Part shown: positions 1 through 64,000 of the stretch, in pieces
How positions within the stretch are numbered: the first letter of the stretch is position 1
Layout: the number at the start of each line of letters is the position of its first letter
Origin: a virus
DNA: 64,000 nt
Strand: one strand, 5' to 3'
Virus record (IMG/VR): IMGVR_UViG_3300018946_000033
Span: 1 to 64,000 of that record
Translations under genes and position numbers: made by a program
Notes under the pieces: model-generated
Database searches by the model: none
What the model was told of the DNA's origin: nothing
The model's input: only the letters and a program-made list of their open reading frames with translations

Positions 1-249
1 ATGCTCACGATCACCGACCTTGAGCGCTACTGCGCCGACGGCACCGAGGTCAGCATCGCCGACTTGGGCTCCCCGTTCGTCATCACCGACGTCCGCACCG
101 ACCCGGCGACTGACGACCCGCAGCCGCCCAACGGCGAACCGGTCCTCGCGTGGGTTACCACCACCGCGCCGTACGACGGCGACCGTGCAGCCGCGATCTA
201 CATCCTCGCCGACGACAAGCTCTTCGAGCACATCGTGGACGGGGTCTGA
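1..249 (+). CDS. Small hypothetical protein, first visible gene of the transfer operon
   Basis: An 82-residue acidic protein with no motif I recognise. It opens with ATG at the first base of the window, so the true start may lie further left. One base separates its stop from the ATG of the next gene, which places it in the same plus-strand operon as the conjugation genes. Function unknown; an operon-linked accessory protein is the most that can be said. Confidence 0.6.
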   Translation: MLTITDLERYCADGTEVSIADLGSPFVITDVRTDPATDDPQPPNGEPVLAWVTTTAPYDGDRAAAIYILADDKLFEHIVDGV

Positions 250-250
250 C

Positions 251-508
251 ATGGCCAACCTGCAGCCGATGCTCCCCTCCGCCTGGTACACGCAGGCCGA
301 GCGGGAACTCGCCTACGCCGGCCGGTGCATCGGTCAGATCCTCCTCCCGACCAGCGCGCCCATGGGCACGTTCTGCGGCAAGCGGTCCGACCCCAAGTCG
401 AAGTTCCGGTTCTGCGCCGACTGCGACCACGCCGCCCGCACCCAGTACCCCGACGACTACGCCAACCCCGAGCAGTACGCCACCCCCCACCTGGAGCCCC
501 GGTCATGA
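251..508 (+). CDS. Small Cys-rich putative zinc-binding protein
   Basis: An 85-residue protein starting MANLQPML. It has cysteines in a C...C...CxxC pattern (GRC, TFC, FCADC) followed by histidine, compatible with one zinc ribbon. The ATG lies one base after the preceding stop, and its stop overlaps the next start as ATGA, so translation is probably coupled. No family is recognised. Being ahead of the secretion genes it could be a regulator or assembly factor, but that is guesswork. Confidence 0.65.
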   Translation: MANLQPMLPSAWYTQAERELAYAGRCIGQILLPTSAPMGTFCGKRSDPKSKFRFCADCDHAARTQYPDDYANPEQYATPHLEPRS

Positions 509-816
509 GCCACCTCGCACACGCCCTCGACATCCTCAGCCAGCTACCACAGGCGCCGGTCACGCCGACCCCCGACGCTGGCGAACCGCAGTCGGTCGGC
601 ATCGACACCAGCACGATCCTCGAGTGGACCGTCAGGGCCATCCTGCCGCTGTTCTTCGTGTTCATCGGCATCGTGCTACTCGGCCGGGCCAAGAGCGGAC
701 GCATGTCCGAAGTGATGAACACCGTCGCGATCGTGGTCATCGCCCTCGTATTCATCGGCGGCGCCGTGGTCCTCCCGTTCCTCGGAGGCACCCTCGTCGA
801 CATCTTCTTCGAGTAG
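505..816 (+). CDS. Two-TM small membrane protein, pilin/ConC-like T4SS subunit
   Basis: A 103-residue protein with a hydrophilic N-terminus and two strong hydrophobic helices (about residues 41-60 and 71-95) separated by a short basic loop. Size, topology and position just upstream of a PrgI-like protein and VirB4 match the small two-TM protein of Gram-positive T4SS operons (ConC or VirB2-like). Start chosen at the ATG that overlaps the upstream stop. The role in the membrane channel is inferred from order and topology, not from a diagnostic motif. Confidence 0.6.
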   Translation: MSHLAHALDILSQLPQAPVTPTPDAGEPQSVGIDTSTILEWTVRAILPLFFVFIGIVLLGRAKSGRMSEVMNTVAIVVIALVFIGGAVVLPFLGGTLVDIFFE

Positions 817-822
817 GCACCC

Positions 823-1179
823 GTGGCCAGGGTCCGCACCGACGACGACATCTACCGGGCACGGCTGCTCTACCTCGGCCCGCCCGGGTACACCCTGCCC
901 ATCCACCTCTCGTACGCGCAGTGGTTCGTGGGAGCGGCACTCGCCGCGGCGTTCGGCGGCGCGGCGTACCTCGTCATCGGCAACCCGTGGCTGACGTGGT
1001 GGGCGACGTGCGCGTCGGGCCTCGCCACAGCGCTGATCTTCAAGTACGTCAACCCCGACCGGCACGCGTGGCACGTCATCCGTACCGCGCTCACGGACTG
1101 GCGTCGCACCAAACCGCAGCCAACAGGTCAGATGCCTAGCTACAGCGTCGCGCACATTCGCATCGGAAGAGGCCAGTGA
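823..1179 (+). CDS. PrgI/VirB3-like T4SS membrane protein
   Basis: A 118-residue protein from a GTG start six bases after the upstream stop. An N-terminal cytosolic stretch precedes two hydrophobic helices (about residues 30-70), then a basic tail. This is the layout of PrgI/ConD proteins, which stand in for VirB3 and sit directly before VirB4 in Gram-positive conjugation operons. Its stop overlaps the VirB4 start (TGATG). Likely role: docking VirB4 at the membrane. Assignment rests on size, topology and gene order. Confidence 0.65.
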   Translation: MARVRTDDDIYRARLLYLGPPGYTLPIHLSYAQWFVGAALAAAFGGAAYLVIGNPWLTWWATCASGLATALIFKYVNPDRHAWHVIRTALTDWRRTKPQPTGQMPSYSVAHIRIGRGQ

Positions 1180-3758
1180 TGACTCCGTTCACGTTTGCTC
1201 CCGCTCGGGCGGCGACCGAACCGCTCGCCGTGCGCGCCGTCGGCCGCGTCGCCTCGCTCACCCCGAAGCGCCGCAACGCAAAGACCCCAAAGCCCACCGT
1301 CGACCTGCGGCTACGCGAAGTGGCCGGACACCTCACCTACACCGGTGCCACCGTCACCGCCTGGTACGCAGTGCCCGAGCAGCAGTGGGCGTTCCGCCCC
1401 GACGCCGAACGGGCCGCGCTTATGGGCCGTATCGCGAAGCAGTACGCGGGCCTCGCTGGTGCCCGGCTGCACCTGCGCCGCACCACCCGCCCATACCCGG
1501 TGTCCGCGTGGCTCACTGCCCACCACGGCAACACCGACCCGGCGGCGGCGAACACCGCCGAGTTCGCCGCGCACCTGTCCGCCGCCACGAAGCACCTCGA
1601 CACGGCGCAGTACGCCGAAGGCAGCACCCTTCTGGGCGTCGAGTTCGCGCGCCGCAACCTCGGCGACACCGCCGGGGAGTGGATGATGCGGCGCCTCCGC
1701 GGGGGCGGCGTCGCCCGATCCGAGCAGCAGCGCCTCACCGAACGGGTCCACCAGTACGACACGCTCCTCGCTGCGCCAGGCATGGCCGCCCGGCCGGCCA
1801 CCCCCACCGAGTTGTCGTGGCTGCTGTACCGCTCCGTCGGCCTCGGCCTGGCCCCCCTCGACGCGCAGATCACCACCCTCGGCCCCGACGACATCATGGC
1901 ACTCACCGAGCGGGTCCTGCGGTTCCGCACCAGCTATGGCGCCACCACCCGCCTCGTTGATCGGCTCACCGGGCAGGAGTCGCACGTCGCGGTCCTCACC
2001 GTCGGGCGGATGGAACCCCTCGACATTCCCGAAGTTCACCAGCCGTGGCTACACCTCGCCGACGAACTGACCTTCCCCGTCGAGGTGTCGTCCCGCGTCG
2101 AGGTCGTCACGTCGTCGAAGTCGCTGGAGCAGCGCCTGCGGATCATCCGGTCGCAGCAGAAGGACTACGCCGAGCACGGCCTGGACTCCCCGCCGGAGCT
2201 TGAACGACTCGCTGCCCGCGCGCTGGACGTCACCGACCAGGTCTCCACCGGGCTCGTCGAGGACGCGGCCCGCGCCCACGGCTGGCACCGCCTCGCCGTG
2301 TCGGGTGCCACCGAAGCAGAGGTGCTCGAACGCGTTGGGAAACTCCGCGCCCACTACAGCGAAAACGCCCGCATCGATCTGCACCACCCGAAAGACCAGG
2401 ACAGGCTGTGCGCCGAGTTCATCCCGGGCGAGCCGACCGCGAACACCGGCTACCTGCGGCGCATGCCCGTCGCCCTGCTCGCAGCGGCCGTTCCGCAGGC
2501 GGCGACCACCGTGGGTGACCGCCGCGGGGACCTCCTCGGCTACACCGCCGGCACGGGGCGTCGCCCGGTCATGTGGGACCCGCATTACGCCATGGAGGTT
2601 TCTGGGCGATCTGGCCTCGCAGTGCTGGTGTCCGACCCTGGCGGCGGGAAGTCCACGCTGCTCGGCGCGACGGGCTACCTCGCCGCCCTGCGTGGTGTGC
2701 AGACCACCATCCTCGACCCGTCCGGCCCCTTGGCGCGGCTGGCGGAACTGCCGTCCATGGCGGGCAAGGCCCGCGTCTTGAACTTGGCCGGGTCGAAACC
2801 CGGCACGCTTGCGCCGTTCGCGCTGATCCCGACACCCCGACGCGGCGACTACCCGTTCGGCGCGCAGGGCGACCTCGACTTCGAAGAGGCCGTCGCCGAG
2901 GCGAAGGCCGAACGGAAGATGCTCGTCCTGGACCTGTGTCGCATGCTGCTGCCGCCGTCGACCGCAGCACTGGCCACCACGGAGACGGTGCTCCGCGACG
3001 CGATCCGCAAGCTGCCGGCCGAGGAGACCACCACGCTCGACGATCTCGTCAAGGTGCTCCTCGACGGCGGCGACACCGCCCATGACGTGGCGAACCTGCT
3101 CCTCGACGCGGCCGAGATGCCGCGGGCGCGGCTGTTCTTCGGCTCACCGCCGAGCGACGTCGTGGACACCACCGCCCCGCTGACCATCATCACCATGGCC
3201 GGGTTGCACCTGCCCGACCTGTCTGTCGACCGGGCGTACTGGTCGGTGGAGGAGTCGCTGGCCGTGCCGATGCTGCACACCGCGCACCGGCTGGCGGTGC
3301 GCCGTTGCTACGGCGGGGAGATGGGGCAGCGGAAGTTCGTCGGACTGGACGAGGCGCACTTCCTCGAGGGGTGGGGTTCGGGCCGGTCGTTCCTGCGCCG
3401 GCTTGCCCGCGACTCCCGGAAGTGGAACCTCGCCGCGTTGGTGGCCTCGCAGAACCCGAAGGACATCCTGGGCTTGGACGTGCAGAACCTCGTGTCCAGT
3501 GTGTTTGTCGGCCGGATCTCCGAGGACTCCGAGATCGGGGCGGAGGCGCTTCGGCTGCTCCGCATCCCGTGCGATGTCGGCTACGAAGCCACCCTCGCCG
3601 GCCTGTCCAGCGGCGACGAGCACGCTGCCGCCCGACTGGGCTTCCGCGAATTCGTGATGCGCGACGTGGGCGGGCGGGTGCAGAAGATCCGGGTCGACGT
3701 GTCGTACGTGCCGGAGCTGCTCAGGTACCTGAACACCACGCCGGGCGGTGCCCGATGA
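1179..3758 (+). CDS. VirB4-family conjugation ATPase
   Basis: An 859-residue ATPase expected to energise the conjugation channel at the inner face of the membrane. It has a long N-terminal adaptor region (1-470), a Walker A motif (DPGGGKST near residue 487) and a DEAH Walker B (near 723), followed by a SQNPKD/Q-loop-like segment typical of VirB4/TraC C-terminal domains. Length fits ConE/VirB4. I prefer the ATG at 1179, which overlaps the upstream stop, to the adjacent GTG at 1176. It is the anchor for calling the left region a T4SS. Confidence 0.92.
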   Translation: MTPFTFAPARAATEPLAVRAVGRVASLTPKRRNAKTPKPTVDLRLREVAGHLTYTGATVTAWYAVPEQQWAFRPDAERAALMGRIAKQYAGLAGARLHLRRTTRPYPVSAWLTAHHGNTDPAAANTAEFAAHLSAATKHLDTAQYAEGSTLLGVEFARRNLGDTAGEWMMRRLRGGGVARSEQQRLTERVHQYDTLLAAPGMAARPATPTELSWLLYRSVGLGLAPLDAQITTLGPDDIMALTERVLRFRTSYGATTRLVDRLTGQESHVAVLTVGRMEPLDIPEVHQPWLHLADELTFPVEVSSRVEVVTSSKSLEQRLRIIRSQQKDYAEHGLDSPPELERLAARALDVTDQVSTGLVEDAARAHGWHRLAVSGATEAEVLERVGKLRAHYSENARIDLHHPKDQDRLCAEFIPGEPTANTGYLRRMPVALLAAAVPQAATTVGDRRGDLLGYTAGTGRRPVMWDPHYAMEVSGRSGLAVLVSDPGGGKSTLLGATGYLAALRGVQTTILDPSGPLARLAELPSMAGKARVLNLAGSKPGTLAPFALIPTPRRGDYPFGAQGDLDFEEAVAEAKAERKMLVLDLCRMLLPPSTAALATTETVLRDAIRKLPAEETTTLDDLVKVLLDGGDTAHDVANLLLDAAEMPRARLFFGSPPSDVVDTTAPLTIITMAGLHLPDLSVDRAYWSVEESLAVPMLHTAHRLAVRRCYGGEMGQRKFVGLDEAHFLEGWGSGRSFLRRLARDSRKWNLAALVASQNPKDILGLDVQNLVSSVFVGRISEDSEIGAEALRLLRIPCDVGYEATLAGLSSGDEHAAARLGFREFVMRDVGGRVQKIRVDVSYVPELLRYLNTTPGGAR

Positions 3759-5425
3759 ACCGGGTCCTCCGCGCCGCCACGGCGCTGCTCTTCGTGGCCC
3801 TCATCGTGCCCGTGGCCGGCGACCCGGCTGCGGCTGCGCCGGTGGTCCCCGTGGCCGACGGGTGCTCCGTTGCTGAATGGGCCAGCCCCATCCACATCCC
3901 ACGGTGCACGGCGATGAAGGCCGCCGAATTGGGCCGGAAGATGGACTGCATCAAGGCGCCGATCCCGTCTTCGCCGGATGCAGGTGTTGCCGGCTGGTTC
4001 GCGTCGCGGCCAGAGTCGAGCCTGCGCCCCGGTGTTGCCGGCAGGTACAGCCGCTACGGCGTGGGCGGCTACCGGACCGCCCTGTACGACATGGGCTGCG
4101 CCGGCGCGGTACCTGTCATCGGTGCTGCCGCCGACCCGGGCGCGAACGCTGCGAACGGCATCGCCAATGCGTCATTCGCCGGCGCTGCGGCGTTCGTGGG
4201 CACGGCCAACAGTTGGCGCGAGCAGGCGTACAAGCCGGGCGGCGCGTGGGGCTGGGCCGACCCGATGGTCGAGGCGGTGACGAAGAAGGTCCACGAGCAG
4301 GTCTTCACCCCGCTCGGCGCAATTGCCTTGGCCGGTGTTGGCATCTACCTCCTGATGCGGGCCAAGAAAGGCAACCTCGGCGACGCGGTCACCATCGGCG
4401 GATGGGCGTTGCTCGTCATGGTCGTCGTCACAGCAATTGTTCGGTGGCCGGTCACCACGACGCACATTGCGGACAAGGCCGCCGCTGAAACGTTGACCGT
4501 TGTGCACTCTGCGGTCGGGCCGTCGCCGGAGAACATCCCTGCGGACAAGTGCACCGCCCCGAGCTTGGACTGGTGCGCCGATCACCGCAGCGTCGCGGTC
4601 CGGGCGTCGGACACGGCGGCCGAGGCGATCCTGTACCGCAACTGGCTCCGTGCCGTGCTCGGCTCGGCGGACAGTGCCACGGCCCGCAAGTACGGCCCTG
4701 CCCTGTTCGACGCTGCGGCGTTGACGTGGGACGAGGCGGCGCGGATCGAACAGAACCCGGGCGAGCGGGCCGGCATTCTGCAGGCCAAAGCCGGGCAGTG
4801 GATGACGATCGCGAAGGCCGTCGAGACGGAGGACCCGGCGGCGTACGAGTACCTGCAGGGCAAGCACGGCACTGACCGTGTGATGGCCGGCGTGATGGCG
4901 GCCCTGTCCGCTGCGGTGTACGCCGTGTTCGACCTCGTGGCTTCGCTGCTGATCCTGCTGTGCTACCTGGTGTTCCGCGTCGCCGTGGTGGCTGCGCCGC
5001 TGCTCGGCACGGTCGGCTTGTTCTACCCGGCGTCGGCGGCCATCCGGAAGCTAGCGAACCGGGCCCTCACCGCGGCGGTGGGCGTGGTCGTCATCGGCGC
5101 TGGCGCCGGCCTGTACCTGAACGTCGCGGGCCGAGTGTTCGCGACGTCGATGGTCGACCCGATGAAGATCGCAGCCGTGTTCTGCGTCGGCGCCGCGATC
5201 TGCTGGCTGATCCGGTTCCCGATCCGCGCGTCAAAGATCGACGGCTGGGCGAACTCCGACAAGAAGGCCATCCCAGCGCACATCCGCGGGGACCTGAGCT
5301 ACGCCGCCCGGCACATCGTCGACATGGCCGCCCCCGTCGTGGCGCCGGGCGTGCCGATCCCGAAACTCGCGAAGCCGGCCGCCCCGGTCCGGCCGGAGAC
5401 AACCGCTGGGAGCCGTCAGTCATGA
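3755..5425 (+). CDS. VirB6/TrbL-like polytopic conjugation channel protein
   Basis: A 556-residue membrane protein. A signal peptide or first helix (residues 8-28, ending AAAAP) is followed by an extracytoplasmic Cys-containing region, two helices around 200-240, a second soluble loop, then a C-terminal block of three to four helices (about 375-500). This fits VirB6/TrbL/ConG proteins that form the transmembrane pore. ATG overlaps the VirB4 stop; its own stop overlaps the next gene. Family assignment by topology and position immediately after VirB4. Confidence 0.75.
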   Translation: MNRVLRAATALLFVALIVPVAGDPAAAAPVVPVADGCSVAEWASPIHIPRCTAMKAAELGRKMDCIKAPIPSSPDAGVAGWFASRPESSLRPGVAGRYSRYGVGGYRTALYDMGCAGAVPVIGAAADPGANAANGIANASFAGAAAFVGTANSWREQAYKPGGAWGWADPMVEAVTKKVHEQVFTPLGAIALAGVGIYLLMRAKKGNLGDAVTIGGWALLVMVVVTAIVRWPVTTTHIADKAAAETLTVVHSAVGPSPENIPADKCTAPSLDWCADHRSVAVRASDTAAEAILYRNWLRAVLGSADSATARKYGPALFDAAALTWDEAARIEQNPGERAGILQAKAGQWMTIAKAVETEDPAAYEYLQGKHGTDRVMAGVMAALSAAVYAVFDLVASLLILLCYLVFRVAVVAAPLLGTVGLFYPASAAIRKLANRALTAAVGVVVIGAGAGLYLNVAGRVFATSMVDPMKIAAVFCVGAAICWLIRFPIRASKIDGWANSDKKAIPAHIRGDLSYAARHIVDMAAPVVAPGVPIPKLAKPAAPVRPETTAGSRQS

Positions 5426-6057
5426 AGATCCCCACCCTGAGCCTGAGCCGCCGCAACCTGTCGGTCCTCGGCGCAGCCGCCGTGGTCGCCGTGGTCTTCG
5501 CATGCTCGTCGGTCTTCGGCGGCGGCGACGACACGGTGGTTGGCACGCCGCAGCCGGCGGCGCCCGCCCCGACGACGCTCTCGACCACCGCGCCGGCGCC
5601 GATCGTGGTGACACCGGCCGCCCCGCCCGCCGGGCCTGCGCCGGCCACGACGGCGCCCACGCCGGTCGTGACCGACGAGCACGGGGAGCACGGCGACGAC
5701 GGGGTGTCATCGGAGACGGGCGACGAGCCGGCCGTGATCACTACGGGCGAGACCGACCCGAAGGAAGCCGCGCTCAACTTCCTGACCAAGTACCTGAACA
5801 CGCAGAACCAGAGCCCCCAGGGATGGCGTGACAGCTTCATGCCGCTCGTGTCGGCCGAGTACCAGGCGACCCTCGCCGAACTGCAGCCCGAGGACGTCGG
5901 GGTGACCCGTGTAGGCACGCCCACCCGCGCCTACTCGGGCGGCGACCGGCTGTTCGTTGTTGAGGTGCCGGCCGCGACGGGCGGCACGATCACGGTCACG
6001 TTGAACGGCTCGTCCGGTCAGTGGCTGGTGTCCGACTTGTCCCGGAGCCGGCAATGA
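5422..6057 (+). CDS. TcpC/VirB8-like bitopic conjugation protein
   Basis: A 211-residue protein with one N-terminal helix (about 13-33), a Pro/Thr/Ala-rich spacer (35-105) suited to crossing the thick wall, and a compact C-terminal domain (110-211) starting KEAALNFL. That domain has the helix-then-beta pattern of NTF2-like VirB8/TcpC domains. A Cys at about 29 could be a lipobox, but the LAGC pattern is absent. Translationally coupled on both sides. VirB8/ConB role inferred from architecture and order. Confidence 0.65.
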   Translation: MKIPTLSLSRRNLSVLGAAAVVAVVFACSSVFGGGDDTVVGTPQPAAPAPTTLSTTAPAPIVVTPAAPPAGPAPATTAPTPVVTDEHGEHGDDGVSSETGDEPAVITTGETDPKEAALNFLTKYLNTQNQSPQGWRDSFMPLVSAEYQATLAELQPEDVGVTRVGTPTRAYSGGDRLFVVEVPAATGGTITVTLNGSSGQWLVSDLSRSRQ

Positions 6058-7229
6058 AGCGGGCACGGGTGATCGCCCTCGCCGTGTGCCTGACCGGCTC
6101 AGCAACCCTGCTGTGCGTCGGCGGGACAGCCACCGTGTCGCTGATGTCAGCGTTCGGGGTTGTGCCCCCGGCGGCGCAGGCCGCGGGCTGCGGCGCGCCG
6201 GAACCGGTCGTGTCCGCGCCGGCGCCGGCGTCCCCGGTGAAGGGCTTCACCGACGCGCAGGTCCGCAACGCGACCGCCATCGTCCAGGCCGGTCAGTCCA
6301 TGGGCGTCCCGCCCCGCGGGTGGGTGGTGGCGGTGGCCACCGCCATGCAGGAGTCGACGTTGAAGAACTACGCCAACGACAACGCGGCATATCCGGAGGT
6401 CAGGCGCCTCAGCCTGGCGATCCCGCACGAGGCGGTCGGGCACGACCACGACTCGGTCGGACTGTTCCAGCAGCGCCCGGTAGAAGGCGACGGCGGCTGG
6501 GGCACCGTGAGCGAGCTGATGACGCCCTCCGTCAGCGCGAAGAAGTTCTTCGACGCGCTGCTCAAGGTCTCGAACTGGCAGGGGCTGCCCGTGACGTTGG
6601 CCGCGCAGAGGGTCCAGCGGTCCGCCTTCCCGGGCGCCTACGCCAAGCACGAATCAGCCGCGGCGGCTCTGGTCGGTGCGATCACGGGCGGGGCGGACAA
6701 GGTCGCCGCCGCGGCACCGGTGGCCGGCGTGTGCGCCGAGCCGGACGTGGTGACCGCCGGCGGCTGGGTCCGCCCGGTGGTTGCGAAGCCCGGCTCCGGG
6801 TTCCGCACCGCGAGCCGCCCCACCCATCAGGGCGTGGACCTCATGGTCAGCCGCAGCACCCCGATCAAGGCGGCCAGCGCCGGTTCGGTGATCCGCATGC
6901 GGTGCAACGCCGTGCATGCCGGTTCGGGTGGCGAGTGGGGCTGCGACCGCGACGGCCATCCCACGCTGGTCCGCGGCTGCGGCTGGTACGTAGACATCGC
7001 CCACGCCGACAACATCGTGACCCGCTACTGCCACATGGTCCGCCAGCCCGACGTGAACGTCGGCCAGAAGGTCGCGGCCGGGCAGCAGATCGGCTTGGCC
7101 GGCACGTCGGGCCACTCGAGCGGGGTGCACCTGCACTTCGAGGTTCACCTCCGCGGCGACACCTCCAGCGCGGGCGCGGTTGACCCGGTCCAGTTCATGC
7201 GCGACCACGGGGCGGCACTCGGTGGCTGA
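6054..7229 (+). CDS. Secreted two-domain peptidoglycan hydrolase (lytic transglycosylase plus M23 endopeptidase)
   Basis: A 391-residue exported enzyme that should open the cell wall for the transfer channel (VirB1/CwlT role). A signal helix (7-35) is followed by a lysozyme-like domain (about 64-210) with catalytic-type Glu100 in AMQES and the SVGLFQQRP segment. A C-terminal M23 metallopeptidase domain (about 240-375) carries His258 and Asp262 (HxxxD) and His359-x-His361 (HLHFE). Paired hydrolases of this kind mark Gram-positive T4SS operons. ATG overlaps the upstream stop. Confidence 0.9.
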   Translation: MKRARVIALAVCLTGSATLLCVGGTATVSLMSAFGVVPPAAQAAGCGAPEPVVSAPAPASPVKGFTDAQVRNATAIVQAGQSMGVPPRGWVVAVATAMQESTLKNYANDNAAYPEVRRLSLAIPHEAVGHDHDSVGLFQQRPVEGDGGWGTVSELMTPSVSAKKFFDALLKVSNWQGLPVTLAAQRVQRSAFPGAYAKHESAAAALVGAITGGADKVAAAAPVAGVCAEPDVVTAGGWVRPVVAKPGSGFRTASRPTHQGVDLMVSRSTPIKAASAGSVIRMRCNAVHAGSGGEWGCDRDGHPTLVRGCGWYVDIAHADNIVTRYCHMVRQPDVNVGQKVAAGQQIGLAGTSGHSSGVHLHFEVHLRGDTSSAGAVDPVQFMRDHGAALGG

Positions 7230-8301
7230 CAACCAGGCGCCGAGGCGCTTCACCTCAGACGACGTCGAGAACGCCGTCAACATCGTCATCGTGCTCGCGG
7301 TCGCTGTGGCGAGCCTCGCGTCGGCGTTCACGCACATGCACGACTGGACCATGCGGGAAATGCCGGCCGGCACCGAGGGATGGTTCGGCTGGTCCAACGC
7401 GATGATCCCCGAACTGCTGGCACTGGCTGGGCTGCTGTCGCTGCGTCGGCGAATGAAGTACCGGGCGAAATACCGGATGGCCGCAGCGGTGACGCTGGGC
7501 GGTGCGGTGTTGTCCCTCGCCGCCCAGCTCGCCGCGGTCGGTTCCGGGGCGAGCGTGTCGGCGAAGTTCCTCGCGGCGCTGCCGGCGTTGGCGGTGCTGG
7601 CGCTGATCAAGATGGTGACGTCGGACCTCGACCTCGGCCGGAAGATGTCGAACGCCAAGGCTGAGGCCGCCGCGGAGGACGCTCGGCGGCGCGCGGAGCA
7701 GGCGGCAATTGTGGCCCAGGCGGAGGCGGAAATTGCCGCCGCTGAGGCGGCAAAGGAAGCGGCAACGGCGCAGGTCGGAGCGGCAAACGCCGAACGCGAC
7801 GAAGCGGCAGAGCGGGCGGCAAACGCGCTGGCCGAGGTGGCGGAGTTGCGCCTGCTGCTGGAGGAGCGCGCGGCGACTCTTGAGGAAGCCGAGGCGGCAA
7901 TCTCGGAGCGGCAAACCGCTCTTGACCTGCGGGCCGACGAACTCCGCACCGCCAAGGAGGCACTCGCCGAGGCGGAAATGCGGGAGGAAATCCGGGCGCG
8001 CGTTGAAGCGGAAGCCGCTGGCAGCCAGCGCATCGCCAACCGGAAATCCGCACCGGCAAAGAGGGCGCCCCGCACGTCGGAGCTCCCCGCCAACCTGCCG
8101 CTTGTCGAGGGCGTGAAGCGGGAAACGGTGGCCGCCGTACTGGCGGCAATCGAGGCGAACCCGGCGGCGACGCAGGCGGCAATTGCCGCCTCGACTCGGC
8201 TGTCCGAGCGGACCATCCGCACGGTCATCAAGGCGGCAACTTTGCCGGCGCAGACCAACGGCCACGACCACAACCTGACCCCCACTGGAGCCACCCCATG
8301 A
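7222..8301 (+). CDS. SpdB/DUF2637-like membrane protein with long coiled coil and C-terminal HTH
   Basis: A 359-residue protein from a GTG overlapping the end of the hydrolase gene. About four helices (22-138) resemble DUF2637 spread proteins of actinomycete conjugative plasmids, with SAFTHMH and a PELLALAG segment. A highly charged Ala-rich coiled coil (about 145-275) and a short winged-helix-like domain (about 295-355, RLSERTIRTVIKA) follow. The coiled-coil DNA holds an exceptional cluster of GCGGCAA motifs (separate entry). Membrane tethering plus a DNA-binding end suggests it links element DNA to the transfer apparatus. Confidence 0.75.
   Translation: MADNQAPRRFTSDDVENAVNIVIVLAVAVASLASAFTHMHDWTMREMPAGTEGWFGWSNAMIPELLALAGLLSLRRRMKYRAKYRMAAAVTLGGAVLSLAAQLAAVGSGASVSAKFLAALPALAVLALIKMVTSDLDLGRKMSNAKAEAAAEDARRRAEQAAIVAQAEAEIAAAEAAKEAATAQVGAANAERDEAAERAANALAEVAELRLLLEERAATLEEAEAAISERQTALDLRADELRTAKEALAEAEMREEIRARVEAEAAGSQRIANRKSAPAKRAPRTSELPANLPLVEGVKRETVAAVLAAIEANPAATQAAIAASTRLSERTIRTVIKAATLPAQTNGHDHNLTPTGATP
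7702..8239 (+). repeat. Twelve-copy GCGGCAA motif cluster inside the spdB-like gene
   Basis: Exact GCGGCAA occurs at 7702, 7747, 7759, 7780, 7816, 7894, 7908, 8143, 8176 and 8233 on plus, and at 7733-7739 and 8183-8189 on minus. Two copies meet as the 16-bp palindrome GGCGGCAATTGCCGCC (8175-8190). Most plus copies encode Ala-Ala with the otherwise disfavoured GCA codon, but the copy at 7908 is in another frame (Arg-Gln) and two are inverted. This is unexpected from protein constraint alone. Candidate cis-acting transfer or packaging locus. Confidence 0.7.
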
Positions 8302-8501
8302 CCCACGCATTCGCCCTCGACGTGTTCGACGGCCCGGACTTGACGCTCGTCGCGCCCATCCGCGCGGAGGACGTGTCGGCCGCTAAGGCAGCCGCGCAGC
8401 TCCTCATCAACGGCCTGCCGAACACCGCCGGTCACCTGTACGAAGCACCCACCAATGCGAGGCCGGTGTACGTCGGCTTCGTCCAGCCCACCCAGCCCTG
8501 A
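8298..8501 (+). CDS. Small hypothetical protein in transfer operon
   Basis: 67 residues, soluble, ATG overlapping the spdB-like stop (ATGA). No recognised domain. Short proteins in this position are common in actinomycete transfer (spd) operons, but sequence similarity cannot be judged here. Confidence 0.55.
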   Translation: MTHAFALDVFDGPDLTLVAPIRAEDVSAAKAAAQLLINGLPNTAGHLYEAPTNARPVYVGFVQPTQP

Positions 8502-8528
8502 CCCCCGACGTCCACGGAAGGACACCGC

Positions 8529-8744
8529 ATGAGCCCCGACCGTCCCGACCACATCACTGAACCGGCCACCGCGATGCAGGCCCACGTCCTGACGGACGGG
8601 TCCTTGGCCCTCGGCATCACCACGAAGAGCGTCCGCCTCGACGTGACGCTCACCCCCGAGATGACCAGCCAACTCACCGACCGACTCGTGTACGACACCG
8701 CCCACGTCAAGCCCGCGCCCGCGCCGCTCCAGCGCGCGGCATAG
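8529..8744 (+). CDS. Small hypothetical protein
   Basis: 71 residues with a ribosome site (GGAAGG) eight bases before ATG. Soluble, no TM helix, no recognised motif. Lies between the spdB-like gene and another membrane protein in the same plus-strand operon. Confidence 0.6.
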   Translation: MSPDRPDHITEPATAMQAHVLTDGSLALGITTKSVRLDVTLTPEMTSQLTDRLVYDTAHVKPAPAPLQRAA

Positions 8745-8769
8745 CACTCCAACCGAAGGAGAAGGAACC

Positions 8770-9255
8770 ATGTCTGGAACACCCCCCGCAGAGGGCGAAG
8801 CCAAGGTCGACGGTGCGCTGACCTGGGTTTCCCTTGGTCTCGGATTCATCGGCGGATGGGCCGCCATCGCCACCTGGATCGGCGCGTTCGTCGGAGGCGC
8901 AGTTGGGATGCTCCCCGACTGGGCGCCACCCCTGCTGTTCGTGGTCGGCACGGCCATCATCGTGATCGACGTCTTGCGTGACGGCATCCCGAACCGGCCC
9001 GCCGTGTATTTCATGATCCTGTTGCCGTCGATCGGCCTCGGAGTGAACGGCAAACTCTCGGATCAGCTCGACAAGTGGGGCGACAACATCAACCGGGTCA
9101 CGTCGGAGAAGGCCGGCGAGTGGCTCGGCGAGGGCTCCTTGACTGCGCTCGCCCTGATCGCCATCGCGTTGGCGGTCGTGGTCGCACAGAAGGCGATCAA
9201 GAAGACGTCGCTCAACCCGCTGGCGCAGCGCGCTGGGGCACGGGGTGGGCGATGA
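8770..9255 (+). CDS. Multi-spanning membrane protein, probable spread/transfer protein
   Basis: 161 residues preceded by a strong AAGGAGAAGG ribosome site. Three to four hydrophobic helices (about 17-45, 50-68, 77-90 and 122-142) flank a short amphipathic loop. Placement between the spdB-like gene and the FtsK-type translocase resembles the spd genes of Streptomyces conjugative plasmids, whose products help intramycelial spread. Family not recognised; role inferred from neighbourhood. Confidence 0.65.
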   Translation: MSGTPPAEGEAKVDGALTWVSLGLGFIGGWAAIATWIGAFVGGAVGMLPDWAPPLLFVVGTAIIVIDVLRDGIPNRPAVYFMILLPSIGLGVNGKLSDQLDKWGDNINRVTSEKAGEWLGEGSLTALALIAIALAVVVAQKAIKKTSLNPLAQRAGARGGR

Positions 9256-9536
9256 CCAGCCAAAACGCGAACGTGGCGCAGCTCGATCGTGAGGAGGTCG
9301 GGCTGCGCCCCCGCAGGGTGTGGAGTCCCACCCGCAAGGCGGCCGAAGATGCGGCGGATCGCCGCAGGTTCCACGAGAAGCGGATCGCCGAGGCGGAGAG
9401 CGAAACGCAGGAGCGGTGGCAACTGGCGGCGTGGATCTCGGCGGAGCTGAAGTGCGCTCTGCGGCGCCTCTCATGGTCGGACCTTATGCAGGTCGCGATC
9501 GACCTCAACAAGCGCAACGCGAAGGGATCGTCATGA
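9252..9536 (+). CDS. Small charged hypothetical protein
   Basis: 94 residues, very rich in Arg, Glu and Ala, predicted largely helical (residues 25-60 look like a coiled coil). ATG overlaps the upstream stop and its stop overlaps the next start. No TM helix and no recognised family. Could be a cytosolic partner of the flanking membrane proteins. Confidence 0.6.
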   Translation: MTSQNANVAQLDREEVGLRPRRVWSPTRKAAEDAADRRRFHEKRIAEAESETQERWQLAAWISAELKCALRRLSWSDLMQVAIDLNKRNAKGSS

Positions 9537-9982
9537 CTGTCAGTGAGCAGACGGAGCCATGCATGCGTGCAGGCATGCACGACGAGGCCCCACCCGCTGA
9601 GCGTGCGCAAGATCGCGGCTCCGCGTATACACGCGCGATAACACATGCACGCGGACTGTGGCAAGACTTGCGGGCCACCATCTCAACGTCACGCCACGTG
9701 ACTGAAACGGCGGCGGCCGTCAGCGACAGCACGGGCCGCGCGACGCTCCGCCCGGCCACCCTCCGCGAGGTCGGAGCCGGCATCGTCCCCGCGCCCGGTG
9801 CCGCTGGCAACGCCGCCGTGTGGTGCTGGCTCCTCGCGGTCGGCGCGTTCCAGTTCGCGTGCGCCGCGCTGGCCGCGCTGATCGTCAACGCCGCCGTCGA
9901 CTCGAAGCCGCGAGCCGGCGCGGCCCTTGCCCTGTCCCTGTTGACCCTGCTCGGGGTCGCCGTCGCCCACCTTTTGAACTGA
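9533..9982 (+). CDS. C-terminally anchored membrane protein of transfer operon
   Basis: 149 residues: a soluble N-terminal two-thirds, then two hydrophobic helices (about 95-118 and 126-148). Coupled to the preceding gene by ATGA, eight bases before the translocase start. The 5-prime end contains alternating TGCATG/GCATGC-like runs (9559-9580) that are small palindromes in DNA. No recognised family. Probably part of the membrane transfer apparatus. Confidence 0.6.
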
Positions 9983-9989
9983 GGACACC

Positions 9990-12251
9990 GTGACTCAGCC
10001 CGACGCGTCGAACTGGCCCAAGGCGCCAGCCGCGCCCCCGCGCCCAGAGAAGCCTCGGCCCCCGACGCTGATGCAGTGGGCGACCGCGCCCATGCGCCGC
10101 GCAGCCGACGACGCCAAGGCGAAGGCCAAGGCGGCGGCGAAGGCAAAGGCCAGGAGCGTCGGGCACGCGGCATCAATCAAGGCCCGTCACGCGTCGGCCG
10201 AGACTCGCACGCACCGCCCATCCGCTGTGGTCGCCGCCGTGCTGTTCGTGTTCGGGCTGAACCTGGCAGGCAACAACCGGCTCGGCGCCGTCGCTCTCGG
10301 CATCCTGGTCGTGGCGCTCGCCGCGCCGGCTGCGTACTGCGCCACGTACCTGCGTCTCCGCAGCCAGGCCATCCGCAACGGCAAGGTCGAAGAGTTCGCG
10401 GTCCGCAAGGACGGCAAGCGGGCGCGGGACACGGCCCGCCAGGTCGCCGCCGCCGCGGTGGCGTTCGGCGGGTGGACCTTCGTCGCCGGTGTCGTTGGCG
10501 TCAACCCCGGCTCGGTGCTCGGATCGGCCGGCGCGTTGTTCGTCGTCCTGCTCGGGTTCGCCCTCGCCGGCATCGTGACCCGCCGCCACTGGGCGCACCT
10601 CTCAGAAGAGCGGGACCGGCACCGCACCAACGACCGCAAACCCACTGAGGTTGAGCTGCCGGTTGCCGAGGTTGAGCCTGCCCCCGTGCGAGTGAAGCGC
10701 GACGAGCACTGCACCTACCAGCTCCCATCCATCGACATGCTCGGCGCCGGGGAACCCCCGAAGACCCGCAGCAAAGCCAACGACGTCGTCATTGCCGCGC
10801 TTCGTGGCGTGTTCGACGAGTTCAAGGTCGACGCCGACGTCACCGGCTTCACCCGTGGACCCACCCTCACTCGATACGAGGTGGAGGTCGGGCGAGGCGT
10901 CAAGGTCGAACGGGTGACAAAGCTCGCCCGCAACATTGCCTACGCAGTAAAGAGCGGCGACGTCCGCATCCTCGACCCGATCCCGGGGAAGAGTGCCATC
11001 GGCATAGAGATCCCCAACATCGACAGAGAGAACGTTGCGCTCGGTGATGTGCTGCGGTCCGCCGCCGCCCAGGCGGACCACCACCCGCTCCTCGTCGGCC
11101 TCGGCAAGGACATCGAGGGCGGGTACGTCGTGGCAAACCTGGCCAAGGCGCCGCACATCCTGATCGCCGGCGCGACCGGTGCGGGCAAGTCGAGCTGCCT
11201 CAACACGCTGCTCTGCTCGATCCTGACCCGGGCCACACCGGACGAGGTGCGGCTGATCCTCGTCGACACGAAGCGCGTCGAGTTCACCGGGTACGAGGGC
11301 ATCCCGCACCTCATCACCCCGATCGTCACCAACCCGAAGAGGGCCGCCGACGCCCTCGACTGGGTTGTCCGCGAGATGGACATGCGCTACGACGACATGG
11401 CCGCAGCCGGCGTCCGCAACATCGACGAGTACAACGCGAAGGTCCGCGCCGGGCAGATCAAGGCGCCCCTCGGCAGTGACAGGGTTATCCGCCCGTACCC
11501 GTACCTGCTCGTTGTGGTTGACGAACTGGCCGACCTGATGATGGTCGCGCCCCGCGACGTCGAGGACTCAGTGGTTCGCATCACGCAGCTCTCGCGGGCG
11601 TCCGGCATCCACTTGGTGCTGGCCACCCAGCGGCCCTCTGTGGACGTGGTCACCGGACTGATCAAGGCGAACGTGCCGTCCCGGTTGGCGTTTGCCACGT
11701 CGTCGCTGACTGACTCGCGGGTCATCCTGGACCAGCCGGGCGCCGAGAAGTTGATCGGCAAGGGCGACGCCCTGTTCCTGCCGATGGGCGCGTCGAAGCC
11801 GACCCGCGTTCAGGGAGCCTGGGTGGACGCGAAGGAGATCGCGGACGTCGTGAAGCTCTGCAAGGAGCAGCGTGAGCCGGAGTTCGTCCCGGACGTTGTG
11901 GTGCCGCTGACCGGCCCGGCTGCGGTCCCGGTTCATGTTCAGGTTCCCCCGGCTCCGCGGCCGGGCACGTCCGGCGTGACTACCGCCGATGTGTTGCTGG
12001 CGGTAGTAGCGCGCCGTCCGGGTTGCTCGTCGGCGGACATTGCGGCGCACCGGGTGTGGGCTGAGCACGGTGGTGTTCCGCACCAGACGACGTTGTCCAC
12101 GCGAGTGCCGGAGCAGCTCGCCGACGCAGGCCTGCTGACCCGGGACAAGCGGGGTGGCGCGTGGGTGAACTACCGCCTCACGCCGAAGGGCGAGGCACGC
12201 GCCGAGATTGTGGTCCCGTCGGTGTTCCCGCCGGAGGACGTGGCGGCCTGA
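9990..12251 (+). CDS. FtsK/SpoIIIE-type DNA translocase (conjugative coupling protein candidate)
   Basis: A 753-residue hexameric-type DNA pump. An Arg/Lys-rich N-terminus precedes four TM helices (about 74-110 and 150-195). A chromosomal-FtsK-like alpha region (TYQLPS near 240) leads to the motor, with Walker [10 protein letters not shown] (about 393), [21 protein letters not shown] (Walker B) and [14 protein letters not shown] winged-helix gamma-like end (about 665-745, YRLTPKGEA) follows. GTG start with GAGGAC upstream. In Tn916/ICEBs1-type systems such a protein is the coupling protein; in AICEs it moves double-stranded DNA alone. Confidence 0.92.
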
Positions 12252-12333
12252 GCCCGGCCTGTTTCTGTGGCGCCCGCGTGCGGCGGGCGTCGCGGTGACC
12301 GACCGGTCAGATCAATCAACGAGAAGGAGTGTC

Positions 12334-12552
12334 ATGGCTGTTCGATTCGAAGTGTTGAGCCCCGATGGCAGGACGATGCTCTCCGGGGTGGACCGGAGCT
12401 TCGCCGACCTGCCCGCGCAGGCGGTCGCCGACTGCCTCGCGTTGGACTGGCCCTCGGGCCACGAGGTTCGCGTGTGGGCGACGGGCGACGCGGTCGCGGT
12501 CCGCGCTGTCGCGGAATCGGTGGCGCCGGACGCTACGGCGGTGGCGCGATGA
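12334..12552 (+). CDS. Small hypothetical protein, first of the small-gene island
   Basis: 72 residues, good GAAGGAG ribosome site before ATG. Predicted alpha/beta, no TM helix. It begins an almost unbroken series of overlapping small genes that runs to 15.0 kb. No family recognised. Confidence 0.6.
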   Translation: MAVRFEVLSPDGRTMLSGVDRSFADLPAQAVADCLALDWPSGHEVRVWATGDAVAVRAVAESVAPDATAVAR

Positions 12553-12809
12553 CCGCGTACAACGAGGACTCGCGGGTGCGGCGGGTCACCGAGTACATGC
12601 TCTCCGTCCAGACCGGCGACAAGTACGACGTGTGCGCCTGGTCCGCCACGGACAGGTGGTTCGCCTATCCGTCACTTGGTAGCTCGGCGATGCGGGCGGC
12701 CGATTTGCGGAGCCGCGAGGATACGGAGGAGTGGTTGTTGCAGGCCAGGACGGGCCCGTTCCGGACCGCCGATGAGGCGATCGCGTCGCTGATCGGGGAC
12801 CCGCGATGA
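12549..12809 (+). CDS. Small hypothetical protein with TGPF-ADEAI C-terminal motif
   Basis: 86 residues, ATG overlapping the previous stop. Its C-terminus reads TGPFRTADEAIASLIG and matches the end of the protein at 14177 (TGPFASADEAIDWVLG), and both have a YDV..W..T/R-WF/Y core. The two are therefore probable paralogues within one operon. The ADEAI helix is common in small actinophage and actinomycete proteins of unknown function. No catalytic motif seen. Confidence 0.62.
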   Translation: MTAYNEDSRVRRVTEYMLSVQTGDKYDVCAWSATDRWFAYPSLGSSAMRAADLRSREDTEEWLLQARTGPFRTADEAIASLIGDPR

Positions 12810-13021
12810 GCGACTTCACCCGGCCGCAGCAGCACCTGTTGACCCACGTCGAGCCGGGCCCCGAGGTGACGCACGTGCGGGATCGTCTGAACGTTCGGTG
12901 GCACCGCGACGGCGACTATTGGTGGGCCGACATTGGCTACGGCTACGAGGTCCACCACACATGGCCCGGGGTGTTGTCACGCGAGCCACTGACCGATGCG
13001 AGTTCCGAGGCGGCCGGATGA
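12806..13021 (+). CDS. Small hypothetical protein
   Basis: 71 residues rich in Trp, Tyr and His (WHRDGDYWWADIGYGYEVHH), predicted beta-rich. Coupled by ATGA to both neighbours. Function unknown. Confidence 0.58.
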   Translation: MSDFTRPQQHLLTHVEPGPEVTHVRDRLNVRWHRDGDYWWADIGYGYEVHHTWPGVLSREPLTDASSEAAG

Positions 13022-13227
13022 GCCGGGCTGTGATCCGCATGTTCGACGGCATCCAGGTGATCGACCCGTTGGCAGCAGGCGACCGACCAGAGGTTCTGCT
13101 CCTGCGCGCGAACTGGTCGGCATTCCGCCGCGGTCGCGTCGACCTGCACTACACCGACGAGAGCGGCGTTCCACGCGTCGCCGAATTCGACTACGACAAC
13201 ATCATCGACATCGAGATCACCGGCTAG
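13018..13227 (+). CDS. Small hypothetical protein
   Basis: 69 residues, ATGA-coupled to the previous gene, acidic C-terminus. No recognised domain. An 85-base gap with a fresh ribosome site follows it, so the next gene starts a new translational unit. Confidence 0.55.
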   Translation: MSRAVIRMFDGIQVIDPLAAGDRPEVLLLRANWSAFRRGRVDLHYTDESGVPRVAEFDYDNIIDIEITG

Positions 13228-13312
13228 CTGCGCCGTTGGGGCGGCCCGAGCTTGCCGGCAGAGCCGCCCCTCCGACGCCCACAACCCCCGAGAGAGAAGG
13301 AGCACCAACATC

Positions 13313-13519
13313 ATGGCGCAAGCCGACATGCTCACCCTCGACACCACCTACACAATTCAACTGCTCAACCGGGACGGCTCGTGGAGCTGGTACTCGCAGG
13401 TGGAATACACCGACGAGGTCGACGCCCACGACTTGGGTCGCCGGATGTACGGCGGCGAGGTGGCGTACCGGGTCGTAACGATCACCCGGCACGTCGGCGA
13501 ACCGGTTGGTGCGCGATGA
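13313..13519 (+). CDS. Small hypothetical protein
   Basis: 68 residues with a strong AGAAGGAG site upstream. Predicted compact beta-strands then a helix (DAHDLGRRM). The YTIQLLNRDGSW start resembles other small aromatic proteins in this island, but similarity is too weak to call. Function unknown. Confidence 0.58.
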   Translation: MAQADMLTLDTTYTIQLLNRDGSWSWYSQVEYTDEVDAHDLGRRMYGGEVAYRVVTITRHVGEPVGAR

Positions 13520-13716
13520 CCGACGGCAAGCGCTACGCCCTCTACTATCCGCGCGGCATCGACCAGTTCGCCGACAACCTGCGTCCGCACATGAGCAGCC
13601 ACCCCATCACCGTGTACGGCACCGACGACCTGAACCGCAGGCTCGCCGAAGCCGAGCAACTCGGCATTCAGGGTCAGGTCACGTGGGAGGAACTCACCGG
13701 GGAGGAAGGCCGATGA
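13516..13716 (+). CDS. Small hypothetical protein
   Basis: 66 residues, ATGA overlap with the preceding gene. Soluble alpha/beta with a helix LNRRLAEAEQLG. No known family. Confidence 0.57.
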   Translation: MTDGKRYALYYPRGIDQFADNLRPHMSSHPITVYGTDDLNRRLAEAEQLGIQGQVTWEELTGEEGR

Positions 13717-14180
13717 GCCACATGGCGATCGTCGATGGCCCAAGCCGCGACGACACCTATTCCTGGTTCTGCCCCGAGGCTGTCAGGAACAACTGCCCGG
13801 AGCGGCACTTCGGCTTCGCCACCTACGAGGACGCCCTGTCTGCCGCGCTCAAGTCCGACCACAAGGTAGCCACCGAGGACGAGATGCCGGGCCGCTTCTG
13901 CGGCATGCCCGGCCTGGTCTGGTACTCGGAGGTGATCAAGAAGCGAGGCGACGAGCTGGAGGTTGGTGACTGGCTGGATTCCCTCGACCACCACGGCGCC
14001 TGTTCCATCTTCGGCGTCCGGGTCACAGAGCAGGGCTCCGGGTTCCGCGAAATCTGTTTCAGCGGGGGCTGGACGGTCTACGGCGACGGATCGTCCGACA
14101 CCGTAACCGTCCGCGACGACGTGATGTACGACGTCGTCAATCCGGACTCGATCTGCGACCCGATGGGAAACGCGGCATGA
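13713..14180 (+). CDS. Hypothetical protein, 155 residues
   Basis: The largest member of the small-gene island, ATGA-coupled on both sides. It contains five cysteines scattered among aromatic residues (FCPEAVRNNCPE near the start), and a C-terminal beta-rich part. The 'FATYEDALSAAL' helix is the same kind of A-x-x-A-(L/I) element as the ADEAI motif of the flanking paralogues. No enzyme motif recognised. Confidence 0.6.
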   Translation: MSHMAIVDGPSRDDTYSWFCPEAVRNNCPERHFGFATYEDALSAALKSDHKVATEDEMPGRFCGMPGLVWYSEVIKKRGDELEVGDWLDSLDHHGACSIFGVRVTEQGSGFREICFSGGWTVYGDGSSDTVTVRDDVMYDVVNPDSICDPMGNAA

Positions 14181-14449
14181 GTCGCTACGAGCACGATCAT
14201 CGGGTTGAGACCGTCACCGCCGCCTTCTACATGGTCGGCCTAAACGGTGTTGGTGCGGCGTACGACAACAACGCTGACAGTTGGTTCGGCGACGACCGGT
14301 ACGACGTCGAGGCCGTAGCCCCCCACAGGTGGTACGTCCGGCCATCGAGGAGCCGCCGGAGCCCCAAGGAACACGCGCAGCCGACCGACACGGGCCCGTT
14401 TGCATCGGCGGACGAGGCCATCGACTGGGTCCTTGGAGGCAAGCGATGA
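14177..14449 (+). CDS. Small hypothetical protein, paralogue of the 12549 gene product
   Basis: 90 residues ending TGPFASADEAIDWVLG, closely matching the end of the protein encoded at 12549-12809. The region before it is rich in Asp, Tyr and Trp. ATGA-coupled to both neighbours. A tandem-type duplication inside the operon is likely. Function unknown. Confidence 0.62.
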   Translation: MSRYEHDHRVETVTAAFYMVGLNGVGAAYDNNADSWFGDDRYDVEAVAPHRWYVRPSRSRRSPKEHAQPTDTGPFASADEAIDWVLGGKR

Positions 14450-14670
14450 GCGCCTTCACGATCGCCGCCGTGGTCGACGCGCTCAGCGACGGCCCGATCA
14501 GCGTGGACGAGCTGCTCGACAAGCTCGACGCCCGCACCCGCCTCGGCGAGTGGCACCCGGACTTCGGGGCGTCGCTGAACCACGCCATCCACCAGGGCAA
14601 GGTCCGGTTCGTCGCCGACGACTGCACGTTCGAGCACAACGGTCGTTGCGTACTGGAGGCGACCCGATGA
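14446..14670 (+). CDS. Small protein, possible winged-helix
   Basis: 74 residues. The N-terminal 45 residues (FTIAAVVDALSDGPISVDELLDKL) read like helix-turn-helix segments of a small winged-helix domain, followed by VRFVADDCTFEHNGRC, a likely wing with two Cys. ATGA-coupled. DNA binding is a guess from pattern only. Confidence 0.55.
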   Translation: MSAFTIAAVVDALSDGPISVDELLDKLDARTRLGEWHPDFGASLNHAIHQGKVRFVADDCTFEHNGRCVLEATR

Positions 14671-15023
14671 GCGAATGGAGACGCGTCGAGCCGCTGGTTA
14701 TGGGCGGCGGTGACTGTGGCGGCGACGCGCAGATCAGCGAAGCGTTCAACGCCCGATGGGTGCAGGAACACTCCGGCGGTGAGCACGCCGTAGTAACCCG
14801 GCAGTTCTACATCGCCGAGCACGAGGGCGGGGAGCCGTTCCTGGAGTGTCAGACGGAGTACGTCCTCTGCTCGGACCCTTCGGACCCGGGCTCGACGGAG
14901 TTGCTCTCCAGGGAGTGCTACGTCGACTGCGGCCCGTGTGACCGCGATGCGGATGCGGTTGTTGCAGCTCATCGGGCCGTGGCGCCGACGAACGAAGAGT
15001 GGGCTGCGGCGTTCAACTCCTGA
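14667..15023 (+). CDS. Acidic hypothetical protein
   Basis: 118 residues, strongly acidic, with a Cys-rich second half (FLECQTEYVLCSD, ECYVDCGPCD). It ends the ATGA-coupled small-gene series. The acidity and Cys spacing could mean metal binding or a DNA-mimic inhibitor; neither is supported by a known motif. Confidence 0.58.
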   Translation: MSEWRRVEPLVMGGGDCGGDAQISEAFNARWVQEHSGGEHAVVTRQFYIAEHEGGEPFLECQTEYVLCSDPSDPGSTELLSRECYVDCGPCDRDADAVVAAHRAVAPTNEEWAAAFNS

Positions 15024-15048
15024 CCACCACCAATCAACGGGGGATTCC

Positions 15049-15843
15049 ATGTTTCGCGAGAACCGACCGGCGTCACCGCACGGTTCGGCGCCGGCCGGGG
15101 CGCGCGACTGCCACCTGTACCGCTTCTACGTCCGCGACCCGCGCACCAACTACCAGACGAAGACGCTCGGCTACATCGGGGAGACGGTGCGGGCGCCGTT
15201 CGCCCGGTTGATGGAGCACATCAAGGCCCAGCCGTGGGCGGACACGATCGTCGGGTGGGAAGTCGACGACGCCGTGTACGCCGGGAAGGACGCCGTGCTC
15301 GAAGCGGAGCGGGCGGCGGTCGAGGCGGAACGGCCGCTCTACAACTACGAGTGGAACCTGGACAACCCGGAGCGCGTCGAGATCTGGAAAGCGAAGGAGC
15401 AGCGCGCCGCCCGGGACGCCGCCGCGGGCAAGCAGACGTGGCAGCCGGGGGAGCGGGACCGCGCGTACCGCGCGCCCGCCCCCCGGTCGGCCCCGGCCCG
15501 CCGCCCGCCCAGGGAACCGCGCCGTGAGGTGCTGCGCCCGCCGACGCTGCCGCCGAGGTGGCGGCGCAGACGCAACGAAGCCGCCGCGTGGACGGCCGCG
15601 TGGCTGGTCTTGGCTGGCACGCTGTGGTGGTTGGCTGGGGTGCTCCTGCCCGAAGCGGTCGGACCGATCGTGGTTGACGACCGGGCCCGCATCGTCGGTG
15701 CGGTGGCGGTGGCCACGCTGCTGCCCGTTGTGACGATGCGGCGCAAGAGGCACCGGAAGGCGGCGCTGGGCGTGCTCGGCGTGCTGACCGTGGCGTTGTA
15801 CCTGGCGATGCCCGAACTGCTGGCCGACTTGTCGAGCAGATGA
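15049..15843 (+). CDS. Membrane-anchored GIY-YIG nuclease-like protein
   Basis: 264 residues. An N-terminal GIY-YIG fold (about 22-104) shows LYRFY as the first strand, GYIGET (41-46) as YIG, a conserved-position Arg53 (FARLMEH), Glu in the VLEAERAAVEAE helix and Asn99 in PLYNY. A basic Arg/Pro linker (115-170) leads to three hydrophobic helices (about 174-196, 210-227, 234-255). GIY-YIG enzymes nick or cut DNA; attachment to the membrane next to a conjugation operon is unusual and could place the cut at the transfer site. No relaxase is seen nearby. Confidence 0.8.
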   Translation: MFRENRPASPHGSAPAGARDCHLYRFYVRDPRTNYQTKTLGYIGETVRAPFARLMEHIKAQPWADTIVGWEVDDAVYAGKDAVLEAERAAVEAERPLYNYEWNLDNPERVEIWKAKEQRAARDAAAGKQTWQPGERDRAYRAPAPRSAPARRPPREPRREVLRPPTLPPRWRRRRNEAAAWTAAWLVLAGTLWWLAGVLLPEAVGPIVVDDRARIVGAVAVATLLPVVTMRRKRHRKAALGVLGVLTVALYLAMPELLADLSSR

Positions 15844-15854
15844 GGGCGTTCCGC

Positions 15855-15894
15855 GTGGCACCCCAACCACGTCACGGTAGCGTGACACAATGCG
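15855..15894 (+). promoter_or_regulatory. Probable leaderless promoter with palindromic operator
   Basis: A perfect inverted repeat GTCACGGTAGCGTGAC (15871-15886) overlaps a -10-like TAGCGT (15878-15883) 11 bases before the GTG of the small HTH gene. A weak -35-like GTGGCA lies at 15855. The arrangement suggests a repressor-controlled, nearly leaderless transcript, possibly autoregulated by the downstream HTH protein. Confidence 0.5.
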
Positions 15895-16104
15895 GTGGTG
15901 GAGATCAGCATCACCATCGACGGGCGACCCGCCCACACCACCGAACAAGCCGCGAAGATCCTCGGCCTCGAACCCGAAGCCCTCCGCCAACGCATAAGAC
16001 GCCGAAGGGCAGCAGGCGACCCAGTCAGCCCAGCCGGCCACCTCGACGCACGAACGCCCCTCTACTGGATCGAAGACCTGCAACCCAAGGAGCCAGCCCG
16101 ATGA
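15895..16104 (+). CDS. Small HTH DNA-binding protein (MerR/excisionase-like)
   Basis: 69 residues. After a short N-terminal strand, HTTEQAAKILGLEPEALRQRIRRR forms a helix-turn-helix like those of excisionases and MerR-type N-termini, followed by a wing-like LYWIEDL. Two adjacent GTG codons (15895, 15898) could start it; the transcript looks leaderless. Sits directly behind a palindromic operator, so autoregulation is likely. Could serve as an excisionase for the recombinase at 49-50 kb or as a transfer-gene repressor. Confidence 0.65.
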   Translation: MVEISITIDGRPAHTTEQAAKILGLEPEALRQRIRRRRAAGDPVSPAGHLDARTPLYWIEDLQPKEPAR

Positions 16105-16643
16105 ACGTCGCCGACTTCGCCGACTGGGTCAAGAAACTCGTCGACCACGCCGACAACCCGAAGATCGCCAAGGTCCAGACCCACACAGAGGTTGGCCGGT
16201 GGGAACACCCCTGCGGCGTCGTCATCACGTTCACTGACGGGTGGCGCGTCTTCAACCAACTCGTCGCATCCGGCGGCCCGCCGCGTCCGCTCAGCCAGGA
16301 ACGTACGCCCGACTGGGCGGACAGGCCCGCCTATGTGCAGGGCCGAGCGGCCGACGACAAGGCCATCAAGGCGGCGCCCACCCCGGCGGGCAAGCCGAAC
16401 CTCCCCGCCATGAAGGTTCGGGAAGTGCAGCAGCTCATCGTCGACCTCATCGCCGCGGCGAACCATCCCGACATCACGTCCGCCGAGACCAAGACCAGCC
16501 AGTTCTACGCCAACCAGAGGCCCGCAATCCGCGTCAAGATGGCCGACGACACGACGTTCACCGGCTACACGGTCGGCTACGCAGCGCCCGGCAGCACCAC
16601 GTTCGCCCACCAAGCCCATCAGGTCCCGAAGGAGTGGTTCTAG
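16101..16643 (+). CDS. Hypothetical protein with two similar halves
   Basis: 180 residues, ATGA overlap with the HTH gene. Both halves contain a similar unit: VKKLVDHADNPKIAKVQTHTE with a later VVITFTDGWRVFN, and VDLIAAANHPDITSAETKTSQ with VKMADDTTFTGYT. This implies an internal duplication of about 75-90 residues joined by a Pro/Ala linker. Each unit looks like a helix followed by beta-strands. Family unknown. Confidence 0.62.
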   Translation: MNVADFADWVKKLVDHADNPKIAKVQTHTEVGRWEHPCGVVITFTDGWRVFNQLVASGGPPRPLSQERTPDWADRPAYVQGRAADDKAIKAAPTPAGKPNLPAMKVREVQQLIVDLIAAANHPDITSAETKTSQFYANQRPAIRVKMADDTTFTGYTVGYAAPGSTTFAHQAHQVPKEWF

Positions 16644-16645
16644 AC

Positions 16646-16759
16646 ATGTGCCCCGCCTGTGGTGCCCGCACGTCAGCCCAAGCCGGCCAGCCCGTTCCGC
16701 TGCACCAAGCGGAAGGCGACCGAGCGAAATGCCCGGGGTCGGGTCAGCCCGCCAAGTAG
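16646..16759 (+). CDS. Zinc-binding mini-protein (CPxCG)
   Basis: 37 residues beginning MCPACGARTSAQ and ending CPGSG. The CPxCG...H...C pattern and ...CPGSG tail occur in tiny actinophage and plasmid proteins of unknown function. It starts three bases after the upstream stop. Too short to assign a role; a treble-clef-like zinc site is plausible. Confidence 0.5.
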   Translation: MCPACGARTSAQAGQPVPLHQAEGDRAKCPGSGQPAK

Positions 16760-16835
16760 CCCCGCGACGACGAAGGACCGCCGCGCCGCCCGCGTGATGG
16801 GCTGGCGCGGCGGTCTCGTTTGGGACAATGCCCAG

Positions 16836-17042
16836 GTGACGAAGCGGAAGCCCCTCACCTGGGACGGCGGGTGGCCGTTGTGTGAGGAGTGCATGGAACT
16901 CCTCGTCTCGTCCGGGTTCGTGGAGGCGTGCGCGTCAGTGGCCATCGAACACGCAACCAGCGCCGGCACGTTGGCGCGGCGCACGGTGAACGAGTACCAC
17001 GCCCGGCGGCACCCCGCCGAGATGGCTCCGGTCGACGCGTAG
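16836..17042 (+). CDS. Small hypothetical protein from a probable leaderless transcript
   Basis: 68 residues from GTG at 16836, with a -10-like GACAAT (16823-16828) seven bases ahead and no ribosome site, suggesting a leaderless mRNA. It has a CxxC (LCEECMELL) and a helical middle. It is the last plus-strand gene before the terminator pair. Function unknown. Confidence 0.5.
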   Translation: MTKRKPLTWDGGWPLCEECMELLVSSGFVEACASVAIEHATSAGTLARRTVNEYHARRHPAEMAPVDA

Positions 17043-17055
17043 GCCCGCAACAACA

Positions 17056-17090
17056 AACCGCCCCACCTCCGCGATGAAGGTGGGGCGGTT
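17056..17090. terminator. Perfect 13-bp hairpin, bidirectional terminator
   Basis: AACCGCCCCACCT (17056-17068) pairs perfectly with AGGTGGGGCGGTT (17078-17090) around a 9-base loop, 14 bases after the last plus-strand gene. The stem carries A at one foot and TT at the other, as in bidirectional actinobacterial terminators. Confidence 0.8.
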
Positions 17091-17183
17091 CTCGTTTGGC
17101 GCGACCGGCGTGCACACCCAGGGAGATGTCCGGTCGCAGGCTGAGTGTGCGCCCCGCAAGCCCAAGAACGCCAGACACAAAAC

Positions 17184-17225
17184 GATGCCGGCCCGCCCAC
17201 CCGTGAGGGCAGACGGGCCGGCATC
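17184..17225. terminator. Second hairpin terminator at the convergent junction
   Basis: GATGCCGGCCCG (17184-17195) and CGGGCCGGCATC (17214-17225) form a perfect 12-bp stem with an 18-base loop. It lies 45 bases beyond the end of the leftward holin-like gene. Together with the first hairpin it isolates the rightward conjugation operon from the leftward phage late operon. No attachment-site-like sequence is evident here. Confidence 0.75.
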
Positions 17226-17269
17226 AGTCTCCGCGCGGGCAGGTGGGGATGCCGCTCCGCGCGGAGGGT

Positions 17270-17620
17270 CTACGGCTGGTCGACGGGCGTGGGAGGCTCG
17301 GTGTCGGAGATCGACGGGGCCGCGCCGGTCACGAGCACCCCGAGGGCGGCGACGATGAGGTTCACAACCTCAGCCGACGTGATCCCGTCGGTGATGTACG
17401 TGGTGACGAGGCTGAGCACGGCGAGGGTCGCAGCGACGGCAGTCTTGATCCACTTGTACTGCGGGAGGTTCGGGGCGAGGTACACGCCGACCGCTGCGGT
17501 GAACGCAACTGCGATCTGCACCGCCTCGCCCTGCGTCACACCATCGGTGATGACGGACGCGACGACGACAGCGACAGCGGCGGCGAGGGACGCGATGGAC
17601 TTGCCGAACTTGCGGATCAT
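17270..17620 (-). CDS. Putative phage holin
   Basis: 116 residues with AAAGGAG nine bases before ATG. Two hydrophobic helices (about 6-24 and 32-45) plus a third (about 58-75 and 85-100) separated by short polar loops, and an acidic Pro-rich tail (EPPTPVDQP). This resembles the small multi-TM holin-like proteins that follow endolysin genes in actinophages; they would form the membrane lesions needed for lysis. It is the last gene of the leftward late operon. Holin function is inferred from topology and location. Confidence 0.6.
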   Translation of the reverse strand: MIRKFGKSIASLAAAVAVVVASVITDGVTQGEAVQIAVAFTAAVGVYLAPNLPQYKWIKTAVAATLAVLSLVTTYITDGITSAEVVNLIVAALGVLVTGAAPSISDTEPPTPVDQP

Positions 17621-17714
17621 GGTTGTGCTCCTTTGACGAGTTATGGCGTGGTTGTTTGCGGTGCCGGAGCGACGCGCAACGTCGCCATAACCGGGGTCGG
17701 TCCGTCTGCTCGGG

Positions 17715-18020
17715 CTATGCATCAGTCCAGATGCCGCCGCGAATCCAGCCGTGCTTGTTGCAGCAGTTCCATAGGAGGCTCGGCTCAAGGTGCAGCGGTT
17801 CAACCGCGATGAGGTCGTGCTTGCCGACGTGCGCAAGCGCCCAACAGCCCTCGCCTACGTCGCCAAAGTCGAGCGGTTGGCGGGTGCACCAGTGCCACGT
17901 GATGACCGCTTCGGCGGTCCCCGCTGGCTCGTCGGGGTCGAACCGGTAGTAGACATCGCCACCGGCCGGGATCGCGTTGTCCCAGTTGCTCGGCGGATCG
18001 TCGTGGTCCAGGTGAGTCAC
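17715..18020 (-). CDS. Small phage protein with C-terminal Cys/His cluster
   Basis: 101 residues, GTG start behind CTGGAGG. The C-terminus (LEPSLLWNCCNKHGWIRGGIW) matches a pattern I associate with small actinophage proteins of unknown function that end in CxxHGxIRxGxW. Probably metal-binding. Lies between the holin-like gene and a divergent promoter region. Confidence 0.6.
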   Translation of the reverse strand: MTHLDHDDPPSNWDNAIPAGGDVYYRFDPDEPAGTAEAVITWHWCTRQPLDFGDVGEGCWALAHVGKHDLIAVEPLHLEPSLLWNCCNKHGWIRGGIWTDA

Positions 18021-18056
18021 CTGCGCGCCTCCAGCGATCTTGGATGTAACGGGAAA

Positions 18057-18130
18057 CGCCCGATGCGCAACATCGGGCGATAGGAATGAAGCTCAACGTT
18101 CGGTCGGAGGTGTCCGCTAGGGTGCCGCCC
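18057..18130 (+). promoter_or_regulatory. Divergent promoter region with hairpin/operator
   Basis: CGCCCGATG (18057-18065) and CATCGGGCG (18071-18079) form a perfect inverted repeat. Further right, TAGGGT (18118-18123) is a good -10 only seven bases before the ATG at 18131, implying a leaderless transcript for the plus-strand gene. The region lies between that gene and the leftward gene ending at 18020, so the inverted repeat may control either. Confidence 0.5.
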
Positions 18131-18466
18131 ATGGCTGGCCGTCCGGTTCTGAGCGACGCCGAACAGCGCACCGTCGAACTGATCGCCAAACTCGGTGAGC
18201 GGCGGGCCAGCCCCGACCGCGACGACATGGAATGCCAGCGGATCGCCGAAGCGCTCGAGCAGGTACCGGTGCGGCGCCGCGGCGTCATCCTCAACGCCTG
18301 CCTCGGGCTGTACCTCGAAGACGGCCGACCCGAGACCGAGCCGATCGCCGTGATGCTCGTCGTGATGGGCGCCGACCCCGACCGGGCGTGGCAGTATCGA
18401 CCACCACGGCCCAGGGTCAGCGAGGAGACAACCGATGCACGGCTGGCCGAAGTTGAGTCCCGCTGA
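18131..18466 (+). CDS. Cytosolic hypothetical protein, first of a paralogous pair
   Basis: 111 residues, all-helical and charged, beginning MAGRPVLSDAEQ. I choose ATG 18131 over the in-frame ATG at 18086 because a -10 element sits seven bases upstream. It aligns along most of its length with the next gene product: LSxAE near the start, an R(G/R)V/LVL central helix, and GADxxxAxQYR near the end. It lies antiparallel to the phage lysis genes, as lysogeny-expressed cargo does. Function unknown. Confidence 0.6.
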   Translation: MAGRPVLSDAEQRTVELIAKLGERRASPDRDDMECQRIAEALEQVPVRRRGVILNACLGLYLEDGRPETEPIAVMLVVMGADPDRAWQYRPPRPRVSEETTDARLAEVESR

Positions 18467-18767
18467 ACGCGTCGTCGTCGCGAAGGTCGGTGGGGCCGCC
18501 GAGTACGAACTCAACGCCCCCGAAGCCGAAGACCGCACCGACATCGCCGACCTGCTCGCCGAGGTGGCCGATCCGGACCGGCGACGGTTGGTGCTGGCCA
18601 TGGCCGCTCAGGCGTACGTCGATGAGGAGCACGGGCACCGGGTGGCGCAGCTGATCGAGCGCGACCACGGCGCGGACCTAGCCCTTGCGCGGCAGTACCG
18701 TCAGGCCCGGCTCAAGCGGCAGGGGTTCGACTTGGCCAAGATGGTCGAGTCGAAGGACCCCAAGTAG
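18435..18767 (+). CDS. Cytosolic hypothetical protein, second of a paralogous pair
   Basis: 110 residues with GAGGAG before ATG, overlapping the first gene by 32 bases in another frame. It shares LSPAE, the central RRLVLAMAAQ helix and GADLALARQYRQ with the upstream protein, so the pair probably arose by duplication. Its 3-prime end overlaps the antisense subtilisin gene by 56 bases, so the two convergent transcripts could interfere. Function unknown; two-protein complexes such as toxin-antitoxin pairs are possible but unsupported. Confidence 0.6.
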   Translation: MHGWPKLSPAERVVVAKVGGAAEYELNAPEAEDRTDIADLLAEVADPDRRRLVLAMAAQAYVDEEHGHRVAQLIERDHGADLALARQYRQARLKRQGFDLAKMVESKDPK

Positions 18768-20175
18768 TCGTCGGCCGCGGCCAGCACTGATACGAGCAGT
18801 ACGACGGCGTAGGCGCGGGCGTGTACCCGCAGCGCCAATCCCAGCGGATCCTCGACGTGCACGGGCTCGGCGTGACACTGCGGGTGGTGCTGGGCCGAGG
18901 TGACGGCGTGACACTCGCGGACGGCGACGGCGTGACGCTCGGGGTGACGCTGGGAGTAGGACTCGGCGGCGGCGTCACCGGGGGAGTGGTCCCCGCGGTG
19001 GTGAAGAGCAGCCGATTCGGCGACCCAGCGCCGGCGCCCGTGACCTTCCCGGCAGTGGCGGCGGCGATCAGGGCGTCGTGGACCTGCCGCGCCGACGCGC
19101 CCGGGTTAGCCCCCAGGTACAGGGCGGCAGCACCCGCGACGTGCGGGCTCGACATGGACGTGCCCGACATGCTGGTCGTGCCGCCACCGTTCGCGGACGA
19201 CACGATGCCAACGCCAGGGGCGAACAGGTCCACGCAGGTGCCGAAGTTGGAGAACGACGCCCGGGCATCCGACGAACTGGTCGCGCCCACGGTGATCGCC
19301 TCAGCGACCCGCGCCGGGGACTTCGTGCACGCATCCGTGTTCTCGTTGCCGGCCGACACGGCGAAGCTCACCCCGGCGGCTGTGGCGTTGCGGACCGCAC
19401 TGTCGAGCGCCGCACCCGCGGACCCGCCCAGGCTCATGTTCGCCACCGACGGCCGCGACGCGTTGCCCACCACCCAGTCGATGCCGGCGATGATCTGCGA
19501 GTACGCGCCGGAGCCGCCGCAGTCCAGCACCCGCACCGACACCAGCCGCACGTCCTTGGCGACGCCGTACGTCGAACCGCCCACAGTGCCGGCCACGTGC
19601 GTGCCATGGCCCTGGCAATCAGAGGCGTCGGTGTCGTTGTCGATGAAGTCATAACCCGACCGCGCGCGGCCACCGAACTCCGGGTGGCTCAGGCGCACAC
19701 CAGTGTCGAGGATGTACGCGGTGACGTTGCCGGCCGCGCCGTACGTGTACGAGCGGCTCAACGGCAGGTCGCGCTGGTCGATGCGGTCCAAGCCCCACAC
19801 CGGGTTCGTCTGCGTCCCGTCGAGGGCGACCTGCCGGTCCTGCTCCACGAACGCCACCGACGGGTCCGACGCCAACTGGCGGGCACCTGCCTCAGTCAGC
19901 GACGCGGAGAACCCGCGCACCGCCCGGGTGAACTGCCGGTCGACCCTGCCGCCGACGCGGCCAGCGAACCGGGACGCCGACGCCGCGCCCGAACCGGCCG
20001 CCGCCGTCCCCTCCTTGAAGACCACGATGAACCGGCCCGGTAGCGCGCCGGCCACACCAACACCCAGGACCGCGCCGTCGCGGGGCTCGTCGTCCGCCGA
20101 ACTGGCAGTGGCGGTGAACCACACAGCGGCGGCAACAGCGGACGCGGTCACCAGCACGGAAACTTTGCGACGCAT
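18712..20175 (-). CDS. Secreted subtilisin-like serine protease (S8, proteinase K/aqualysin type)
   Basis: 487 residues. Signal peptide (5-27), I9-type propeptide (about 46-117, RFIVVFKEG and FVEQDRQV), catalytic domain (about 122-400) with complete triad Asp157 (DTGV), His190 (HGTHVAG) and Ser340 (GTSMSSPH), and oxyanion Asn277 (SAGNEN). A Pro/Thr/Ser tail (about 405-445) leads to a Cys/Trp/Arg-rich end. GGGAGGAG ribosome site before ATG. Expected to be exported and auto-processed. Its presence inside a phage lysis cassette is unusual. Confidence 0.93.
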   Translation of the reverse strand: MRRKVSVLVTASAVAAAVWFTATASSADDEPRDGAVLGVGVAGALPGRFIVVFKEGTAAAGSGAASASRFAGRVGGRVDRQFTRAVRGFSASLTEAGARQLASDPSVAFVEQDRQVALDGTQTNPVWGLDRIDQRDLPLSRSYTYGAAGNVTAYILDTGVRLSHPEFGGRARSGYDFIDNDTDASDCQGHGTHVAGTVGGSTYGVAKDVRLVSVRVLDCGGSGAYSQIIAGIDWVVGNASRPSVANMSLGGSAGAALDSAVRNATAAGVSFAVSAGNENTDACTKSPARVAEAITVGATSSSDARASFSNFGTCVDLFAPGVGIVSSANGGGTTSMSGTSMSSPHVAGAAALYLGANPGASARQVHDALIAAATAGKVTGAGAGSPNRLLFTTAGTTPPVTPPPSPTPSVTPSVTPSPSASVTPSPRPSTTRSVTPSPCTSRIRWDWRCGYTPAPTPSYCSYQCWPRPTTTWGPSTRPSWPSRTPAA

Positions 20176-20196
20176 GGGAGCTCCTCCCAGAACGGC

Positions 20197-20799
20197 TCAG
20201 CCCAAGCAGCCGAGCAGCGGCACGCACACCAACGGCTCCGGAGGGGTCGAAGGCTTCGGCACCGGCAGTGCCGGTGTAGTTGTAGGCGGACGCGGAACCG
20301 GAGCAGCCGCGGGCGGCGCAGGTGGGCGAGCCGACCCCGGACCTGTCGGACCAGGCTCGCTGCCGCCGGCCCCGCCCGGCTGGCGGACAGCACCCGGAAC
20401 CTGCCGCATCTCCTTCGGGTTCGCGGTGCACCCGTACGTCGCGCGGGCCGCCTCCACGTCAGCGTCACGCGGCTGCAACCGGTCCAGCACCGTGCACACC
20501 AGCGCCGACACCTTCGCCTGCTGCGCGTCGCGCTTCGCGTTCGCCTCAGCGGCCAATTTCCGACGCTCCGCCAGGTCCTTCTCCAACGTCGCGAACCGCA
20601 CGTCCGCGTCGTCCGACGCCCGGTGATAGGCGATCGCCGCGCCGACATACGCGGCAGCCGCCGAACATGTCGTGATCGCGAACACGAACGCCGCGAAAAT
20701 CTGCCACATCTTCCGCTGCGGCTGGTGCAGCACCAAACCCGGCTGGTCAGTTGCCACCGGGTGCAACTCCTCGTCCACCTCGCTACCGTGACGAGCCAT
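20197..20799 (-). CDS. Single-TM protein with coiled coil and Pro-rich tail
   Basis: 200 residues from ATG 20799 (GGAGG upstream), overlapping the previous gene end by 17 bases. One TM helix (about 34-55, IFAAFVFAITTCSAAAAYV), a charged coiled coil (about 65-100), a Cys pair, then a Pro/Thr/Gly-rich tail ending in VCVPLLGCLG. Type II or bitopic envelope protein of the lysis region, possibly spanin-like or a holin regulator in a Gram-positive setting. Family not recognised. Confidence 0.6.
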   Translation of the reverse strand: MARHGSEVDEELHPVATDQPGLVLHQPQRKMWQIFAAFVFAITTCSAAAAYVGAAIAYHRASDDADVRFATLEKDLAERRKLAAEANAKRDAQQAKVSALVCTVLDRLQPRDADVEAARATYGCTANPKEMRQVPGAVRQPGGAGGSEPGPTGPGSARPPAPPAAAPVPRPPTTTPALPVPKPSTPPEPLVCVPLLGCLG

Positions 20800-21136
20800 C
20801 GCCGCCGTCCCTCCGCATGTTGTCCGGGTCCAACCCAGCTGCGAGCACCTCAAGGCGGAGCCTCGCGTTCGTCTCCCGGTACCGGTCCCGCTCGCCCGTC
20901 ATGGCCTCGAGCAGGTGCGTCAACTCCGCGACCTTCGAGTCCAACGCGTTCAGCCGGGCGTGGACGAGCTTGTCGAACTCCGTCTCATGGTTCGTCGCAG
21001 CGGTCCGGAACGTCCCGCTCAGCGCGAGCCCTCCGACGATGACCGTCGCCGCCAGTGCCAGCGCGGCGGGTAGCACGTACTGCAGGATGCTGTCGCCGCT
21101 GGTGGCTTCCGCGAGGGCTAGGACAGTTACCCACAC
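20783..21136 (-). CDS. Single-TM coiled-coil protein of the lysis cassette
   Basis: 117 residues: an N-terminal TM helix (about 18-40) followed by a long coiled coil (50-105). Small N-anchored proteins of this shape commonly accompany the holin in actinophage lysis cassettes and may be holins or holin modulators. Follows the four-TM gene by four bases. Confidence 0.6.
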   Translation of the reverse strand: MWVTVLALAEATSGDSILQYVLPAALALAATVIVGGLALSGTFRTAATNHETEFDKLVHARLNALDSKVAELTHLLEAMTGERDRYRETNARLRLEVLAAGLDPDNMRRDGGDGSSR

Positions 21137-21140
21137 CAGC

Positions 21141-21605
21141 TCATCTCCTCGACGGCGGTTTAGCGGAAGGTGTCGTGCGGGCCAAGATCACGGAAACCAC
21201 GGCGATGAACAGCAGTTCCCCGACGCCCAAGTTGCCGACCTCGCCGGTCACGAACCACGAGCCGACAATCCCGAACGTCCACATCGTGTACCAAGCCGCG
21301 ACCGCTCCCAGGCAGCCGCGCATCAGGATGTACGGGTTGCCCGCGCCGCCGCGATGCCTACCAAACGCGTACAGGGTCAGCATGAACAGCACAGCCAGCG
21401 GCGGGCCGTAGCCGCGCATGCCCCACGGGTTCACGTTGCGCAAGAACGTGAAGCTCACGCTGGCGTATCCAGTGTCGGGAAACGCGAGGAGCGACACCGC
21501 GTCCCAGCCCACGACCAACACGATCAGGGCGGCGACGGTGGTCCGCCACGCGTAGTAGCCGGCGGCGCGGCGCCAATGCCCCAACGCCTCACCTGGGTCG
21601 CTCAT
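21141..21605 (-). CDS. Four-TM membrane protein of the lysis cassette
   Basis: 154 residues with four hydrophobic helices (about 20-42, 68-85, 92-118 and 122-142). It follows the endolysin gene by 17 bases. Multi-spanning proteins of this size next to endolysins are candidate holins in actinophages; here it competes for that label with the 17270 product. No motif decides between them. Confidence 0.6.
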   Translation of the reverse strand: MSDPGEALGHWRRAAGYYAWRTTVAALIVLVVGWDAVSLLAFPDTGYASVSFTFLRNVNPWGMRGYGPPLAVLFMLTLYAFGRHRGGAGNPYILMRGCLGAVAAWYTMWTFGIVGSWFVTGEVGNLGVGELLFIAVVSVILARTTPSAKPPSRR

Positions 21606-21622
21606 CTCGCCGGCCCGGGCAT

Positions 21623-22387
21623 TCAGGCGGGCGGCTCGTTGTCGGCGCTGCCCAGCGCCGACAACAGTCGGTCAAGTTTTCGCTCCACTGCGGCGAGGCG
21701 TTCCGAACTGGCGGCGTCGGCGCGCTCGGCGATTGCGGCGACCTGCGCGTCAGTAAGGGTCAGCGATGGAGCGGGGCGCCCCACGAGGTCGGCCACCTTT
21801 GCCTGCACGTTCTTTTCCAAGACCAGCGCGATCCACGAGTCGCCGCCGATGCCGGACTTGCCGTCGTAGTGCTGCAGCAGCGCGCGGAGGCTCACAACGA
21901 GGTCTTCGGGCATGTCATCTCCTATGGCTTGCATGGCTGGCTTCGAGACGATAGGCGGTGCGATGCGCCACGGCCGGATGTCGTCGGCGCGGGCGTCGCC
22001 GACGACGCTCAGGTGGCCATGGTCGAAATGCTTGTCCTTGCCGCCGTACGGCCGCCACGTCCACGCCGGGTAGCCCGTGACGGGGTAGCTGGAGAACATC
22101 TGCCCGCAGGAGATCGCGTACTTCACCCGCGGGTCGCGGCTCAGCCGAATCTGCTCGAGCACCGCCCGGGGGTCCAGCCGGTCGGCGAGGGGGAAGTCCT
22201 TCGCGCACACCACCGCCGTCTTGCCCAAGGTTGGGTAGATGTGCGGGTAGTGCTCCGAGGTGGAGTTGTGCGCGAGGTCCGCGATGGTGCCGAACGACGT
22301 CGCGGGCGCTTTGGGCGCGAGCGGCCGTAGCTGGTTGTGAAGGACGATGAGGGACTTCGCGACGCGCCACGGCCCTGTGTAGCCCAC
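21623..22387 (-). CDS. Phage endolysin, zinc peptidase (M15-like fold)
   Basis: 254 residues from GTG 22387 behind AGGAGG. The N-terminal domain (1-145) has His46 (SEHYP), Asp64 (CAKDFP) and His123-x-His125 (FDHGHLSV), spaced like actinophage M15-type L-Ala-D-Glu or D-Ala-D-Ala peptidases, with WRPYGG before the last pair. The C-terminal part is helical (LTDAQVAAIAERAD) with a terminal coiled coil, perhaps a wall-binding or oligomerising tail. Cuts peptidoglycan cross-bridges at lysis. Confidence 0.8.
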   Translation of the reverse strand: MGYTGPWRVAKSLIVLHNQLRPLAPKAPATSFGTIADLAHNSTSEHYPHIYPTLGKTAVVCAKDFPLADRLDPRAVLEQIRLSRDPRVKYAISCGQMFSSYPVTGYPAWTWRPYGGKDKHFDHGHLSVVGDARADDIRPWRIAPPIVSKPAMQAIGDDMPEDLVVSLRALLQHYDGKSGIGGDSWIALVLEKNVQAKVADLVGRPAPSLTLTDAQVAAIAERADAASSERLAAVERKLDRLLSALGSADNEPPA

Positions 22388-22422
22388 GGCGAACCTCCTA
22401 CTGGTTGGTTGAAGGTCGCCGG

Positions 22423-22671
22423 TCAGGTCGACTGGAGCGCGATGGTGCCGTTGCTGTTGTACAGAACCCAGCCGGTCGGGCCGAACGTGGCCAGCACGGC
22501 GTTCGTGTCGCGGTGGACCAGAATCAACGTGCCGCCGTCGATGGTGATCGAGCCGCTCACCGTGGCGTTGCCGAGCCGCGGCGCCCGGTCCAGCGTGCTG
22601 ATGCGATCCTCGATGGCCTTCAGGCGCCGGGCCAACGCGTTCTCGTCGTGGGGTGGGGTGATCGTGCTCAT
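22423..22671 (-). CDS. Small virion-associated protein downstream of the tail tip gene
   Basis: 82 residues: an N-terminal coiled coil (LARRLKAIEDRISTLDRAPRL) and a beta-rich second half with ITIDGGTL and PTGWVLYN. Proteins of this layout follow minor tail genes in many actinophages and probably trimerise in the tail tip. ATGA overlap with the preceding gene. Confidence 0.65.
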   Translation of the reverse strand: MSTITPPHDENALARRLKAIEDRISTLDRAPRLGNATVSGSITIDGGTLILVHRDTNAVLATFGPTGWVLYNSNGTIALQST

Positions 22672-23765
22672 GTCGCCGCCTGACCGAGCGCCAACGTGAC
22701 CTGTTCAGCCCTGCCCGCCTGGCCGGGCACAACGGACCAGCCCGTGACCCGGCGCATCTCATCAATTCCGGGGCCGCCCGACACGGTGGCCGGGTGGTAC
22801 GGCGACGTGATCCGCAGCCGCGCCGGCACACCCAACGGGTACTCCCCGAACGCCGGCGACGCATCGCCGAACAAAGTCACGGTCGGCACAGTCGACTCGC
22901 CCAGCCCGGCCCGCTGCACCTCGGCAGTCCGGATCACCAGCCGGTCGAAGCTGACCTCGTCCTTGGCGGAGAACACGCCCTCGAAGATCGGGAACCCGGC
23001 GGCCAGGTCGTCGTCGTCGACCACCTCGTACAGCAGCATCGCCGCCCCCTCGCCCTGCCCAATGCCAGTCAAAGCGTTCGGCGCGCCGGTGCGGTCCTCC
23101 GGGTAGTCGTACAACGAGACACTGCCCGACGGGTACTCCAGCACGATCGGGTCGATGGTGGCCGACATGTGCGGCGCGGCCAACACCATTTGGTGCGTGA
23201 ACACGCCGTTGGTGTCGCGGTCCACGACGATCGTGAACTCGAACCCCGGTGGCTGCGCGGCCAGCTTCGTGATCTCCGCGAGCATGTTGGCCCGCTCCTT
23301 GCCGACCCACGCGCCCGTGTACGACTGGCCAGACATGATGTCCGGGTCGACCGTGATGCGCAGGTCCCCGTTCGTCTGCGTCGGGAGCAGGTACAGAAAC
23401 GTCCTGACCACGTTGAACATGTCGTCGCCGACGAACGACCAGTCGGACTTGATGCTGCGCCGCCCCAGGTAACTTTCGAACGTGGCAGCCTCGATGCTCG
23501 CGCCCCGCCCGTTGTTGATCGGTCGGCGTTTCGTGACGATCCCGCCCCACACGAGGGTCCGCTCGTCGCGTTCCACGTACACGGCGGTGTGGTCGGGGAC
23601 GGTGGCGCCCGCCGCGTCCACACCGCCCAGGTCGGTGAGGTCCAACGTGCACGACAGCGCACCCACGCCGTTGAGTCCGCTGCTGAACCGGTCGCAGTTC
23701 ACCGGCAACTCCTCGATGAGCGCGCCGCTCAGTAGGTCCGCGAACAGGTACCGGTAGGTGGCCAC
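22668..23765 (-). CDS. Minor tail protein (Gp37-like/tail tip)
   Basis: 365 residues beginning with a YRYLFADLLSG-type motif typical of the actinophage ReqiPepy6 gp37-like minor tail family, beta-rich throughout. It sits after the distal tail protein and upstream of lysis genes, as tail-tip proteins do. Likely part of the baseplate hub or adsorption apparatus. Confidence 0.72.
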   Translation of the reverse strand: MATYRYLFADLLSGALIEELPVNCDRFSSGLNGVGALSCTLDLTDLGGVDAAGATVPDHTAVYVERDERTLVWGGIVTKRRPINNGRGASIEAATFESYLGRRSIKSDWSFVGDDMFNVVRTFLYLLPTQTNGDLRITVDPDIMSGQSYTGAWVGKERANMLAEITKLAAQPPGFEFTIVVDRDTNGVFTHQMVLAAPHMSATIDPIVLEYPSGSVSLYDYPEDRTGAPNALTGIGQGEGAAMLLYEVVDDDDLAAGFPIFEGVFSAKDEVSFDRLVIRTAEVQRAGLGESTVPTVTLFGDASPAFGEYPLGVPARLRITSPYHPATVSGGPGIDEMRRVTGWSVVPGQAGRAEQVTLALGQAAT

Positions 23766-23768
23766 GGG

Positions 23769-24872
23769 TTACGCCTCGACGAGTGCGGTGTTCGTGCCCA
23801 GCCGCAGAACCGTGAACTCGAACGGGTACCCCGTCTGAGCAAACATCGTCATCGACGACGCGGCGGCGTTGCCTCGTTGCAGCAGCACCGCGAACGTTGC
23901 GCTCGTCTGGGCTGGGCCCGTGACGTACGTGGTGTCGATGACGGCGAGGCCACAGTAGTCGTTGTCAGGCAGCGCCAACGGGGTCGTCGCCTGCAGGTCT
24001 CCGTTGGCGTACAAGCTGACCAGTGCCGTGTCGTTCGTGACCGTGGAAATGACGCGGGCGTTCACTGTGACCCGGTACGCGGTCGACACGGCCAGCGCGA
24101 CGCCCTTGCTGAACTGGGTCACGGCGGTCGCGCCGGTAACGGCGGCGAAGTTGCCGCTCACGCGGCGCTTCGAGTAGATGTGCGTGACCGCGTTGGTGGC
24201 GTCCGCGAGGCGGAGGTTGGTGGTGCCGTTGAAGTGGTACGGCACCGTGGCGGTGGGCACGGTGATGTCGGCGTTCAACTGCCCAGGCGGCATCGACGTG
24301 GGCGCGGTGCCGATCCACGGGATAGACCCGCCCAGCGCGGCGGCGAACGGGCGACGGTCAGCCACGTTGCCCGACGTGATGCTCGAAACCCCAGCACCCA
24401 CGTTGACCTCGGCCAGCGTCACGTACGAACCGTCAGCGGGTAGCGCCGGAGTGCCGCCTCCAGGCGTCCCAGCGATCACGACCGGCGGCGGTCCGTCCCG
24501 GTCGTTGCCGATGACGAGGGCGTCGCGGACGCGGGCAACGATCAGATCCTTACGGACCAGCGACACGTGCGACGCGGCAATCGTCAACGTCGTCACGTCG
24601 GCGAGGGCGTAGCTGTACGCGCCCTGCGCGGAGGTGCTCGACCCCTGGATCACGGCCATGCCAGGGTTGACCTTCACGGTCATGTTGGGCGTGCTCTGCG
24701 CCTGCACCAGCAGGTCCGTCTGCGCCGCGGTGCCCTTCACCCCGGACCGCACCCCGAGCGGGTTCGTCGACCCGGCGAACACGGGGCTGACCGTGCCGAG
24801 GCGAAGTTCCTGCCCCGTGTAGGCGGGGACGTTCACTGACGCGTCAAGAGCCCACGGGTCATACGTCGGCAT
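23769..24872 (-). CDS. Tail tip / baseplate protein with beta-rich receptor-binding-like end
   Basis: 367 residues. The first half (about 20-180) resembles the upper-baseplate or minor tail region of siphoviruses, with TLAEVNVGAGVSSITSG and a Gly/Pro stretch. The second half is a beta-sandwich-like region. Directly follows the Dit-like gene. Could be the adsorption fibre; no enzymatic motif. Confidence 0.62.
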   Translation of the reverse strand: MPTYDPWALDASVNVPAYTGQELRLGTVSPVFAGSTNPLGVRSGVKGTAAQTDLLVQAQSTPNMTVKVNPGMAVIQGSSTSAQGAYSYALADVTTLTIAASHVSLVRKDLIVARVRDALVIGNDRDGPPPVVIAGTPGGGTPALPADGSYVTLAEVNVGAGVSSITSGNVADRRPFAAALGGSIPWIGTAPTSMPPGQLNADITVPTATVPYHFNGTTNLRLADATNAVTHIYSKRRVSGNFAAVTGATAVTQFSKGVALAVSTAYRVTVNARVISTVTNDTALVSLYANGDLQATTPLALPDNDYCGLAVIDTTYVTGPAQTSATFAVLLQRGNAAASSMTMFAQTGYPFEFTVLRLGTNTALVEA

Positions 24873-24955
24873 GGGATGGCCTCTCCGTCGTCGTCAGCCG
24901 GGCACGGTGAAAGCCGCGGGCGCAAAAGACGACCGCGGGATGGGGTTGAAGAGGG

Positions 24956-25882
24956 CTAGCGCCAGGCTGAGCGGAACCGCACCGTCGCGGAACCCTCGCC
25001 GTCGGCCGCCGCCAACTGCAGCTCGTTCACGCCCGGGGCAAGCTCCCACCAGGCCGAACCGTGCAGGATTGTCGACGCGCGCGACGTGATGCCGTTCAGG
25101 AGGACTGAGCGGCGGTCGAAGTCGAGCACCACCCACTCGCCGCCGGCGATCACCGACGTCAACGCCATCGTTTGCCCGGTCGTCACATTGGTGATCTGAG
25201 GGTTCGACAGCGGACCCGAGAACGTGATCACCGGCCGCGTGCCGAACGTCCCGCCGTTCGTGACCGTCTCCGTCGTTGAGGATGACCCCACCGACACGAT
25301 CGAGAACGGCACCGAGAACGGCACCACCAAACCGCCCACCGGGTCGGCGGGTGCGGTCATCGTCAGGACCGTCTCCGACGTGGAGTAGCGGCGCGGGTCC
25401 GGGGCGACGAGGGACATCTGCCACTCGAACGCCGTCTCGTTCAGGTCGGCAACCTTGGGGTCGCCGACGATGCGAACCATGCACTGCCGGGTTAGGCCCG
25501 ACGTTTCCGTCACGACCAACGGGTACAGCGAACGAAGATCGGAGCACAGCGAAACGATCGTGTCCCGCGCCAGTAGGACCAGGTCGGTCGTTGGTGCGAG
25601 CGTGACGCCGCTGATGGTCATGGTGCGCGGCCCGAGGTACGACGGTCCGTCGAACCCGCCATGGTCTGATGGTCGCTCCGTCGCGCCGGTCCGCATGGAG
25701 GACCCGCCCCACCAGCCGTCGAACCCGGTCGCCCACCACTCCGTGCCGTTGTAGTCGACAGCGTTCGCGGCCCAGTCGTCGAGGCGCAGGTGGGCGGCGA
25801 CAAGTGCTGTGGTTGGCGGCCGGTACGCGGACAGAGCAACGAACGCTTCGGGGGAGACGTATACCCCTGCGGGGATCGGCAT
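24956..25882 (-). CDS. Distal tail protein (Dit-like)
   Basis: 308 residues immediately downstream of the tape measure gene, the invariant Dit position. It contains YLGPRTMTISGVTL and a FEWQMSLVAPDPRRYS segment typical of siphovirus Dit (phage tail family) proteins, then a beta-sandwich carbohydrate-binding-like C-terminus (about 205-305). Forms the ring joining tail tube to tip. Confidence 0.8.
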   Translation of the reverse strand: MPIPAGVYVSPEAFVALSAYRPPTTALVAAHLRLDDWAANAVDYNGTEWWATGFDGWWGGSSMRTGATERPSDHGGFDGPSYLGPRTMTISGVTLAPTTDLVLLARDTIVSLCSDLRSLYPLVVTETSGLTRQCMVRIVGDPKVADLNETAFEWQMSLVAPDPRRYSTSETVLTMTAPADPVGGLVVPFSVPFSIVSVGSSSTTETVTNGGTFGTRPVITFSGPLSNPQITNVTTGQTMALTSVIAGGEWVVLDFDRRSVLLNGITSRASTILHGSAWWELAPGVNELQLAAADGEGSATVRFRSAWR

Positions 25883-25899
25883 GTGTCACCACCGCCCCG

Positions 25900-28800
25900 T
25901 CATCGCATTGCCCAGGCGAGTTCGCTCTTGACCTGCTGGGCGATTTCGCGTGGCGACTGGTCCGAGCCGTTGACGTTGATGTTGACGGTGGGCCCGCCAC
26001 CTCCGCCTTTGCCGCCGGCGGCCATGCTCTTCAACTGGTCCTCGGTGAACACCCACTCCGTTTTGCCGGTGCCGTTGTACGCCATGGTCAGGCCTGGCGG
26101 GAGCGGCCCGCCCTGGTCGTAGGCCCAGTGGATGTGCGCGTTGGGCTCTCCGGGTAGGCCGTGGTTGGCGAGCAGCGACGCGGAGAACCGGTGGTACTGG
26201 CCGTTGTAGATGTTGTGCGCCGGGTCGAGCTTCGAGATCAGTTCCTTCGACCTCGACCCGTAGTTCGACAAGATCCAGTCGAAGACGTCCTTGCGGGGCG
26301 GGATGTCCACGGCTCGGCCTTTGCTGTGCCACGACGCGTTGCCCGAGCTGGTGACCGCGCCTGGGCGTAGGCCGGAGTACAGGGCCAGCCCGGGGAACGC
26401 CTGGCGGAGCCTGCCGATCTGCCACGCCCAGCCCGAGCCGGTCGGGCCGATCGGTGCCCCGGGCGGCGCCCCGGACGCGGCTCCAAGGGCCCGCATCGTG
26501 CCGCCGCTGCCCTCAGTGACCCGGGCGAGCATGCCTTTGACCAGGCCGAGCATGCCGTTGACGAGGTTCTCCGGCATGTTCGCGAGCATCTTGCCCAGGT
26601 CGCCGTACTGGCCCAACTTGCCGACCGCGCCCTGGTACTGGCGGCGCAGCCACGCGCCGGGGTTGGCGACCCCGTCAAGGACCGACCCGACGATGCCGCC
26701 GACCGCGAACCCCGGAATGCCCATGGCCTTCGCTGCGCCGGCCACGCCGCCTGACCGGGCCGCCGCGTTCCACTCGTGGATTGCCGATGGGCCCAGGGCG
26801 CGGGTGACCTCGGGCCGGAGGATCGCCTCGCCACCGCCCACGGCGATGAGTTGCGTGTCCCGCCCGGGCGTGTAGCCGGGGATGACGCCGCTGTACGCCG
26901 GGGCGATGCCGCCGGTGGCGAAGCCCTGGATCTCGCCGACCGTGCCGACGCCGAACTTCGTGGCCAGGCTGTTGTAGCCGCGGATCAGCGGGTTGATGAC
27001 GCTGTTGACGACGAACTCGACGGGCTTGCGGGCCAGTTCCTTCACGCCCTCCCACGCCTTGCCGATCGCGTCGACCCCGGCGCGGAAGCCTGGGACGACG
27101 TGGTTGCCGATGAAGTCGGCGAGGGCGGTGAACGTGGGCTTGATGAACTTGTCCCACACGGCGGAGATGGTGTCCTTGATGCCGTTCCAGATTGGGGTGA
27201 TGACCTTGTCGAGGAGGAACCGGAACACCGGGGCGAGCACGTGGTCGATCTGCCACTTGATCGCGGTCCAGATGACGAGGATGCCCTTCCAGGCCAGGTC
27301 GATTGCGGCCTTGATGCCGTTCCACACGGGGGTGATCACGCTGTTCCAGAGCCACGTGAACACGGGGGCGAGAACGGCCTTGATGTAGATCTCGACCAAG
27401 CCGAAGATGATCTTTATTGCCGTCCAGGCGATGTCGATCGCCAGCTTGATGCCGGCCCACACCGGAGTGATCACAGCGTTCCAAAGCCATGTGAACACGG
27501 GGGCCAGCACGGTCCGGACGACCGTCTCGATGACGCCGAAGATCGCCTTGATCGCGGCCCACGCGACGTCGATGGCCAGCTTGATCCCGGCCCAAACGGG
27601 CGTGATCACGTTGTTCCATAACCACATAAACACGGGCGCCAACACGTTGCGGATGTACGCCTCGGCCAGGCCGAAGATCACGTTGATCGCAGCCCATGCG
27701 ACGTCGATGACCGCCTTGATCCCGGTCCACGCCGGCTGGACGATGTTGTTCCAGAGCCATGTGAAGACCGGCCCGAGCACGGTGCGGATGAACGTGTTGA
27801 TGACGTCGAACACGACCTTGATCGCGGCCCATGCCACGCTGATCGCCGACTTGATGCCTTCGAACGCGGGGACGACCGCGTTGTTCCGGAGCCACATGAT
27901 CGCCGGGCCCAGCACCGTGGACACGAACGTCTTGAGCGCCTCGAACGCGGGCTTGATGACGTTGTTCCACGCGGCCACCACGACCGCGCCGATCGCCACG
28001 AACGCCGGCTCGATGGCGTTGTGCCACAGCCACAGCACGGCCGGCACAACGCCGTCCATGATCGCTGTCTTCAGGCCATTGAAGGCGGGCTTGAGGACGC
28101 CCTCCCACGCGGACACCGCGGCGGACTTGATCCCCGCCCACGCCGCGTCAACGAACTCCCGGAACTTGCCGAAGTGGTTGTAGGCCGCGATCACGCCGAT
28201 GACCAGCCCAGCCAGCAAGGTGACGATCAAGCCCACGGGAGTGGCGGCCATCGCCGCGCCAAAGCCCTTCGTCGCGGCAGTCGCGATGCCCGCGCCGACG
28301 CTGTACACGGCAAAGCCGGCAGCGACGGCGGCGATCCCGACTGCGATCGCAGTGATCTGCGCCGTCGAGAAGCTGCTCAGCATGTCGAAGAACCCGGTGA
28401 GGCCAGTCAGCGCGATCGATCCGATCGGCGCGAGGCCGGTGACGATCTTTCCCACTACCTCGGCGATCTTCCCGCCGAGGTCGACGACCTTCGCGCCGTT
28501 GACCGCGATGTAGTCCAGGAACTTGTTGAACGACGGGTTGTTCGACAGGCCCGCCGCCCACGCCGCGAACTTCTCCGACATGCCCACAAGGCCGCCGCCG
28601 AACTTCTCCGTTAGCGGCCCGAACGCCACCATCAGATTCGCGAACGCCAACGCCACGTTGCCGACGACATCGCCCATGCCCTTCAGCGCCGGCCCCGCCG
28701 TCGAGCTGACGAACGCGAAGAACGGCTCCCACTTCGGTGACGCCAACGCCTCACCGGCGGACTTCGCCATGTCGCCCAACACCTTGCCCACATCGGCGAC

Positions 28801-31194
28801 AAGGGCCTTCACCATGGGCAGCTTCGGTAGGAGCGCCTCAATGCCGGCCTGCACCCCGGGCAGCACCCCCGCCTCGGCGGTGCGCCGCAAGTCGTCGAAC
28901 GTGCCCTTCAGCCCGAAGATGAACGTGGCGAACTCGCGCCCGGCCGGCGACAACCCCGCCATGGCCGTAGCCAGCTTGTCCATCGACGCCGAACCGGCAG
29001 ACCCAGCGTCCTGCGACGCCTGCTGCACCTGCTGCTGCGCCGAAACAACCGCCTGCTGCGCCTGAGCGATGCTGAACGCAGCCTGCCGCGCCTGGTCCGC
29101 CTGACCACGGCGGGCGTCCGCAATGGCCTGCTCCGCGGCGCCGATAGTCGCGGTCGACTTCAACGCAGACTGCGTCTCGGCCTGCCGGGCGATCCCAACC
29201 CCCGCCTCGGCCGCGGCGATCAGCTCCGCAGACCGCTGCGCCTGCGCCGCCGAGTCGCTGCGCGCGTCGCTGACGCCCGCCTCGGCCTTCCGCACCCGCT
29301 CCGACGCCGCGGCGATCGTCTCCTGGGCGGCGAGAACCTGCTTCGACCCGTCGATGCCGGCCCGGTCCGACTCGGCCTTCTGCTCAGCAAGGCGCTGCTG
29401 CTGCACGCCCAGGTCAAGCACGCGCTGCTTCGCCTCGTCGTAGTTCAGCTTCGCCTGCGCCCGCTGCTGCTGCGACTCCGCGTCGGTCTTCCCGGCGAGC
29501 TCGGTGTTCAGCTTCGCGAGGGCCGTGCGCGCCGACTCCTCGTCGAGGGCGGCTTGGCGGGTTGCGAGAGCGTGATGCGCGATCGACGTGGCCAAGTCGT
29601 CGTTCGCCTGCTTGGCGGCCTTCTTCGCGTCGGTCAGCGCCAGGATGGAGATCCGCGCCTGATTCTGCGCCGCAGTCAACGACTGCTCGGCGCTCGTGAC
29701 GGCCCGTTCCGACGACAACTGCGCCGACGTGGCGGTCCGCCGCGCCACTGCGAGCGACCGCACGGCACCGGCGACCCGCTCGGCGGCGGCCACCGCAGCC
29801 TGCGCAGCGTCGCTGCGCGCCGTTTGCAATCGCTGCTCGGCCTGCGCAACTCGCTGCGACGCACTGATCTCGGCCGACGCCGCCGAAGCGCGCGTGTTCG
29901 CCAGAGACGCTGTCGCCGACTGCGCCTGGGCCACCGCCGACGCGATCTGGCTCGTCTTGGCCGCGTTCGATGCGGCGGACTTCCCAGCCTCCTCATGCGC
30001 GGCACCCATCGCCTGCACGGCCTTCGTCACGCCAGTGAAGGCGAGGACGCCCACGCCGATGCCGATGCCACCCGCGACCGCCGCAGCACCGATCGCGGCA
30101 ATCGCTGCTGTGGCCGCCGCCGCGACCGGAATGATCGCGGGGCCGATCGCCAAGCCGGCGGCGATGAGGGTCCCGATAGAGCCTGATGAGCCGGACGCCG
30201 CGGCATTGACCGCCCCGAGCTGCGCGGCGGCACCGCCAGCGTCCACGTCGACCCTGACCGTGGGGTTGGACCCGGCGAGCCGGGCCACCTCAGCCTCAAC
30301 GGTCGCGAGTTGTGCGCTAGCCGCTGCCGTGTCCGCCCGGACCTGGATGCTCTCCGAGCTGGACCCGAGGTCGGAAAGTTCCCGATTGATCCGGCCAATC
30401 TCAGCGAGGGCCTGCTCCGCGCTGAGGTCGACGCCGATGCGCTTCGACTGCAGCGACTCGAGGTCCCGGCGGAGCTTGGCGACCTTCGCCTCGGCCTCCG
30501 ACGAGTCGGCCGACAGTTCCACATTCGGGAGGGCTTTGATGGCACCGCCGATGCGCCGGTCGATGAGCTGCTCAAGCTGGCCCATCTTGGCCGTGTCCGC
30601 CTCGACCGGCACCTTCACCGGCTTTGAGGCATCGCGCTGGAACTCCGCGACCTTGCGTTTGAGTGCGTCGACCGCGGCCAGTGCCTTGAGCGAGTCGACG
30701 TTGAGCGGGATGTTCTTGCCCGCGGCCTTCGCCGCCTCAATGTCGCGGGTCAGCGAACCGAGTTGGCGGCTCAGCGCCGCCAGCCGGGTCTGCGCCTCGC
30801 CGGCGTCGAGGTCGACGCCGATCTTCTGGTCTTTCAGGGTGGCCAGGTCGGCGCGGATCGCCGCGACCTTCCGGTCGATCTTCGACGAGTCCGCGTCGAG
30901 CTTCGCCTCGGGCAGCGCCTTCAACGCCGACTCGATGCCCTTGCGGGCTGCGTCGCCAATGTCCTTGCCGACCTTCGCGCCGCGCGTGGTGGCCGCCGCC
31001 GCGCCGGCCTCAACGCCCCGGGCGAGACCTCCCGACACCTTGTCCTGAAGCTGCCGGCCAACCGCCGCGCCGATCTCGTCGCCGGCCTTGTTCGCGCCGG
31101 GACGTGCCTGTGCGACGAACTTGTCCCAGAACGCCGTCGCACGGGGGTTGATCTCGACGTACACAGTGCCAACGGATGCGCCTTCGCCGGCCAC
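25900..31194 (-). CDS. Tape measure protein with 45-residue repeats and C-terminal peptidase-like domain
   Basis: 1764 residues, by far the longest gene, placed between the G/GT pair and Dit. Long coiled coils (about 1-750) precede hydrophobic segments (about 310-370 and 980-1040). About six and a half tandem 45-residue repeats (W-x-N-x-V/I-x-P-W-x-G-I-K) follow. The end (about 1610-1720) is a D,D-peptidase-like domain with SWHSKGRAVDI and HIHWA. Determines tail length and probably helps DNA or wall entry. GTG start at 31194. Confidence 0.95.
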   Translation of the reverse strand: MAGEGASVGTVYVEINPRATAFWDKFVAQARPGANKAGDEIGAAVGRQLQDKVSGGLARGVEAGAAAATTRGAKVGKDIGDAARKGIESALKALPEAKLDADSSKIDRKVAAIRADLATLKDQKIGVDLDAGEAQTRLAALSRQLGSLTRDIEAAKAAGKNIPLNVDSLKALAAVDALKRKVAEFQRDASKPVKVPVEADTAKMGQLEQLIDRRIGGAIKALPNVELSADSSEAEAKVAKLRRDLESLQSKRIGVDLSAEQALAEIGRINRELSDLGSSSESIQVRADTAAASAQLATVEAEVARLAGSNPTVRVDVDAGGAAAQLGAVNAAASGSSGSIGTLIAAGLAIGPAIIPVAAAATAAIAAIGAAAVAGGIGIGVGVLAFTGVTKAVQAMGAAHEEAGKSAASNAAKTSQIASAVAQAQSATASLANTRASAASAEISASQRVAQAEQRLQTARSDAAQAAVAAAERVAGAVRSLAVARRTATSAQLSSERAVTSAEQSLTAAQNQARISILALTDAKKAAKQANDDLATSIAHHALATRQAALDEESARTALAKLNTELAGKTDAESQQQRAQAKLNYDEAKQRVLDLGVQQQRLAEQKAESDRAGIDGSKQVLAAQETIAAASERVRKAEAGVSDARSDSAAQAQRSAELIAAAEAGVGIARQAETQSALKSTATIGAAEQAIADARRGQADQARQAAFSIAQAQQAVVSAQQQVQQASQDAGSAGSASMDKLATAMAGLSPAGREFATFIFGLKGTFDDLRRTAEAGVLPGVQAGIEALLPKLPMVKALVADVGKVLGDMAKSAGEALASPKWEPFFAFVSSTAGPALKGMGDVVGNVALAFANLMVAFGPLTEKFGGGLVGMSEKFAAWAAGLSNNPSFNKFLDYIAVNGAKVVDLGGKIAEVVGKIVTGLAPIGSIALTGLTGFFDMLSSFSTAQITAIAVGIAAVAAGFAVYSVGAGIATAATKGFGAAMAATPVGLIVTLLAGLVIGVIAAYNHFGKFREFVDAAWAGIKSAAVSAWEGVLKPAFNGLKTAIMDGVVPAVLWLWHNAIEPAFVAIGAVVVAAWNNVIKPAFEALKTFVSTVLGPAIMWLRNNAVVPAFEGIKSAISVAWAAIKVVFDVINTFIRTVLGPVFTWLWNNIVQPAWTGIKAVIDVAWAAINVIFGLAEAYIRNVLAPVFMWLWNNVITPVWAGIKLAIDVAWAAIKAIFGVIETVVRTVLAPVFTWLWNAVITPVWAGIKLAIDIAWTAIKIIFGLVEIYIKAVLAPVFTWLWNSVITPVWNGIKAAIDLAWKGILVIWTAIKWQIDHVLAPVFRFLLDKVITPIWNGIKDTISAVWDKFIKPTFTALADFIGNHVVPGFRAGVDAIGKAWEGVKELARKPVEFVVNSVINPLIRGYNSLATKFGVGTVGEIQGFATGGIAPAYSGVIPGYTPGRDTQLIAVGGGEAILRPEVTRALGPSAIHEWNAAARSGGVAGAAKAMGIPGFAVGGIVGSVLDGVANPGAWLRRQYQGAVGKLGQYGDLGKMLANMPENLVNGMLGLVKGMLARVTEGSGGTMRALGAASGAPPGAPIGPTGSGWAWQIGRLRQAFPGLALYSGLRPGAVTSSGNASWHSKGRAVDIPPRKDVFDWILSNYGSRSKELISKLDPAHNIYNGQYHRFSASLLANHGLPGEPNAHIHWAYDQGGPLPPGLTMAYNGTGKTEWVFTEDQLKSMAAGGKGGGGGPTVNINVNGSDQSPREIAQQVKSELAWAMR
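27100..28045 (-). repeat. 135-bp tandem repeats in tape measure gene
   Basis: About six and a half in-frame units with a 135-bp period. The landmark W-N-N-V-I-T codons recur near 28007, 27872, 27737, 27602, 27467, 27332 and 27197. Units near the middle (27332-27602) are the most alike, suggesting recent expansion by unequal recombination. The array encodes amphipathic helical pairs. Confidence 0.85.
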
Positions 31195-31209
31195 AGCGCA
31201 CCCCCGGAC

Positions 31210-32015
31210 CTATGTCACGTCGTAGCCGTGGAGGCGTGCATGTTCGAGCGCGATCGCGCGCAGGGCGGCCTTCGCCGCGGAGTCGGCGCTGCGCTTCGGC
31301 TTCGAAGTGGAAACGCCCGGCCGTGGCCACGGCTTCGGCGGCTTCATGTCGCCGCCGTTGGCCCGGTTCAGGATGTACGCGACCTGCTGCAACGCGTCGA
31401 TCTGCGCCGCCTGCAGCATCGCCGTGTGCGACCACCGGCCCCGGCCACTGCGGGCGTCGGCGGACAGCTTCGCCAGCTCGTCGTCGGCCAGCGCGTCCGT
31501 GACGGCCGTCTTATACGCCGACTCCCCGGGCAACTCGTCCAGGAGGTTCATGCAGCGGCGGTACGTCAGCTTCGACGCGCCGCCCCCCGGCCGCCACAGG
31601 TCGCGCAGGTCAATGCGGTAGTAGTGCTGGAGGTCAGCTTCTATCGGCCCCGCGTGCGCGCCGAGGCGCGCCGTGAGGCCCGTGATTCCCCCATGCCTTG
31701 ACCGCTGGCTTCTCCCCAGGCTTCGAAGAACCTGTCGGACTCCTCGGTCGTCGGGTCGAGCCTTGCCCAGGCGCGGGCGTCGGCCGGCGACAGCGTCCCG
31801 GTGGCCCACAGCAGCGTGTCGCCGCGGGAGAACAGGGCGTTCTTCGCGGACGCGCGCCATCTGGCCACGGGCGGGACAGTGATGTCGGCGTCGTCCTCCT
31901 CGGTGGACAGGGTGACGACGACCGACCCGTCGTTCTCCTCCGCCTCGACCTCGGCCTCGAGCCGGTCCAGGTCCGCAGTGTCAGCAGCACCAGTGGCGCC
32001 GCGTGCCGCCGCCAT
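31210..32015 (-). CDS. Tail assembly chaperone GT, made by programmed -1 frameshift
   Basis: Reading starts at ATG 32015 in the G frame, reaches GGGGGAA (31686-31692), slips back one base and continues to the stop at 31210, giving about 268 residues. The downstream T part (DLRDLW..., RRCMNLLDELP) has no convincing start of its own and keeps codon structure right from the slip site. This is the classic lambda-type G/GT layout directly upstream of the tape measure gene. The longer product is thought to recruit tail tube subunits onto the tape measure. Confidence 0.75.
31641..32015 (-). CDS. Tail assembly chaperone G
   Basis: 124 residues, acidic first half (LEAEVEAEENDG, STEEDDADI) and a basic tail after the slip site (SRASRRASARTRGR). 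ATG overlaps the stop of the tail tube gene. Position between tail tube and tape measure, and the -1 extension described separately, identify it as the G chaperone. Normal termination at 31641 gives this shorter product. Confidence 0.8.
   Translation of the reverse strand: MAAARGATGAADTADLDRLEAEVEAEENDGSVVVTLSTEEDDADITVPPVARWRASAKNALFSRGDTLLWATGTLSPADARAWARLDPTTEESDRFFEAWGEASGQGMGESRASRRASARTRGR
31686..31692 (-). promoter_or_regulatory. Slippery heptamer for -1 frameshifting
   Basis: On the minus strand the zero-frame codons ATG-GGG-GAA form G-GGG-GAA, a heptamer allowing Gly tRNA to re-pair as GGG and the next codon to become GGA in the -1 frame. It lies at the point where the G frame loses and the T frame gains conserved content. 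Confidence 0.65.
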
Positions 32016-32593
32016 CAGCCGAGCGCCGGGATAGCCGCGAACACCTGGTACGTGACGCCGACCGAGTTCGGGTACGCGGACAGCGTCACCTGGAACTCGA
32101 TGCGCTCGCCGTTGGCGATGTTCAGGTCGCCCTGGTCGGTGACCTCGACCTGCGGGAAATAGAACCTCAGCCGGTTCGTGCCGTCGATCATGTCGACCAC
32201 GGCCGCGTACAACTGGCGGGTGTACGTCCCGGATGTCACCTCGAACACGCCCGTGGAGGCGGCTGGGGTGATGGCGGTCAGGCCCTGGCGGAAGAACACC
32301 GCGGCCGAGTACTGGTTGAGTTCGGCGTAGGTGACCTCGATCGACGTCTTCTGCTCGGTGACGAGCGTCCGCTGGATGGCGGTCGAGCCGTAGATCTTGA
32401 AGTCCTTGGTGCTCGTCTCGTTCTTGATCGAGACGCCGGCCTCGGTGAGCCCGCCCATGTTCTTCCACGCGGCGGCCAGCGCGGTGCCGGAGTCGACGGG
32501 CGCGGTGGAGCCGGTCGGGGCCATCCACAGCAGGCCCGTCCCGTCTGCTCCGGCGGCCGATATGCCGGCGAGCTGCAATTCGTTGTCAGACAC
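32015..32593 (-). CDS. Major tail tube protein
   Basis: 192 residues starting MSDNELQLAG, beta-rich, with the pattern of actinophage tail tube proteins: WKNMGGLTEAGVSI, an IQRTLV-x-E-x-x-T-x-I-E segment and a C-terminal NGERIEFQVTL strand. Next to the G/GT chaperone pair, as expected. Polymerises into the non-contractile tail tube. Confidence 0.85.
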   Translation of the reverse strand: MSDNELQLAGISAAGADGTGLLWMAPTGSTAPVDSGTALAAAWKNMGGLTEAGVSIKNETSTKDFKIYGSTAIQRTLVTEQKTSIEVTYAELNQYSAAVFFRQGLTAITPAASTGVFEVTSGTYTRQLYAAVVDMIDGTNRLRFYFPQVEVTDQGDLNIANGERIEFQVTLSAYPNSVGVTYQVFAAIPALG

Positions 32594-32608
32594 GGTGGGC
32601 CCTTTCTC

Positions 32609-32655
32609 GGGTACGAAAAAAGCCCCGGCCGTGGCGGCGCGGAGCTGACTGTGCG
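32609..32655 (-). terminator. Possible attenuating hairpin upstream of tail tube gene
   Basis: On the minus strand GCTCCG-CGCC can pair imperfectly with GGCC-GGGGC and is followed by TTTTTT, the layout of a Rho-independent terminator. It lies between the tail terminator-like gene and the tail tube gene. It could adjust transcription of the abundant tube protein or separate two transcripts. The stem has a bulge and a wobble pair, so support is moderate. Confidence 0.4.
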
Positions 32656-32708
32656 GATGTTTGGTGTGGCTGGCCCAACGTGGGGCGGTCAGGGTGGCGC
32701 GGGCGTTC

Positions 32709-33131
32709 TCAGCCGACGCCGGTGTACTGGTGAGTGCGGACCTGGTAGGAGCCGCCGAAGCGCCAAACGACGCTGCGCGAGTCGTACGGCAGGCGAGTGG
32801 GCGCGGACAGCGTCTCGACTCGGAGCACGACGGCGCCGCCGAACATGTGGCCGACCAGCGCCGTGCGGATCGCGGTGCGGATGGCCCCGGCGTGGAGCTT
32901 CGCCCCGGCCAGGGAGTTGGCGTAGCAGTCGATGTCGACGCGGGCCACGTCGATCGTGGGTGTCACGTCGTTGCCGCCGAACCGGTCGATCGTGATGACC
33001 GGGTCGGTGCGGAGCAGGTCGAGGAGGTTCGTGGGGAGGGTCGTCGAGTCGGCCTCGACAACGTTCGCGTAGCCGAGGACCGTCTTGTGCCAGTCGATGA
33101 GGAGGTCCGGCACGTCAACGAAGTTGCCCAC
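32709..33131 (-). CDS. Tail terminator / head-tail completion protein
   Basis: 140 residues, GTG start. The layout VPDLLIDWHKTVLGY, then a DPVITIDRFGG strand and CYANSLAGAKLHAGAIRTAI helix, is typical of siphovirus tail terminator (lambda gpU-like or minor capsid) proteins. Lies just upstream of the tail tube gene. Caps the tail tube for joining to the head. Confidence 0.7.
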   Translation of the reverse strand: MGNFVDVPDLLIDWHKTVLGYANVVEADSTTLPTNLLDLLRTDPVITIDRFGGNDVTPTIDVARVDIDCYANSLAGAKLHAGAIRTAIRTALVGHMFGGAVVLRVETLSAPTRLPYDSRSVVWRFGGSYQVRTHQYTGVG

Positions 33132-33173
33132 GACGCCCCCGGTCCGTTGATGTCAGATGAGGGCGGCGAGCGC

Positions 33174-33596
33174 CTACTTCGTAGGCTGAGCGGGCCCGGC
33201 CTGCCCTGTGGCGTTGGCCGTTGCGGACGTGGTGGCCACGCCACCCTTGCCGGCTTCGGCCTGCGTCTTCGCGCGCTGCTCCTCAATGCTGGCGGCTATC
33301 ACGGCCTTCGTGTCGCCCGGTGCCACCTCAACCTCCAGGGCGGCGGCCATCTCCTCCAACTCGGGCTTCTTCAACGACGCCAGGTCGCCGGCATCGAGCG
33401 CCTCGTCGGCCCTCAACTCAACCGCGTGGCGCTCCTCGAACTCCGCCACCTCAGCGTCGGTGGGCTTCCGGGCGGTGCCGTCGTTGAGCCGCATCCGCGC
33501 AACCTGCGGGTCCACGTCCACGACGCGGTTCATACGGTCCAGGTCGGGCCGCATGCGGTCCTCGGTGACGGCGTACACGCTCCAGATCAGTGCCAT
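33174..33596 (-). CDS. Hypothetical structural-module protein with SAP/HeH-like segment
   Basis: 140 residues. The middle (about 75-105, LASLKKPELEEMAAALEVEVAPGDTKAVIAA) looks like a helix-extended-loop-helix (SAP/LEM-like) fold often appended to phage head or tail-region proteins. The end is a low-complexity Ala/Thr/Gln tail. Located between connector genes. Role unknown. Confidence 0.6.
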   Translation of the reverse strand: MALIWSVYAVTEDRMRPDLDRMNRVVDVDPQVARMRLNDGTARKPTDAEVAEFEERHAVELRADEALDAGDLASLKKPELEEMAAALEVEVAPGDTKAVIAASIEEQRAKTQAEAGKGGVATTSATANATGQAGPAQPTK

Positions 33597-33621
33597 GGCG
33601 GCGCTCCATTTCGATGATTGG

Positions 33622-33975
33622 TCAGATGCCGCGTGCGGCGATGGTGTCGACCGCCCGGCCGAGGGGTCGCTGCTTCTGCATGTACTTCGTGCCGAACTCC
33701 AACGCGAACGCGTAGACGTAGTCGCCGCGCCGCACGTCGTTCGACACCCGCGCGTAGGCCACGCCGCCTCGCACCCCGGACGTCACCGTGAACCCGCCGC
33801 CGGCGACGCCCGGTTTCCCGGGCAGCCCGAACGCGTACGCGCCCGTGTCGACCGGGGCGATCCGTTCGGCCTCGATGCGGATCAACTCGGCGCGGCGGTG
33901 CAACTCCCCGACGATGAACGGCGAACCCAGCATGTCGTGAATGCCGGCGCGGTCTTCGACGAAGTCAACGGCCAC
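33622..33975 (-). CDS. HK97 gp10-like head-tail joining protein
   Basis: 117 residues. The helix AELIRIEAERIAPVDTGAYAFGL followed by a Gly-rich beta-hairpin and ALEFGTKYM is the hallmark of HK97 gp10-type proteins that connect the head completion ring to the tail. Position fits between head-tail connector and tail terminator. Confidence 0.78.
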   Translation of the reverse strand: MAVDFVEDRAGIHDMLGSPFIVGELHRRAELIRIEAERIAPVDTGAYAFGLPGKPGVAGGGFTVTSGVRGGVAYARVSNDVRRGDYVYAFALEFGTKYMQKQRPLGRAVDTIAARGI

Positions 33976-33990
33976 TACGCGCCCCCGGCT

Positions 33991-34458
33991 CTACAGCAGG
34001 TGGTCGCCGTACGTGACCGCCGGGGGGAATGACCACACCGGCATGGGCTGCCCGGTGGCGTCGCCGCTATCCGGCACGCCGGGAACGGCGGGGTCGTCGC
34101 GGGTGATGGCGACGTTGGCGCGGTACAGGTCTTCGCGGGCGTCGTATGCCAGTTTGAGTAGCGTCGCCGCCGAGTTCAGGTCGTCGGCCCGGTCCGGGTA
34201 GGACTGCTCGATCATGCCCGCGGTGCGGAGCGCGGCGCACTGGGTGGCGAAGGTGTGCAGCGACGGGTCGACTGTGCCGACCCGCACCGTAACCCACGCC
34301 TCGGATTCCTCGATGAGCCGGCCGACCTGCGTCGCCGTTGGCCGCGTGGTCGTGTCGAACGTGTTGAGCGCATCGCCGGAACCGTCTGCGGCGCCGACGA
34401 TGGTCCGCACCGGTACGTAGTCGGCGACCTGCGGAAGCGTCGGGGCCCAGACCGTCAT
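33991..34458 (-). CDS. Head-tail connector (adaptor) protein
   Basis: 155 residues from ATG 34458, which overlaps the tailspike stop. The helical pattern PTATQVGRLIEESEAWVTVRVG, then ALRTAGMIEQSYP and LLKLAYDAREDLYRAN, fits gp6/gp15-type connector proteins of siphoviruses. An upstream in-frame codon would add seven residues but lacks coupling. Binds beneath the portal after packaging. Confidence 0.7.
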   Translation of the reverse strand: MTVWAPTLPQVADYVPVRTIVGAADGSGDALNTFDTTTRPTATQVGRLIEESEAWVTVRVGTVDPSLHTFATQCAALRTAGMIEQSYPDRADDLNSAATLLKLAYDAREDLYRANVAITRDDPAVPGVPDSGDATGQPMPVWSFPPAVTYGDHLL

Positions 34459-36569
34459 TTGCCGACCCGCACCTTCCACGTCGCTGACACGGGGTCGACC
34501 GCGCCGGCCGTGGAGTTGTACAGCCTGATCGTGACGGTGTTGGCGGCTGAGACACGGGCCGTGGCGATGAGTCCGGCTTCGAGGGCCGCGGGCGGGCCGA
34601 GGTCGACCAAGTCGCCGCTCGCGGCGCCGGTAGCTGTCACGGTCAGTTCGGCGTTGCCGCCGGCAGCGATCGATGGGAAGTCCAACGTCGCCGAACCGAA
34701 GATCACCCCACCACGCACGGCCGTGGTCACGTCACCAACCGCGGTGTTGGCGGTGGCGATCACGTTGGGGCAGGAAGCGTCAGCGTCAACGAAGTGGAGC
34801 AACGTCGTCTCGGTGCTGTTGTTCCCAACGATCGACCAGTTCGCGCCCTGGCTTGTGGTGAAGGGGTCGCGGATGCGGATGTTCGAGTACGTGGCTGCGG
34901 TCAGCCCGGTGTGTACGCCGAACACGTTGCCGGCCACAACCCAGTTCTTCGCCCCGTCGGCGATGATGTCGTGGTAGTTGCCGGTGCGGATGAACGTGTT
35001 CCCGGTTATCGTGCCACCGTCGGCGCTGCCACCGGCGCCGATCTGGATGGCCCCCAACGGGCTGCGGTCAAAGTTGTTGCCGTGAATCATGGTCGAGTTG
35101 ACGTTGAGCATCTTGATCACCGGCAATGTGGCGTTGGTGCTGTAGAACGTATTGCCGACGATCTTGATGCCCACCGTTGCGCCGGTTGACTGCTGGTCGA
35201 TCCAGTTCAGGGGGCTTCCGGACAGCTGCTCGGCAAAATGACAGCCGATGACGCTGAGGTAGCCGCAGTCATCGCGGAGCAGCAGGCCCCGCGCAGCGTT
35301 GGCGAACGTGCAGTTCTGGAACGTGTTGTAGTTCGACACGCCGGTGAGGCTTGCGCCGGTGCTGAACGAGGATCCGAAGGTGCAGTTGGTGAAGCGCACC
35401 AACTCGGCGTTGTGCAGCGCCACGCCGGTGGCTGGGTTCGCGTTTGGGGCGAAGAACACGCCCTCGATGTCGACGTAGGTCAGGGACACGATCGAGTTCG
35501 TGATGTTCATGATCGTGTTGCCGACCGCGACGGTCCGGAGCGTCGCGCCGGGCCCGCTGATGCTCAACGGCGGGGTGCTCGTCGCGCCGCCACCGTTGAT
35601 CTGGATGGTGCCGGCGATGTTGTACACCCGTGGCGGGACCAGGATGGAGCCGCGCGTCGTTGGCCACCCGGTGGCCGTGAGTGCCGCCTGGAACGCCGCC
35701 GTGTCGTCGGTGGTGCCGTTGCCGACCGCGCCGTAGTCCAGAACGTTGTGGACCTCGGAGCCCTTCGTGACCTTCAACGCGATCGCGGTCGCCTGCGCCG
35801 TGGACACCGGCTTGTTGGCGTCGCTGGTGTTGGTGACGTTGCCCAAGCCCACCATGGTCGACGTGACGCCCGAGACCGTGCCCGTGAACGTCGGGCTGAC
35901 GATCGGTGCCTTGAGGTCCAGCGCCGCCTGCGCGGCGGTCGAAATCGGCTTCGCGGCGTCGGACGTGTTGTTAGCGTTGCCCAAGCCGACGTCGACCGGG
36001 TCTAGGCTGACCGTGCCGACCTTCCCCGCCACCGAGGTAACGACCACGCCGGGCGTGGGGAGCTCCCGCCAGTTCGCCAGCAGCGTGGCGTCCGCCGCGG
36101 TCAGGAACCATGCAGTGCCGGTGTCGGCGCGGATCGTCCAGTTGCCCGGCACACCGACGAGCGCCAACATCGTCGGCTCATCCGCAACCCCGCCGAGAAA
36201 CGAGCTCAGCTGCAGGTCTTCATCCTCGAGCAGCGCGGCGAGCGTCGCCTCCATCACGTCGAGACGGTGGTCCCGATCGGCGCGGACCTCCGACACCGGA
36301 CCGCCGGCAACCTGCACGTACAGGGTGTCCACGCCATCCGGTCCCCAAAACGGCGGGATCTGGGAGTACGAGTTCACCGTGAGCGTCGAGTTTGGGATCG
36401 CCCCACCGGGCGTGAGTGGCGTCGCACCGACGTACTCGGCGAGATCTGCCACAGCCAAAGCCTGGGAGTCTGTGTAGAACACCGCAGGCGCACCCGCGGC
36501 CGACGCGAACGTAGAACTGACCGTCCATACCGTCATTTCGACGAGGTCGGAGAACAGGTAGCGCGCCAC
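34455..36569 (-). CDS. Tailspike with right-handed beta-helix (pectate-lyase-like)
   Basis: 704 residues from GTG 36569. N-terminus MARYLFSDL, then two copies of a VGLGNxxNTSDAxKPxST fibre repeat (about 195-260). VLDYGAVGNGTTDDTAAFQAAL (about 278) is the classic entry to a pectate-lyase-type beta-helix (to about 620), and a beta-sandwich cap follows. Such trimeric spikes bind or cleave surface polysaccharide. It is odd to find it between capsid and connector genes instead of after the tape measure. Confidence 0.85.
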   Translation of the reverse strand: MARYLFSDLVEMTVWTVSSTFASAAGAPAVFYTDSQALAVADLAEYVGATPLTPGGAIPNSTLTVNSYSQIPPFWGPDGVDTLYVQVAGGPVSEVRADRDHRLDVMEATLAALLEDEDLQLSSFLGGVADEPTMLALVGVPGNWTIRADTGTAWFLTAADATLLANWRELPTPGVVVTSVAGKVGTVSLDPVDVGLGNANNTSDAAKPISTAAQAALDLKAPIVSPTFTGTVSGVTSTMVGLGNVTNTSDANKPVSTAQATAIALKVTKGSEVHNVLDYGAVGNGTTDDTAAFQAALTATGWPTTRGSILVPPRVYNIAGTIQINGGGATSTPPLSISGPGATLRTVAVGNTIMNITNSIVSLTYVDIEGVFFAPNANPATGVALHNAELVRFTNCTFGSSFSTGASLTGVSNYNTFQNCTFANAARGLLLRDDCGYLSVIGCHFAEQLSGSPLNWIDQQSTGATVGIKIVGNTFYSTNATLPVIKMLNVNSTMIHGNNFDRSPLGAIQIGAGGSADGGTITGNTFIRTGNYHDIIADGAKNWVVAGNVFGVHTGLTAATYSNIRIRDPFTTSQGANWSIVGNNSTETTLLHFVDADASCPNVIATANTAVGDVTTAVRGGVIFGSATLDFPSIAAGGNAELTVTATGAASGDLVDLGPPAALEAGLIATARVSAANTVTIRLYNSTAGAVDPVSATWKVRVGK

Positions 36570-36634
36570 AGCCGCCCCCCGCCGCTTGGTCTGGGCACAA
36601 CAGGAACCGCGTGGCGGGAACAGCCAAGGCGGGC

Positions 36635-37645
36635 TTAGAAGTAGGTGACGACCAAGCAGAGGCCCGGCCCTCCGGCACCACCGGCGCCGGAGCTGTTGCC
36701 GTTCAGGGCTGCACCGCCACCACCGCCGCCAGCGCCGTACGTCCCGCCGAGCCCGCCGGTCTGTGCGTCCGTCAGGATCGACGCTGCGCCGCCCCCGCCG
36801 CCAGCACCCGGCAACCCGGACCCGACCGGCTGGGTGTTGCCGGCGCCCGGCGAGGCGCCACCGACAACACCACCTGACGCGACCAAGGTGCTGGTACTCG
36901 CCGACGTGCCGCCGTTGCCGCCGTTCGCTGGGATGTCGGCCGAGCTGATGCCGCCGCCGGCACCGCCAGCAGACGCGCCGAACACGCTCGTCGCCGAAGC
37001 GCCGGCACCGCCGCTGGCGGACGCGGCACCGCCGGCACCGCCGACGCCAGCGTTGCCGTTGCCGTTGCTTCCCGCCGTTCCGGCCGCCGCAGTTCCGCCG
37101 CCGCCGCCGGTGGCGTTCAGCGACACCAGGTGCGTGCCGAACGACGTGACGCCGCCGGTCGTGCCCGCATTGCCGCTTGTGTCGTTGGTCGTCACGGCCG
37201 CGCCGCCGACACCTGCGGCGCCAACGGCAACGGCAACCGTCGCGCCAAGGTTCGACGCTGCCAAGACGGCCCGGGTAACGCCGCCACCGCCACCGCCACC
37301 GCCACCACAGCGGACTGTGCCTGCCGCGCCGCGACGGCCAGAACCACCGCCACCGCCTGAACCGATCGTCGTCACCGTCACCGTGACGGCGCCGACTGGC
37401 TTCGTCCACGTCCCGGCAGCGGTGAAAATCTGCACGTCGGGGGAACGTGGAGCCCATCGGACGCCGTCAGACTGCGTCGAGTCCGCCACAAGGGCATACC
37501 CGTTTGCGCCGACTGCGCGGCGAGCCACCGTGTTGTCTGCCGTGCCCACTATGAGGTCGCCCTTGGCGTCGACTACGTTCGGCGACAGGACCGTGCCGGC
37601 AGTGGTGCCAGCCGGCTGGCCCAGGAACGTGAACTCGTCGGTCAT
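36635..37645 (-). CDS. Glycine-rich tail fibre / adhesin
   Basis: 336 residues, ATG overlapping the neighbouring stop. The N-terminal 90 residues contain a shaft-like motif (AKGDLIVGTADNTVARRAVGANG), then WTKPVG leads into a roughly 230-residue region of polyglycine runs alternating with Ala/Ser/Thr, ending GGPGLCLVVTYF. Polyglycine sandwich domains of this type form receptor-binding tips of phage fibres. Next to the tailspike, so the two probably form one adsorption unit. Confidence 0.78.
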   Translation of the reverse strand: MTDEFTFLGQPAGTTAGTVLSPNVVDAKGDLIVGTADNTVARRAVGANGYALVADSTQSDGVRWAPRSPDVQIFTAAGTWTKPVGAVTVTVTTIGSGGGGGSGRRGAAGTVRCGGGGGGGGGVTRAVLAASNLGATVAVAVGAAGVGGAAVTTNDTSGNAGTTGGVTSFGTHLVSLNATGGGGGTAAAGTAGSNGNGNAGVGGAGGAASASGGAGASATSVFGASAGGAGGGISSADIPANGGNGGTSASTSTLVASGGVVGGASPGAGNTQPVGSGLPGAGGGGGAASILTDAQTGGLGGTYGAGGGGGGAALNGNSSGAGGAGGPGLCLVVTYF

Positions 37646-37926
37646 AGCCCACTCACCGAAATGGTTGGGGTGCCAGCGGACCGGACCCGCACCTTCGAGA
37701 CGGTCCCACTCGTGCGGTCGGCGACCACGCGGGAACACAGCACCGCTGGTAGGGCCTCGTTGCCGTCCATCGAACCGGCCACGGGCCCAATCGCCGCGTC
37801 GGCCGCGTTGAAGTAGATGATTGCGGGGTTGGCCAGCACAGTAATGCGGACCTGCCCGTAGTTCTGGTCAAGCGTGAACACCTTCTCGGTGTCCGCGACC
37901 AGCGTGAAGTGCTGGGGGTTCGCCAC
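37642..37926 (-). CDS. Small beta-rich structural protein
   Basis: 94 residues, predicted all-beta (TEKVFTLDQNYGQVRITVLANP). ATGA-coupled to the glycine-rich fibre gene. Resembles in size and composition small virion decoration or fibre-associated proteins; a partner of the fibre is a reasonable guess. It shares a general style with the 43987 product but no clear motif. Confidence 0.6.
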   Translation of the reverse strand: MANPQHFTLVADTEKVFTLDQNYGQVRITVLANPAIIYFNAADAAIGPVAGSMDGNEALPAVLCSRVVADRTSGTVSKVRVRSAGTPTISVSGL

Positions 37927-38025
37927 AGCGGGTGCGCCCCTTCCATGTCAGAGCGGCGGGGGGAGGGGTGGAGTGGCTGAGGCGCCCCGAGGCCAGCGGC
38001 CGTCGAGGCGCCCCGCGCCCGGTTG

Positions 38026-38487
38026 TTACTTGGTGTCCAGGAGCTTCTGAAGCTCCGCCTTGCCGGCCTTCACCGCGTCGTCGTACGAGTAGCCCCGCGC
38101 CACAGCGGCCTCAACCCACACGTCTTCGCCGTGCGTGCCCTTCGGCACCCCGCCACTCGCGGCGAGCTTCTTCTGCGCCTCGGTGCGGCGGGCGTCGAGG
38201 TCGGTGTCGACCTTGACCGGCTCGCCAACGCCCGGTTCGGCACTGGCAACGGGCTTGCCGTCCAGCCCGGCCCGAACGTCGCCGGCCGTGACCGACCCCA
38301 CCTCGTGCGTGCCAAGGGGGGCGCCACCTACGGCCGTGATCGCGTTGACCGACAGGAGGTGCTTGATCTCCGCGGGGGTGGCCGACTCCGGGACGAACGC
38401 ACCCTTGTACAGCAGCTGCTTCTGTGACCCGCCGATGCCTTCGACCGTCACATGGGCGCACTGCCCGGTCACCTGGTACTTCGTCAT
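38026..38487 (-). CDS. Hypothetical protein downstream of the capsid gene
   Basis: 153 residues from ATG 38487, 11 bases after the capsid stop. The first half is beta (YQVTGQCAHVTV, QKQLLYKGAFVPE) with a short AEIKHLLS helix; the second is charged and helical (ARRTEAQKKLAA, YSYDDAVKAGKAELQKLL). Genes in this place often encode head-tail connectors or capsid accessory proteins. Family not recognised. Confidence 0.62.
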   Translation of the reverse strand: MTKYQVTGQCAHVTVEGIGGSQKQLLYKGAFVPESATPAEIKHLLSVNAITAVGGAPLGTHEVGSVTAGDVRAGLDGKPVASAEPGVGEPVKVDTDLDARRTEAQKKLAASGGVPKGTHGEDVWVEAAVARGYSYDDAVKAGKAELQKLLDTK

Positions 38488-38498
38488 GTTGAGTCCCC

Positions 38499-39422
38499 TC
38501 ACGTGCCGGTGATGCGGACGCCGGCGGTCGGGTCCTGAATCACCGGTACGCAGATCCGGCGAGCCCACATGTCGTGGGCGTCGCGGCGGGCGATCCGCTC
38601 GACCTGGACCTGGATGCCGTTCGGGGACACCGCGTACCCGGGGTCCACCTCGACTTCGTCGGCCATCCCGCCAAGCGTCCGCGAGTCGATCAGCCACACG
38701 TCGTTTAGACCGCCGGGCAGGTTCCCGAGCGACGTCTTCGCGATCTTCAGGCCGTTGAACGACTCGATCTCGCCGCCGTACACCGGGTTGTCGGAAGCCT
38801 CGCGCCGGCGCAGCGACGCGACCTTCTCGTCGGAGGCAAGCTCCGCGTACCGCTCGCTGGACATCAGCATCATGTCCAGCTCGTGGCCCAGCTCCAGGTC
38901 TTCGACCTGCGCCTTCGCCTTTTCCAGGTCGCGGAGCATCGTCGCGGTGGACTGGTCCCACGCCGCGGTCGCCGGGTACGTCGCCGTCACCCGCGACGCG
39001 ATCGCGGCGATCGCGACACGGTCAACCTTGCGGCGAACCGTGTTCGTGACCTTCCGCAGCGCCCAGTCCACGGATCCGTACATGGGCAGAGTCCGCTTGA
39101 TGCGCTCGTCGGTAAGCCGGGTCGCTTGGCCCCACTTGACCACCGCAGCGATCGCCGCAGTGCCCGTCTGCGGGTTCGCGAAGGGGTACTCGGCACCGGC
39201 TGCGATCGCCTCGACCTCGCGGTCCGTGAACAGCGGCTCGTCCTCGGTGTAGGAAACGGCGCCGCCGGTCGCCCGGAACCGCGTCGGCAGCAACAGGTCC
39301 GCAACGAACTTGATGTCAGTGAGCTCCTTCAGCCGCCGCGACAGCGCCGCCGGGGAAAGGAGCAAAGTGTGAATAGTCTGCAGCTGTCCGGAGAGACTGG
39401 CCGGAGGCAGTGGATAGGTCAC
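38499..39422 (-). CDS. Major capsid protein (HK97 fold)
   Basis: 307 residues. It follows protease/scaffold and decoration genes and shows the typical actinophage capsid pattern: LADLL-type N-arm, a long helix (VDWALRKVTNTVRRKVDRVAIAAI split by basic residues), DMMLMSSERYAELA, GLKIAKTSL and a C-terminal ICVPVIQDPTAGVRI strand. Forms the icosahedral shell. The N-terminal 35 residues are short, so most scaffolding is probably supplied by the protease-scaffold fusion. Confidence 0.85.
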   Translation of the reverse strand: MTYPLPPASLSGQLQTIHTLLLSPAALSRRLKELTDIKFVADLLLPTRFRATGGAVSYTEDEPLFTDREVEAIAAGAEYPFANPQTGTAAIAAVVKWGQATRLTDERIKRTLPMYGSVDWALRKVTNTVRRKVDRVAIAAIASRVTATYPATAAWDQSTATMLRDLEKAKAQVEDLELGHELDMMLMSSERYAELASDEKVASLRRREASDNPVYGGEIESFNGLKIAKTSLGNLPGGLNDVWLIDSRTLGGMADEVEVDPGYAVSPNGIQVQVERIARRDAHDMWARRICVPVIQDPTAGVRITGT

Positions 39423-39469
39423 GGGCGGTACACCTCAATTCGTGGGCGCCCGAAACCGGGCACGGGAAA

Positions 39470-39500
39470 GGCCCCACGCACGCAGCCGGAGCGTGGGGCC
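39470..39500. terminator. 10-bp hairpin in the leader of the capsid gene
   Basis: GGCCCCACGC (39470-39479) pairs perfectly with GCGTGGGGCC (39491-39500), loop 11 bases. On the minus strand it is followed by TTTCCC and then, about 48 bases on, the capsid start. It could be a weak terminator after the decoration gene or a 5-prime stabiliser of capsid mRNA. Confidence 0.6.
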
Positions 39501-39539
39501 AGGAAATGTGCAGAGAACCTGAGGGCGGCACCGGAGCGC

Positions 39540-39935
39540 CTAGATCGCCATCCACTCGACGGCCGCACCGTCTGCGGCGGTCGTCAGGGCGATGCCATCG
39601 ACGGCCCGGGCGTTGTTGATGTCGCCCGCTACGGCGCCTGCCGCTGCGGCAATCGTGGCGACCTTGCCGGCGTCCGCCGAGGTGATTTGGTCACCTGCGG
39701 TGATAGCGCCGGCCGCCAGGGAGATGTGAACCGCACCCCGTCCGTACATGGTGTAGTCGGCGTTCACGGCGGCGTCTGTGGCCGCGACTCCCACGTACTT
39801 GGCCTTCGTTGCTGCGGTGGCCGGGGCAGTGGTGCCCGACCCGGATACCGCCACGCGCTGGCTGCCGGTAACTGCGGCCGATGCGCGGGTGGTGATGCTG
39901 TCGCCAGGCATGTGCTTCGGCAGGTAGTCACCCAT
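39540..39935 (-). CDS. Capsid decoration protein (DUF2190-like)
   Basis: 131 residues, Ala/Gly/Thr-rich, with PGDSITTRASAAVTGSQ, VGVAATDAA and AAGAITAGDQI, a pattern I recognise from DUF2190 capsid cement or head-fibre proteins, ending DGIALTTAADGA. Located between the protease-scaffold fusion and the capsid gene, as usual. Stabilises the expanded capsid. Confidence 0.75.
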   Translation of the reverse strand: MGDYLPKHMPGDSITTRASAAVTGSQRVAVSGSGTTAPATAATKAKYVGVAATDAAVNADYTMYGRGAVHISLAAGAITAGDQITSADAGKVATIAAAAGAVAGDINNARAVDGIALTTAADGAAVEWMAI

Positions 39936-39937
39936 GA

Positions 39938-41818
39938 TCAGACCCCCGCACCGAAGACAGCGGCGTACAGGGCGTCGTCAGAGGTGCTGTACGAGTCGCT
40001 GACGCTTCCGGCCACGCCAGACGGGCCAACCGGGACAGCTTCGCCCGCGGACTTGGCGTTAAGGATGTCGGCGACAACGTCGGGGGCCTTGTCGTAGCGG
40101 GCCTCCCACGCGGCGCGCTCGGCCGGCGCGATCTTGCCGCTGTTCACCACCGAGTCGAACAGGGCCGCCTTCGCGGACACCCGCTTCTCCTCGCGGATCT
40201 GGGCGAGTTCGGCCGACATCCGCTTCATCTCCGCCGCCGCTTCCGGGGGGAGTGCTGCGGCGATCGGCTCGGAACGAACGGGCTCGGTGGGCTGCGGCGC
40301 GGGCACGGGAACCGGGGTCGGCTCCGGTGCGGGAGTGGGTTCGCTGGGGCTCGGCTCGACCGGGGTGCGCTCGGCAACGGCGGCGAGGATCGCATCCTTG
40401 CCGGCGTCGTCAGGCAGGCCCAGCCCGCGAGCGATATCGCTCAGGTCGGACACGTCATCCTCCATGGGATTGGGTTCGGTGGTGATGACCGGCTCAGTGG
40501 CCGGGGAATTGGGGGCACCCTCTGCGGGTGCCGGTGAATCGGTGGCCGGATCAGCGGCGGACTCGACTGCCACGTTGGTGGCGTCTGGCAGGCGAGGCGC
40601 TGGCGCGTTGTCGCGGCCCGCGTAGTTGAAGACGCTGAAGTCCCAAGCGTTCTTCGCCGCGAGGGCCCCTTCGGCGCTCTTCCTGACCGCCTTGTCGTCG
40701 ACCTGCACGCGGTGGGCAAGACCCGCGGCCACAGCCTCTTCGGCGGAGTACCACGTCTCGGCGCGCATCGCTTCACGCCACACGGACGCTTCGCCGCCAG
40801 CGCGGGAGGCGTAGATGTTCGCGAGGTTGTCGGACAACCGGGCAAGCTCGTCCTGCATCTTCGCCATCTCGGCTGCGTCGCCGATGCACATACCGCCGGC
40901 GTCGTGAATCATCACGGTCGCGTGGGGAGCAATGACCCGCTCGTCGCCAGCGACGGCGATGAACGAGCCCGCCGACGCGGCGAGGGCGTCGACATACGTG
41001 GTGATGTGCGCGGGGTGGTTCCGGAGAGCCTGGTAGATGGCCAGGCCGTCGAAGGCGCTGCCCCCGGGCGTGTTCAGGTGAACGTCGATGCGGTCGGCCT
41101 TGATTGCCATCAGGTCGCGGACGAAGTCCTGCGCCGAGACACCGAACCAGCCGATCTCGTCGTAGATCCATACCTCTGCCGCGCCGGTGCCGGCGAGATT
41201 CTGGATCTTGTACCAGTCGGTCTTGCCTTCGCGAAGACGTGCCATCGGTTGCGCCGTCTTCAGATGGGACTTATCCACGGGGCTCCTTCCGGAGTTGGTA
41301 CGTAGGTCCACCGCTGCGCCCGAGGCAGTCAGAGGGATGTCGGTGCCGTCGTCGGCGAACACGACTCGCAGCCGGTCGAACGTGATGGGGCCGGTGCGGT
41401 CCACCAGGTCGGCGAGCTTGGCCAGGTCGTCGGTGTAGATGAGCGAGACGTGCGCAACCCACGGCGCGTGCTGCTCGGGCATGGCGTCGTCGGGGGCGGC
41501 TTCGACTACGGCGTTGTGGAAGTCGTCGACGGCTTGGCCGCCCACGCCGAGGACGATGCACGTGTCGCGCTCGTCGCTGGCCGGGTTGAACACCGACAGG
41601 GCGAAACCGTCGCCGTCCACCGTTCCAGTGCCACCGAGGGTCCGCATGGCGTCGAGCAGCGCGGACCGGGCGTCATCGTTCCAGTCGGCCGCGTCGCCGA
41701 GGAACAGCAGCGTCAGGTGCAACTCTTCGACCGGCAGACCCTCATCGACTGCGAGGCGCCCCGCGTCGGCGGCAGTAGGGATGAGGGCGACCATGCCCTT
41801 GGTCTTCGGTTCCGCCAT
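39938..41818 (-). CDS. Fusion of 2H phosphoesterase, ClpP-like prohead protease and scaffold
   Basis: 626 residues from ATG 41818. Residues 8-175 form a 2H/LigT-like phosphoesterase, with HLT at 34-36 and HVS at 123-125. Residues about 190-375 are a ClpP-type (S49/S14) prohead protease with VHLNTPGGSAFDG, nucleophile Ser282 (ASAGS) and His305 (MIHDAGG). The rest is an acidic Pro-rich linker and charged helical segment typical of scaffold (AEMKRMSAELAQIREEK). The protease part matches ordinary phage proteases that would begin near Met192, so the 2H domain is an N-terminal addition. Confidence 0.88.
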   Translation of the reverse strand: MAEPKTKGMVALIPTAADAGRLAVDEGLPVEELHLTLLFLGDAADWNDDARSALLDAMRTLGGTGTVDGDGFALSVFNPASDERDTCIVLGVGGQAVDDFHNAVVEAAPDDAMPEQHAPWVAHVSLIYTDDLAKLADLVDRTGPITFDRLRVVFADDGTDIPLTASGAAVDLRTNSGRSPVDKSHLKTAQPMARLREGKTDWYKIQNLAGTGAAEVWIYDEIGWFGVSAQDFVRDLMAIKADRIDVHLNTPGGSAFDGLAIYQALRNHPAHITTYVDALAASAGSFIAVAGDERVIAPHATVMIHDAGGMCIGDAAEMAKMQDELARLSDNLANIYASRAGGEASVWREAMRAETWYSAEEAVAAGLAHRVQVDDKAVRKSAEGALAAKNAWDFSVFNYAGRDNAPAPRLPDATNVAVESAADPATDSPAPAEGAPNSPATEPVITTEPNPMEDDVSDLSDIARGLGLPDDAGKDAILAAVAERTPVEPSPSEPTPAPEPTPVPVPAPQPTEPVRSEPIAAALPPEAAAEMKRMSAELAQIREEKRVSAKAALFDSVVNSGKIAPAERAAWEARYDKAPDVVADILNAKSAGEAVPVGPSGVAGSVSDSYSTSDDALYAAVFGAGV

Positions 41819-41828
41819 GGCGACCCCC

Positions 41829-43931
41829 TCAGTCCCAAGATCCGATAAGTTCGCCGCGACAGCGGAGGCCGCCTTCGCAGGCCTTGAACCCTGCGACGGG
41901 GTAGTCCTTGAGGGCGTCGGCGAGCGAGTCGTAGCGGCGGCCGTCAACCTCGGAACATTGATCACACCGCGCCTTGTCGTTGCGTTCCGAAGCGAGAAGG
42001 CTCGTCGGCGGTGCGAGCTCGAACACGGCCGTGCGGCCCGCGTTTTGCGCCGCGGTTAACGCCGCGCCCAGGTTGTCGACCGCCCAGCCCGATTCCGACG
42101 ACGACATGTCGTCGAGCACCGCGCGGATCTGCTCCGCGAGTTCGTCCGCCGTGGCCGACCCGCCCGACACCTGCAGCGCCCTGCGCGCCGCAGCCGACGA
42201 GTACCCGTTGGCGATCACGCCGGCCGTAGCCTCAGCGACAGTGGAGACACGCTCAGCGCCGGGCGTGTCCGGCAGGTCCACCGACACGCCAGCGGCAACG
42301 GCGACCGCGGCGGTCGCCAGGGCGGTGCTCGTCGACAGCGGCTGCATCGCAGCGCCGATAGCGGCAGCCACCCCGGCCAGCACGGCGGCGGACACCACGA
42401 GGGTGCCCAGCGCGCCCAAGTCCTCAGCATCAGCAGCCGCAACGGCCTGCTCGGTGAGATCCTCAACGACCGGCTCGGCAATGTCGGGCCACTGCTCGCG
42501 CAGCTCATCCAGGGCCGCCTGCCACTCGTCCTGCGACGAGTCCTCAGCAGCCGCGTTGAGGGGAAGTGCAAGCTGACCGGCCGTGGCGCCCTTCCTGCTC
42601 GCTCTCCGGGCGCGCAACGCCACGGCCGGGGCATCAGGACGTCGCCGGTTCGCGGCGGCGAGAGTGCCACCGGCCACGCTCGGCGCCGGCTTCACCATGT
42701 CCTCGCGTTCCGGCAGGCGGTACTCGCGGCGAATCCACGCCTCAAGCGCAGGGTCCGCCGACAGCGCACCGGAGGAAAGGAGCTGCTGCAGCGACGTGGC
42801 GGTCACCTCGCGGCGAGAACCGACCCCGGCAACCACCACGCGGGGGACGGGGACGTCGGTGCCCCAGTTCCACTCGACGATGCGGGCCGCGATCTGCCGC
42901 GTGGCCTCAGAGGCGATCTGCTCGCCCATCGATTCCAGGGCCAGCGTCCAGGAGTCGATGAACGCCTCGCCCAACGCGCGGGACCCGCCATTGCTGCCCT
43001 GCCCCAGCTCCAGGTGCGGCATGAGCATGGCTTTGCTTATCTGCGCGTCGAGCCACTTCAGGAACGACAGCGTGTCCGGGATCTGCCCGTCCAAGCCGAG
43101 GATGCGCATCCGGAACCCGGGTGGAGCGGAGGCACCGGCGGTCTCGCCGCCACGCGCCGCAGACGCCATCCGCTGCGCTTCCTGCATCTGCCCATCAGTC
43201 GGCGCTGTGCCCGGCAGCGCCTCGTTGACCGGCACACCCGACGACCAGCGCCGGTTGGCGGTGGCGTGGACGCGGATCATCTCGCGCTTGATCAGCCACG
43301 GCAGCCAAGCCGCGCGCAGCAGCGAAACGCCCGCCCAGTTCGAGCCGGCCTCACGGTCGCGGCAGTGCCACACCATGTCCCGCGCGGCGATCTGCGGGGC
43401 GCCGTCCTTGCGTGCCTTGTCCTGCGTCACGCCCAGGAACGCCCCGGTGATCGGGTCGCCGTGGATCTGCGTGATGGTCTGCGGCGGGCGCTCGGCCAGC
43501 ACCGCGAGGCGAGCCAACCCCGACGACATATCCGCGCCCAGGGCAAACCCCATGTGCCCGTACCCCAGCGTCGCCGACAGAGTGACGCGGAGGTACTCGG
43601 CCCACGACACACCCCGGGTCCGGGCCGCCGTGTGAGTGTGCACGCCAACGATTGGCAGGTCCATGTCGTCCGACACCACGAGGGTGTGCGCCGGGTCGAC
43701 GCCGTGCCCGTCCAACTGCCACGACGCGCGGTGCAACTGCAACGCGTACCCCGACAGGCCGGCATTGATAGCCGAATCGCGGCGCATCGCCCCGTACGTG
43801 TGCACGCTGTTCGGGTGCACCAAGTCGACCGGGGTGTCGGCGAAGTACTCGTCGAGGAGCCCGCTGAAGTCCGAGTCGCTGACCCTGCCACCAGGTGTCG
43901 TCGGCGGCCGGAACGAGGTGGGGGCGGTCAC
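41829..43931 (-). CDS. Portal protein fused to a MuF-like C-terminal domain
   Basis: 700 residues. The first about 400 residues are a DUF935/Mu gp29-like portal, with SVHTYGAMRRDSAINAGL, the WAGVSLLRAAWLPWLIKREM helix and LGQGSNGGSRALGEAF. The last about 60 residues, CDQCSEVDGRRYDSL then CEGGLRCRGELI, are the Cys-containing MuF end. I prefer GTG 43931 (GGGGCGG eight bases upstream) to GTG 43940, which would add a rare TTA codon. The ring both gates DNA and carries the MuF head protein. Confidence 0.85.
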   Translation of the reverse strand: MTAPTSFRPPTTPGGRVSDSDFSGLLDEYFADTPVDLVHPNSVHTYGAMRRDSAINAGLSGYALQLHRASWQLDGHGVDPAHTLVVSDDMDLPIVGVHTHTAARTRGVSWAEYLRVTLSATLGYGHMGFALGADMSSGLARLAVLAERPPQTITQIHGDPITGAFLGVTQDKARKDGAPQIAARDMVWHCRDREAGSNWAGVSLLRAAWLPWLIKREMIRVHATANRRWSSGVPVNEALPGTAPTDGQMQEAQRMASAARGGETAGASAPPGFRMRILGLDGQIPDTLSFLKWLDAQISKAMLMPHLELGQGSNGGSRALGEAFIDSWTLALESMGEQIASEATRQIAARIVEWNWGTDVPVPRVVVAGVGSRREVTATSLQQLLSSGALSADPALEAWIRREYRLPEREDMVKPAPSVAGGTLAAANRRRPDAPAVALRARRASRKGATAGQLALPLNAAAEDSSQDEWQAALDELREQWPDIAEPVVEDLTEQAVAAADAEDLGALGTLVVSAAVLAGVAAAIGAAMQPLSTSTALATAAVAVAAGVSVDLPDTPGAERVSTVAEATAGVIANGYSSAAARRALQVSGGSATADELAEQIRAVLDDMSSSESGWAVDNLGAALTAAQNAGRTAVFELAPPTSLLASERNDKARCDQCSEVDGRRYDSLADALKDYPVAGFKACEGGLRCRGELIGSWD

Positions 43932-43986
43932 AGCTAACACCGCCCCACACCGCTAGGTCTGCTCAACGATTCGACGGGTGGCGCGG

Positions 43987-44328
43987 TCAGCGGTACAGCT
44001 CGTACGTCACACTCGTCGGCGACGAGTAGTTCACCACCGCTTCGGCGGTCGCGTTCGACACGAACACCGACGAGGGCTTGATTCGCTTCGTCGCACCGGC
44101 TGCCACCGTGAACAGGCCGGCGGTCTGCGGCGACACGGTGGCGTTACCTGCCGCGGTTGTGCCGGGGTCGACGATCGTGACGGTGATCGAACCGCCGGAG
44201 CCGTTGTGCACCTCGAGGATCGCGCCGTTGGCGATGTCGCCGCCGGAGATCCTGTCGCCGTTCGCAACGTTGGCGGGGGCGCTGAGCGTGGCGGTGTTGC
44301 CGAGGACAACGGCGGTGAGCAGAGCCAT
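43987..44328 (-). CDS. Small beta-rich virion protein
   Basis: 113 residues, predicted beta-sandwich (ILEVHNGSGGSITVTIVDPGTT, FTVAAGATKRIKP). AGGAGGCAC-like ribosome site upstream. Proteins of this composition between terminase and portal in actinophages are small structural or decoration proteins. Function not established. Confidence 0.65.
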   Translation of the reverse strand: MALLTAVVLGNTATLSAPANVANGDRISGGDIANGAILEVHNGSGGSITVTIVDPGTTAAGNATVSPQTAGLFTVAAGATKRIKPSSVFVSNATAEAVVNYSSPTSVTYELYR

Positions 44329-44388
44329 GAGGTGCCTCCTGCGGGCATGGTGAAGGGCCGGCGTGGGGGCCGGTGACAGTCGGTCGGG

Positions 44389-45909
44389 CTAGAAGGACAT
44401 GTTCATGAAGTCCGGGCCGTCGTCCTCGGCCGGGCGGGGCGCGGCGGGCTTCGGGACGGGCGGAACCCACTTCGTGACGGCCACGCGCACCGCGTACGAG
44501 CCCACGTCCACCTGGTCGTCGTGGGAGCCGTTCGGGAACGACGCGTGCTCGGACACCCACTCCTCAAGCCACGACGCCCCTGCTGGTAGCCACACCCGGC
44601 CGGCTGAAGCTCGCGCCGAGTAGGGCAGGGCTCGGGAGAACTTGTCCGTCTCCGCCTTGAGCGGCGTCACGTGCAGGCCGCTACGGGTCGCCTCGGCGGT
44701 CAACGTCATCGAATGCTGCGTGGCCTCAACGAACGCGGTGTCTACGCGCCACCGCGCCGCGAGCGGGCGCACCAGGTCGAAGTGGTTGGCCTCGCCGACC
44801 TTCGCGCGGACCCGGTCCAGCAGGACAAGGTCACCGTCGAGGGTCAACGCCCACGCCGCGGCGACCGTGAAGTCAGCCGAGGTACGCGTCGAAGCGGCGA
44901 GGTCGACGGTGATGAACCGCCAACACTCGTCGACCGGCCAGACCCGGCCAGCCAAGTCGAGGCGGTCTCGGCGCCCGTCCGCCGGGGCCGGGGTCCAGTA
45001 CCGGAACCACAGCCGCTTGAACAGGCCGCCCTCGGCGGGGGCGGGGCGCTGCTGGTACAGGGCGGCGAAGACGTACTCGCCGACATCGTGGCGGATCTTC
45101 GCCCAGTCCCGGTAGCCGCGGGCCGACACCATCGGCTCGCCGATCGCCCGACCAAGCGGGTCGTCGGGGGAGTCGCAGATCGCCGGGATGCGAACCACGT
45201 CCCAGTTGGCACCCTCGTTGGCGAGGATCTGCATGATCGGCTCGGACTCGTGCCACAGCGTCTGAATCCACGTGACCGTGGTGTGCGGCGCCATGCGGGG
45301 AATGAGGACACCCTGCCAGGTGCGCATGCCCCGGTCGCGGTACTTCGCCGACTGCGCTTCCTCGAGGTTCTTCAACGGGTCATCGACGAGTATCCGGTCG
45401 CCCGGTCGGCCGGTGATTTGGCCGCCGACGCCGGCGCAGTAAACGCCGCCCTTGTGCCCTTCGAGTTGCCACCTGCCGGACGCCCTCGAGTCGGCGCGGA
45501 GGCGCAGCCCGAGGTCGACGGTGCCCTCGTCGCCGTTGTACGTTTCGAGTGCCCGTTTGATTTCCGCGCCCCAGCGCAGGGCGATCTCGCCGCTGTAGCT
45601 GATGATGATGATGCGCTGCTCGGGGTCGTCGAGGAGTAGCCACACCGGGTACCAGTAGGAGCAGAGGGTCGACTTCCCCTCCTGCGGTGAGAGGAACACG
45701 GCGAGGCGCGTCCGGCCTTTGCCGTCGGCTTGGGCCACGAGCTTGCGGTTGATGAGTTCGAGCGCCGGGGTGCGGACCATCTTCGGGTCGAGTTCGCACG
45801 CCAGGTCGAGGGGTGAGTCCCAGCGGCGCGGCCCGACCGGTTTCGGTGTGAGCGCGGCGGCGAACGCCTGCCAGCCGGCGCGTTCCCATTCGGTGGGGGT
45901 TGCCGTCAT
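44389..45909 (-). CDS. Terminase large subunit (TerL)
   Basis: 506 residues from ATG 45909. ATPase domain with Walker A SPQEGKST (74-81), adenine-type YSGEIA helix and Walker B ILVDDP (173-178), then coupling motif TLWHESE. The RNase H-like nuclease domain has FITVDLAAS (about 335), VEATQHS and SHDDQVD (about 475) acidic residues. Pumps and cuts phage DNA at the portal. Length and motif order are normal. Confidence 0.95.
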   Translation of the reverse strand: MTATPTEWERAGWQAFAAALTPKPVGPRRWDSPLDLACELDPKMVRTPALELINRKLVAQADGKGRTRLAVFLSPQEGKSTLCSYWYPVWLLLDDPEQRIIIISYSGEIALRWGAEIKRALETYNGDEGTVDLGLRLRADSRASGRWQLEGHKGGVYCAGVGGQITGRPGDRILVDDPLKNLEEAQSAKYRDRGMRTWQGVLIPRMAPHTTVTWIQTLWHESEPIMQILANEGANWDVVRIPAICDSPDDPLGRAIGEPMVSARGYRDWAKIRHDVGEYVFAALYQQRPAPAEGGLFKRLWFRYWTPAPADGRRDRLDLAGRVWPVDECWRFITVDLAASTRTSADFTVAAAWALTLDGDLVLLDRVRAKVGEANHFDLVRPLAARWRVDTAFVEATQHSMTLTAEATRSGLHVTPLKAETDKFSRALPYSARASAGRVWLPAGASWLEEWVSEHASFPNGSHDDQVDVGSYAVRVAVTKWVPPVPKPAAPRPAEDDGPDFMNMSF

Positions 45910-45920
45910 GGCGACCTCCG

Positions 45921-46295
45921 TCAGCGTGCGCCGCCTTCGTACGGTGCGGCGTGCCCGGCTTGGATGAGGATGGTGGCGAGGTCGCGGCCGTCGGCGAGCG
46001 TGATGTCGCCAAGGGGTCGCCCGTACTTGTCGAGGCTCTTCGACGTGAACGTGACGGGGTCGCCGATGGTGAGCAGCGTGAGGACGAAGTCGCGGGCAGC
46101 GCGGCCGGCGGCCGTGTTCAGTTCGGGGGCGTTGCAGTGGCCGAGGCGGCAGTTCTCCACGCGGTACGTGTACCAACCGAGGTCGAGCTGCATCCGCAGG
46201 GAGTCGGCGTCGATGACCCGAAGGACGACGGCGGGCACGGTCCAGGTCGTCACGACCGCCGCCTTCCAGGGGGTCATCGGATCTGCCGTCTCCAC
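45921..46295 (-). CDS. Staphylococcal-nuclease-like (SNase) protein
   Basis: 124 residues with an OB-fold SNase pattern: VLRVIDADSL (Asp29, Asp31), RxxxxxxxE as Arg50 to Glu58 (spacing as Arg35-Glu43), DKYGRPLGDI (Arg93 for Arg87) and ILIQAGHA. The calcium-ligand position equivalent to Asp40 is Asn55. No signal peptide, so cytosolic. Adjacent to TerL, where siphoviruses often encode an HNH nuclease; none is seen in this window. May assist packaging or host DNA breakdown. Confidence 0.82.
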   Translation of the reverse strand: METADPMTPWKAAVVTTWTVPAVVLRVIDADSLRMQLDLGWYTYRVENCRLGHCNAPELNTAAGRAARDFVLTLLTIGDPVTFTSKSLDKYGRPLGDITLADGRDLATILIQAGHAAPYEGGAR

Positions 46296-46539
46296 ATCAA
46301 CGAACGCACCGCGCGCAGGCTGCTCGCCGCCGCCCGCACCGCGCGCAACAGCCCTGCCGGGACAAAGGACGAGCGCTGCCCTTTGAACCCCTAACGTCTG
46401 CTCGATCAGCCCGACTCAAATTCGATGAGACATGGGAGGCTGTCGATCGTGCTCCCCGGAGCGCAAGGGGCCCGCCGCGTCGATCTTTTGCCACGCCGAA
46501 CGTGCCGACGTGGCCCGAATCTCTTCACTAGGAGGTGCC

Positions 46540-47064
46540 ATGAAACGTCTCATCGCTGCGGTACTGACGACGGTTGCCGCGATGGCTTTGGTCGTGCTGC
46601 CAGCGAGTTCCGCTTCCGCACACCCGAACGATCACACCGTCGCGGTGTCAGGAAGTATGTACATCCACGATTCGGACTTCCAGGGCTGGGACGACGAAGA
46701 CGTCTCGTTCCACAAGCTGGTGGTGGTCAGCGGCGACGCGCCGGTCGCCACTATGCGGTTCCAGGGGTGCGCCGACGAAGTACGAGTGGTGCTGGACGTG
46801 ACCGTCGTCCACGAGGCTGGCGCTGGGCGGGTGAACGTCACGACCCGAACCCGCCTGTACGAGGGTGCCAGCTGCGCCACCACCGACCTGGACCAAAGCG
46901 ACACGAGGCACCTCGTAAATGTGGGAATTAGCGCCCACGATAAGTGGACCACGAGGTCTGACGGGAACTACGTGACGGTGAGAATGACTGTTACTCACCG
47001 CGGCTGCCGCCCTGTCCCGTGGGATGTTTTCCCTCTCTGTTCACCGTCGCCGACGGTGCCGTGA
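46540..47064 (+). CDS. Secreted hypothetical protein, probable lysogenic cargo
   Basis: 174 residues with TAGGAGG before ATG. A clear signal peptide (4-27, SASAHP cleavage site) and a beta-rich mature domain with four cysteines likely forming disulfides (RFQGCADE, GASCATT, HRGCRP, PLCSP). It is on the strand opposite to the phage genes and its local base composition is somewhat richer in A/T. Both are signs of an independently acquired moron expressed from its own promoter in the lysogen. No family recognised. Confidence 0.72.
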   Translation: MKRLIAAVLTTVAAMALVVLPASSASAHPNDHTVAVSGSMYIHDSDFQGWDDEDVSFHKLVVVSGDAPVATMRFQGCADEVRVVLDVTVVHEAGAGRVNVTTRTRLYEGASCATTDLDQSDTRHLVNVGISAHDKWTTRSDGNYVTVRMTVTHRGCRPVPWDVFPLCSPSPTVP

Positions 47065-47212
47065 ACCTTCTCGTCGCTGCGGCACTGACGGCGCGCTTCA
47101 CCGCGGCGTCCGTGTCTGCGGCAGAGGGCTGCGCGTGGACCCAGATGTGGACGGGACCCGTCGGCGTCGGCGCGATCAACGCGGCAAGCCGGGTGCGGAA
47201 GCGGCTGATCAC
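46991..47212 (-). CDS. Small basic hypothetical protein
   Basis: 73 residues, GTG start with GCAGGAGG upstream. Arg-rich, no TM. Its 3-prime end overlaps the convergent secreted-protein gene by 74 bases. Preceded by a small membrane protein gene. The strong ribosome site is the main support. Confidence 0.5.
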   Translation of the reverse strand: MISRFRTRLAALIAPTPTGPVHIWVHAQPSAADTDAAVKRAVSAAATRRFTAPSATVNREGKHPTGQGGSRGE

Positions 47213-47227
47213 GGGGGCCTCCTGCGG

Positions 47228-47461
47228 TTAGAGCGAGTCGTTCGGGTCGGCCTTGCGCATGCCGAGCGTTGACTGAATGCCAGCGGCGGCGGCGAGCCAG
47301 ACGGCGACAATGGAGAGCGCGTTGAGGTTTGCCACGGAGTCCATCCAGAACGCGAACGTCAACCCGCCCCACACGATGGTGCCGGCGAAGACGACGAGCC
47401 ACAGCCGCATCCACGCCTTGCCCGAGCCGAGCAGGGGACGGCAACGGTCGCGGAGCTTCAC
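47228..47461 (-). CDS. Small two-TM membrane protein
   Basis: 77 residues from GTG 47461 (GAAGGG upstream), or 91 if started at 47503. Two hydrophobic helices (about 18-38 and 44-62) with a polar C-terminus. In the region between terminase and recombinase, where accessory genes are common. Function unknown. Confidence 0.55.
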   Translation of the reverse strand: MKLRDRCRPLLGSGKAWMRLWLVVFAGTIVWGGLTFAFWMDSVANLNALSIVAVWLAAAAGIQSTLGMRKADPNDSL

Positions 47462-47561
47462 CGGACCGCCCTTCGCCCTGAGTGCTGCTGCGGAGCTTCT
47501 CACGATGGCCTGTCGGCGTTCCCTACCTCAGCGGCGGGTACTTGCGTCAAGGGTCCGAGGT

Positions 47562-47846
47562 CTACGCCAAGTTCGCCCAGAACCGGCCGGGCTTGGGCAT
47601 CCCGCTCGGGCCGCTGGCGAAGTGCTGCAGTGACGACATGCGCTCAAGCTGCTGCCCGTACGGGTCGCGCTTGGCCGCGTCGCTGCTGACGTAGACGACG
47701 TTGATGCAGGGCGTGTAGCCGCCGTCCGTGAACGGTCCGTGGACCACGGTGACCAGCCCGACGTGCTGCTGGTAGTGCTCGTCTACGACGAGGACCGGGT
47801 CGCCGGGCGCAACGGGCTGTGGCTGTTCGCTGTACTGCCGTTCCAT
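47562..47846 (-). CDS. Small hypothetical phage protein
   Basis: 94 residues with GGAGG before ATG. A compact domain with VAPGDPVLVVDEHYQQHVGLVTVVHG, resembling a small SH3-like barrel, and a helical end. Common style of actinophage small protein near terminase. Function unknown. Confidence 0.6.
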   Translation of the reverse strand: MERQYSEQPQPVAPGDPVLVVDEHYQQHVGLVTVVHGPFTDGGYTPCINVVYVSSDAAKRDPYGQQLERMSSLQHFASGPSGMPKPGRFWANLA

Positions 47847-47890
47847 CGTGATACCTCCGCGTTTTCCCGGCGGCGGTGTTGCCGTCGGGC

Positions 47891-48043
47891 CTACCGCCGT
47901 GGGCGGTGGTCTGCGGTTGTGGTGTGTCGGGCTACCGACCGAGCGAGTTGGGCCGTGGCCGCACATGCCGCTGCTTGGTCGGCGAGATCGCCCGAAACAG
48001 AGGGAGCGGTCGTTGCGGCCACGGCGACAATGAGACGGCGCAT
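47891..48043 (-). CDS. Doubtful 50-residue ORF in a short intergenic region
   Basis: MRRLIVAVAATT and an Ala/Arg-rich remainder. Ribosome site weak (GGTGGTG). It lies just after a terminator, in the 300 bases between 47846 and 48143 that otherwise hold no convincing gene. May be spurious. Confidence 0.25.
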   Translation of the reverse strand: MRRLIVAVAATTAPSVSGDLADQAAACAATAQLARSVARHTTTADHRPRR

Positions 48044-48142
48044 CGAAGCACCACCCCAGACTGAGAGCGGGGGGTCGGGCGCGGCGGAAACCCCCGCCAA
48101 CGCCGCGCCCGACGATCGCCCCCGCAGGCACACCCGAACAGC

Positions 48143-48173
48143 AAAAACGCCTCGACCCGGTGAAGGTCGAGGC
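48143..48173 (-). terminator. Rho-independent terminator
   Basis: On the minus strand GCCTCGACC (48165-48173 complement) pairs perfectly with GGTCGAGGC across a 7-base loop and runs directly into GTTTTT. It lies about 70 bases after the stop of the 48241 gene, closing the leftward early transcript before the accessory genes. Confidence 0.85.
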
Positions 48174-48240
48174 TCAGGTCACCGAAGTGACACTCGTGGA
48201 ACTGCCGTGAGCGTGACAGCAAAACTACCGTCTGTCAAGG

Positions 48241-48984
48241 TCAAGCCGCGGAACGCGCCGCGGACCCATCCCGACGGCGACGCTCATCGACCGCGCGGGT
48301 CCTCGCCGACCGCATCCTCGCGTCCGCCGACCGGTGATACCGCAGCACATGCTCCGCCAGAACGTTGACCTCGTTGGTGTCAACCCACCGACTGCCGCAG
48401 GCGATGCACGTCGCCGACGGGCCCTTCGACGGATCGACCCGCGCCAGGAGGCTCCCCATCGCGCCGCACTCCACGACCGGGCACGGGGCGTTCAAATGCC
48501 GCGACGGGGTCTGCCAGCCGGTGATGACTTCCGCTTGTCGCTGCCACGACTGGAGCTCGGCTGCGAACAGACACTGCTCGTCGTACGGGCGCGAGTTGGC
48601 CACGCCGACCGAACCGCGGATGTAGTCCTCGGCGGTTCGCCGTTCACCCTTCACGCCCCAGGCGATAGCCCGCCACCTTGAGCCGTGCTCAATGGAGGCG
48701 AGCAGGGACACTGCGTCGATGACGACGGGCACCGACTCGGGGCCACCCTCGCCGCCGGCACCACCGTCCACGCCGGGCTCGGTTGCCTGTCGCAGTTGCT
48801 CGATGAGGCCGGGGACGATGGTCCTGTGCGGGCGGAGATGCTTCCCGTCTTCGTCCACGCCGTGCCGCTGCTCGGTGTTCTCCCGGGCGTCGCAGAGCGC
48901 CTCGGCCGCCGTAGTGATGTCACCGAACAGGCCCACGGCATCCGCCCCGTTTTGTCGCTTGACCGTTTGGTGCGGATCGTACAT
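48241..48984 (-). CDS. Phage protein with zinc ribbon (terminase-region family)
   Basis: 247 residues: an N-terminal helical half and a WQRQAEVITGW segment. A C-terminal zinc-ribbon-like CPVVECG then CIACGSRWV precedes a helical, very basic end. The arrangement resembles a family seen near terminase in actinophages, which I recall as DUF7341-like without certainty. Probably DNA-associated. Last gene before a strong terminator. Confidence 0.6.
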   Translation of the reverse strand: MYDPHQTVKRQNGADAVGLFGDITTAAEALCDARENTEQRHGVDEDGKHLRPHRTIVPGLIEQLRQATEPGVDGGAGGEGGPESVPVVIDAVSLLASIEHGSRWRAIAWGVKGERRTAEDYIRGSVGVANSRPYDEQCLFAAELQSWQRQAEVITGWQTPSRHLNAPCPVVECGAMGSLLARVDPSKGPSATCIACGSRWVDTNEVNVLAEHVLRYHRSADARMRSARTRAVDERRRRDGSAARSAA

Positions 48985-49066
48985 GAGCGGTTCACGTTTT
49001 CGCTGGTCAGCGACGTGGGGCTATGTCGTGGCGGCTGAATGTGTGCATGGCCTGATGTGGGTGTGG

Positions 49067-50188
49067 CTACCGCGGACCGTCGTCGCGGCGTGACGCGTAC
49101 ATCTCGCCGAGCTTGTGCGCCGGGTCGCGGAGTAGCGAGTGTCGGCCACGGTCATAGCGGCGGGTGGTGCGCGCGTCGGCGTGGCCCATCGCGTCCTGCA
49201 CGTCCTCAAGCGCGATACCGGCCTCGCGGGCGTTGGTGGCGAAGGCGTGGCGCAGCGAGTGCGGTGACAGCCGGGCGGCGGACGGAACCCCACCGGTCCG
49301 GGCGAGCCTGCGGATGAGGCGGAAGATCGACGGCTCGTCCATCCGCTTCGGTGTTCCGTTCTTGCCGCTCGTCGCGAACAAGGGGCCGGAGAGGTCGTCG
49401 ATCTGCACGCCCTCGCTGGCGGCCCGCGCCACCCGGTACTCGTCAATCGCTTCGAGCGCGTGGGCGCTGATCGGCCGTTCGCGGATCTTCTTACCCTTGC
49501 CTTCATAGCGGATGGTGCGGTAACCGCGGTTGTGTCGGAGGTTATCCATGTCGAGCTTGATGGCTTCGCCGACGCGCAACCCGAGATCGGCAAGAAGCCT
49601 GAGCAGTGCCCGGTCGCGCACTGCCGACAATCGGCGGGCGGCGAGGCCAGGAGTAATGGGGCGGGGGTCGGCAAGGCGGGCTGCGGCCACGTCGTCGGCG
49701 GCGTCCAGGAGCGCCCGCACCTCGGCCTCGGTGAGGCCCACGGTGGCGGACGCGTCGCGGTCGAAGGAGGGGCGGTCGACGCCGGCGCACGGGTTGGTCG
49801 TGACTGCTCCGTTGGCGACGAGGGTCCGATACCAACTCGACACGGCGGACAGGCGTCGGGCCGCGGTGGACGACGAGCCCGTGGCCTGGATATCGGAGAG
49901 GTAGTCCGCCACGTCGGCGGTTCGGGCGAGTGCGGGCTCGAGTGGCTGCCGTCGGGCGGCGCACCAAGCTAGATACCGGCCGAGGTCGTTGAAGTACTCG
50001 CGGCGGGTGTGATCAGATTTCCGCGACTTGAGCCATGTGAACGTGAGCCGGCGGACGTTGTATGGATCGGCGGGGTCGGCGGACGCCAGCGAGGGCAGCG
50101 CGGCGACGGCTGCCATGATCTCGGCTTCCTCGCTGAGCGGTGCGCGCCGGACGGCCAGCTCGGTGCCGGTGGGGACCTCGATCGTCAT
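49067..50188 (-). CDS. Tyrosine recombinase (integrase/XerC-D-like)
   Basis: 373 residues. An N-terminal SAM-like core-binding domain (about 40-140, HTRREYFNDLGRYLAW) precedes the catalytic domain with Arg205 (GLRVGE), Lys near 231-233 (GKGKK), His310 and Arg313 (HSLRHAFAT), His336 (GHADA) and Tyr345 (TTRRYDRG), all present. Simple Xer-like architecture without an arm-binding domain. It could integrate the phage or resolve dimers of a circular element. Phage genes continue on both sides. Confidence 0.92.
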   Translation of the reverse strand: MTIEVPTGTELAVRRAPLSEEAEIMAAVAALPSLASADPADPYNVRRLTFTWLKSRKSDHTRREYFNDLGRYLAWCAARRQPLEPALARTADVADYLSDIQATGSSSTAARRLSAVSSWYRTLVANGAVTTNPCAGVDRPSFDRDASATVGLTEAEVRALLDAADDVAAARLADPRPITPGLAARRLSAVRDRALLRLLADLGLRVGEAIKLDMDNLRHNRGYRTIRYEGKGKKIRERPISAHALEAIDEYRVARAASEGVQIDDLSGPLFATSGKNGTPKRMDEPSIFRLIRRLARTGGVPSAARLSPHSLRHAFATNAREAGIALEDVQDAMGHADARTTRRYDRGRHSLLRDPAHKLGEMYASRRDDGPR

Positions 50189-50242
50189 GACAAAATAGTA
50201 CAGGATAATGACCCTTATGCTGTATCAATTGCCGGTGGTCGC
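50189..50242 (-). promoter_or_regulatory. AT-rich recombinase promoter/operator
   Basis: The 54 bases upstream of the recombinase ATG are unusually AT-rich for this window. They contain a near-perfect inverted repeat, TACAGGATA (50199-50207) and TATGCTGTA (50216-50224), and a -35-like TTGATA on the minus strand. This could be a repressor operator, or part of an attachment site next to the recombinase. Confidence 0.5.
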
Positions 50243-50572
50243 TCATGGCCGCCGCCCAGCCTGCGTCGGGTCGCCCGGCAGGTGCGGCGACTCCACCACG
50301 GCCAGCACCGTATGGGTTGGGCGGTACATCTCCCGCATTGCGCGCATTATGTCGTGGACGGAAGCAGCGCGGACGGTACGCCTGTCCCACCAGGTGCGTG
50401 GGCCCTGGGCGAGCACCTCGTCCGACTTGGTCCGCCGTCCGTGCCACCGCCGCTGGCAGTCCTCGGCAGCGAACCACGCGGACAGGCCGCCGGCCGGGAT
50501 GGGCTTGCCGCACCCGCAGGCGCAGCGCTCCTCAGTGGCAACGTCGATGGTGGCCAGGATGTCGTCGGTCAC
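50243..50572 (-). CDS. Small Cys-rich phage protein
   Basis: 109 residues, GTG overlapping the previous stop. CACGCGKPIPAG followed by WFAAEDCQRRWHGRR is a pattern common in small actinophage proteins near terminase, probably a zinc knuckle. The rest is helical. Function unknown. Confidence 0.65.
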   Translation of the reverse strand: MTDDILATIDVATEERCACGCGKPIPAGGLSAWFAAEDCQRRWHGRRTKSDEVLAQGPRTWWDRRTVRAASVHDIMRAMREMYRPTHTVLAVVESPHLPGDPTQAGRRP

Positions 50573-50727
50573 CGGGGACGCCCCCTGGCATCCAGCAGGC
50601 CGAGGACTCGGTGGACCGTGGAGGAGATCGCGTCCCAGCAGCGGACCACTAGCGGACGCGTAGACGGAACAGCCGCCAGGAGCGCACCAACTGCGAAAAC
50701 CGTGAGCACGACGAGAAGTTCACGCAT
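50569..50727 (-). CDS. 52-residue single-TM protein
   Basis: Starts MRELLVVLTVFAVGALLAAVP, a strong N-terminal helix, then a short basic helix with a cysteine. Stop overlaps the GTG of the next gene. Translational coupling and the clean TM segment support it as a real mini-gene. Confidence 0.55.
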   Translation of the reverse strand: MRELLVVLTVFAVGALLAAVPSTRPLVVRCWDAISSTVHRVLGLLDARGRPR

Positions 50728-50805
50728 GGGCGCCATTGTCGCAGCGAGGGCCGCCGCCGGTCATGACGGCACGCCCTCACGGTTGCGGGCGTGGAGCGCT
50801 CTCCC

Positions 50806-51465
50806 TCATGCCGCATTCCCTTCGATGACGAGCCCGCCTGCGTACCCCTGCAACTGCAACTCCACGGCGATCGCCTCCATCGTCTGCGCCCGCAACTCTT
50901 GCGGAACCCCGGCCCGGTCGAGGGCGCGGTGCACCATGCCGGCCATGGCCGCGCCGAACTGCTCGGCCATGCGTACCTGCCGTTCCGCCAACCCGGCGGC
51001 TATGGCGATCTTGCAGAAGTTCGCGCACCGGTCCCGTTCGCGTTCCTCCAGCTCGACCATCGCCCGCGTGTACTCGCCGGTCGGGACGGCGCCGCCGTCC
51101 TCGGTGGCGGCGAATTTCGTTGAGGTGAGCGCCTTGGTGATGTCGCCGTCGTGTTCGTCGGCGAGGCGTTGCACGGCGGCCGAGTACGACGCGACGCGGC
51201 GCGACGATTGGGCGACGAGGCGGAGGAGGACTGTGCCGGGGTCGACGGTTTCGTCGTCGAGTCCCCATCTCGTGACCTCGGCGCGAACGGCGGCCTTGGC
51301 AACGACTTGGGGGGCGTTGCCGCCGTGCTTGGGGCAGACGGTGGCGCCGCGGTTGGGGTAGCGCATGCAGGGTTCGGTGTCTCGGTGGCCCCTGCATCGC
51401 GTGTGGATCTTGGAGCATTTGGCGCAGTTATACGGTGCGGCGGCTCCTCGGGTCGCGCCGCTCAT
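50806..51465 (-). CDS. Probable terminase small subunit or zinc-binding phage protein
   Basis: 219 residues from ATG 51465. The N-terminus has a CxxC...CxGH...PC...VCxxHGGNAPQV pattern that marks actinophage proteins upstream of terminase and is often annotated near small terminase. The helical middle and C-terminus (ARERD-like, AEQFGAAMAGMVHRALD) fit small terminase architecture. Separated from TerL here by the recombinase and cargo genes, which is unusual. Identity moderately supported. Confidence 0.6.
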   Translation of the reverse strand: MSGATRGAAAPYNCAKCSKIHTRCRGHRDTEPCMRYPNRGATVCPKHGGNAPQVVAKAAVRAEVTRWGLDDETVDPGTVLLRLVAQSSRRVASYSAAVQRLADEHDGDITKALTSTKFAATEDGGAVPTGEYTRAMVELEERERDRCANFCKIAIAAGLAERQVRMAEQFGAAMAGMVHRALDRAGVPQELRAQTMEAIAVELQLQGYAGGLVIEGNAA

Positions 51466-51593
51466 AATGTTGAGTCTCGCACGCTCAACCCGGTGCGTGA
51501 CGTGCCACGCCACACCCTGACCGCCACTTCGGCGAGCACACCGATGAGCACCATCGCCCCGGCTAGGGCAAGTTCGTGCAGCAAGCCCTTCAC
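51462..51593 (-). CDS. 43-residue single-TM protein
   Basis: GTG start overlaps the stop of the upstream zinc protein (GTGA) and its stop overlaps the next ATG. One helix, LALAGAMVLIGVLAEVAV. A coupled mini-gene of unknown role. Confidence 0.5.
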   Translation of the reverse strand: MKGLLHELALAGAMVLIGVLAEVAVRVWRGTSRTGLSVRDSTL

Positions 51594-51904
51594 TCGTCGC
51601 CGTCCTCTGCGCTGGTGGTGCCCCACACGTCGGAGGCGCGGCCGGGGATGAGCGTGAGCCCAACGGCGGAAGGGGCGAGGCAGTAGCCCTTGGGCCGGTG
51701 GGCGTCGAACGTGGAGACGCCGGTCGTGGTGATGTGGCAGGACCCGCAGTGGCAGGTGCGGCTCCCGGACCACCGTTCACCGCAGGCGGCGTGGCGGTGG
51801 GGCAGCGGCGCAGGGATGGCCGTTGCGACCCCCAATGCTGACCCGTGGGCGTCCTCGGAGGGCTCGGTGGTCCACAGCGGCAGGGGCACGCTCTGATCAG
51901 GCAT
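51590..51904 (-). CDS. FDXHR-type putative zinc-binding protein
   Basis: 104 residues. CGERWSGSRTCHCGSCHITTTGVSTFDAHR, of which CxxCH and FDAHR are diagnostic, fits the FDXHR family of small actinobacterial and phage zinc proteins of unknown function. Single treble-clef-like domain, with a variable tail carrying the GLTLIPG segment. Confidence 0.78.
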   Translation of the reverse strand: MPDQSVPLPLWTTEPSEDAHGSALGVATAIPAPLPHRHAACGERWSGSRTCHCGSCHITTTGVSTFDAHRPKGYCLAPSAVGLTLIPGRASDVWGTTSAEDGDE

Positions 51905-52104
51905 TATGGGCTCTCCTCGCTGGTCAGGGCTTGGTCAACGTGCCGGTAGTCGCCGACGAGCGGCACACGCCCGACCAGACAGCCGATGCTTGCCGCCCGG
52001 TCGTGGGCGACCTGCTCGTTCGTCGTGGCGTAGGGCCAGCCGCCGCCGGGCTCGACCACGAGGAACAGGTCGCCGAGGATGTCCGCGCGGTGCGGGGCGC
52101 TCAT
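51904..52104 (-). CDS. Small hypothetical phage protein
   Basis: 66 residues from ATG 52104, ATGA-coupled upstream. Soluble alpha/beta (DILGDLFLVVEPGGGWPYATTNEQVAHDRA split at the glycines). Its TAA stop overlaps the start of the zinc protein gene. Function unknown. Confidence 0.58.
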   Translation of the reverse strand: MSAPHRADILGDLFLVVEPGGGWPYATTNEQVAHDRAASIGCLVGRVPLVGDYRHVDQALTSEESP

Positions 52105-52343
52105 GCCGCCTGCTCGCATCCGCAGTGGTCGCTGGGCGGCTTGTGCCCGTACCCGGTGTCCTGGTGCGCGTCGGGGTTCTGGTGCCGCCACGTCCACATG
52201 TCGTCGATGGCTCCCCGGGCGGCGGCGAACTCCGCCTTCCGCCCAGCCTGGAGCAGGAGCCGGGCGCGGATCGACAGTGCGTCAATGCCGATCAGGTCGT
52301 CGGCGTAGACGGTGCAGCTGGGGATCGGATCGGCGGCGGTCAT
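52101..52343 (-). CDS. Small hypothetical phage protein
   Basis: 80 residues from ATG 52343, overlapping the previous stop. A helical middle (DALSIRARLLLQAGRKAEFAA) and a His/Cys-rich end (SDHCGCEQ). Function unknown. Confidence 0.55.
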   Translation of the reverse strand: MTAADPIPSCTVYADDLIGIDALSIRARLLLQAGRKAEFAAARGAIDDMWTWRHQNPDAHQDTGYGHKPPSDHCGCEQAA

Positions 52344-52489
52344 CGGGGCGCCCGCTGGCGGCTGGTAGCCGCTTCGCGCTGGCACGCGCCTTGGTTGGCC
52401 TGACATAGCCACGAGAAGTGGCGGTGGCAGAACTCGCCAGGTTGGGGCGGGCGGGGGGCGCTGTCGGGAGTCTGGGTCTGATCGGTCAT
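52340..52489 (-). CDS. 49-residue Cys/His-containing protein
   Basis: GAGGAG before ATG and ATGA overlap at the end support this mini-gene. CHRHFSWLCQANQGAC provides a possible zinc site. Function unknown. Confidence 0.52.
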   Translation of the reverse strand: MTDQTQTPDSAPRPPQPGEFCHRHFSWLCQANQGACQREAATSRQRAPR

Positions 52490-52521
52490 GTCGTTCTCCT
52501 CGCTGGTCGGGTGATGCCGGG

Positions 52522-52812
52522 TCATGCGGCGTTGCGCAGGTGGGGCTCGAGGCGGTCGAGGATTGGTGGAATGACGGCGCTGGTGATGCCCCCGATGTGC
52601 CACTCGGTGATCTCCTCGACCGGGGGCGCTTTCGGGCCGAGGTAGTTGCGGCCGTTGGCGTAGTTGTAGACAAAGGCGGCGCCAAGGTCGCCGAGGTCGA
52701 CCTGCCACTCGGCGTCGCTCTTGAATTCGTCCCACACCTGGGACGGGCCGAACGCTGCGACGAGCGCGGCGTACGAAGCGCGGATCTGGCCGACGTACAT
52801 GGTGCTGCTCAT
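52522..52812 (-). CDS. Small hypothetical early protein
   Basis: 96 residues with AAGGAG before ATG. Helix (IRASYAALVAAFG), then FVYNYANGRNYLG and a helical end. Downstream of the Cas4-like nuclease gene. Function unknown. Confidence 0.6.
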   Translation of the reverse strand: MSSTMYVGQIRASYAALVAAFGPSQVWDEFKSDAEWQVDLGDLGAAFVYNYANGRNYLGPKAPPVEEITEWHIGGITSAVIPPILDRLEPHLRNAA

Positions 52813-52832
52813 GGGGTCTCCTTCGGGCTTGG

Positions 52833-53582
52833 TCAGGCGGCTTGTCGGGACGCGCGTGGAACTCCGGGGCAGCCGGCCCGGGTCGGTGCGGCGCCGGGCT
52901 TGTAGTACTTGCACCACGAGCACGGCTTCGACGACGAGGCGGGCACGAACGCCCAGCCGACGTCCTCGGTCTCAAGGGCGAGGTCGGGGATCATCTGCTT
53001 CGTGGCCGCGAGCCGTTCGAGGGCCGCGGTGGCGACGCCCCGGTCGTACGGGCGGGTCCATTCGCGGGACAGACGGAAGTCGTGCGACGCCCGGGCGAGC
53101 AAGCACAGCCGGACCCAGCGGACCTCTTGGCCTGCGCGTTCGTAGCCGAGGCCGTAGATGTGCGCCTGCGTCTCGTACTCCGGGCTCATGTGCAGGGGCA
53201 GGCGGGCGAGACTTTTCTCTCCGACGACCTTCCAGTCGACTACGCACGCGTTGTCGGTGTCGTACGCGTCGCAGCTGCCCGACAGGTCGTCGGCGGGGTG
53301 GACGCGGTTTTCGACGAGCCAGCGTTGCCGGCCGAGCCTGACGTTTTCCGCCTCGAGCGCCTCGGCGATGGTGGCGTGCACGGCGGTCCCGACGAGCGGC
53401 GCCCAGGGTAGGCGCGGGTCGGGCTTGGTGGGGGTGTTGAGGAGCCGGTAGGCGAGGGCGCGTTGGCATTCGACGCCGACTTCGGACGGGCCGAGCGCGG
53501 TCTGCTTGGAGCGGGGGCTGTTCGCTTCGTGGCGGGCGAGGATCTGTTCGAGTTCGACGATGGTCGAGGGTGGCTGGTTCAT
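52833..53582 (-). CDS. Cas4/RecB-like PD-(D/E)XK nuclease with Fe-S cysteine set
   Basis: 249 residues. Catalytic pattern His69 (VGTAVHA), Asp105 (GSCDAY), Asp116-x-Lys118 (VVDWKVV) and Gln139 (ETQAHIY). Cys39 with Cys221, Cys224 and Cys238 (CSWC...C) fits the 4Fe-4S cluster of Cas4/AddB-type nucleases. Acts on DNA ends or single strands. ATGA-coupled to the helicase gene, so the two likely work together in recombination-dependent replication. No CRISPR context. Confidence 0.8.
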   Translation of the reverse strand: MNQPPSTIVELEQILARHEANSPRSKQTALGPSEVGVECQRALAYRLLNTPTKPDPRLPWAPLVGTAVHATIAEALEAENVRLGRQRWLVENRVHPADDLSGSCDAYDTDNACVVDWKVVGEKSLARLPLHMSPEYETQAHIYGLGYERAGQEVRWVRLCLLARASHDFRLSREWTRPYDRGVATAALERLAATKQMIPDLALETEDVGWAFVPASSSKPCSWCKYYKPGAAPTRAGCPGVPRASRQAA

Positions 53583-54856
53583 GCGGCCCGCCTGCGGGTG
53601 TGCTGGCGGGTGAGGCGGTCGGACACTTCGGCGCGCATGGTGGCGCTGGCAGGGTGGATCATCTTCGCGGGGTCGACGATGACGCAGACCCGCTCAGCTC
53701 GAGACGCAGCGGTGTACAGCCACTTGGCGGCGCCGCCTCGGAAGGCGCGGGCTTCGTTGACGACGGCGACGCGGGGCCACTGGGAGCCTTGTGCGGAGTG
53801 GCAGGTGACGGCGTGGGCGAAGGTGGCGGCCACGGTGTCGCTGTCACGGTCGGCTTTGGCGGCTTCCTGCCCGTCTTGGTCGGTGAAGCCGCGCTGGTCG
53901 GTGAGCCACACGGCTTCTTCGCCGGTGTCGGTGGTAACGGTGAGGCAGTACGCGTCGTCGGCTGGGGTTACGGCGGTGATGGTGGCTTGCTGGCCGTTGA
54001 TGACGTTGAAGGCGGGGTCGTTGCGGAGGCACATGATGCGGTCGCCGATGACGGGTACGCCGGCGGGGTGTCCGTGGCTGGCGCGGATGGCGTTGATGAT
54101 GATCCATCGGGTGGTGCGGCGGCCGACGATGATTTGGTCGTAGCGGGCGAGGTCGGCTGGCTTCCAGGGGGCGGTGGTGGCTCCTGCGGCGCCGTTCCAG
54201 GGTGGGGTTGGGTGGCCGTTTCGGAGGGCGGTGGCGAGGTCGATGATGGGGGCGGTGTCTGCTCCGCGGTGGATGGTGGTGAGTTGGGCGTCGGGTGCGC
54301 CGGTTCGCCATCGTGCTGGTCCGTTGACGGGTGGGAGTTGGTAGGGGTCGCCGAGGGCGAGGATGGGGATTTGGTAGCTGGATAGGTCGGCGAAGGTGCG
54401 GTCGTCGACCATGCTGGCTTCGTCGAGGACGATGAGGTTGGGTTTTTTCCCGCCGAATGCTTTGTCGTGGGGGCGGGGGTTGAAGAGGGGTTGTTGGCGT
54501 ACGCGGTCGATGGTTCGTTCGAGTTCGTGGGCGCGGGTGCTGCGTGGGTCGAGGGTGGCGAGTTCTTTGCGTAGGGCGGCGAGTGTGGTGGTGCGTTCGC
54601 CGGCTGGGGCGTAGATGGCGGCGTGGATTGTGGTTGCTCCGTCGCATCCTTTGGCGCGGAGGACGGCTGCTGCTTTGCCGGTGGGGGCGATGTAGGCGGT
54701 GGTGCCGGGGGCGCAGGTGTTGGCGATGTGGTGGACGAGGGTGGTTTTGCCGGAGCCTGCTGGGCCTTCGAGTCGGTAGTGGTTGCGTCGGCGGGTGCGG
54801 TACCAGGTGGTGGCGCTGGTGATGGCGTGGGCCTGGTCGGGGGCGGGGTTGTTCAT
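53579..54856 (-). CDS. RecD-like SF1 DNA helicase
   Basis: 425 residues. Walker A GPAGSGKTT (31-39), motif Ia APTGKAA, Walker B LDEASMV (144-150), GDPYQLPPV motif III, and CHSAQGSQW with YTAASRAE as motifs V-VI near the end. This is the core of RecD2/Dda-type 5-prime to 3-prime helicases without extra domains. Expected to unwind ends or displaced forks. Just downstream of the candidate origin, upstream of the nuclease. Confidence 0.88.
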   Translation of the reverse strand: MNNPAPDQAHAITSATTWYRTRRRNHYRLEGPAGSGKTTLVHHIANTCAPGTTAYIAPTGKAAAVLRAKGCDGATTIHAAIYAPAGERTTTLAALRKELATLDPRSTRAHELERTIDRVRQQPLFNPRPHDKAFGGKKPNLIVLDEASMVDDRTFADLSSYQIPILALGDPYQLPPVNGPARWRTGAPDAQLTTIHRGADTAPIIDLATALRNGHPTPPWNGAAGATTAPWKPADLARYDQIIVGRRTTRWIIINAIRASHGHPAGVPVIGDRIMCLRNDPAFNVINGQQATITAVTPADDAYCLTVTTDTGEEAVWLTDQRGFTDQDGQEAAKADRDSDTVAATFAHAVTCHSAQGSQWPRVAVVNEARAFRGGAAKWLYTAASRAERVCVIVDPAKMIHPASATMRAEVSDRLTRQHTRRRAA

Positions 54857-55020
54857 CGGGTACCGCCTGCCGATGTGGCTTCCTGGTTTTTGGCGTGGTG
54901 GTAGGCGGCTGCGAGCGCCCAGGAGCCGGTTTCTGCGGGGTCTCTCCAGGTGCGGTGGTGGCGGGTCCATCCCTGGCTGAGGAGGTAGGCGGTTCGTTCG
55001 GTGTCGCGGGGTGTGGGCAT
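54853..55020 (-). CDS. 55-residue hypothetical protein
   Basis: ATG 55020 with AAGGACC upstream, ATGA overlap with the helicase start. Trp-rich (GWTRHHRTWRDPAETGSWALAAAYHH). First gene leftward of the iteron-rich region, so it may be transcribed from a promoter there. Function unknown. Confidence 0.55.
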   Translation of the reverse strand: MPTPRDTERTAYLLSQGWTRHHRTWRDPAETGSWALAAAYHHAKNQEATSAGGTR

Positions 55021-55029
55021 GGGGGGTCC

Positions 55030-55460
55030 TTGTCTGCGGGGGTTGGTGAGGGCGTGGTGGGGCTGCGGGGGATGGGATTTCCTATCCCCCGCCATGATCG
55101 TTAAGTGTTTGCGCAGGTCAGGGTGGGTAAGCCATCGACCGTGCGGGTGATGCGGGGTTGCGGGGGCTGATCCCAGCCCTTCTCTACACGTAATGAAAAA
55201 AGTTGTGCATGACATATGGGCGGTATCAGGCACGAACCATACGAAACCACCAGTACAACTTTTTGCTTCTTGTATGCGTTGGACTAAAAACATCGTTCTA
55301 ATACCCGCAATACCCGCAGTATCAATGGATTTATGGCCTTGACCTGGGGTTATAGAAGTTGACCTTGGCGGGGGATAGACACCAAGATCAAACCCAATAC
55401 CCGCAGACTGCGGGGGATAGGCAAAACCTGCGGGGGATACGCACCCGCTAACCCCCGCGG
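55030..55460. other. Non-coding iteron-rich region, candidate replication origin
   Basis: About 430 bases without a gene, much of it AT-rich against the window. Five GCGGGGGAT(A/G) elements occur at 55065, 55083 (inverted), 55368, 55410 and 55430. Three AATACCCGCA elements occur at 55300, 55309 and 55396, the same family inverted and shortened. AAAAAGTTGT (55197-55206) and ACAACTTTTT (55255-55264) form a perfect inverted repeat around the most AT-rich part. Flanked by replication genes. Iterons plus an AT-rich segment fit an origin; a regulatory leader is the alternative. Confidence 0.6.
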
Positions 55461-57236
55461 TCACGACGACACCCCCGGCAGGGGCATCTCAGCCGGAGGC
55501 GCGGGCGTCACCGAGTACGACCAGACCTTCGTGTGCGGGTCGAAGTAGCCGTTGAGCCGGTACCCGCCACGGAACCGGCCCCGCTCGGCCGTGAGCATCT
55601 TCCCGAGGCCCTGCGCCGACGGGACCTGCCCGTCGCGTTTGCGGACCAGGAACGTGCCCTTCCAGTCGTAGTTCATGGCGTTCATGAGGTCGGGCATCGC
55701 CGAGTCCCGAAGCTCCATGGTCTTCATGACCCGGTCGCCGAACAGCTCGTACCACCGGGCGTAGAACGCCCCGTACGTGGACTCCTCGTCGTCCGCCTCG
55801 GTCAGCCCAGCCCGGTTCGACATGAACCCCGGCTCCTTGAGCCAGCCCAGGAACCCGGCCGTCGCCGACGCCCACGGCGTGAAGCTCCGCATCGGCGCTT
55901 CGATTCGCGGTGCGCCGGCAGCGATCCAGCCGCGCATGAGCACGAGCAGGTGGAACAGCAACGTCGCCCTGTTCTCCGGCTCTTTGAGCCACTCGTCGAG
56001 GTCGCCGAGGGCGTACTGCGAGGATGGGCGCAGGTCCGGGTCGGGCATGTTGGCGTCGAGGCGGATCAGGACCGCGCGGGATGGGATGTCCCCGCCGATC
56101 GAGATGGCGTTGCCCGTGACGAACCACGCCCGGTCGTTCGGGACGCGGGCGCTGACTGACCCGCCAAGGATGCGGTCCGACCACACCTTCGCGGTGAGCA
56201 GCGCCGCGAGGGTGGGCTGGTCAACCGCCTCGGCCTTGCCCACGTTGTCGAAGCACACGACGGCGCCGCCCTGGTCCACGAGGATCGACGTGATGGCCTT
56301 GCGGAGCTCCACGTCGTCCGACACCCACGAGCGGGTGTAGCCGCTGTAGATCGAGGTCATGATCTCGGTAAGGAGCGACTTGCCGGTGGATGGCGACGCC
56401 GCGTCAACGGCGAACAGTGGGAGAAGCGCACCGCCGAGGTAGCCGCGCATCAGGGGCGAGGTCAGGGCACCGATGTAGTTGGCGCGGCTTGGCCCAACCC
56501 ACGGGAAGTCGCGCAGCAACGCGTCCATCAGGAACGCCTTCGCCGCTTGCAGGAGTTCCCGGCTGGGCCGTTCGGGGACGTTGGCGATTGGCAGCTTCGG
56601 GGAGTAGATGAGCGCCGTCACCGGGTCGTACCCGGGTTCCTGGACGAGCGAACCGTCGGGGCGAAACACGGGGGCGGTGACGATCCCGTTGAGGGGGCGG
56701 AGCCGTGGCCAGTGGGTCGAGGCGAGCGCCGCTGCGGCCACAGCGTCCTTCGGCATGGCCTCGACCTCGACGAGTTCCGATTCCCCATCGGGGAGTTTCC
56801 GGTTGCGCATCTCGTAGGTGAACGTGTGCTCGGCGAGGAGCCGGGCGAGGCGCTTCTGATCGACGGTGACGATGACCTGCGGCGGCACGTCCTTGTCGGT
56901 GACGTCGCCGCTGGGTGTTTCGACGGAGACGACGGCGCCGGCCCGGACGTACGTGTCGGGGAGGACGTTGTCGTTGATGGTGGCGGCGATGGTGCGGATC
57001 GATTCGGGATCGGCGCCGAGCTGGACGCGGGGCAGCCCGCGGCCGGCGGTGGCGTTGTGGACGCGGATGCGGTCCCGCGCGGCCTGGGCTTTGGATTCCT
57101 TCTCGGCTTTCTCCGCCTGCTTGGCCAGGAACCGCTCGTGGCGTTCCCGGTCTCGCTTCGCGGTCGCCGATTCGGGCGCCCCGACGGGCGGGACGAGGGT
57201 GAGCGCGGCGGCGCCGGGCTTGTCGCGGTTGGTCAT
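55461..57236 (-). CDS. AAA+ replicative helicase-like protein
   Basis: 591 residues from ATG 57236, overlapping the primase stop. A charged N-terminus (KRDRERHERFLAKQAEKAEK) precedes a middle domain. The P-loop motor has ASPSTGKS (about residues 276-283) and VVCFDNVG as Walker B (about 325), then a sensor-like VTGNAI and arginine-containing IPSRAVLIRLD. Fits phage/plasmid AAA+ helicases that accompany prim-pol primases. Likely loads at the iteron region downstream. Confidence 0.8.
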   Translation of the reverse strand: MTNRDKPGAAALTLVPPVGAPESATAKRDRERHERFLAKQAEKAEKESKAQAARDRIRVHNATAGRGLPRVQLGADPESIRTIAATINDNVLPDTYVRAGAVVSVETPSGDVTDKDVPPQVIVTVDQKRLARLLAEHTFTYEMRNRKLPDGESELVEVEAMPKDAVAAAALASTHWPRLRPLNGIVTAPVFRPDGSLVQEPGYDPVTALIYSPKLPIANVPERPSRELLQAAKAFLMDALLRDFPWVGPSRANYIGALTSPLMRGYLGGALLPLFAVDAASPSTGKSLLTEIMTSIYSGYTRSWVSDDVELRKAITSILVDQGGAVVCFDNVGKAEAVDQPTLAALLTAKVWSDRILGGSVSARVPNDRAWFVTGNAISIGGDIPSRAVLIRLDANMPDPDLRPSSQYALGDLDEWLKEPENRATLLFHLLVLMRGWIAAGAPRIEAPMRSFTPWASATAGFLGWLKEPGFMSNRAGLTEADDEESTYGAFYARWYELFGDRVMKTMELRDSAMPDLMNAMNYDWKGTFLVRKRDGQVPSAQGLGKMLTAERGRFRGGYRLNGYFDPHTKVWSYSVTPAPPAEMPLPGVSS

Positions 57237-58147
57237 GCTGCCACCGGCCGATGCGCGGTGGTGCCGTAGCCGAGCCGGCGCAGTTCGCGGGCGGCGGAGG
57301 CGTAGTCGCCGCCGAATTCGAGCAGCGCGTACGCGCCGAACTTGGAGTACGACTCGAGGCCGAACGGCACGGAGCTGGAGAAGTTGCGGAGCCGGTCGGT
57401 GCCGAGCGCGTTGGTGGTGGCTGACACGCCTTCGCGTTTCCCGGGGCGCCGCCAGTACCCGGTTTCGCCGCGCTGCCCGGCGAAGGTCCAGTCGTGGGGT
57501 TGGAGGATCTCGGACCAGTTGGCGCGGCGGTTGTAGTCGTCGCCGGGGCTGACGCTGCCGTCGTGTGGGCGTGGCCGGGCGGGGCGGATGGGTGCGATGG
57601 GTGCGGGGTCGAGAAGGTTGCGGACGGCGGGCCAGTCGATGGCCTCTTCGTGGTCGCTGGTTTCGATGACTTCGTAGACACCGTCGTAGCTGTATTCGGC
57701 GCAGACGACGTGGGATGGGGGGAGGAGGACGTAGCCGCCGACGGCTTTGAGTTCGAGGGCTTTGTCGCGGCCGACTGCTCCGCCGCGTTGGTTGGTGCCG
57801 GCGAACCACATGTGGAGGCCGCCGCTGGGGGTACGGATGGTGGCGGATGCTCCGCGGACTAGGCCGGCGCGCCAGGCGGTGCGGAACAGTTCGAGCCCGG
57901 CGCGGCCGTCTTTGGTGTCGATGTCGAGGACGTCGGGACCGGGGGTTCCGCAGGCGACGGCGATGTTGGCGGTGGGCCAGCGGTGCCACCAGCGGGTGAT
58001 GGTGGCGGGGTCGACGGTGGCGTTTTTGAAGCCGTGGGGTGCGGCGGCGGCGAGGGGTTCTTTGCCGAGGGGTCGGCAGGGGAACACGGGCCAGCCGATT
58101 TCGGCGTAGGCGAGGGCTGCCTGGCCGAGTGGGGAGAGCTGGGTCAC
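57233..58147 (-). CDS. Prim-pol type primase-polymerase
   Basis: 304 residues from GTG 58147. GWPVFPCRPLGKEP, HGFKNATVDPATI and WWHRWPTANIAVA, the metal-binding LDIDTKDG (Asp75, Asp77) and SGGLHMWF (His112) define the bifunctional DNA primase/polymerase (PrimPol N) family. A DNA-binding C-terminal part (about 215-300) follows. Makes primers and may extend them. Coupled to the AAA+ helicase as the replication initiation pair. Confidence 0.9.
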   Translation of the reverse strand: MTQLSPLGQAALAYAEIGWPVFPCRPLGKEPLAAAAPHGFKNATVDPATITRWWHRWPTANIAVACGTPGPDVLDIDTKDGRAGLELFRTAWRAGLVRGASATIRTPSGGLHMWFAGTNQRGGAVGRDKALELKAVGGYVLLPPSHVVCAEYSYDGVYEVIETSDHEEAIDWPAVRNLLDPAPIAPIRPARPRPHDGSVSPGDDYNRRANWSEILQPHDWTFAGQRGETGYWRRPGKREGVSATTNALGTDRLRNFSSSVPFGLESYSKFGAYALLEFGGDYASAARELRRLGYGTTAHRPVAA

Positions 58148-58311
58148 CGCGCACCGTCGCGGAGCGCGTCGAGGATGGCGGTGTGCTGCTGGTCGATGTT
58201 GCCGGCGTGGCGGTGGAGGGCGTCGAGTACGTCGGCGATGCGGGTGATGTGCCGTTGGGCGCATTCGTTGGTTGCGTCTTGCCGGCCCTGCTCGTACTCG
58301 GTGTTGTGCAT
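58144..58311 (-). CDS. 55-residue helical protein ahead of the primase
   Basis: MHNTEYEQGRQDATNE start, all helical and His/Arg-rich. Its stop overlaps the primase GTG, so it opens the replication operon, with the operator array immediately upstream. Could be a leader or regulatory peptide. Ribosome site weak. Confidence 0.5.
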   Translation of the reverse strand: MHNTEYEQGRQDATNECAQRHITRIADVLDALHRHAGNIDQQHTAILDALRDGAR

Positions 58312-58416
58312 TGTGGTGCCCCGTTCGCCGTCGTCGTCTTGGTGCTGGGAGGGGTGGTGCGATGCCGGTGAGTGCCAGGCGGGGAGCCGCGTCGGGGGCC
58401 TTCTAGGTCGGTGCCG

Positions 58417-58540
58417 TGGATATCCACGTGGATATCCACACGCTAACCGATCGCGGATATCCACGCAAGCGGGTCTGCCGGCTGATCGAAGGGTCGACGT
58501 TCTTGCGGTGTGGATATCCATCCCGTACGGTTTGGGCGTG
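58417..58540. promoter_or_regulatory. Four palindromic operators between RHH gene and replication operon
   Basis: TGGATATCCA occurs at 58417-58426, 58429-58438 and 58511-58520, and CGGATATCCA at 58454-58463. The last lies within the spacer of a good promoter, TTGCGG (58503-58508), 17 bases, TACGGT (58526-58531), reading rightward into the leaderless RHH gene. The first two lie toward the leftward primase operon. Binding by the RHH protein could repress both. Confidence 0.75.
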
Positions 58541-58750
58541 ATGATGTCCCCGCTGAAGGCGACCCACCGGCCGCACCGCCCCATCCGTATTGAGGAGGAG
58601 CTGTGGAAGCCGTTCGGGGAGCTCGCGGGGGTCCGGGACCGAGCTGAGGTCATTCGCCAGTTCGTTGCCTGGTACATCCGTAAGCCCGGAGCGAAACTGC
58701 CGCAGCGCCCTGCGGCTCGCCGTGCGGACCCGGCCGACCCCTCCGAATGA
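58541..58750 (+). CDS. Small ribbon-helix-helix-type repressor
   Basis: 69 residues. RPIRIEEELWKPFGELA is a strand-helix, followed by RAEVIRQFVAWYIRKPGA, the pattern of CopG/Arc-type RHH proteins, with a basic Pro/Ala tail. ATG 58541 or 58544, or GTG 58538; the transcript looks leaderless. It is the only plus-strand gene in the early region and faces four palindromes beside the primase operon, suggesting autorepression and control of replication. Confidence 0.7.
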   Translation: MMSPLKATHRPHRPIRIEEELWKPFGELAGVRDRAEVIRQFVAWYIRKPGAKLPQRPAARRADPADPSE

Positions 58751-58797
58751 GTTACCTCGGGGCAGGCACCGGTCGTACCCGCTGAGCCTCCCGCCGC

Positions 58798-59112
58798 TCA
58801 CGCCGACCACCTGCTGGTCTTGCGGTGCCGCGCGCTGACGAGCGCGTCAACGGGGTGCTTCGCGTGGTACCGGGCGACGGCAATCTCGACTGGCCCTTTG
58901 ACGGCGACCATGAGAAAGATGCCGGCGACGGCTGCTGCGATGAGGGCCCAGTTGTTGGGCTGGTAGTTGTGCAGCAGTTCCTGGGCGATGTGCATGGCGG
59001 TGTACGCGGCGAGGAGGTCGGCTGCGGCGATGGGCAGGGGGTGGCCGAAGAGGAGCGCCCCGCCGAGGACCATGAGCGTGGTGGCGGCGAGGGCGAGCGT
59101 GGTGGCGGTCAT
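58798..59112 (-). CDS. Small three-TM membrane protein
   Basis: 104 residues with three hydrophobic helices (about 4-24, 27-40 and 52-75) and a basic tail. ATGA-coupled to the next gene upstream. In the early operon; possible superinfection or ion-channel protein, but no evidence for either. Confidence 0.58.
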   Translation of the reverse strand: MTATTLALAATTLMVLGGALLFGHPLPIAAADLLAAYTAMHIAQELLHNYQPNNWALIAAAVAGIFLMVAVKGPVEIAVARYHAKHPVDALVSARHRKTSRWSA

Positions 59113-59459
59113 CGCCACACCGACACGGTGGTCTTGGGGTGGTCGACGCAGGCGGCGTGTAGGTCGCGGAGGAACTGCAGGCAGCCGTTGTAATTGCCCC
59201 ACCCGTTGGCGGGGTTCATGGCGAGGTAGGTGGCTGGGTCTTCTTCCATGCGCCGGATTGCGGGGGCAAGCGCTTCGGCTGCGACGGGTGCGCTGACTCG
59301 GTGGAGCGCGGCGAGGTCGGCCCCCGCGTGGCGCCACATGGGTGCGACGTTGGAGGTGCAGTTGCCTTGCCAGATGGTGGTCGGGTCGGGGACAGCTTGG
59401 CCGTTGGTGTCGATGCTGGTGCGGCCAGTGTCGATTTCCAGGTAGATGTCGTAGCTCAC
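59109..59459 (-). CDS. Conserved-type hypothetical protein (MSYDIYLEIDTG family)
   Basis: 116 residues from GTG 59459. The MSYDIYLEIDTG start, SNVAPMWRHAG, ADLAALHRVSA and MNPANGWGNYNG followed by LQFLRDLHAACVDHP form a pattern recurring in actinomycete genomes and phages without a known function. Soluble. Confidence 0.68.
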   Translation of the reverse strand: MSYDIYLEIDTGRTSIDTNGQAVPDPTTIWQGNCTSNVAPMWRHAGADLAALHRVSAPVAAEALAPAIRRMEEDPATYLAMNPANGWGNYNGCLQFLRDLHAACVDHPKTTVSVWR

Positions 59460-59734
59460 GCTGCCCACCTGTCCCCGCTGTGCGCGTGGACGTACTGGGC
59501 GCCGTGGTGGCTGGTGAGGTGCCACGCGTCGACCTGCGACGCCGGGAGGTACCGGAATCCTGCGGTGTCTTCCATGGCGTTGGCCTCGTCTGCTGGTTGG
59601 TTGAGGAATCTCGCGCCGTACGCGTTGGCGTACTGCTGCGCTTCGGCGGGGGTGTCGGGTCGCCACTGGTGGCCCTGGCGGTCGACCATGAGGTTGTTGA
59701 ACCCGGCCGGGTACGGCTCGGTGGTGCGGTCCAT
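59456..59734 (-). CDS. Small hypothetical early protein
   Basis: 92 residues, ATGA-coupled. Charged, His- and Asn-rich (AYGARFLNQPADEANAM). No family. Function unknown. Confidence 0.58.
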   Translation of the reverse strand: MDRTTEPYPAGFNNLMVDRQGHQWRPDTPAEAQQYANAYGARFLNQPADEANAMEDTAGFRYLPASQVDAWHLTSHHGAQYVHAHSGDRWAA

Positions 59735-59764
59735 CGGTTTCCCCCGTTGCTGTGGTGGGGCTGG

Positions 59765-60316
59765 TCAGGCTGCGATGTGGTCGAGTGATCCGCCGAACAA
59801 GTCGTCGGGCTGGCTGCCCGATCCGCACTCGGGCGTCGCGGTCCGTGTCGGCAAGGCGTTCGGTCGGGCTGACGTGATGACCCAGAGCCGCCGGTCGACG
59901 GGCTCGTATGCGGTGGTGTCGCGTCGCCTGCTCGGCACGTCCCACCCGGGTCGGGCCGGCAGTTTGGCGGCGAGGAGCCACCCGGCCGCGCGGAGGCTGG
60001 CGCCGCCTTCGTCGCTTCGGGTGTACGTGACGGCGCGGTGGTATCCGCGGTGCTTGGCCGAACGCCAGCAGGCGCGGTAGAGCATTGAGCAGGCGTTGAA
60101 TTCGCCTGTGGTCGCGACGCGTGTCACTTCGATCGTCAGGCCGTCGTCGAGGTGGCGGGACACGGGCCGGCCAGCGGTGGCAACGCCGACCAGCGTGTCG
60201 TCCTGCGCTGCCCCGATGGCGAAGAGGAACCCAGGCGGCGGCTGGTGGTGGCGGTGCCAAGCGGTGATGAAGTCGAACGCCCGGTCGCGGTAAACGGGCA
60301 CGACGCGCAGGCTCAC
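59765..60316 (-). CDS. XF1762-family protein (GNAT-like)
   Basis: 183 residues from GTG 60316. The HRHHQPPPGFLFAIGA, LVGVATAGRPVSR, LTIEVTRVAT, NACSMLYRACWR and RAAGW elements fit the XF1762 family, GNAT-fold proteins frequent on phages and plasmids. Substrate unknown; acetyl transfer is possible. The extra C-terminal 40 residues are variable. Confidence 0.75.
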   Translation of the reverse strand: MSLRVVPVYRDRAFDFITAWHRHHQPPPGFLFAIGAAQDDTLVGVATAGRPVSRHLDDGLTIEVTRVATTGEFNACSMLYRACWRSAKHRGYHRAVTYTRSDEGGASLRAAGWLLAAKLPARPGWDVPSRRRDTTAYEPVDRRLWVITSARPNALPTRTATPECGSGSQPDDLFGGSLDHIAA

Positions 60317-60459
60317 GGCTGGCCGCCTGCCTCGTCGTCGCCGCTGGGCGGGTCCGCGACCTGGTCCCAGTTCCCGGCGGCTTTGAGGGTGGCGGCGATG
60401 TGGGGCCACTGCTGGCCGAATAGGGCGGCCAGGTCGGTGACCGCCGGGGCCCCGGTCAT
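60313..60459 (-). CDS. 48-residue hypothetical protein
   Basis: Starts MTGAPAVTDLAALFG; helical with acidic end. ATG overlap with the WhiB-like stop and GTGA-type coupling to the XF1762 gene. Function unknown. Confidence 0.5.
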   Translation of the reverse strand: MTGAPAVTDLAALFGQQWPHIAATLKAAGNWDQVADPPSGDDEAGGQP

Positions 60460-60818
60460 GCGGCGGCCTGCCACTGCTCTGCCCGCGCTGCCTTCGCGAC
60501 TTCTTGGCATTTGCGGCTGCAGTAGTCGGACCTGACGTCGCGGCACACGATGAACCGCGGGCATTGGGTGCACCTGCGGGCGGGCTGGCCATAGTCGTCG
60601 TAGGGCACGCCGGCCTGGATCATGCCGACGGGTGTGCGGCGCAGCCGGTCCTCGTTGCATTGGGCGAGCACGGGGCACGCCTCGCATGCACGGATGGCTG
60701 TGCGGGCGCGGCGGTACTCCTCGGACGCGACGCCGTGGACGGGTCGCGCGGGTGGGGTGAGCCAGTCGTCGGGGCGCTTCGCGCATGCGGCGAGGGTGCG
60801 CCAGTCGAGGTCGGTCAT
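60456..60818 (-). CDS. WhiB-like Fe-S protein with extra C-terminal zinc ribbon
   Basis: 120 residues from ATG 60818. Cysteines 12, 45, 48 and 54 (ACAKRP, CEACPVLAQC) and MIQAGVPYDDYG in place of the usual GVWGG loop give a divergent Wbl core. A second CxxC...CxxxC set (CTQCPRF, YCSRKC) follows. Could be a second iron-sulfur regulator that modifies or competes with the partner WhiB. ATGA-coupled to it. Confidence 0.75.
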   Translation of the reverse strand: MTDLDWRTLAACAKRPDDWLTPPARPVHGVASEEYRRARTAIRACEACPVLAQCNEDRLRRTPVGMIQAGVPYDDYGQPARRCTQCPRFIVCRDVRSDYCSRKCQEVAKAARAEQWQAAA

Positions 60819-61243
60819 GCCGCCGCTCGCAACTGCTCGGCGCGGATCGCGGCGCGGTGCCGGGTGACGGCCCGTTCGCTGATGCCCAACTCGCGGGCGA
60901 TGGCGGCGGCGCCCTTGTGTTCGCGGTCGAGCGCGGCGATGCGCCGCCGGAACTCGAGGGAGCGGGGCCACGCCTTCGGCGCCTCGGGGCGGACGACCGC
61001 CCGTTGGCCGTGGCGCGCGCGCCGCTCGCCCTCGGTGGTGCCGCCCCAGATGCCGCGCTGGTCGGTGGCGACGGCGTACTCGAGGCATACCGCCTTGACG
61101 GGGCAGAATCCGCAGAGTGCAACGGCCGGCTGGTGGGTGATCTGCTCGTCTTGGTTGGGGAAGAACTCGCTGGCGGGGACGCCGAGGCAGGTTCGGTCGA
61201 GGTTGCCGTACAGCTTGTCGGCGAGCGATTTGATGTTGCTCAT
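60815..61243 (-). CDS. WhiB-family Fe-S transcription factor
   Basis: 142 residues. Cys19, Cys44, Cys47 and Cys53 (CGFCPVKAVC) for a 4Fe-4S cluster, GIWGGTTEGERRARH as the Wbl loop, and a C-terminal HTH-like segment (AAIARELGISERAVTRHRAAIR) not found in short Wbl proteins. Phage Wbl proteins can alter host sigma-factor control and block superinfection. Paired with the divergent copy downstream. Confidence 0.88.
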   Translation of the reverse strand: MSNIKSLADKLYGNLDRTCLGVPASEFFPNQDEQITHQPAVALCGFCPVKAVCLEYAVATDQRGIWGGTTEGERRARHGQRAVVRPEAPKAWPRSLEFRRRIAALDREHKGAAAIARELGISERAVTRHRAAIRAEQLRAAA

Positions 61244-61316
61244 TGGGTGTCCTCGGTGCTTGTGGGGTGAGGGGTGAGGGGTGGGGCGCCGTCAGGTGGA
61301 CGGCGCCCCGTCGAGG

Positions 61317-61808
61317 TCAGAAGGGGGGTTCCTCGTCGAATCCGGAGGTTGGGCGGCCGGTGGATCCGGCGGCGGACGCCCACGGGTCGTCGGCCGGTGC
61401 GCCCCCGCGGATCGAGTCGGACGTCGGCTTGCCGCCGCCGGAACGCTCGAGCTTCTGCACCTTCGCCGTGGCGAACGTCAGGCTCGGCCCGATGGAGTCG
61501 ATGAGGAGGGACGGCTTGGAGCGCTTCCCGCCGCCGTTCTTGTCCTCCCAGGACTCGGTGACGAGCCGGCCGGTGACGACGATTTCGACGCCGCGCTGAA
61601 CTGACTCGGCGAGGTTCTCGGCGAGCTGTTTGAACGCGACGGCTTCGACGAAGAAGACCTTGTCGTCTTCGTACTGGCCGGTCGCCTCGTTTTTCTTGCG
61701 GGAGTTGAAGGCAAGGTTGACCTTGGCGACGGCCATCCCGGACGGGGCGAAGCGCAGTTCGGGGTCGGCGGTCGCCCGGCCGACGCCGGTGAGGGTGGGC
61801 AGGCTCAT
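61317..61808 (-). CDS. ssb: Single-stranded DNA-binding protein
   Basis: 163 residues. OB-fold (1-118) starting LPTLTGVGRATADPELRF, VNLAFNSRKK, VFFVEAVAFKQLAENLAESV and VVTGRL strands, a Gly/Pro/Ser linker and the acidic tip DEEPPF that recruits replication partners. Normal SSB length. Coats exposed strands during phage replication. Confidence 0.93.
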   Translation of the reverse strand: MSLPTLTGVGRATADPELRFAPSGMAVAKVNLAFNSRKKNEATGQYEDDKVFFVEAVAFKQLAENLAESVQRGVEIVVTGRLVTESWEDKNGGGKRSKPSLLIDSIGPSLTFATAKVQKLERSGGGKPTSDSIRGGAPADDPWASAAGSTGRPTSGFDEEPPF

Positions 61809-62014
61809 GAGGGGTTCCTTCGCTTGGTGATGGGTGAGACGTTGCTGGGGGTCGGGGTGGTGGGGGTCGGCGCTGCCGGCGGCCCGCATGCCTTGCAGCG
61901 CCAGCCACGGGCGTAGAGCTGGGCGGAGGTGTCGACACACTTGGGTCCGTCCACCGCGCAGTGGCCTTTGCGGACCGGCTGGTGGGTCGGGGCGACCGGC
62001 ATCGGGGCGGTCAT
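61805..62014 (-). CDS. Small zinc-ribbon-like protein
   Basis: 69 residues, ATGA-coupled on both sides. GHCAVDGPKCVD then WRCKACGP is a four-cysteine pattern for a zinc site, with a Pro/Thr-rich tail. Function unknown. Confidence 0.58.
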   Translation of the reverse strand: MTAPMPVAPTHQPVRKGHCAVDGPKCVDTSAQLYARGWRCKACGPPAAPTPTTPTPSNVSPITKRRNPS

Positions 62015-62583
62015 GCCGTCACCCGCCGCTCGAGCACCCCGGCGATGTCGGGCGGGCTGTACAGGTCGGACTTCATGACCTTGCCGTCGGCCCGGTACAC
62101 CGGCTGGCCGTCGGCGTCGAGCTTGCTCATGTTCGAGCGGTGAACCTCGGCGAGGACGGCGTCGAGGGGGATGCCGTAGCGGGCGGCGATGAGGTCGGCG
62201 AGCCGTGCGACCCGGGCCAGCCTGTGCGCTACCGCGGGAACGTTCCGGCTGGTCGTCGCGGCGCAGAGCCGCTGTACGGCGGCCATCATCCGGCTGATCG
62301 GCAGGTAGGCATCGGCGTAAGGGAGGGCGTAGGCCACGGCCCGGTCGAGGTCGATGCCGAACTCAAGCGCGGTGCCGTACGCGACGTACACGATGTCGGC
62401 CAGCGCATCGGCGATATCAACCAGGTTGCCAGCGAGGACCGCCTCCCCGAGTTCGTCGGACTCTTCCTCGATGAGCGCGTTGCGGAGGGCGGCCCGCTCC
62501 GCTGTGACCCCGCCGGGCGGGGGTCCGAGCGGCTGCCCGAACGCGGCGTGGAACTCGCGCACGTCGTCGGCGATGCGGTTCAT
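62011..62583 (-). CDS. MazG-like nucleotide pyrophosphohydrolase
   Basis: 190 residues. EEESDELGEA (39-48) with DIADALADIVYVAYG (56-70) supplies the EExxE...DxxxD metal site of the all-alpha NTP-PPase/PRA-PH family. The EVHRSNMSKLDADG and PDIAGVLERR end is that of phage dATP/dUTP-type MazG proteins. Probably lowers alarmone or modified-nucleotide pools. ATG overlaps the upstream stop. Confidence 0.78.
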   Translation of the reverse strand: MNRIADDVREFHAAFGQPLGPPPGGVTAERAALRNALIEEESDELGEAVLAGNLVDIADALADIVYVAYGTALEFGIDLDRAVAYALPYADAYLPISRMMAAVQRLCAATTSRNVPAVAHRLARVARLADLIAARYGIPLDAVLAEVHRSNMSKLDADGQPVYRADGKVMKSDLYSPPDIAGVLERRVTA

Positions 62584-62927
62584 GACGCCGCCTGCTCGTC
62601 ATCAGTTGTCCCGGTGACGTTCCAGTCGACGTCGCTGCACCACCAGCACTGCTTGTGACCCGGGATGTCAGCGTCGCCCTCGTACTCCAGCCAGTGGTGC
62701 TCGCAGGTCCCCTTCAGGTACTCGCAGAGGTCGGCGCCCATCGCGTGATGTCCCGCGTTGGTGCCGTAGACGGCGAGGAAGCTCTCGATGCGCCAGAGCC
62801 AGCGCCTGTCGGGAGGCGTGGGGCAGGGGTTGCCCCTGGAGTCGGTGGTGGTACAAAGCGTCAGCGGGGCGCGGTCAACCCAGGTCGTGCCAGGAACAGC
62901 GCGGAAGGTCCCGTCGGCGGTCATCAT
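62580..62927 (-). CDS. Small hypothetical early protein with CWWC
   Basis: 115 residues. KQCWWCSDVDW and a second Cys/His region (CEYLKGTCEHHW) suggest a zinc fold. Coupled to both neighbours. Function unknown. Confidence 0.6.
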   Translation of the reverse strand: MMTADGTFRAVPGTTWVDRAPLTLCTTTDSRGNPCPTPPDRRWLWRIESFLAVYGTNAGHHAMGADLCEYLKGTCEHHWLEYEGDADIPGHKQCWWCSDVDWNVTGTTDDEQAAS

Positions 62928-63346
62928 GAGGCCACCGCCCGCTCAACGGGCTTGGTCCCTGCGATGATCCGCTCACCGTCGATGCCGTACTCCACGAGCC
63001 AGTCGGCGATGAACTCACCGGACCCTTCGCCGTTCATGGCGAAGTTGACCCACCGGGCGATCTCGTCGGCCTTGTCGGGGGCGTGTTCGGTGAGGGCGCG
63101 GAGACAGGCGACGTAGCCGAAGTAGCCGGACATGCGCCCGAGCAGGAACGCCCATTCGCGGGCCGCGTCCTTGTCGACCCCGGGCGGGGTCTGCAAGTAG
63201 TAGTGGCTGCTGATCCGCGCGAGGTCGGCCTGGACTTGGCAGGCGAGGTGGCGGGCCAGCGCGTCGGCGGTGACGGTGCTGTCGTCGTAGGGGGCGACCT
63301 GCTTGACGTACTCGTGGGCGGGCTGTGCGAGTTCGGCGCTGTCCAT
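62924..63346 (-). CDS. Helical hypothetical early protein
   Basis: 140 residues from ATG 63346 (AAAGGAT upstream), almost entirely helical (DALARHLACQVQADLARI, LLGRMSGYFGYVACLRAL). No recognised family. Could be a small regulatory or host-takeover protein. Confidence 0.6.
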   Translation of the reverse strand: MDSAELAQPAHEYVKQVAPYDDSTVTADALARHLACQVQADLARISSHYYLQTPPGVDKDAAREWAFLLGRMSGYFGYVACLRALTEHAPDKADEIARWVNFAMNGEGSGEFIADWLVEYGIDGERIIAGTKPVERAVAS

Positions 63347-63420
63347 CTCGTATCCTTTCGGTGGTTGTGGCGTCCCGCTGGCTTCGCTGGCTCGGTGGGG
63401 CGCCATGGCTTTGCTTGGGG

Positions 63421-63618
63421 TCAGGCGATGTCTGGGAACTCGAGGAGCGCGAGGATGTCCGACTCGCGGAACCGGCGGTGCCCGCCGGGGGTGCGGATCG
63501 ACGAGAGCCGCCGGGCTTGGGCCCACCGCGTTACCGTTTTCGCGTCCACGCGCAGGAGGCAGGCAACTTCGTAGGGCGTCATGAGCCGTTCGGTGGTGCG
63601 CGGTTCGGTGGTGCTCAT
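63421..63618 (-). CDS. BldC-type MerR-like DNA-binding protein
   Basis: 65 residues. LMTPYEVACLLRVDAKTVTRWA followed by RLSSIRTPGGHRRFRESDIL is nearly the textbook pattern of BldC and phage excisionases of the MerR superfamily. May repress host development, act as an excisionase, or control early genes. The start has a modest GGGGACC ribosome site. Confidence 0.83.
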   Translation of the reverse strand: MSTTEPRTTERLMTPYEVACLLRVDAKTVTRWAQARRLSSIRTPGGHRRFRESDILALLEFPDIA

Positions 63619-63660
63619 TGCTGGTCCCCGTTCGTGGTGGTCTGGTTGGTGGAGCGGCGG

Positions 63661-63990
63661 TCAGGTGCCGGCGAGTTCGGTGATGGTGACGACGACTTCG
63701 CCGAACGGGCAGCGTTTCGGGTCGGTGACCTTCGCGCCGAGCCGCACGAACGGCCCGTCGAGGTATTCGGCGGTGTCGTCGGCGATCAGGCCGTGGCCCG
63801 CGGCAACGACGCGCTTCCCGGCGCGCATCTTGTCGATGGGCGGCCCGAGGGCGTCGACGCACGGCTTCACGACGTGGGTGTAGTAGTTGCCCGCGTCTTT
63901 ACGTCCGTGCGTCGGGAAGCGGAGTTCGAACTCAACTCGCACACGAGGCAGGCACTGGGGGAGCCGCGCGTATCGGGCGTAGGTGAACAT
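63661..63990 (-). CDS. RusA-like Holliday junction resolvase
   Basis: 109 residues visible. RVEFELRFPTHGRKDAGN (Asp32, Asn35), VKPCVDALG (Asp46), GLIADDTAEY (Asp71, Asp72) and VVVTITEL fit the RusA family of phage junction resolvases. The reading frame stays open to the right edge, so the true start may lie outside the window. Resolves branches before packaging. Confidence 0.8.
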   Translation of the reverse strand: MFTYARYARLPQCLPRVRVEFELRFPTHGRKDAGNYYTHVVKPCVDALGPPIDKMRAGKRVVAAGHGLIADDTAEYLDGPFVRLGAKVTDPKRCPFGEVVVTITELAGT

Positions 63991-64000
63991 CGACTCGCGC

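What the first reader, a model, noticed from the sequence alone, without database searches (positions are those of the whole stretch)
7702..8239. Twelve GCGGCAA motifs clustered in the spdB-like gene
Ten plus and two minus exact copies in 540 bases, including a perfect 16-bp palindrome at 8175-8190. In-frame copies force the GCA Ala codon; the copy at 7908 lies in another frame and two are inverted, so protein constraint alone does not explain them. Streptomyces TraB proteins recognise clustered short motifs at a clt locus near tra genes, and this cluster precedes the FtsK-type gene. Candidate transfer or packaging recognition array.
Basis: partly seen in the sequence, partly recalled or inferred. 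Interest (0 to 1): 0.75.

Follow-up and report, generated by a model that had tools for sequence, protein, structure and literature searches.

The report
DNA-binding gene carrying its own binding-site array
A membrane protein gene in an actinobacterial mobile element has a cluster of one 7-letter DNA motif written into its own codons; comparison with relatives suggests the motif is the docking site of the DNA-binding domain of the same protein, so that the gene carries both the anchor and the thing it anchors.

Summary
Twelve exact GCGGCAA copies lie in the gene 7222-8301. Synonymous codon shuffling gives 1.2 (0 of 5000 shuffles reach 12), and this is the strongest 7-mer cluster in the 64 kb. 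The protein has a 4-helix membrane domain, a long coiled coil and a C-terminal helix-turn-helix (HTH).

The motif is a selected DNA feature, but its reader is more likely the HTH of the same protein than the FtsK translocase. Seven Micromonosporaceae loci, three of them plasmids, have an HTH homologous to the window's (55% identical where aligned) on an unrelated membrane domain. They carry 8-12 GCGGAAA, one base away. Homologues of the window's membrane domain that lack this HTH carry none. In Streptomyces, membrane-domain homologues with one HTH type carry CGTCAC arrays (10 of 11); those with other C-termini mostly sit at background. About a third of sampled virus loci with a related FtsK carry an array of their own motif near it, although their FtsK gamma domains are nearly identical. 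In two loci the array continues into non-coding DNA.

Closest precedents: SpdA2/sps of pIJ101 (site inside its own gene) and clt/TRS arrays. Binding and role (membrane tethering for segregation or transfer) are inferred.

The parts
7222..8301 (+). Gene for a 359-residue protein: membrane domain, coiled coil, C-terminal HTH; carries the array
   Evidence: ORF with GTG start at 7222; single-sequence AlphaFold2 model: helices 12-46, 54-77, 82-106, then 114-274 (pLDDT over 90 for most of the coil), then 300-312 and 314-340; membrane part and HTH at lower confidence
7255..7539 (+). Codons of the predicted membrane domain (residues 12-106); no motif copies
   Evidence: Model helices; 41-47% identical to proteins of Actinocatenispora and relatives that lack the coil, this HTH and the motif
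7702..7914 (+). Main part of the array: 8 GCGGCAA copies (7702+, 7733-, 7747+, 7759+, 7780+, 7816+, 7894+, 7908+) in coiled-coil codons
8143..8239 (+). Second part of the array: 4 copies (8143+, 8176+, 8183-, 8233+) in HTH codons
8175..8190 (.). 16-bp palindrome GGCGGCAATTGCCGCC made of two abutting inverted copies
   Evidence: Sequence
7726..7739 (.). Imperfect inverted pair GCGGAAATTGCCGC
8083..8235 (+). Codons of the C-terminal HTH, proposed reader of the array
   Evidence: 55% identity over 51 residues to the HTH of plasmid pVMKU gene; HTH_24 at E 0.0078, below the curated cut-off
9990..12251 (+). FtsK-type DNA translocase of the element; motor and alpha domains present, usual gamma domain absent, other winged-helix-like end
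   Evidence: FtsK_SpoIIIE 4e-66, FtsK_alpha 5e-25; C-terminal comparison by inspection

Best explanation
The gene encodes a membrane-anchored DNA-binding protein. Its C-terminal HTH binds GCGGCAA, and the array of these sites is written into the codons of its own linker and HTH. The protein could thereby hold the element's DNA at the membrane, close to the element's FtsK translocase, for segregation and/or cell-to-cell transfer and spreading. Shown by sequence: the array is selected at DNA level, and in relatives the motif changes with the HTH and not with the membrane domain or the FtsK gamma domain. Inferred: that the HTH binds it, that the protein sits in the membrane, and the role in tethering, segregation or transfer.
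For: Array beyond synonymous expectation. Micromonosporaceae genes with a homologous HTH (55% identity) and an unrelated membrane domain carry 8-12 GCGGAAA against 1.5-2.4 expected; in the three plasmids GAA before A is used far more in that gene than in other genes (p below 1e-7). Membrane-domain relatives of the window without the HTH carry no copy. Streptomyces group: 10 of 11 genes with one HTH type carry 6-20 CGTCAC, the 20 genes with other C-termini much fewer (p 4e-5). Motif similarity follows HTH similarity more than membrane-domain similarity. Copies continue into the non-coding gap before ftsK in L233 (9) and L015 (5). Precedent: SpdA2 of pIJ101 binds sps inside its own coding region and affects plasmid stability (PMC4170104).
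Against: No binding data. In the Micromonosporaceae group nearly all copies are in frame. In a random set of 60 DUF2637 genes only 5 have a strong cluster. One gene of the Streptomyces HTH type has no array and three with other C-termini have some excess. HTH and membrane domain are partly co-inherited, so membrane domain also correlates with motif (r 0.55).
Confidence: 0.7

Rival explanations
1. clt-type array read by the element's FtsK/TraB-like translocase, as in Streptomyces plasmids; the SpdB-like gene only hosts it.
For: clt loci are arrays of short repeats near the tra gene, bound by the translocase (PMC3583192; PMC4170104). The array lies 1.75 kb upstream of ftsK, and in relatives arrays cluster within 0.3-4.4 kb of ftsK. 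L238 has the pJV1 clt repeat CCGCACA before its ftsK. The window's FtsK has an unusual winged-helix-like C-terminus.
Against: Gamma domains of relatives are nearly invariant while motifs differ. The window FtsK lacks the gamma domain of the plasmids with the nearly identical motif. L238 has a separate array in its DUF2637 gene.
Confidence: 0.14
2. Replication origin iterons inside an initiator gene, as in the O gene of phage lambda (general knowledge).
For: An array inside the gene of a DNA-binding protein, coding for the stretch next to its DNA-binding domain; irregular repeats plus a palindrome.
Against: The protein has a membrane domain and no initiator-like domain was found. The phage part has its own primase/polymerase gene.
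Confidence: 0.06
3. Codon-context or repeat-expansion artefact: Ala-rich heptads with a local preference for GCA and GAA before A, kept by duplication, with no DNA-level function.
For: Most copies are in frame in the coiled coil.
Against: Synonymous null, other-frame and inverted copies, absence of the preference in other genes, non-coding arrays in relatives, and link to the HTH type.
Confidence: 0.04
4. Autoregulatory operator array: the HTH binds inside its own gene to control transcription of the tra-like operon, with no role in tethering.
For: Same sequence evidence as the best explanation; an HTH binding its own gene is common in autoregulation (general knowledge).
Against: Copies lie deep inside the gene, not at its start, and so many sites are more than an operator usually needs (general knowledge); a regulator has no obvious need of a membrane domain.
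Confidence: 0.06

Closest known systems
SpdA2/sps of Streptomyces plasmid pIJ101 (PMC4170104)
   Same: A plasmid DNA-binding protein whose site lies within its own coding region; sps is CGTCACGTGACG, a palindrome of the CGTCAC motif found here in Streptomyces relatives; loss of either affects segregational stability.
   Different: Few palindromic sites (two or one in the plasmids described), not an array of about 12; the membrane domain and coiled coil seen here are not part of the description read.
clt/TRS arrays bound by TraB/TraA translocases of Streptomyces plasmids (PMC3583192, PMC4170104)
   Same: Cluster of short repeats near an FtsK-type gene on an actinobacterial mobile element.
   Different: Array lies in the codons of another gene, and the motif follows that gene's HTH rather than the FtsK gamma domain.
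DUF2637 (PF10935) and SpdB-like membrane proteins
   Same: Same layout in relatives L009, L014 and L021: membrane domain, linker, HTH-like end, with an array in or near the gene.
   Different: The window protein itself has no DUF2637 match.
Phage lambda O gene with internal origin iterons (from general knowledge)
   Same: Reader and binding-site array in one gene, the array coding for part of the protein.
   Different: lambda O is a soluble initiator; no membrane domain, different fold and role.

Membership tests
clt/TRS transfer locus | Array of short repeats on the element | tested here: met
   12 copies in 540 bases
clt/TRS transfer locus | Next to the translocase gene | tested here: inconclusive
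   Same region, but 1.75 kb and intervening ORFs away; relatives 0.3-4.4 kb
clt/TRS transfer locus | Bound by the C-terminal domain of the translocase | tested here: inconclusive
   Binding not testable; indirect evidence is against: gamma domains conserved, motifs not
clt/TRS transfer locus | Needed in cis for transfer | not testable with these tools
   Needs mating assays
SpdA/sps | Recognition site inside the coding region of the DNA-binding gene | tested here: met
   All 12 copies lie in the gene of an HTH protein; that this HTH reads them is inferred
SpdA/sps | Site is CGTCACGTGACG | tested here: not met
   Window motif is GCGGCAA; only the Streptomyces relatives have CGTCAC
DUF2637 (PF10935) | Pfam match above the gathering score | tested here: not met
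   No match up to E 1 for the window protein; L009, L014, L021 match
FtsK/SpoIIIE translocase (9990-12251) | FtsK motor and alpha domains | tested here: met
   PF01580 4e-66 and PF17854 5e-25
FtsK/SpoIIIE translocase (9990-12251) | FtsK gamma domain at the C-terminus | tested here: not met
   No gamma match; the end differs from the gamma domain of nearly all close relatives
lambda O-type initiator with internal iterons | Initiator domain or homology to a replication initiator | tested here: not met
   No such match in Pfam or NCBIfam

The most novel reading that the evidence does not exclude
A widespread class of membrane-anchored DNA-binding proteins in actinobacterial plasmids, phages and integrated elements carries its cognate binding-site array in the codons that separate membrane domain and HTH. 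Reader and site therefore move as one cassette when the HTH is exchanged, the DNA motif dictates part of the protein sequence, and the pair works as a self-contained membrane tether (centromere- or transfer-site-like) for the element.
Probability: 0.55. Interest if true: 0.85.

Novelty: new variant of a known kind. Interest (0 to 1): 0.72.

Why it matters
Spd-type and DUF2637-type membrane proteins are found on many actinobacterial mobile elements. The one study found in the open-access library searched states that the molecular function of most proteins encoded by such plasmids is unknown, and a search there for DUF2637 found one incidental mention. If many of them carry their own binding-site array, the target DNA of these proteins can be read straight from their genes, and their role in segregation, spreading or transfer becomes testable by synonymous recoding. 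It also offers a clear case of DNA-level selection shaping a protein linker.

Tried and rejected
Codon context alone: rejected by synonymous shuffles and comparison with other genes. FtsK gamma domain as reader: disfavoured. General property of all DUF2637 genes: rejected, 5 of 60 sampled genes have a strong cluster, and the stricter synonymous test flags none of those 60 at 1e-4. Chromosomal VirB4 loci as homologous context: they keep the VirB4-like gene, the multi-helix gene and the M23 gene but no homologue of the array gene was detected, and only 2 of 20 show a moderate cluster. Searches with the VirB4-like protein and with the array protein in viral contigs gave nothing. Near-identical DNA: none in phages; in plasmids only ftsK matched. 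The single-sequence fold gave no significant PDB match; a profile of four HTHs gave weak matches to archaeal transcription factor E, best E 0.008. Two genome searches with the full coiled-coil protein failed on the server; the membrane part alone was used instead.

Full report
Observation. GCGGCAA occurs 12 times between 7702 and 8239, 10 plus and 2 minus, all inside the ORF 7222-8301. Nine copies read GCG-GCA-A in frame, one is in another frame and two are inverted. Permuting synonymous codons inside the gene gives 1.2 copies on average, never 12 in 5000. Most one-mismatch variants are near expectation. In a scan of 7-mers in 600-base windows it is the strongest cluster of the 64 kb. GCA before A is used 10 of 23 times here and 35 of 518 elsewhere, and the Ala-rich tape-measure gene carries only 2 copies.

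Gene and context. The protein has four predicted helices of membrane type, a long confident coiled coil (residues 114-274) and a C-terminal helical HTH (HTH_24 at E 0.0078, below cut-off). Eight copies are in coiled-coil codons and four in HTH codons. Upstream lie an M23 peptidase and a VirB4-type ATPase, downstream an FtsK-type translocase. The rest of the window is a prophage: integrase, terminase, portal, tape measure, primase/polymerase. The record is a 69.7-kb virus record.

Relatives of the translocase. 26 virus loci carry an FtsK at least 59% identical over the aligned part. Nine of them show a strong cluster of some 7-mer (p below 1e-8), and in all nine a cluster lies 0.3-4.4 kb from ftsK. 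Where examined, these clusters lie in, or in and next to, a gene for a membrane domain, a low-complexity linker and an HTH-like end; L013 was not examined. The motif differs in each: CGAACAC, CGAGACC, GAGTTCC, GGGTAAC, GGACCCC and others. The gamma domains of these FtsK proteins are nearly the same, so they are unlikely to read such different motifs.

Motif follows the HTH. Plasmids of Micromonospora maris (pVMKU), Verrucosispora and Micromonospora sp. carry a gene whose HTH is 55% identical to the window's over 51 residues while its membrane domain shows no similarity. These and four genomic loci carry 8-12 GCGGAAA against 1.5-2.4 expected, and almost no GCGGCAA (one copy in L269). In the three plasmids GAA before A is used far more in that gene than in others (p below 1e-7). 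Conversely, L001-L008, related to the window through the membrane domain only, carry no GCGGCAA. Among 31 Streptomyces genes with membrane domains related to that of plasmid gene L229, 10 of 11 with the same HTH type have 6-20 CGTCAC (each p 0.01 or less by synonymous shuffle). The 20 with other C-termini have a much lower density (Mann-Whitney p 4e-5), though L265, L250 and L260 have some excess. Across 29 genes motif similarity tracks HTH similarity (Mantel r 0.81; 0.65 for representatives) more than membrane-domain similarity (0.55; 0.25). Some membrane stretches in that test were not trimmed exactly, and one motif was assigned to the whole Streptomyces group, so it is supportive rather than decisive.

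DNA-level constraint. In the Micromonospora group linkers diverge to 53-58% identity while 8-12 copies are kept, only 3-8 of them at the same aligned position. In L233 (Streptosporangium plasmid) nine copies, and in L015 five, lie in the non-coding gap before ftsK in the opposite orientation to most in-gene copies. This excludes a purely translational explanation for those loci.

Limits. In a broader sample, 5 of 60 DUF2637 genes have a strong cluster in the gene, a modest enrichment over other windows (p 0.02-0.03 at the -7 and -8 thresholds, not significant at -6). The synonymous test is conservative where the linker composition itself is set by the motif. The array-bearing virus loci were picked by the cluster scan, so their per-gene significance is not independent of selection.

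Known systems. SpdA2 of pIJ101 binds sps, located within its own coding region, and loss of either reduces segregational stability (PMC4170104); sps is CGTCACGTGACG, a palindrome of the motif of the Streptomyces group here. clt loci of Streptomyces plasmids are arrays of short repeats bound by the translocase; that of pJV1 has CCGCACA repeats (PMC3583192), and pSROS01 has such an array before its ftsK besides a different array in its DUF2637 gene. A separate clt-like site and a self-coded array can thus coexist.

Conclusion. The array is real and selected as DNA. The best reading is a self-coded binding-site array for the HTH of the same membrane-anchored protein, serving to tether the element near its translocase for segregation or transfer. 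Binding, localisation and phenotype remain to be tested.

Noticed in passing
window 1176-3758: VirB4-like AAA_10 ATPase has a homologue at about 60-65% identity in 293 of 301 sampled genomes of the Actinocatenispora family, usually one copy, with the multi-helix and M23 genes beside it in the 20 loci read: a conserved chromosomal T4SS-like locus. The window carries such a set next to prophage genes.
   Followed up: partly
window 9990-12251: FtsK-type protein lacks the gamma domain found in nearly all relatives of comparable identity and ends in a different winged-helix-like domain; L020 is similar in this respect.
   Followed up: partly
L238 (pSROS01) about 2549-2755: CCGCACA cluster in the non-coding gap before ftsK equals the pJV1 clt repeat CCGCACA[C/G][C/G] quoted in PMC3583192; a probable clt locus.
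   Followed up: partly
L026 7238-8860: About 60 copies of CCGAACA/CGAACAC in one ORF, on both sides of the membrane domain.
   Followed up: partly
L220 4726-5928 (gene-oriented coordinates) and L196 14-1114: Two control genes near DUF2637 genes also have strong 7-mer arrays (CGTCGCC x12, GGAACGA x10); not examined.
   Followed up: no
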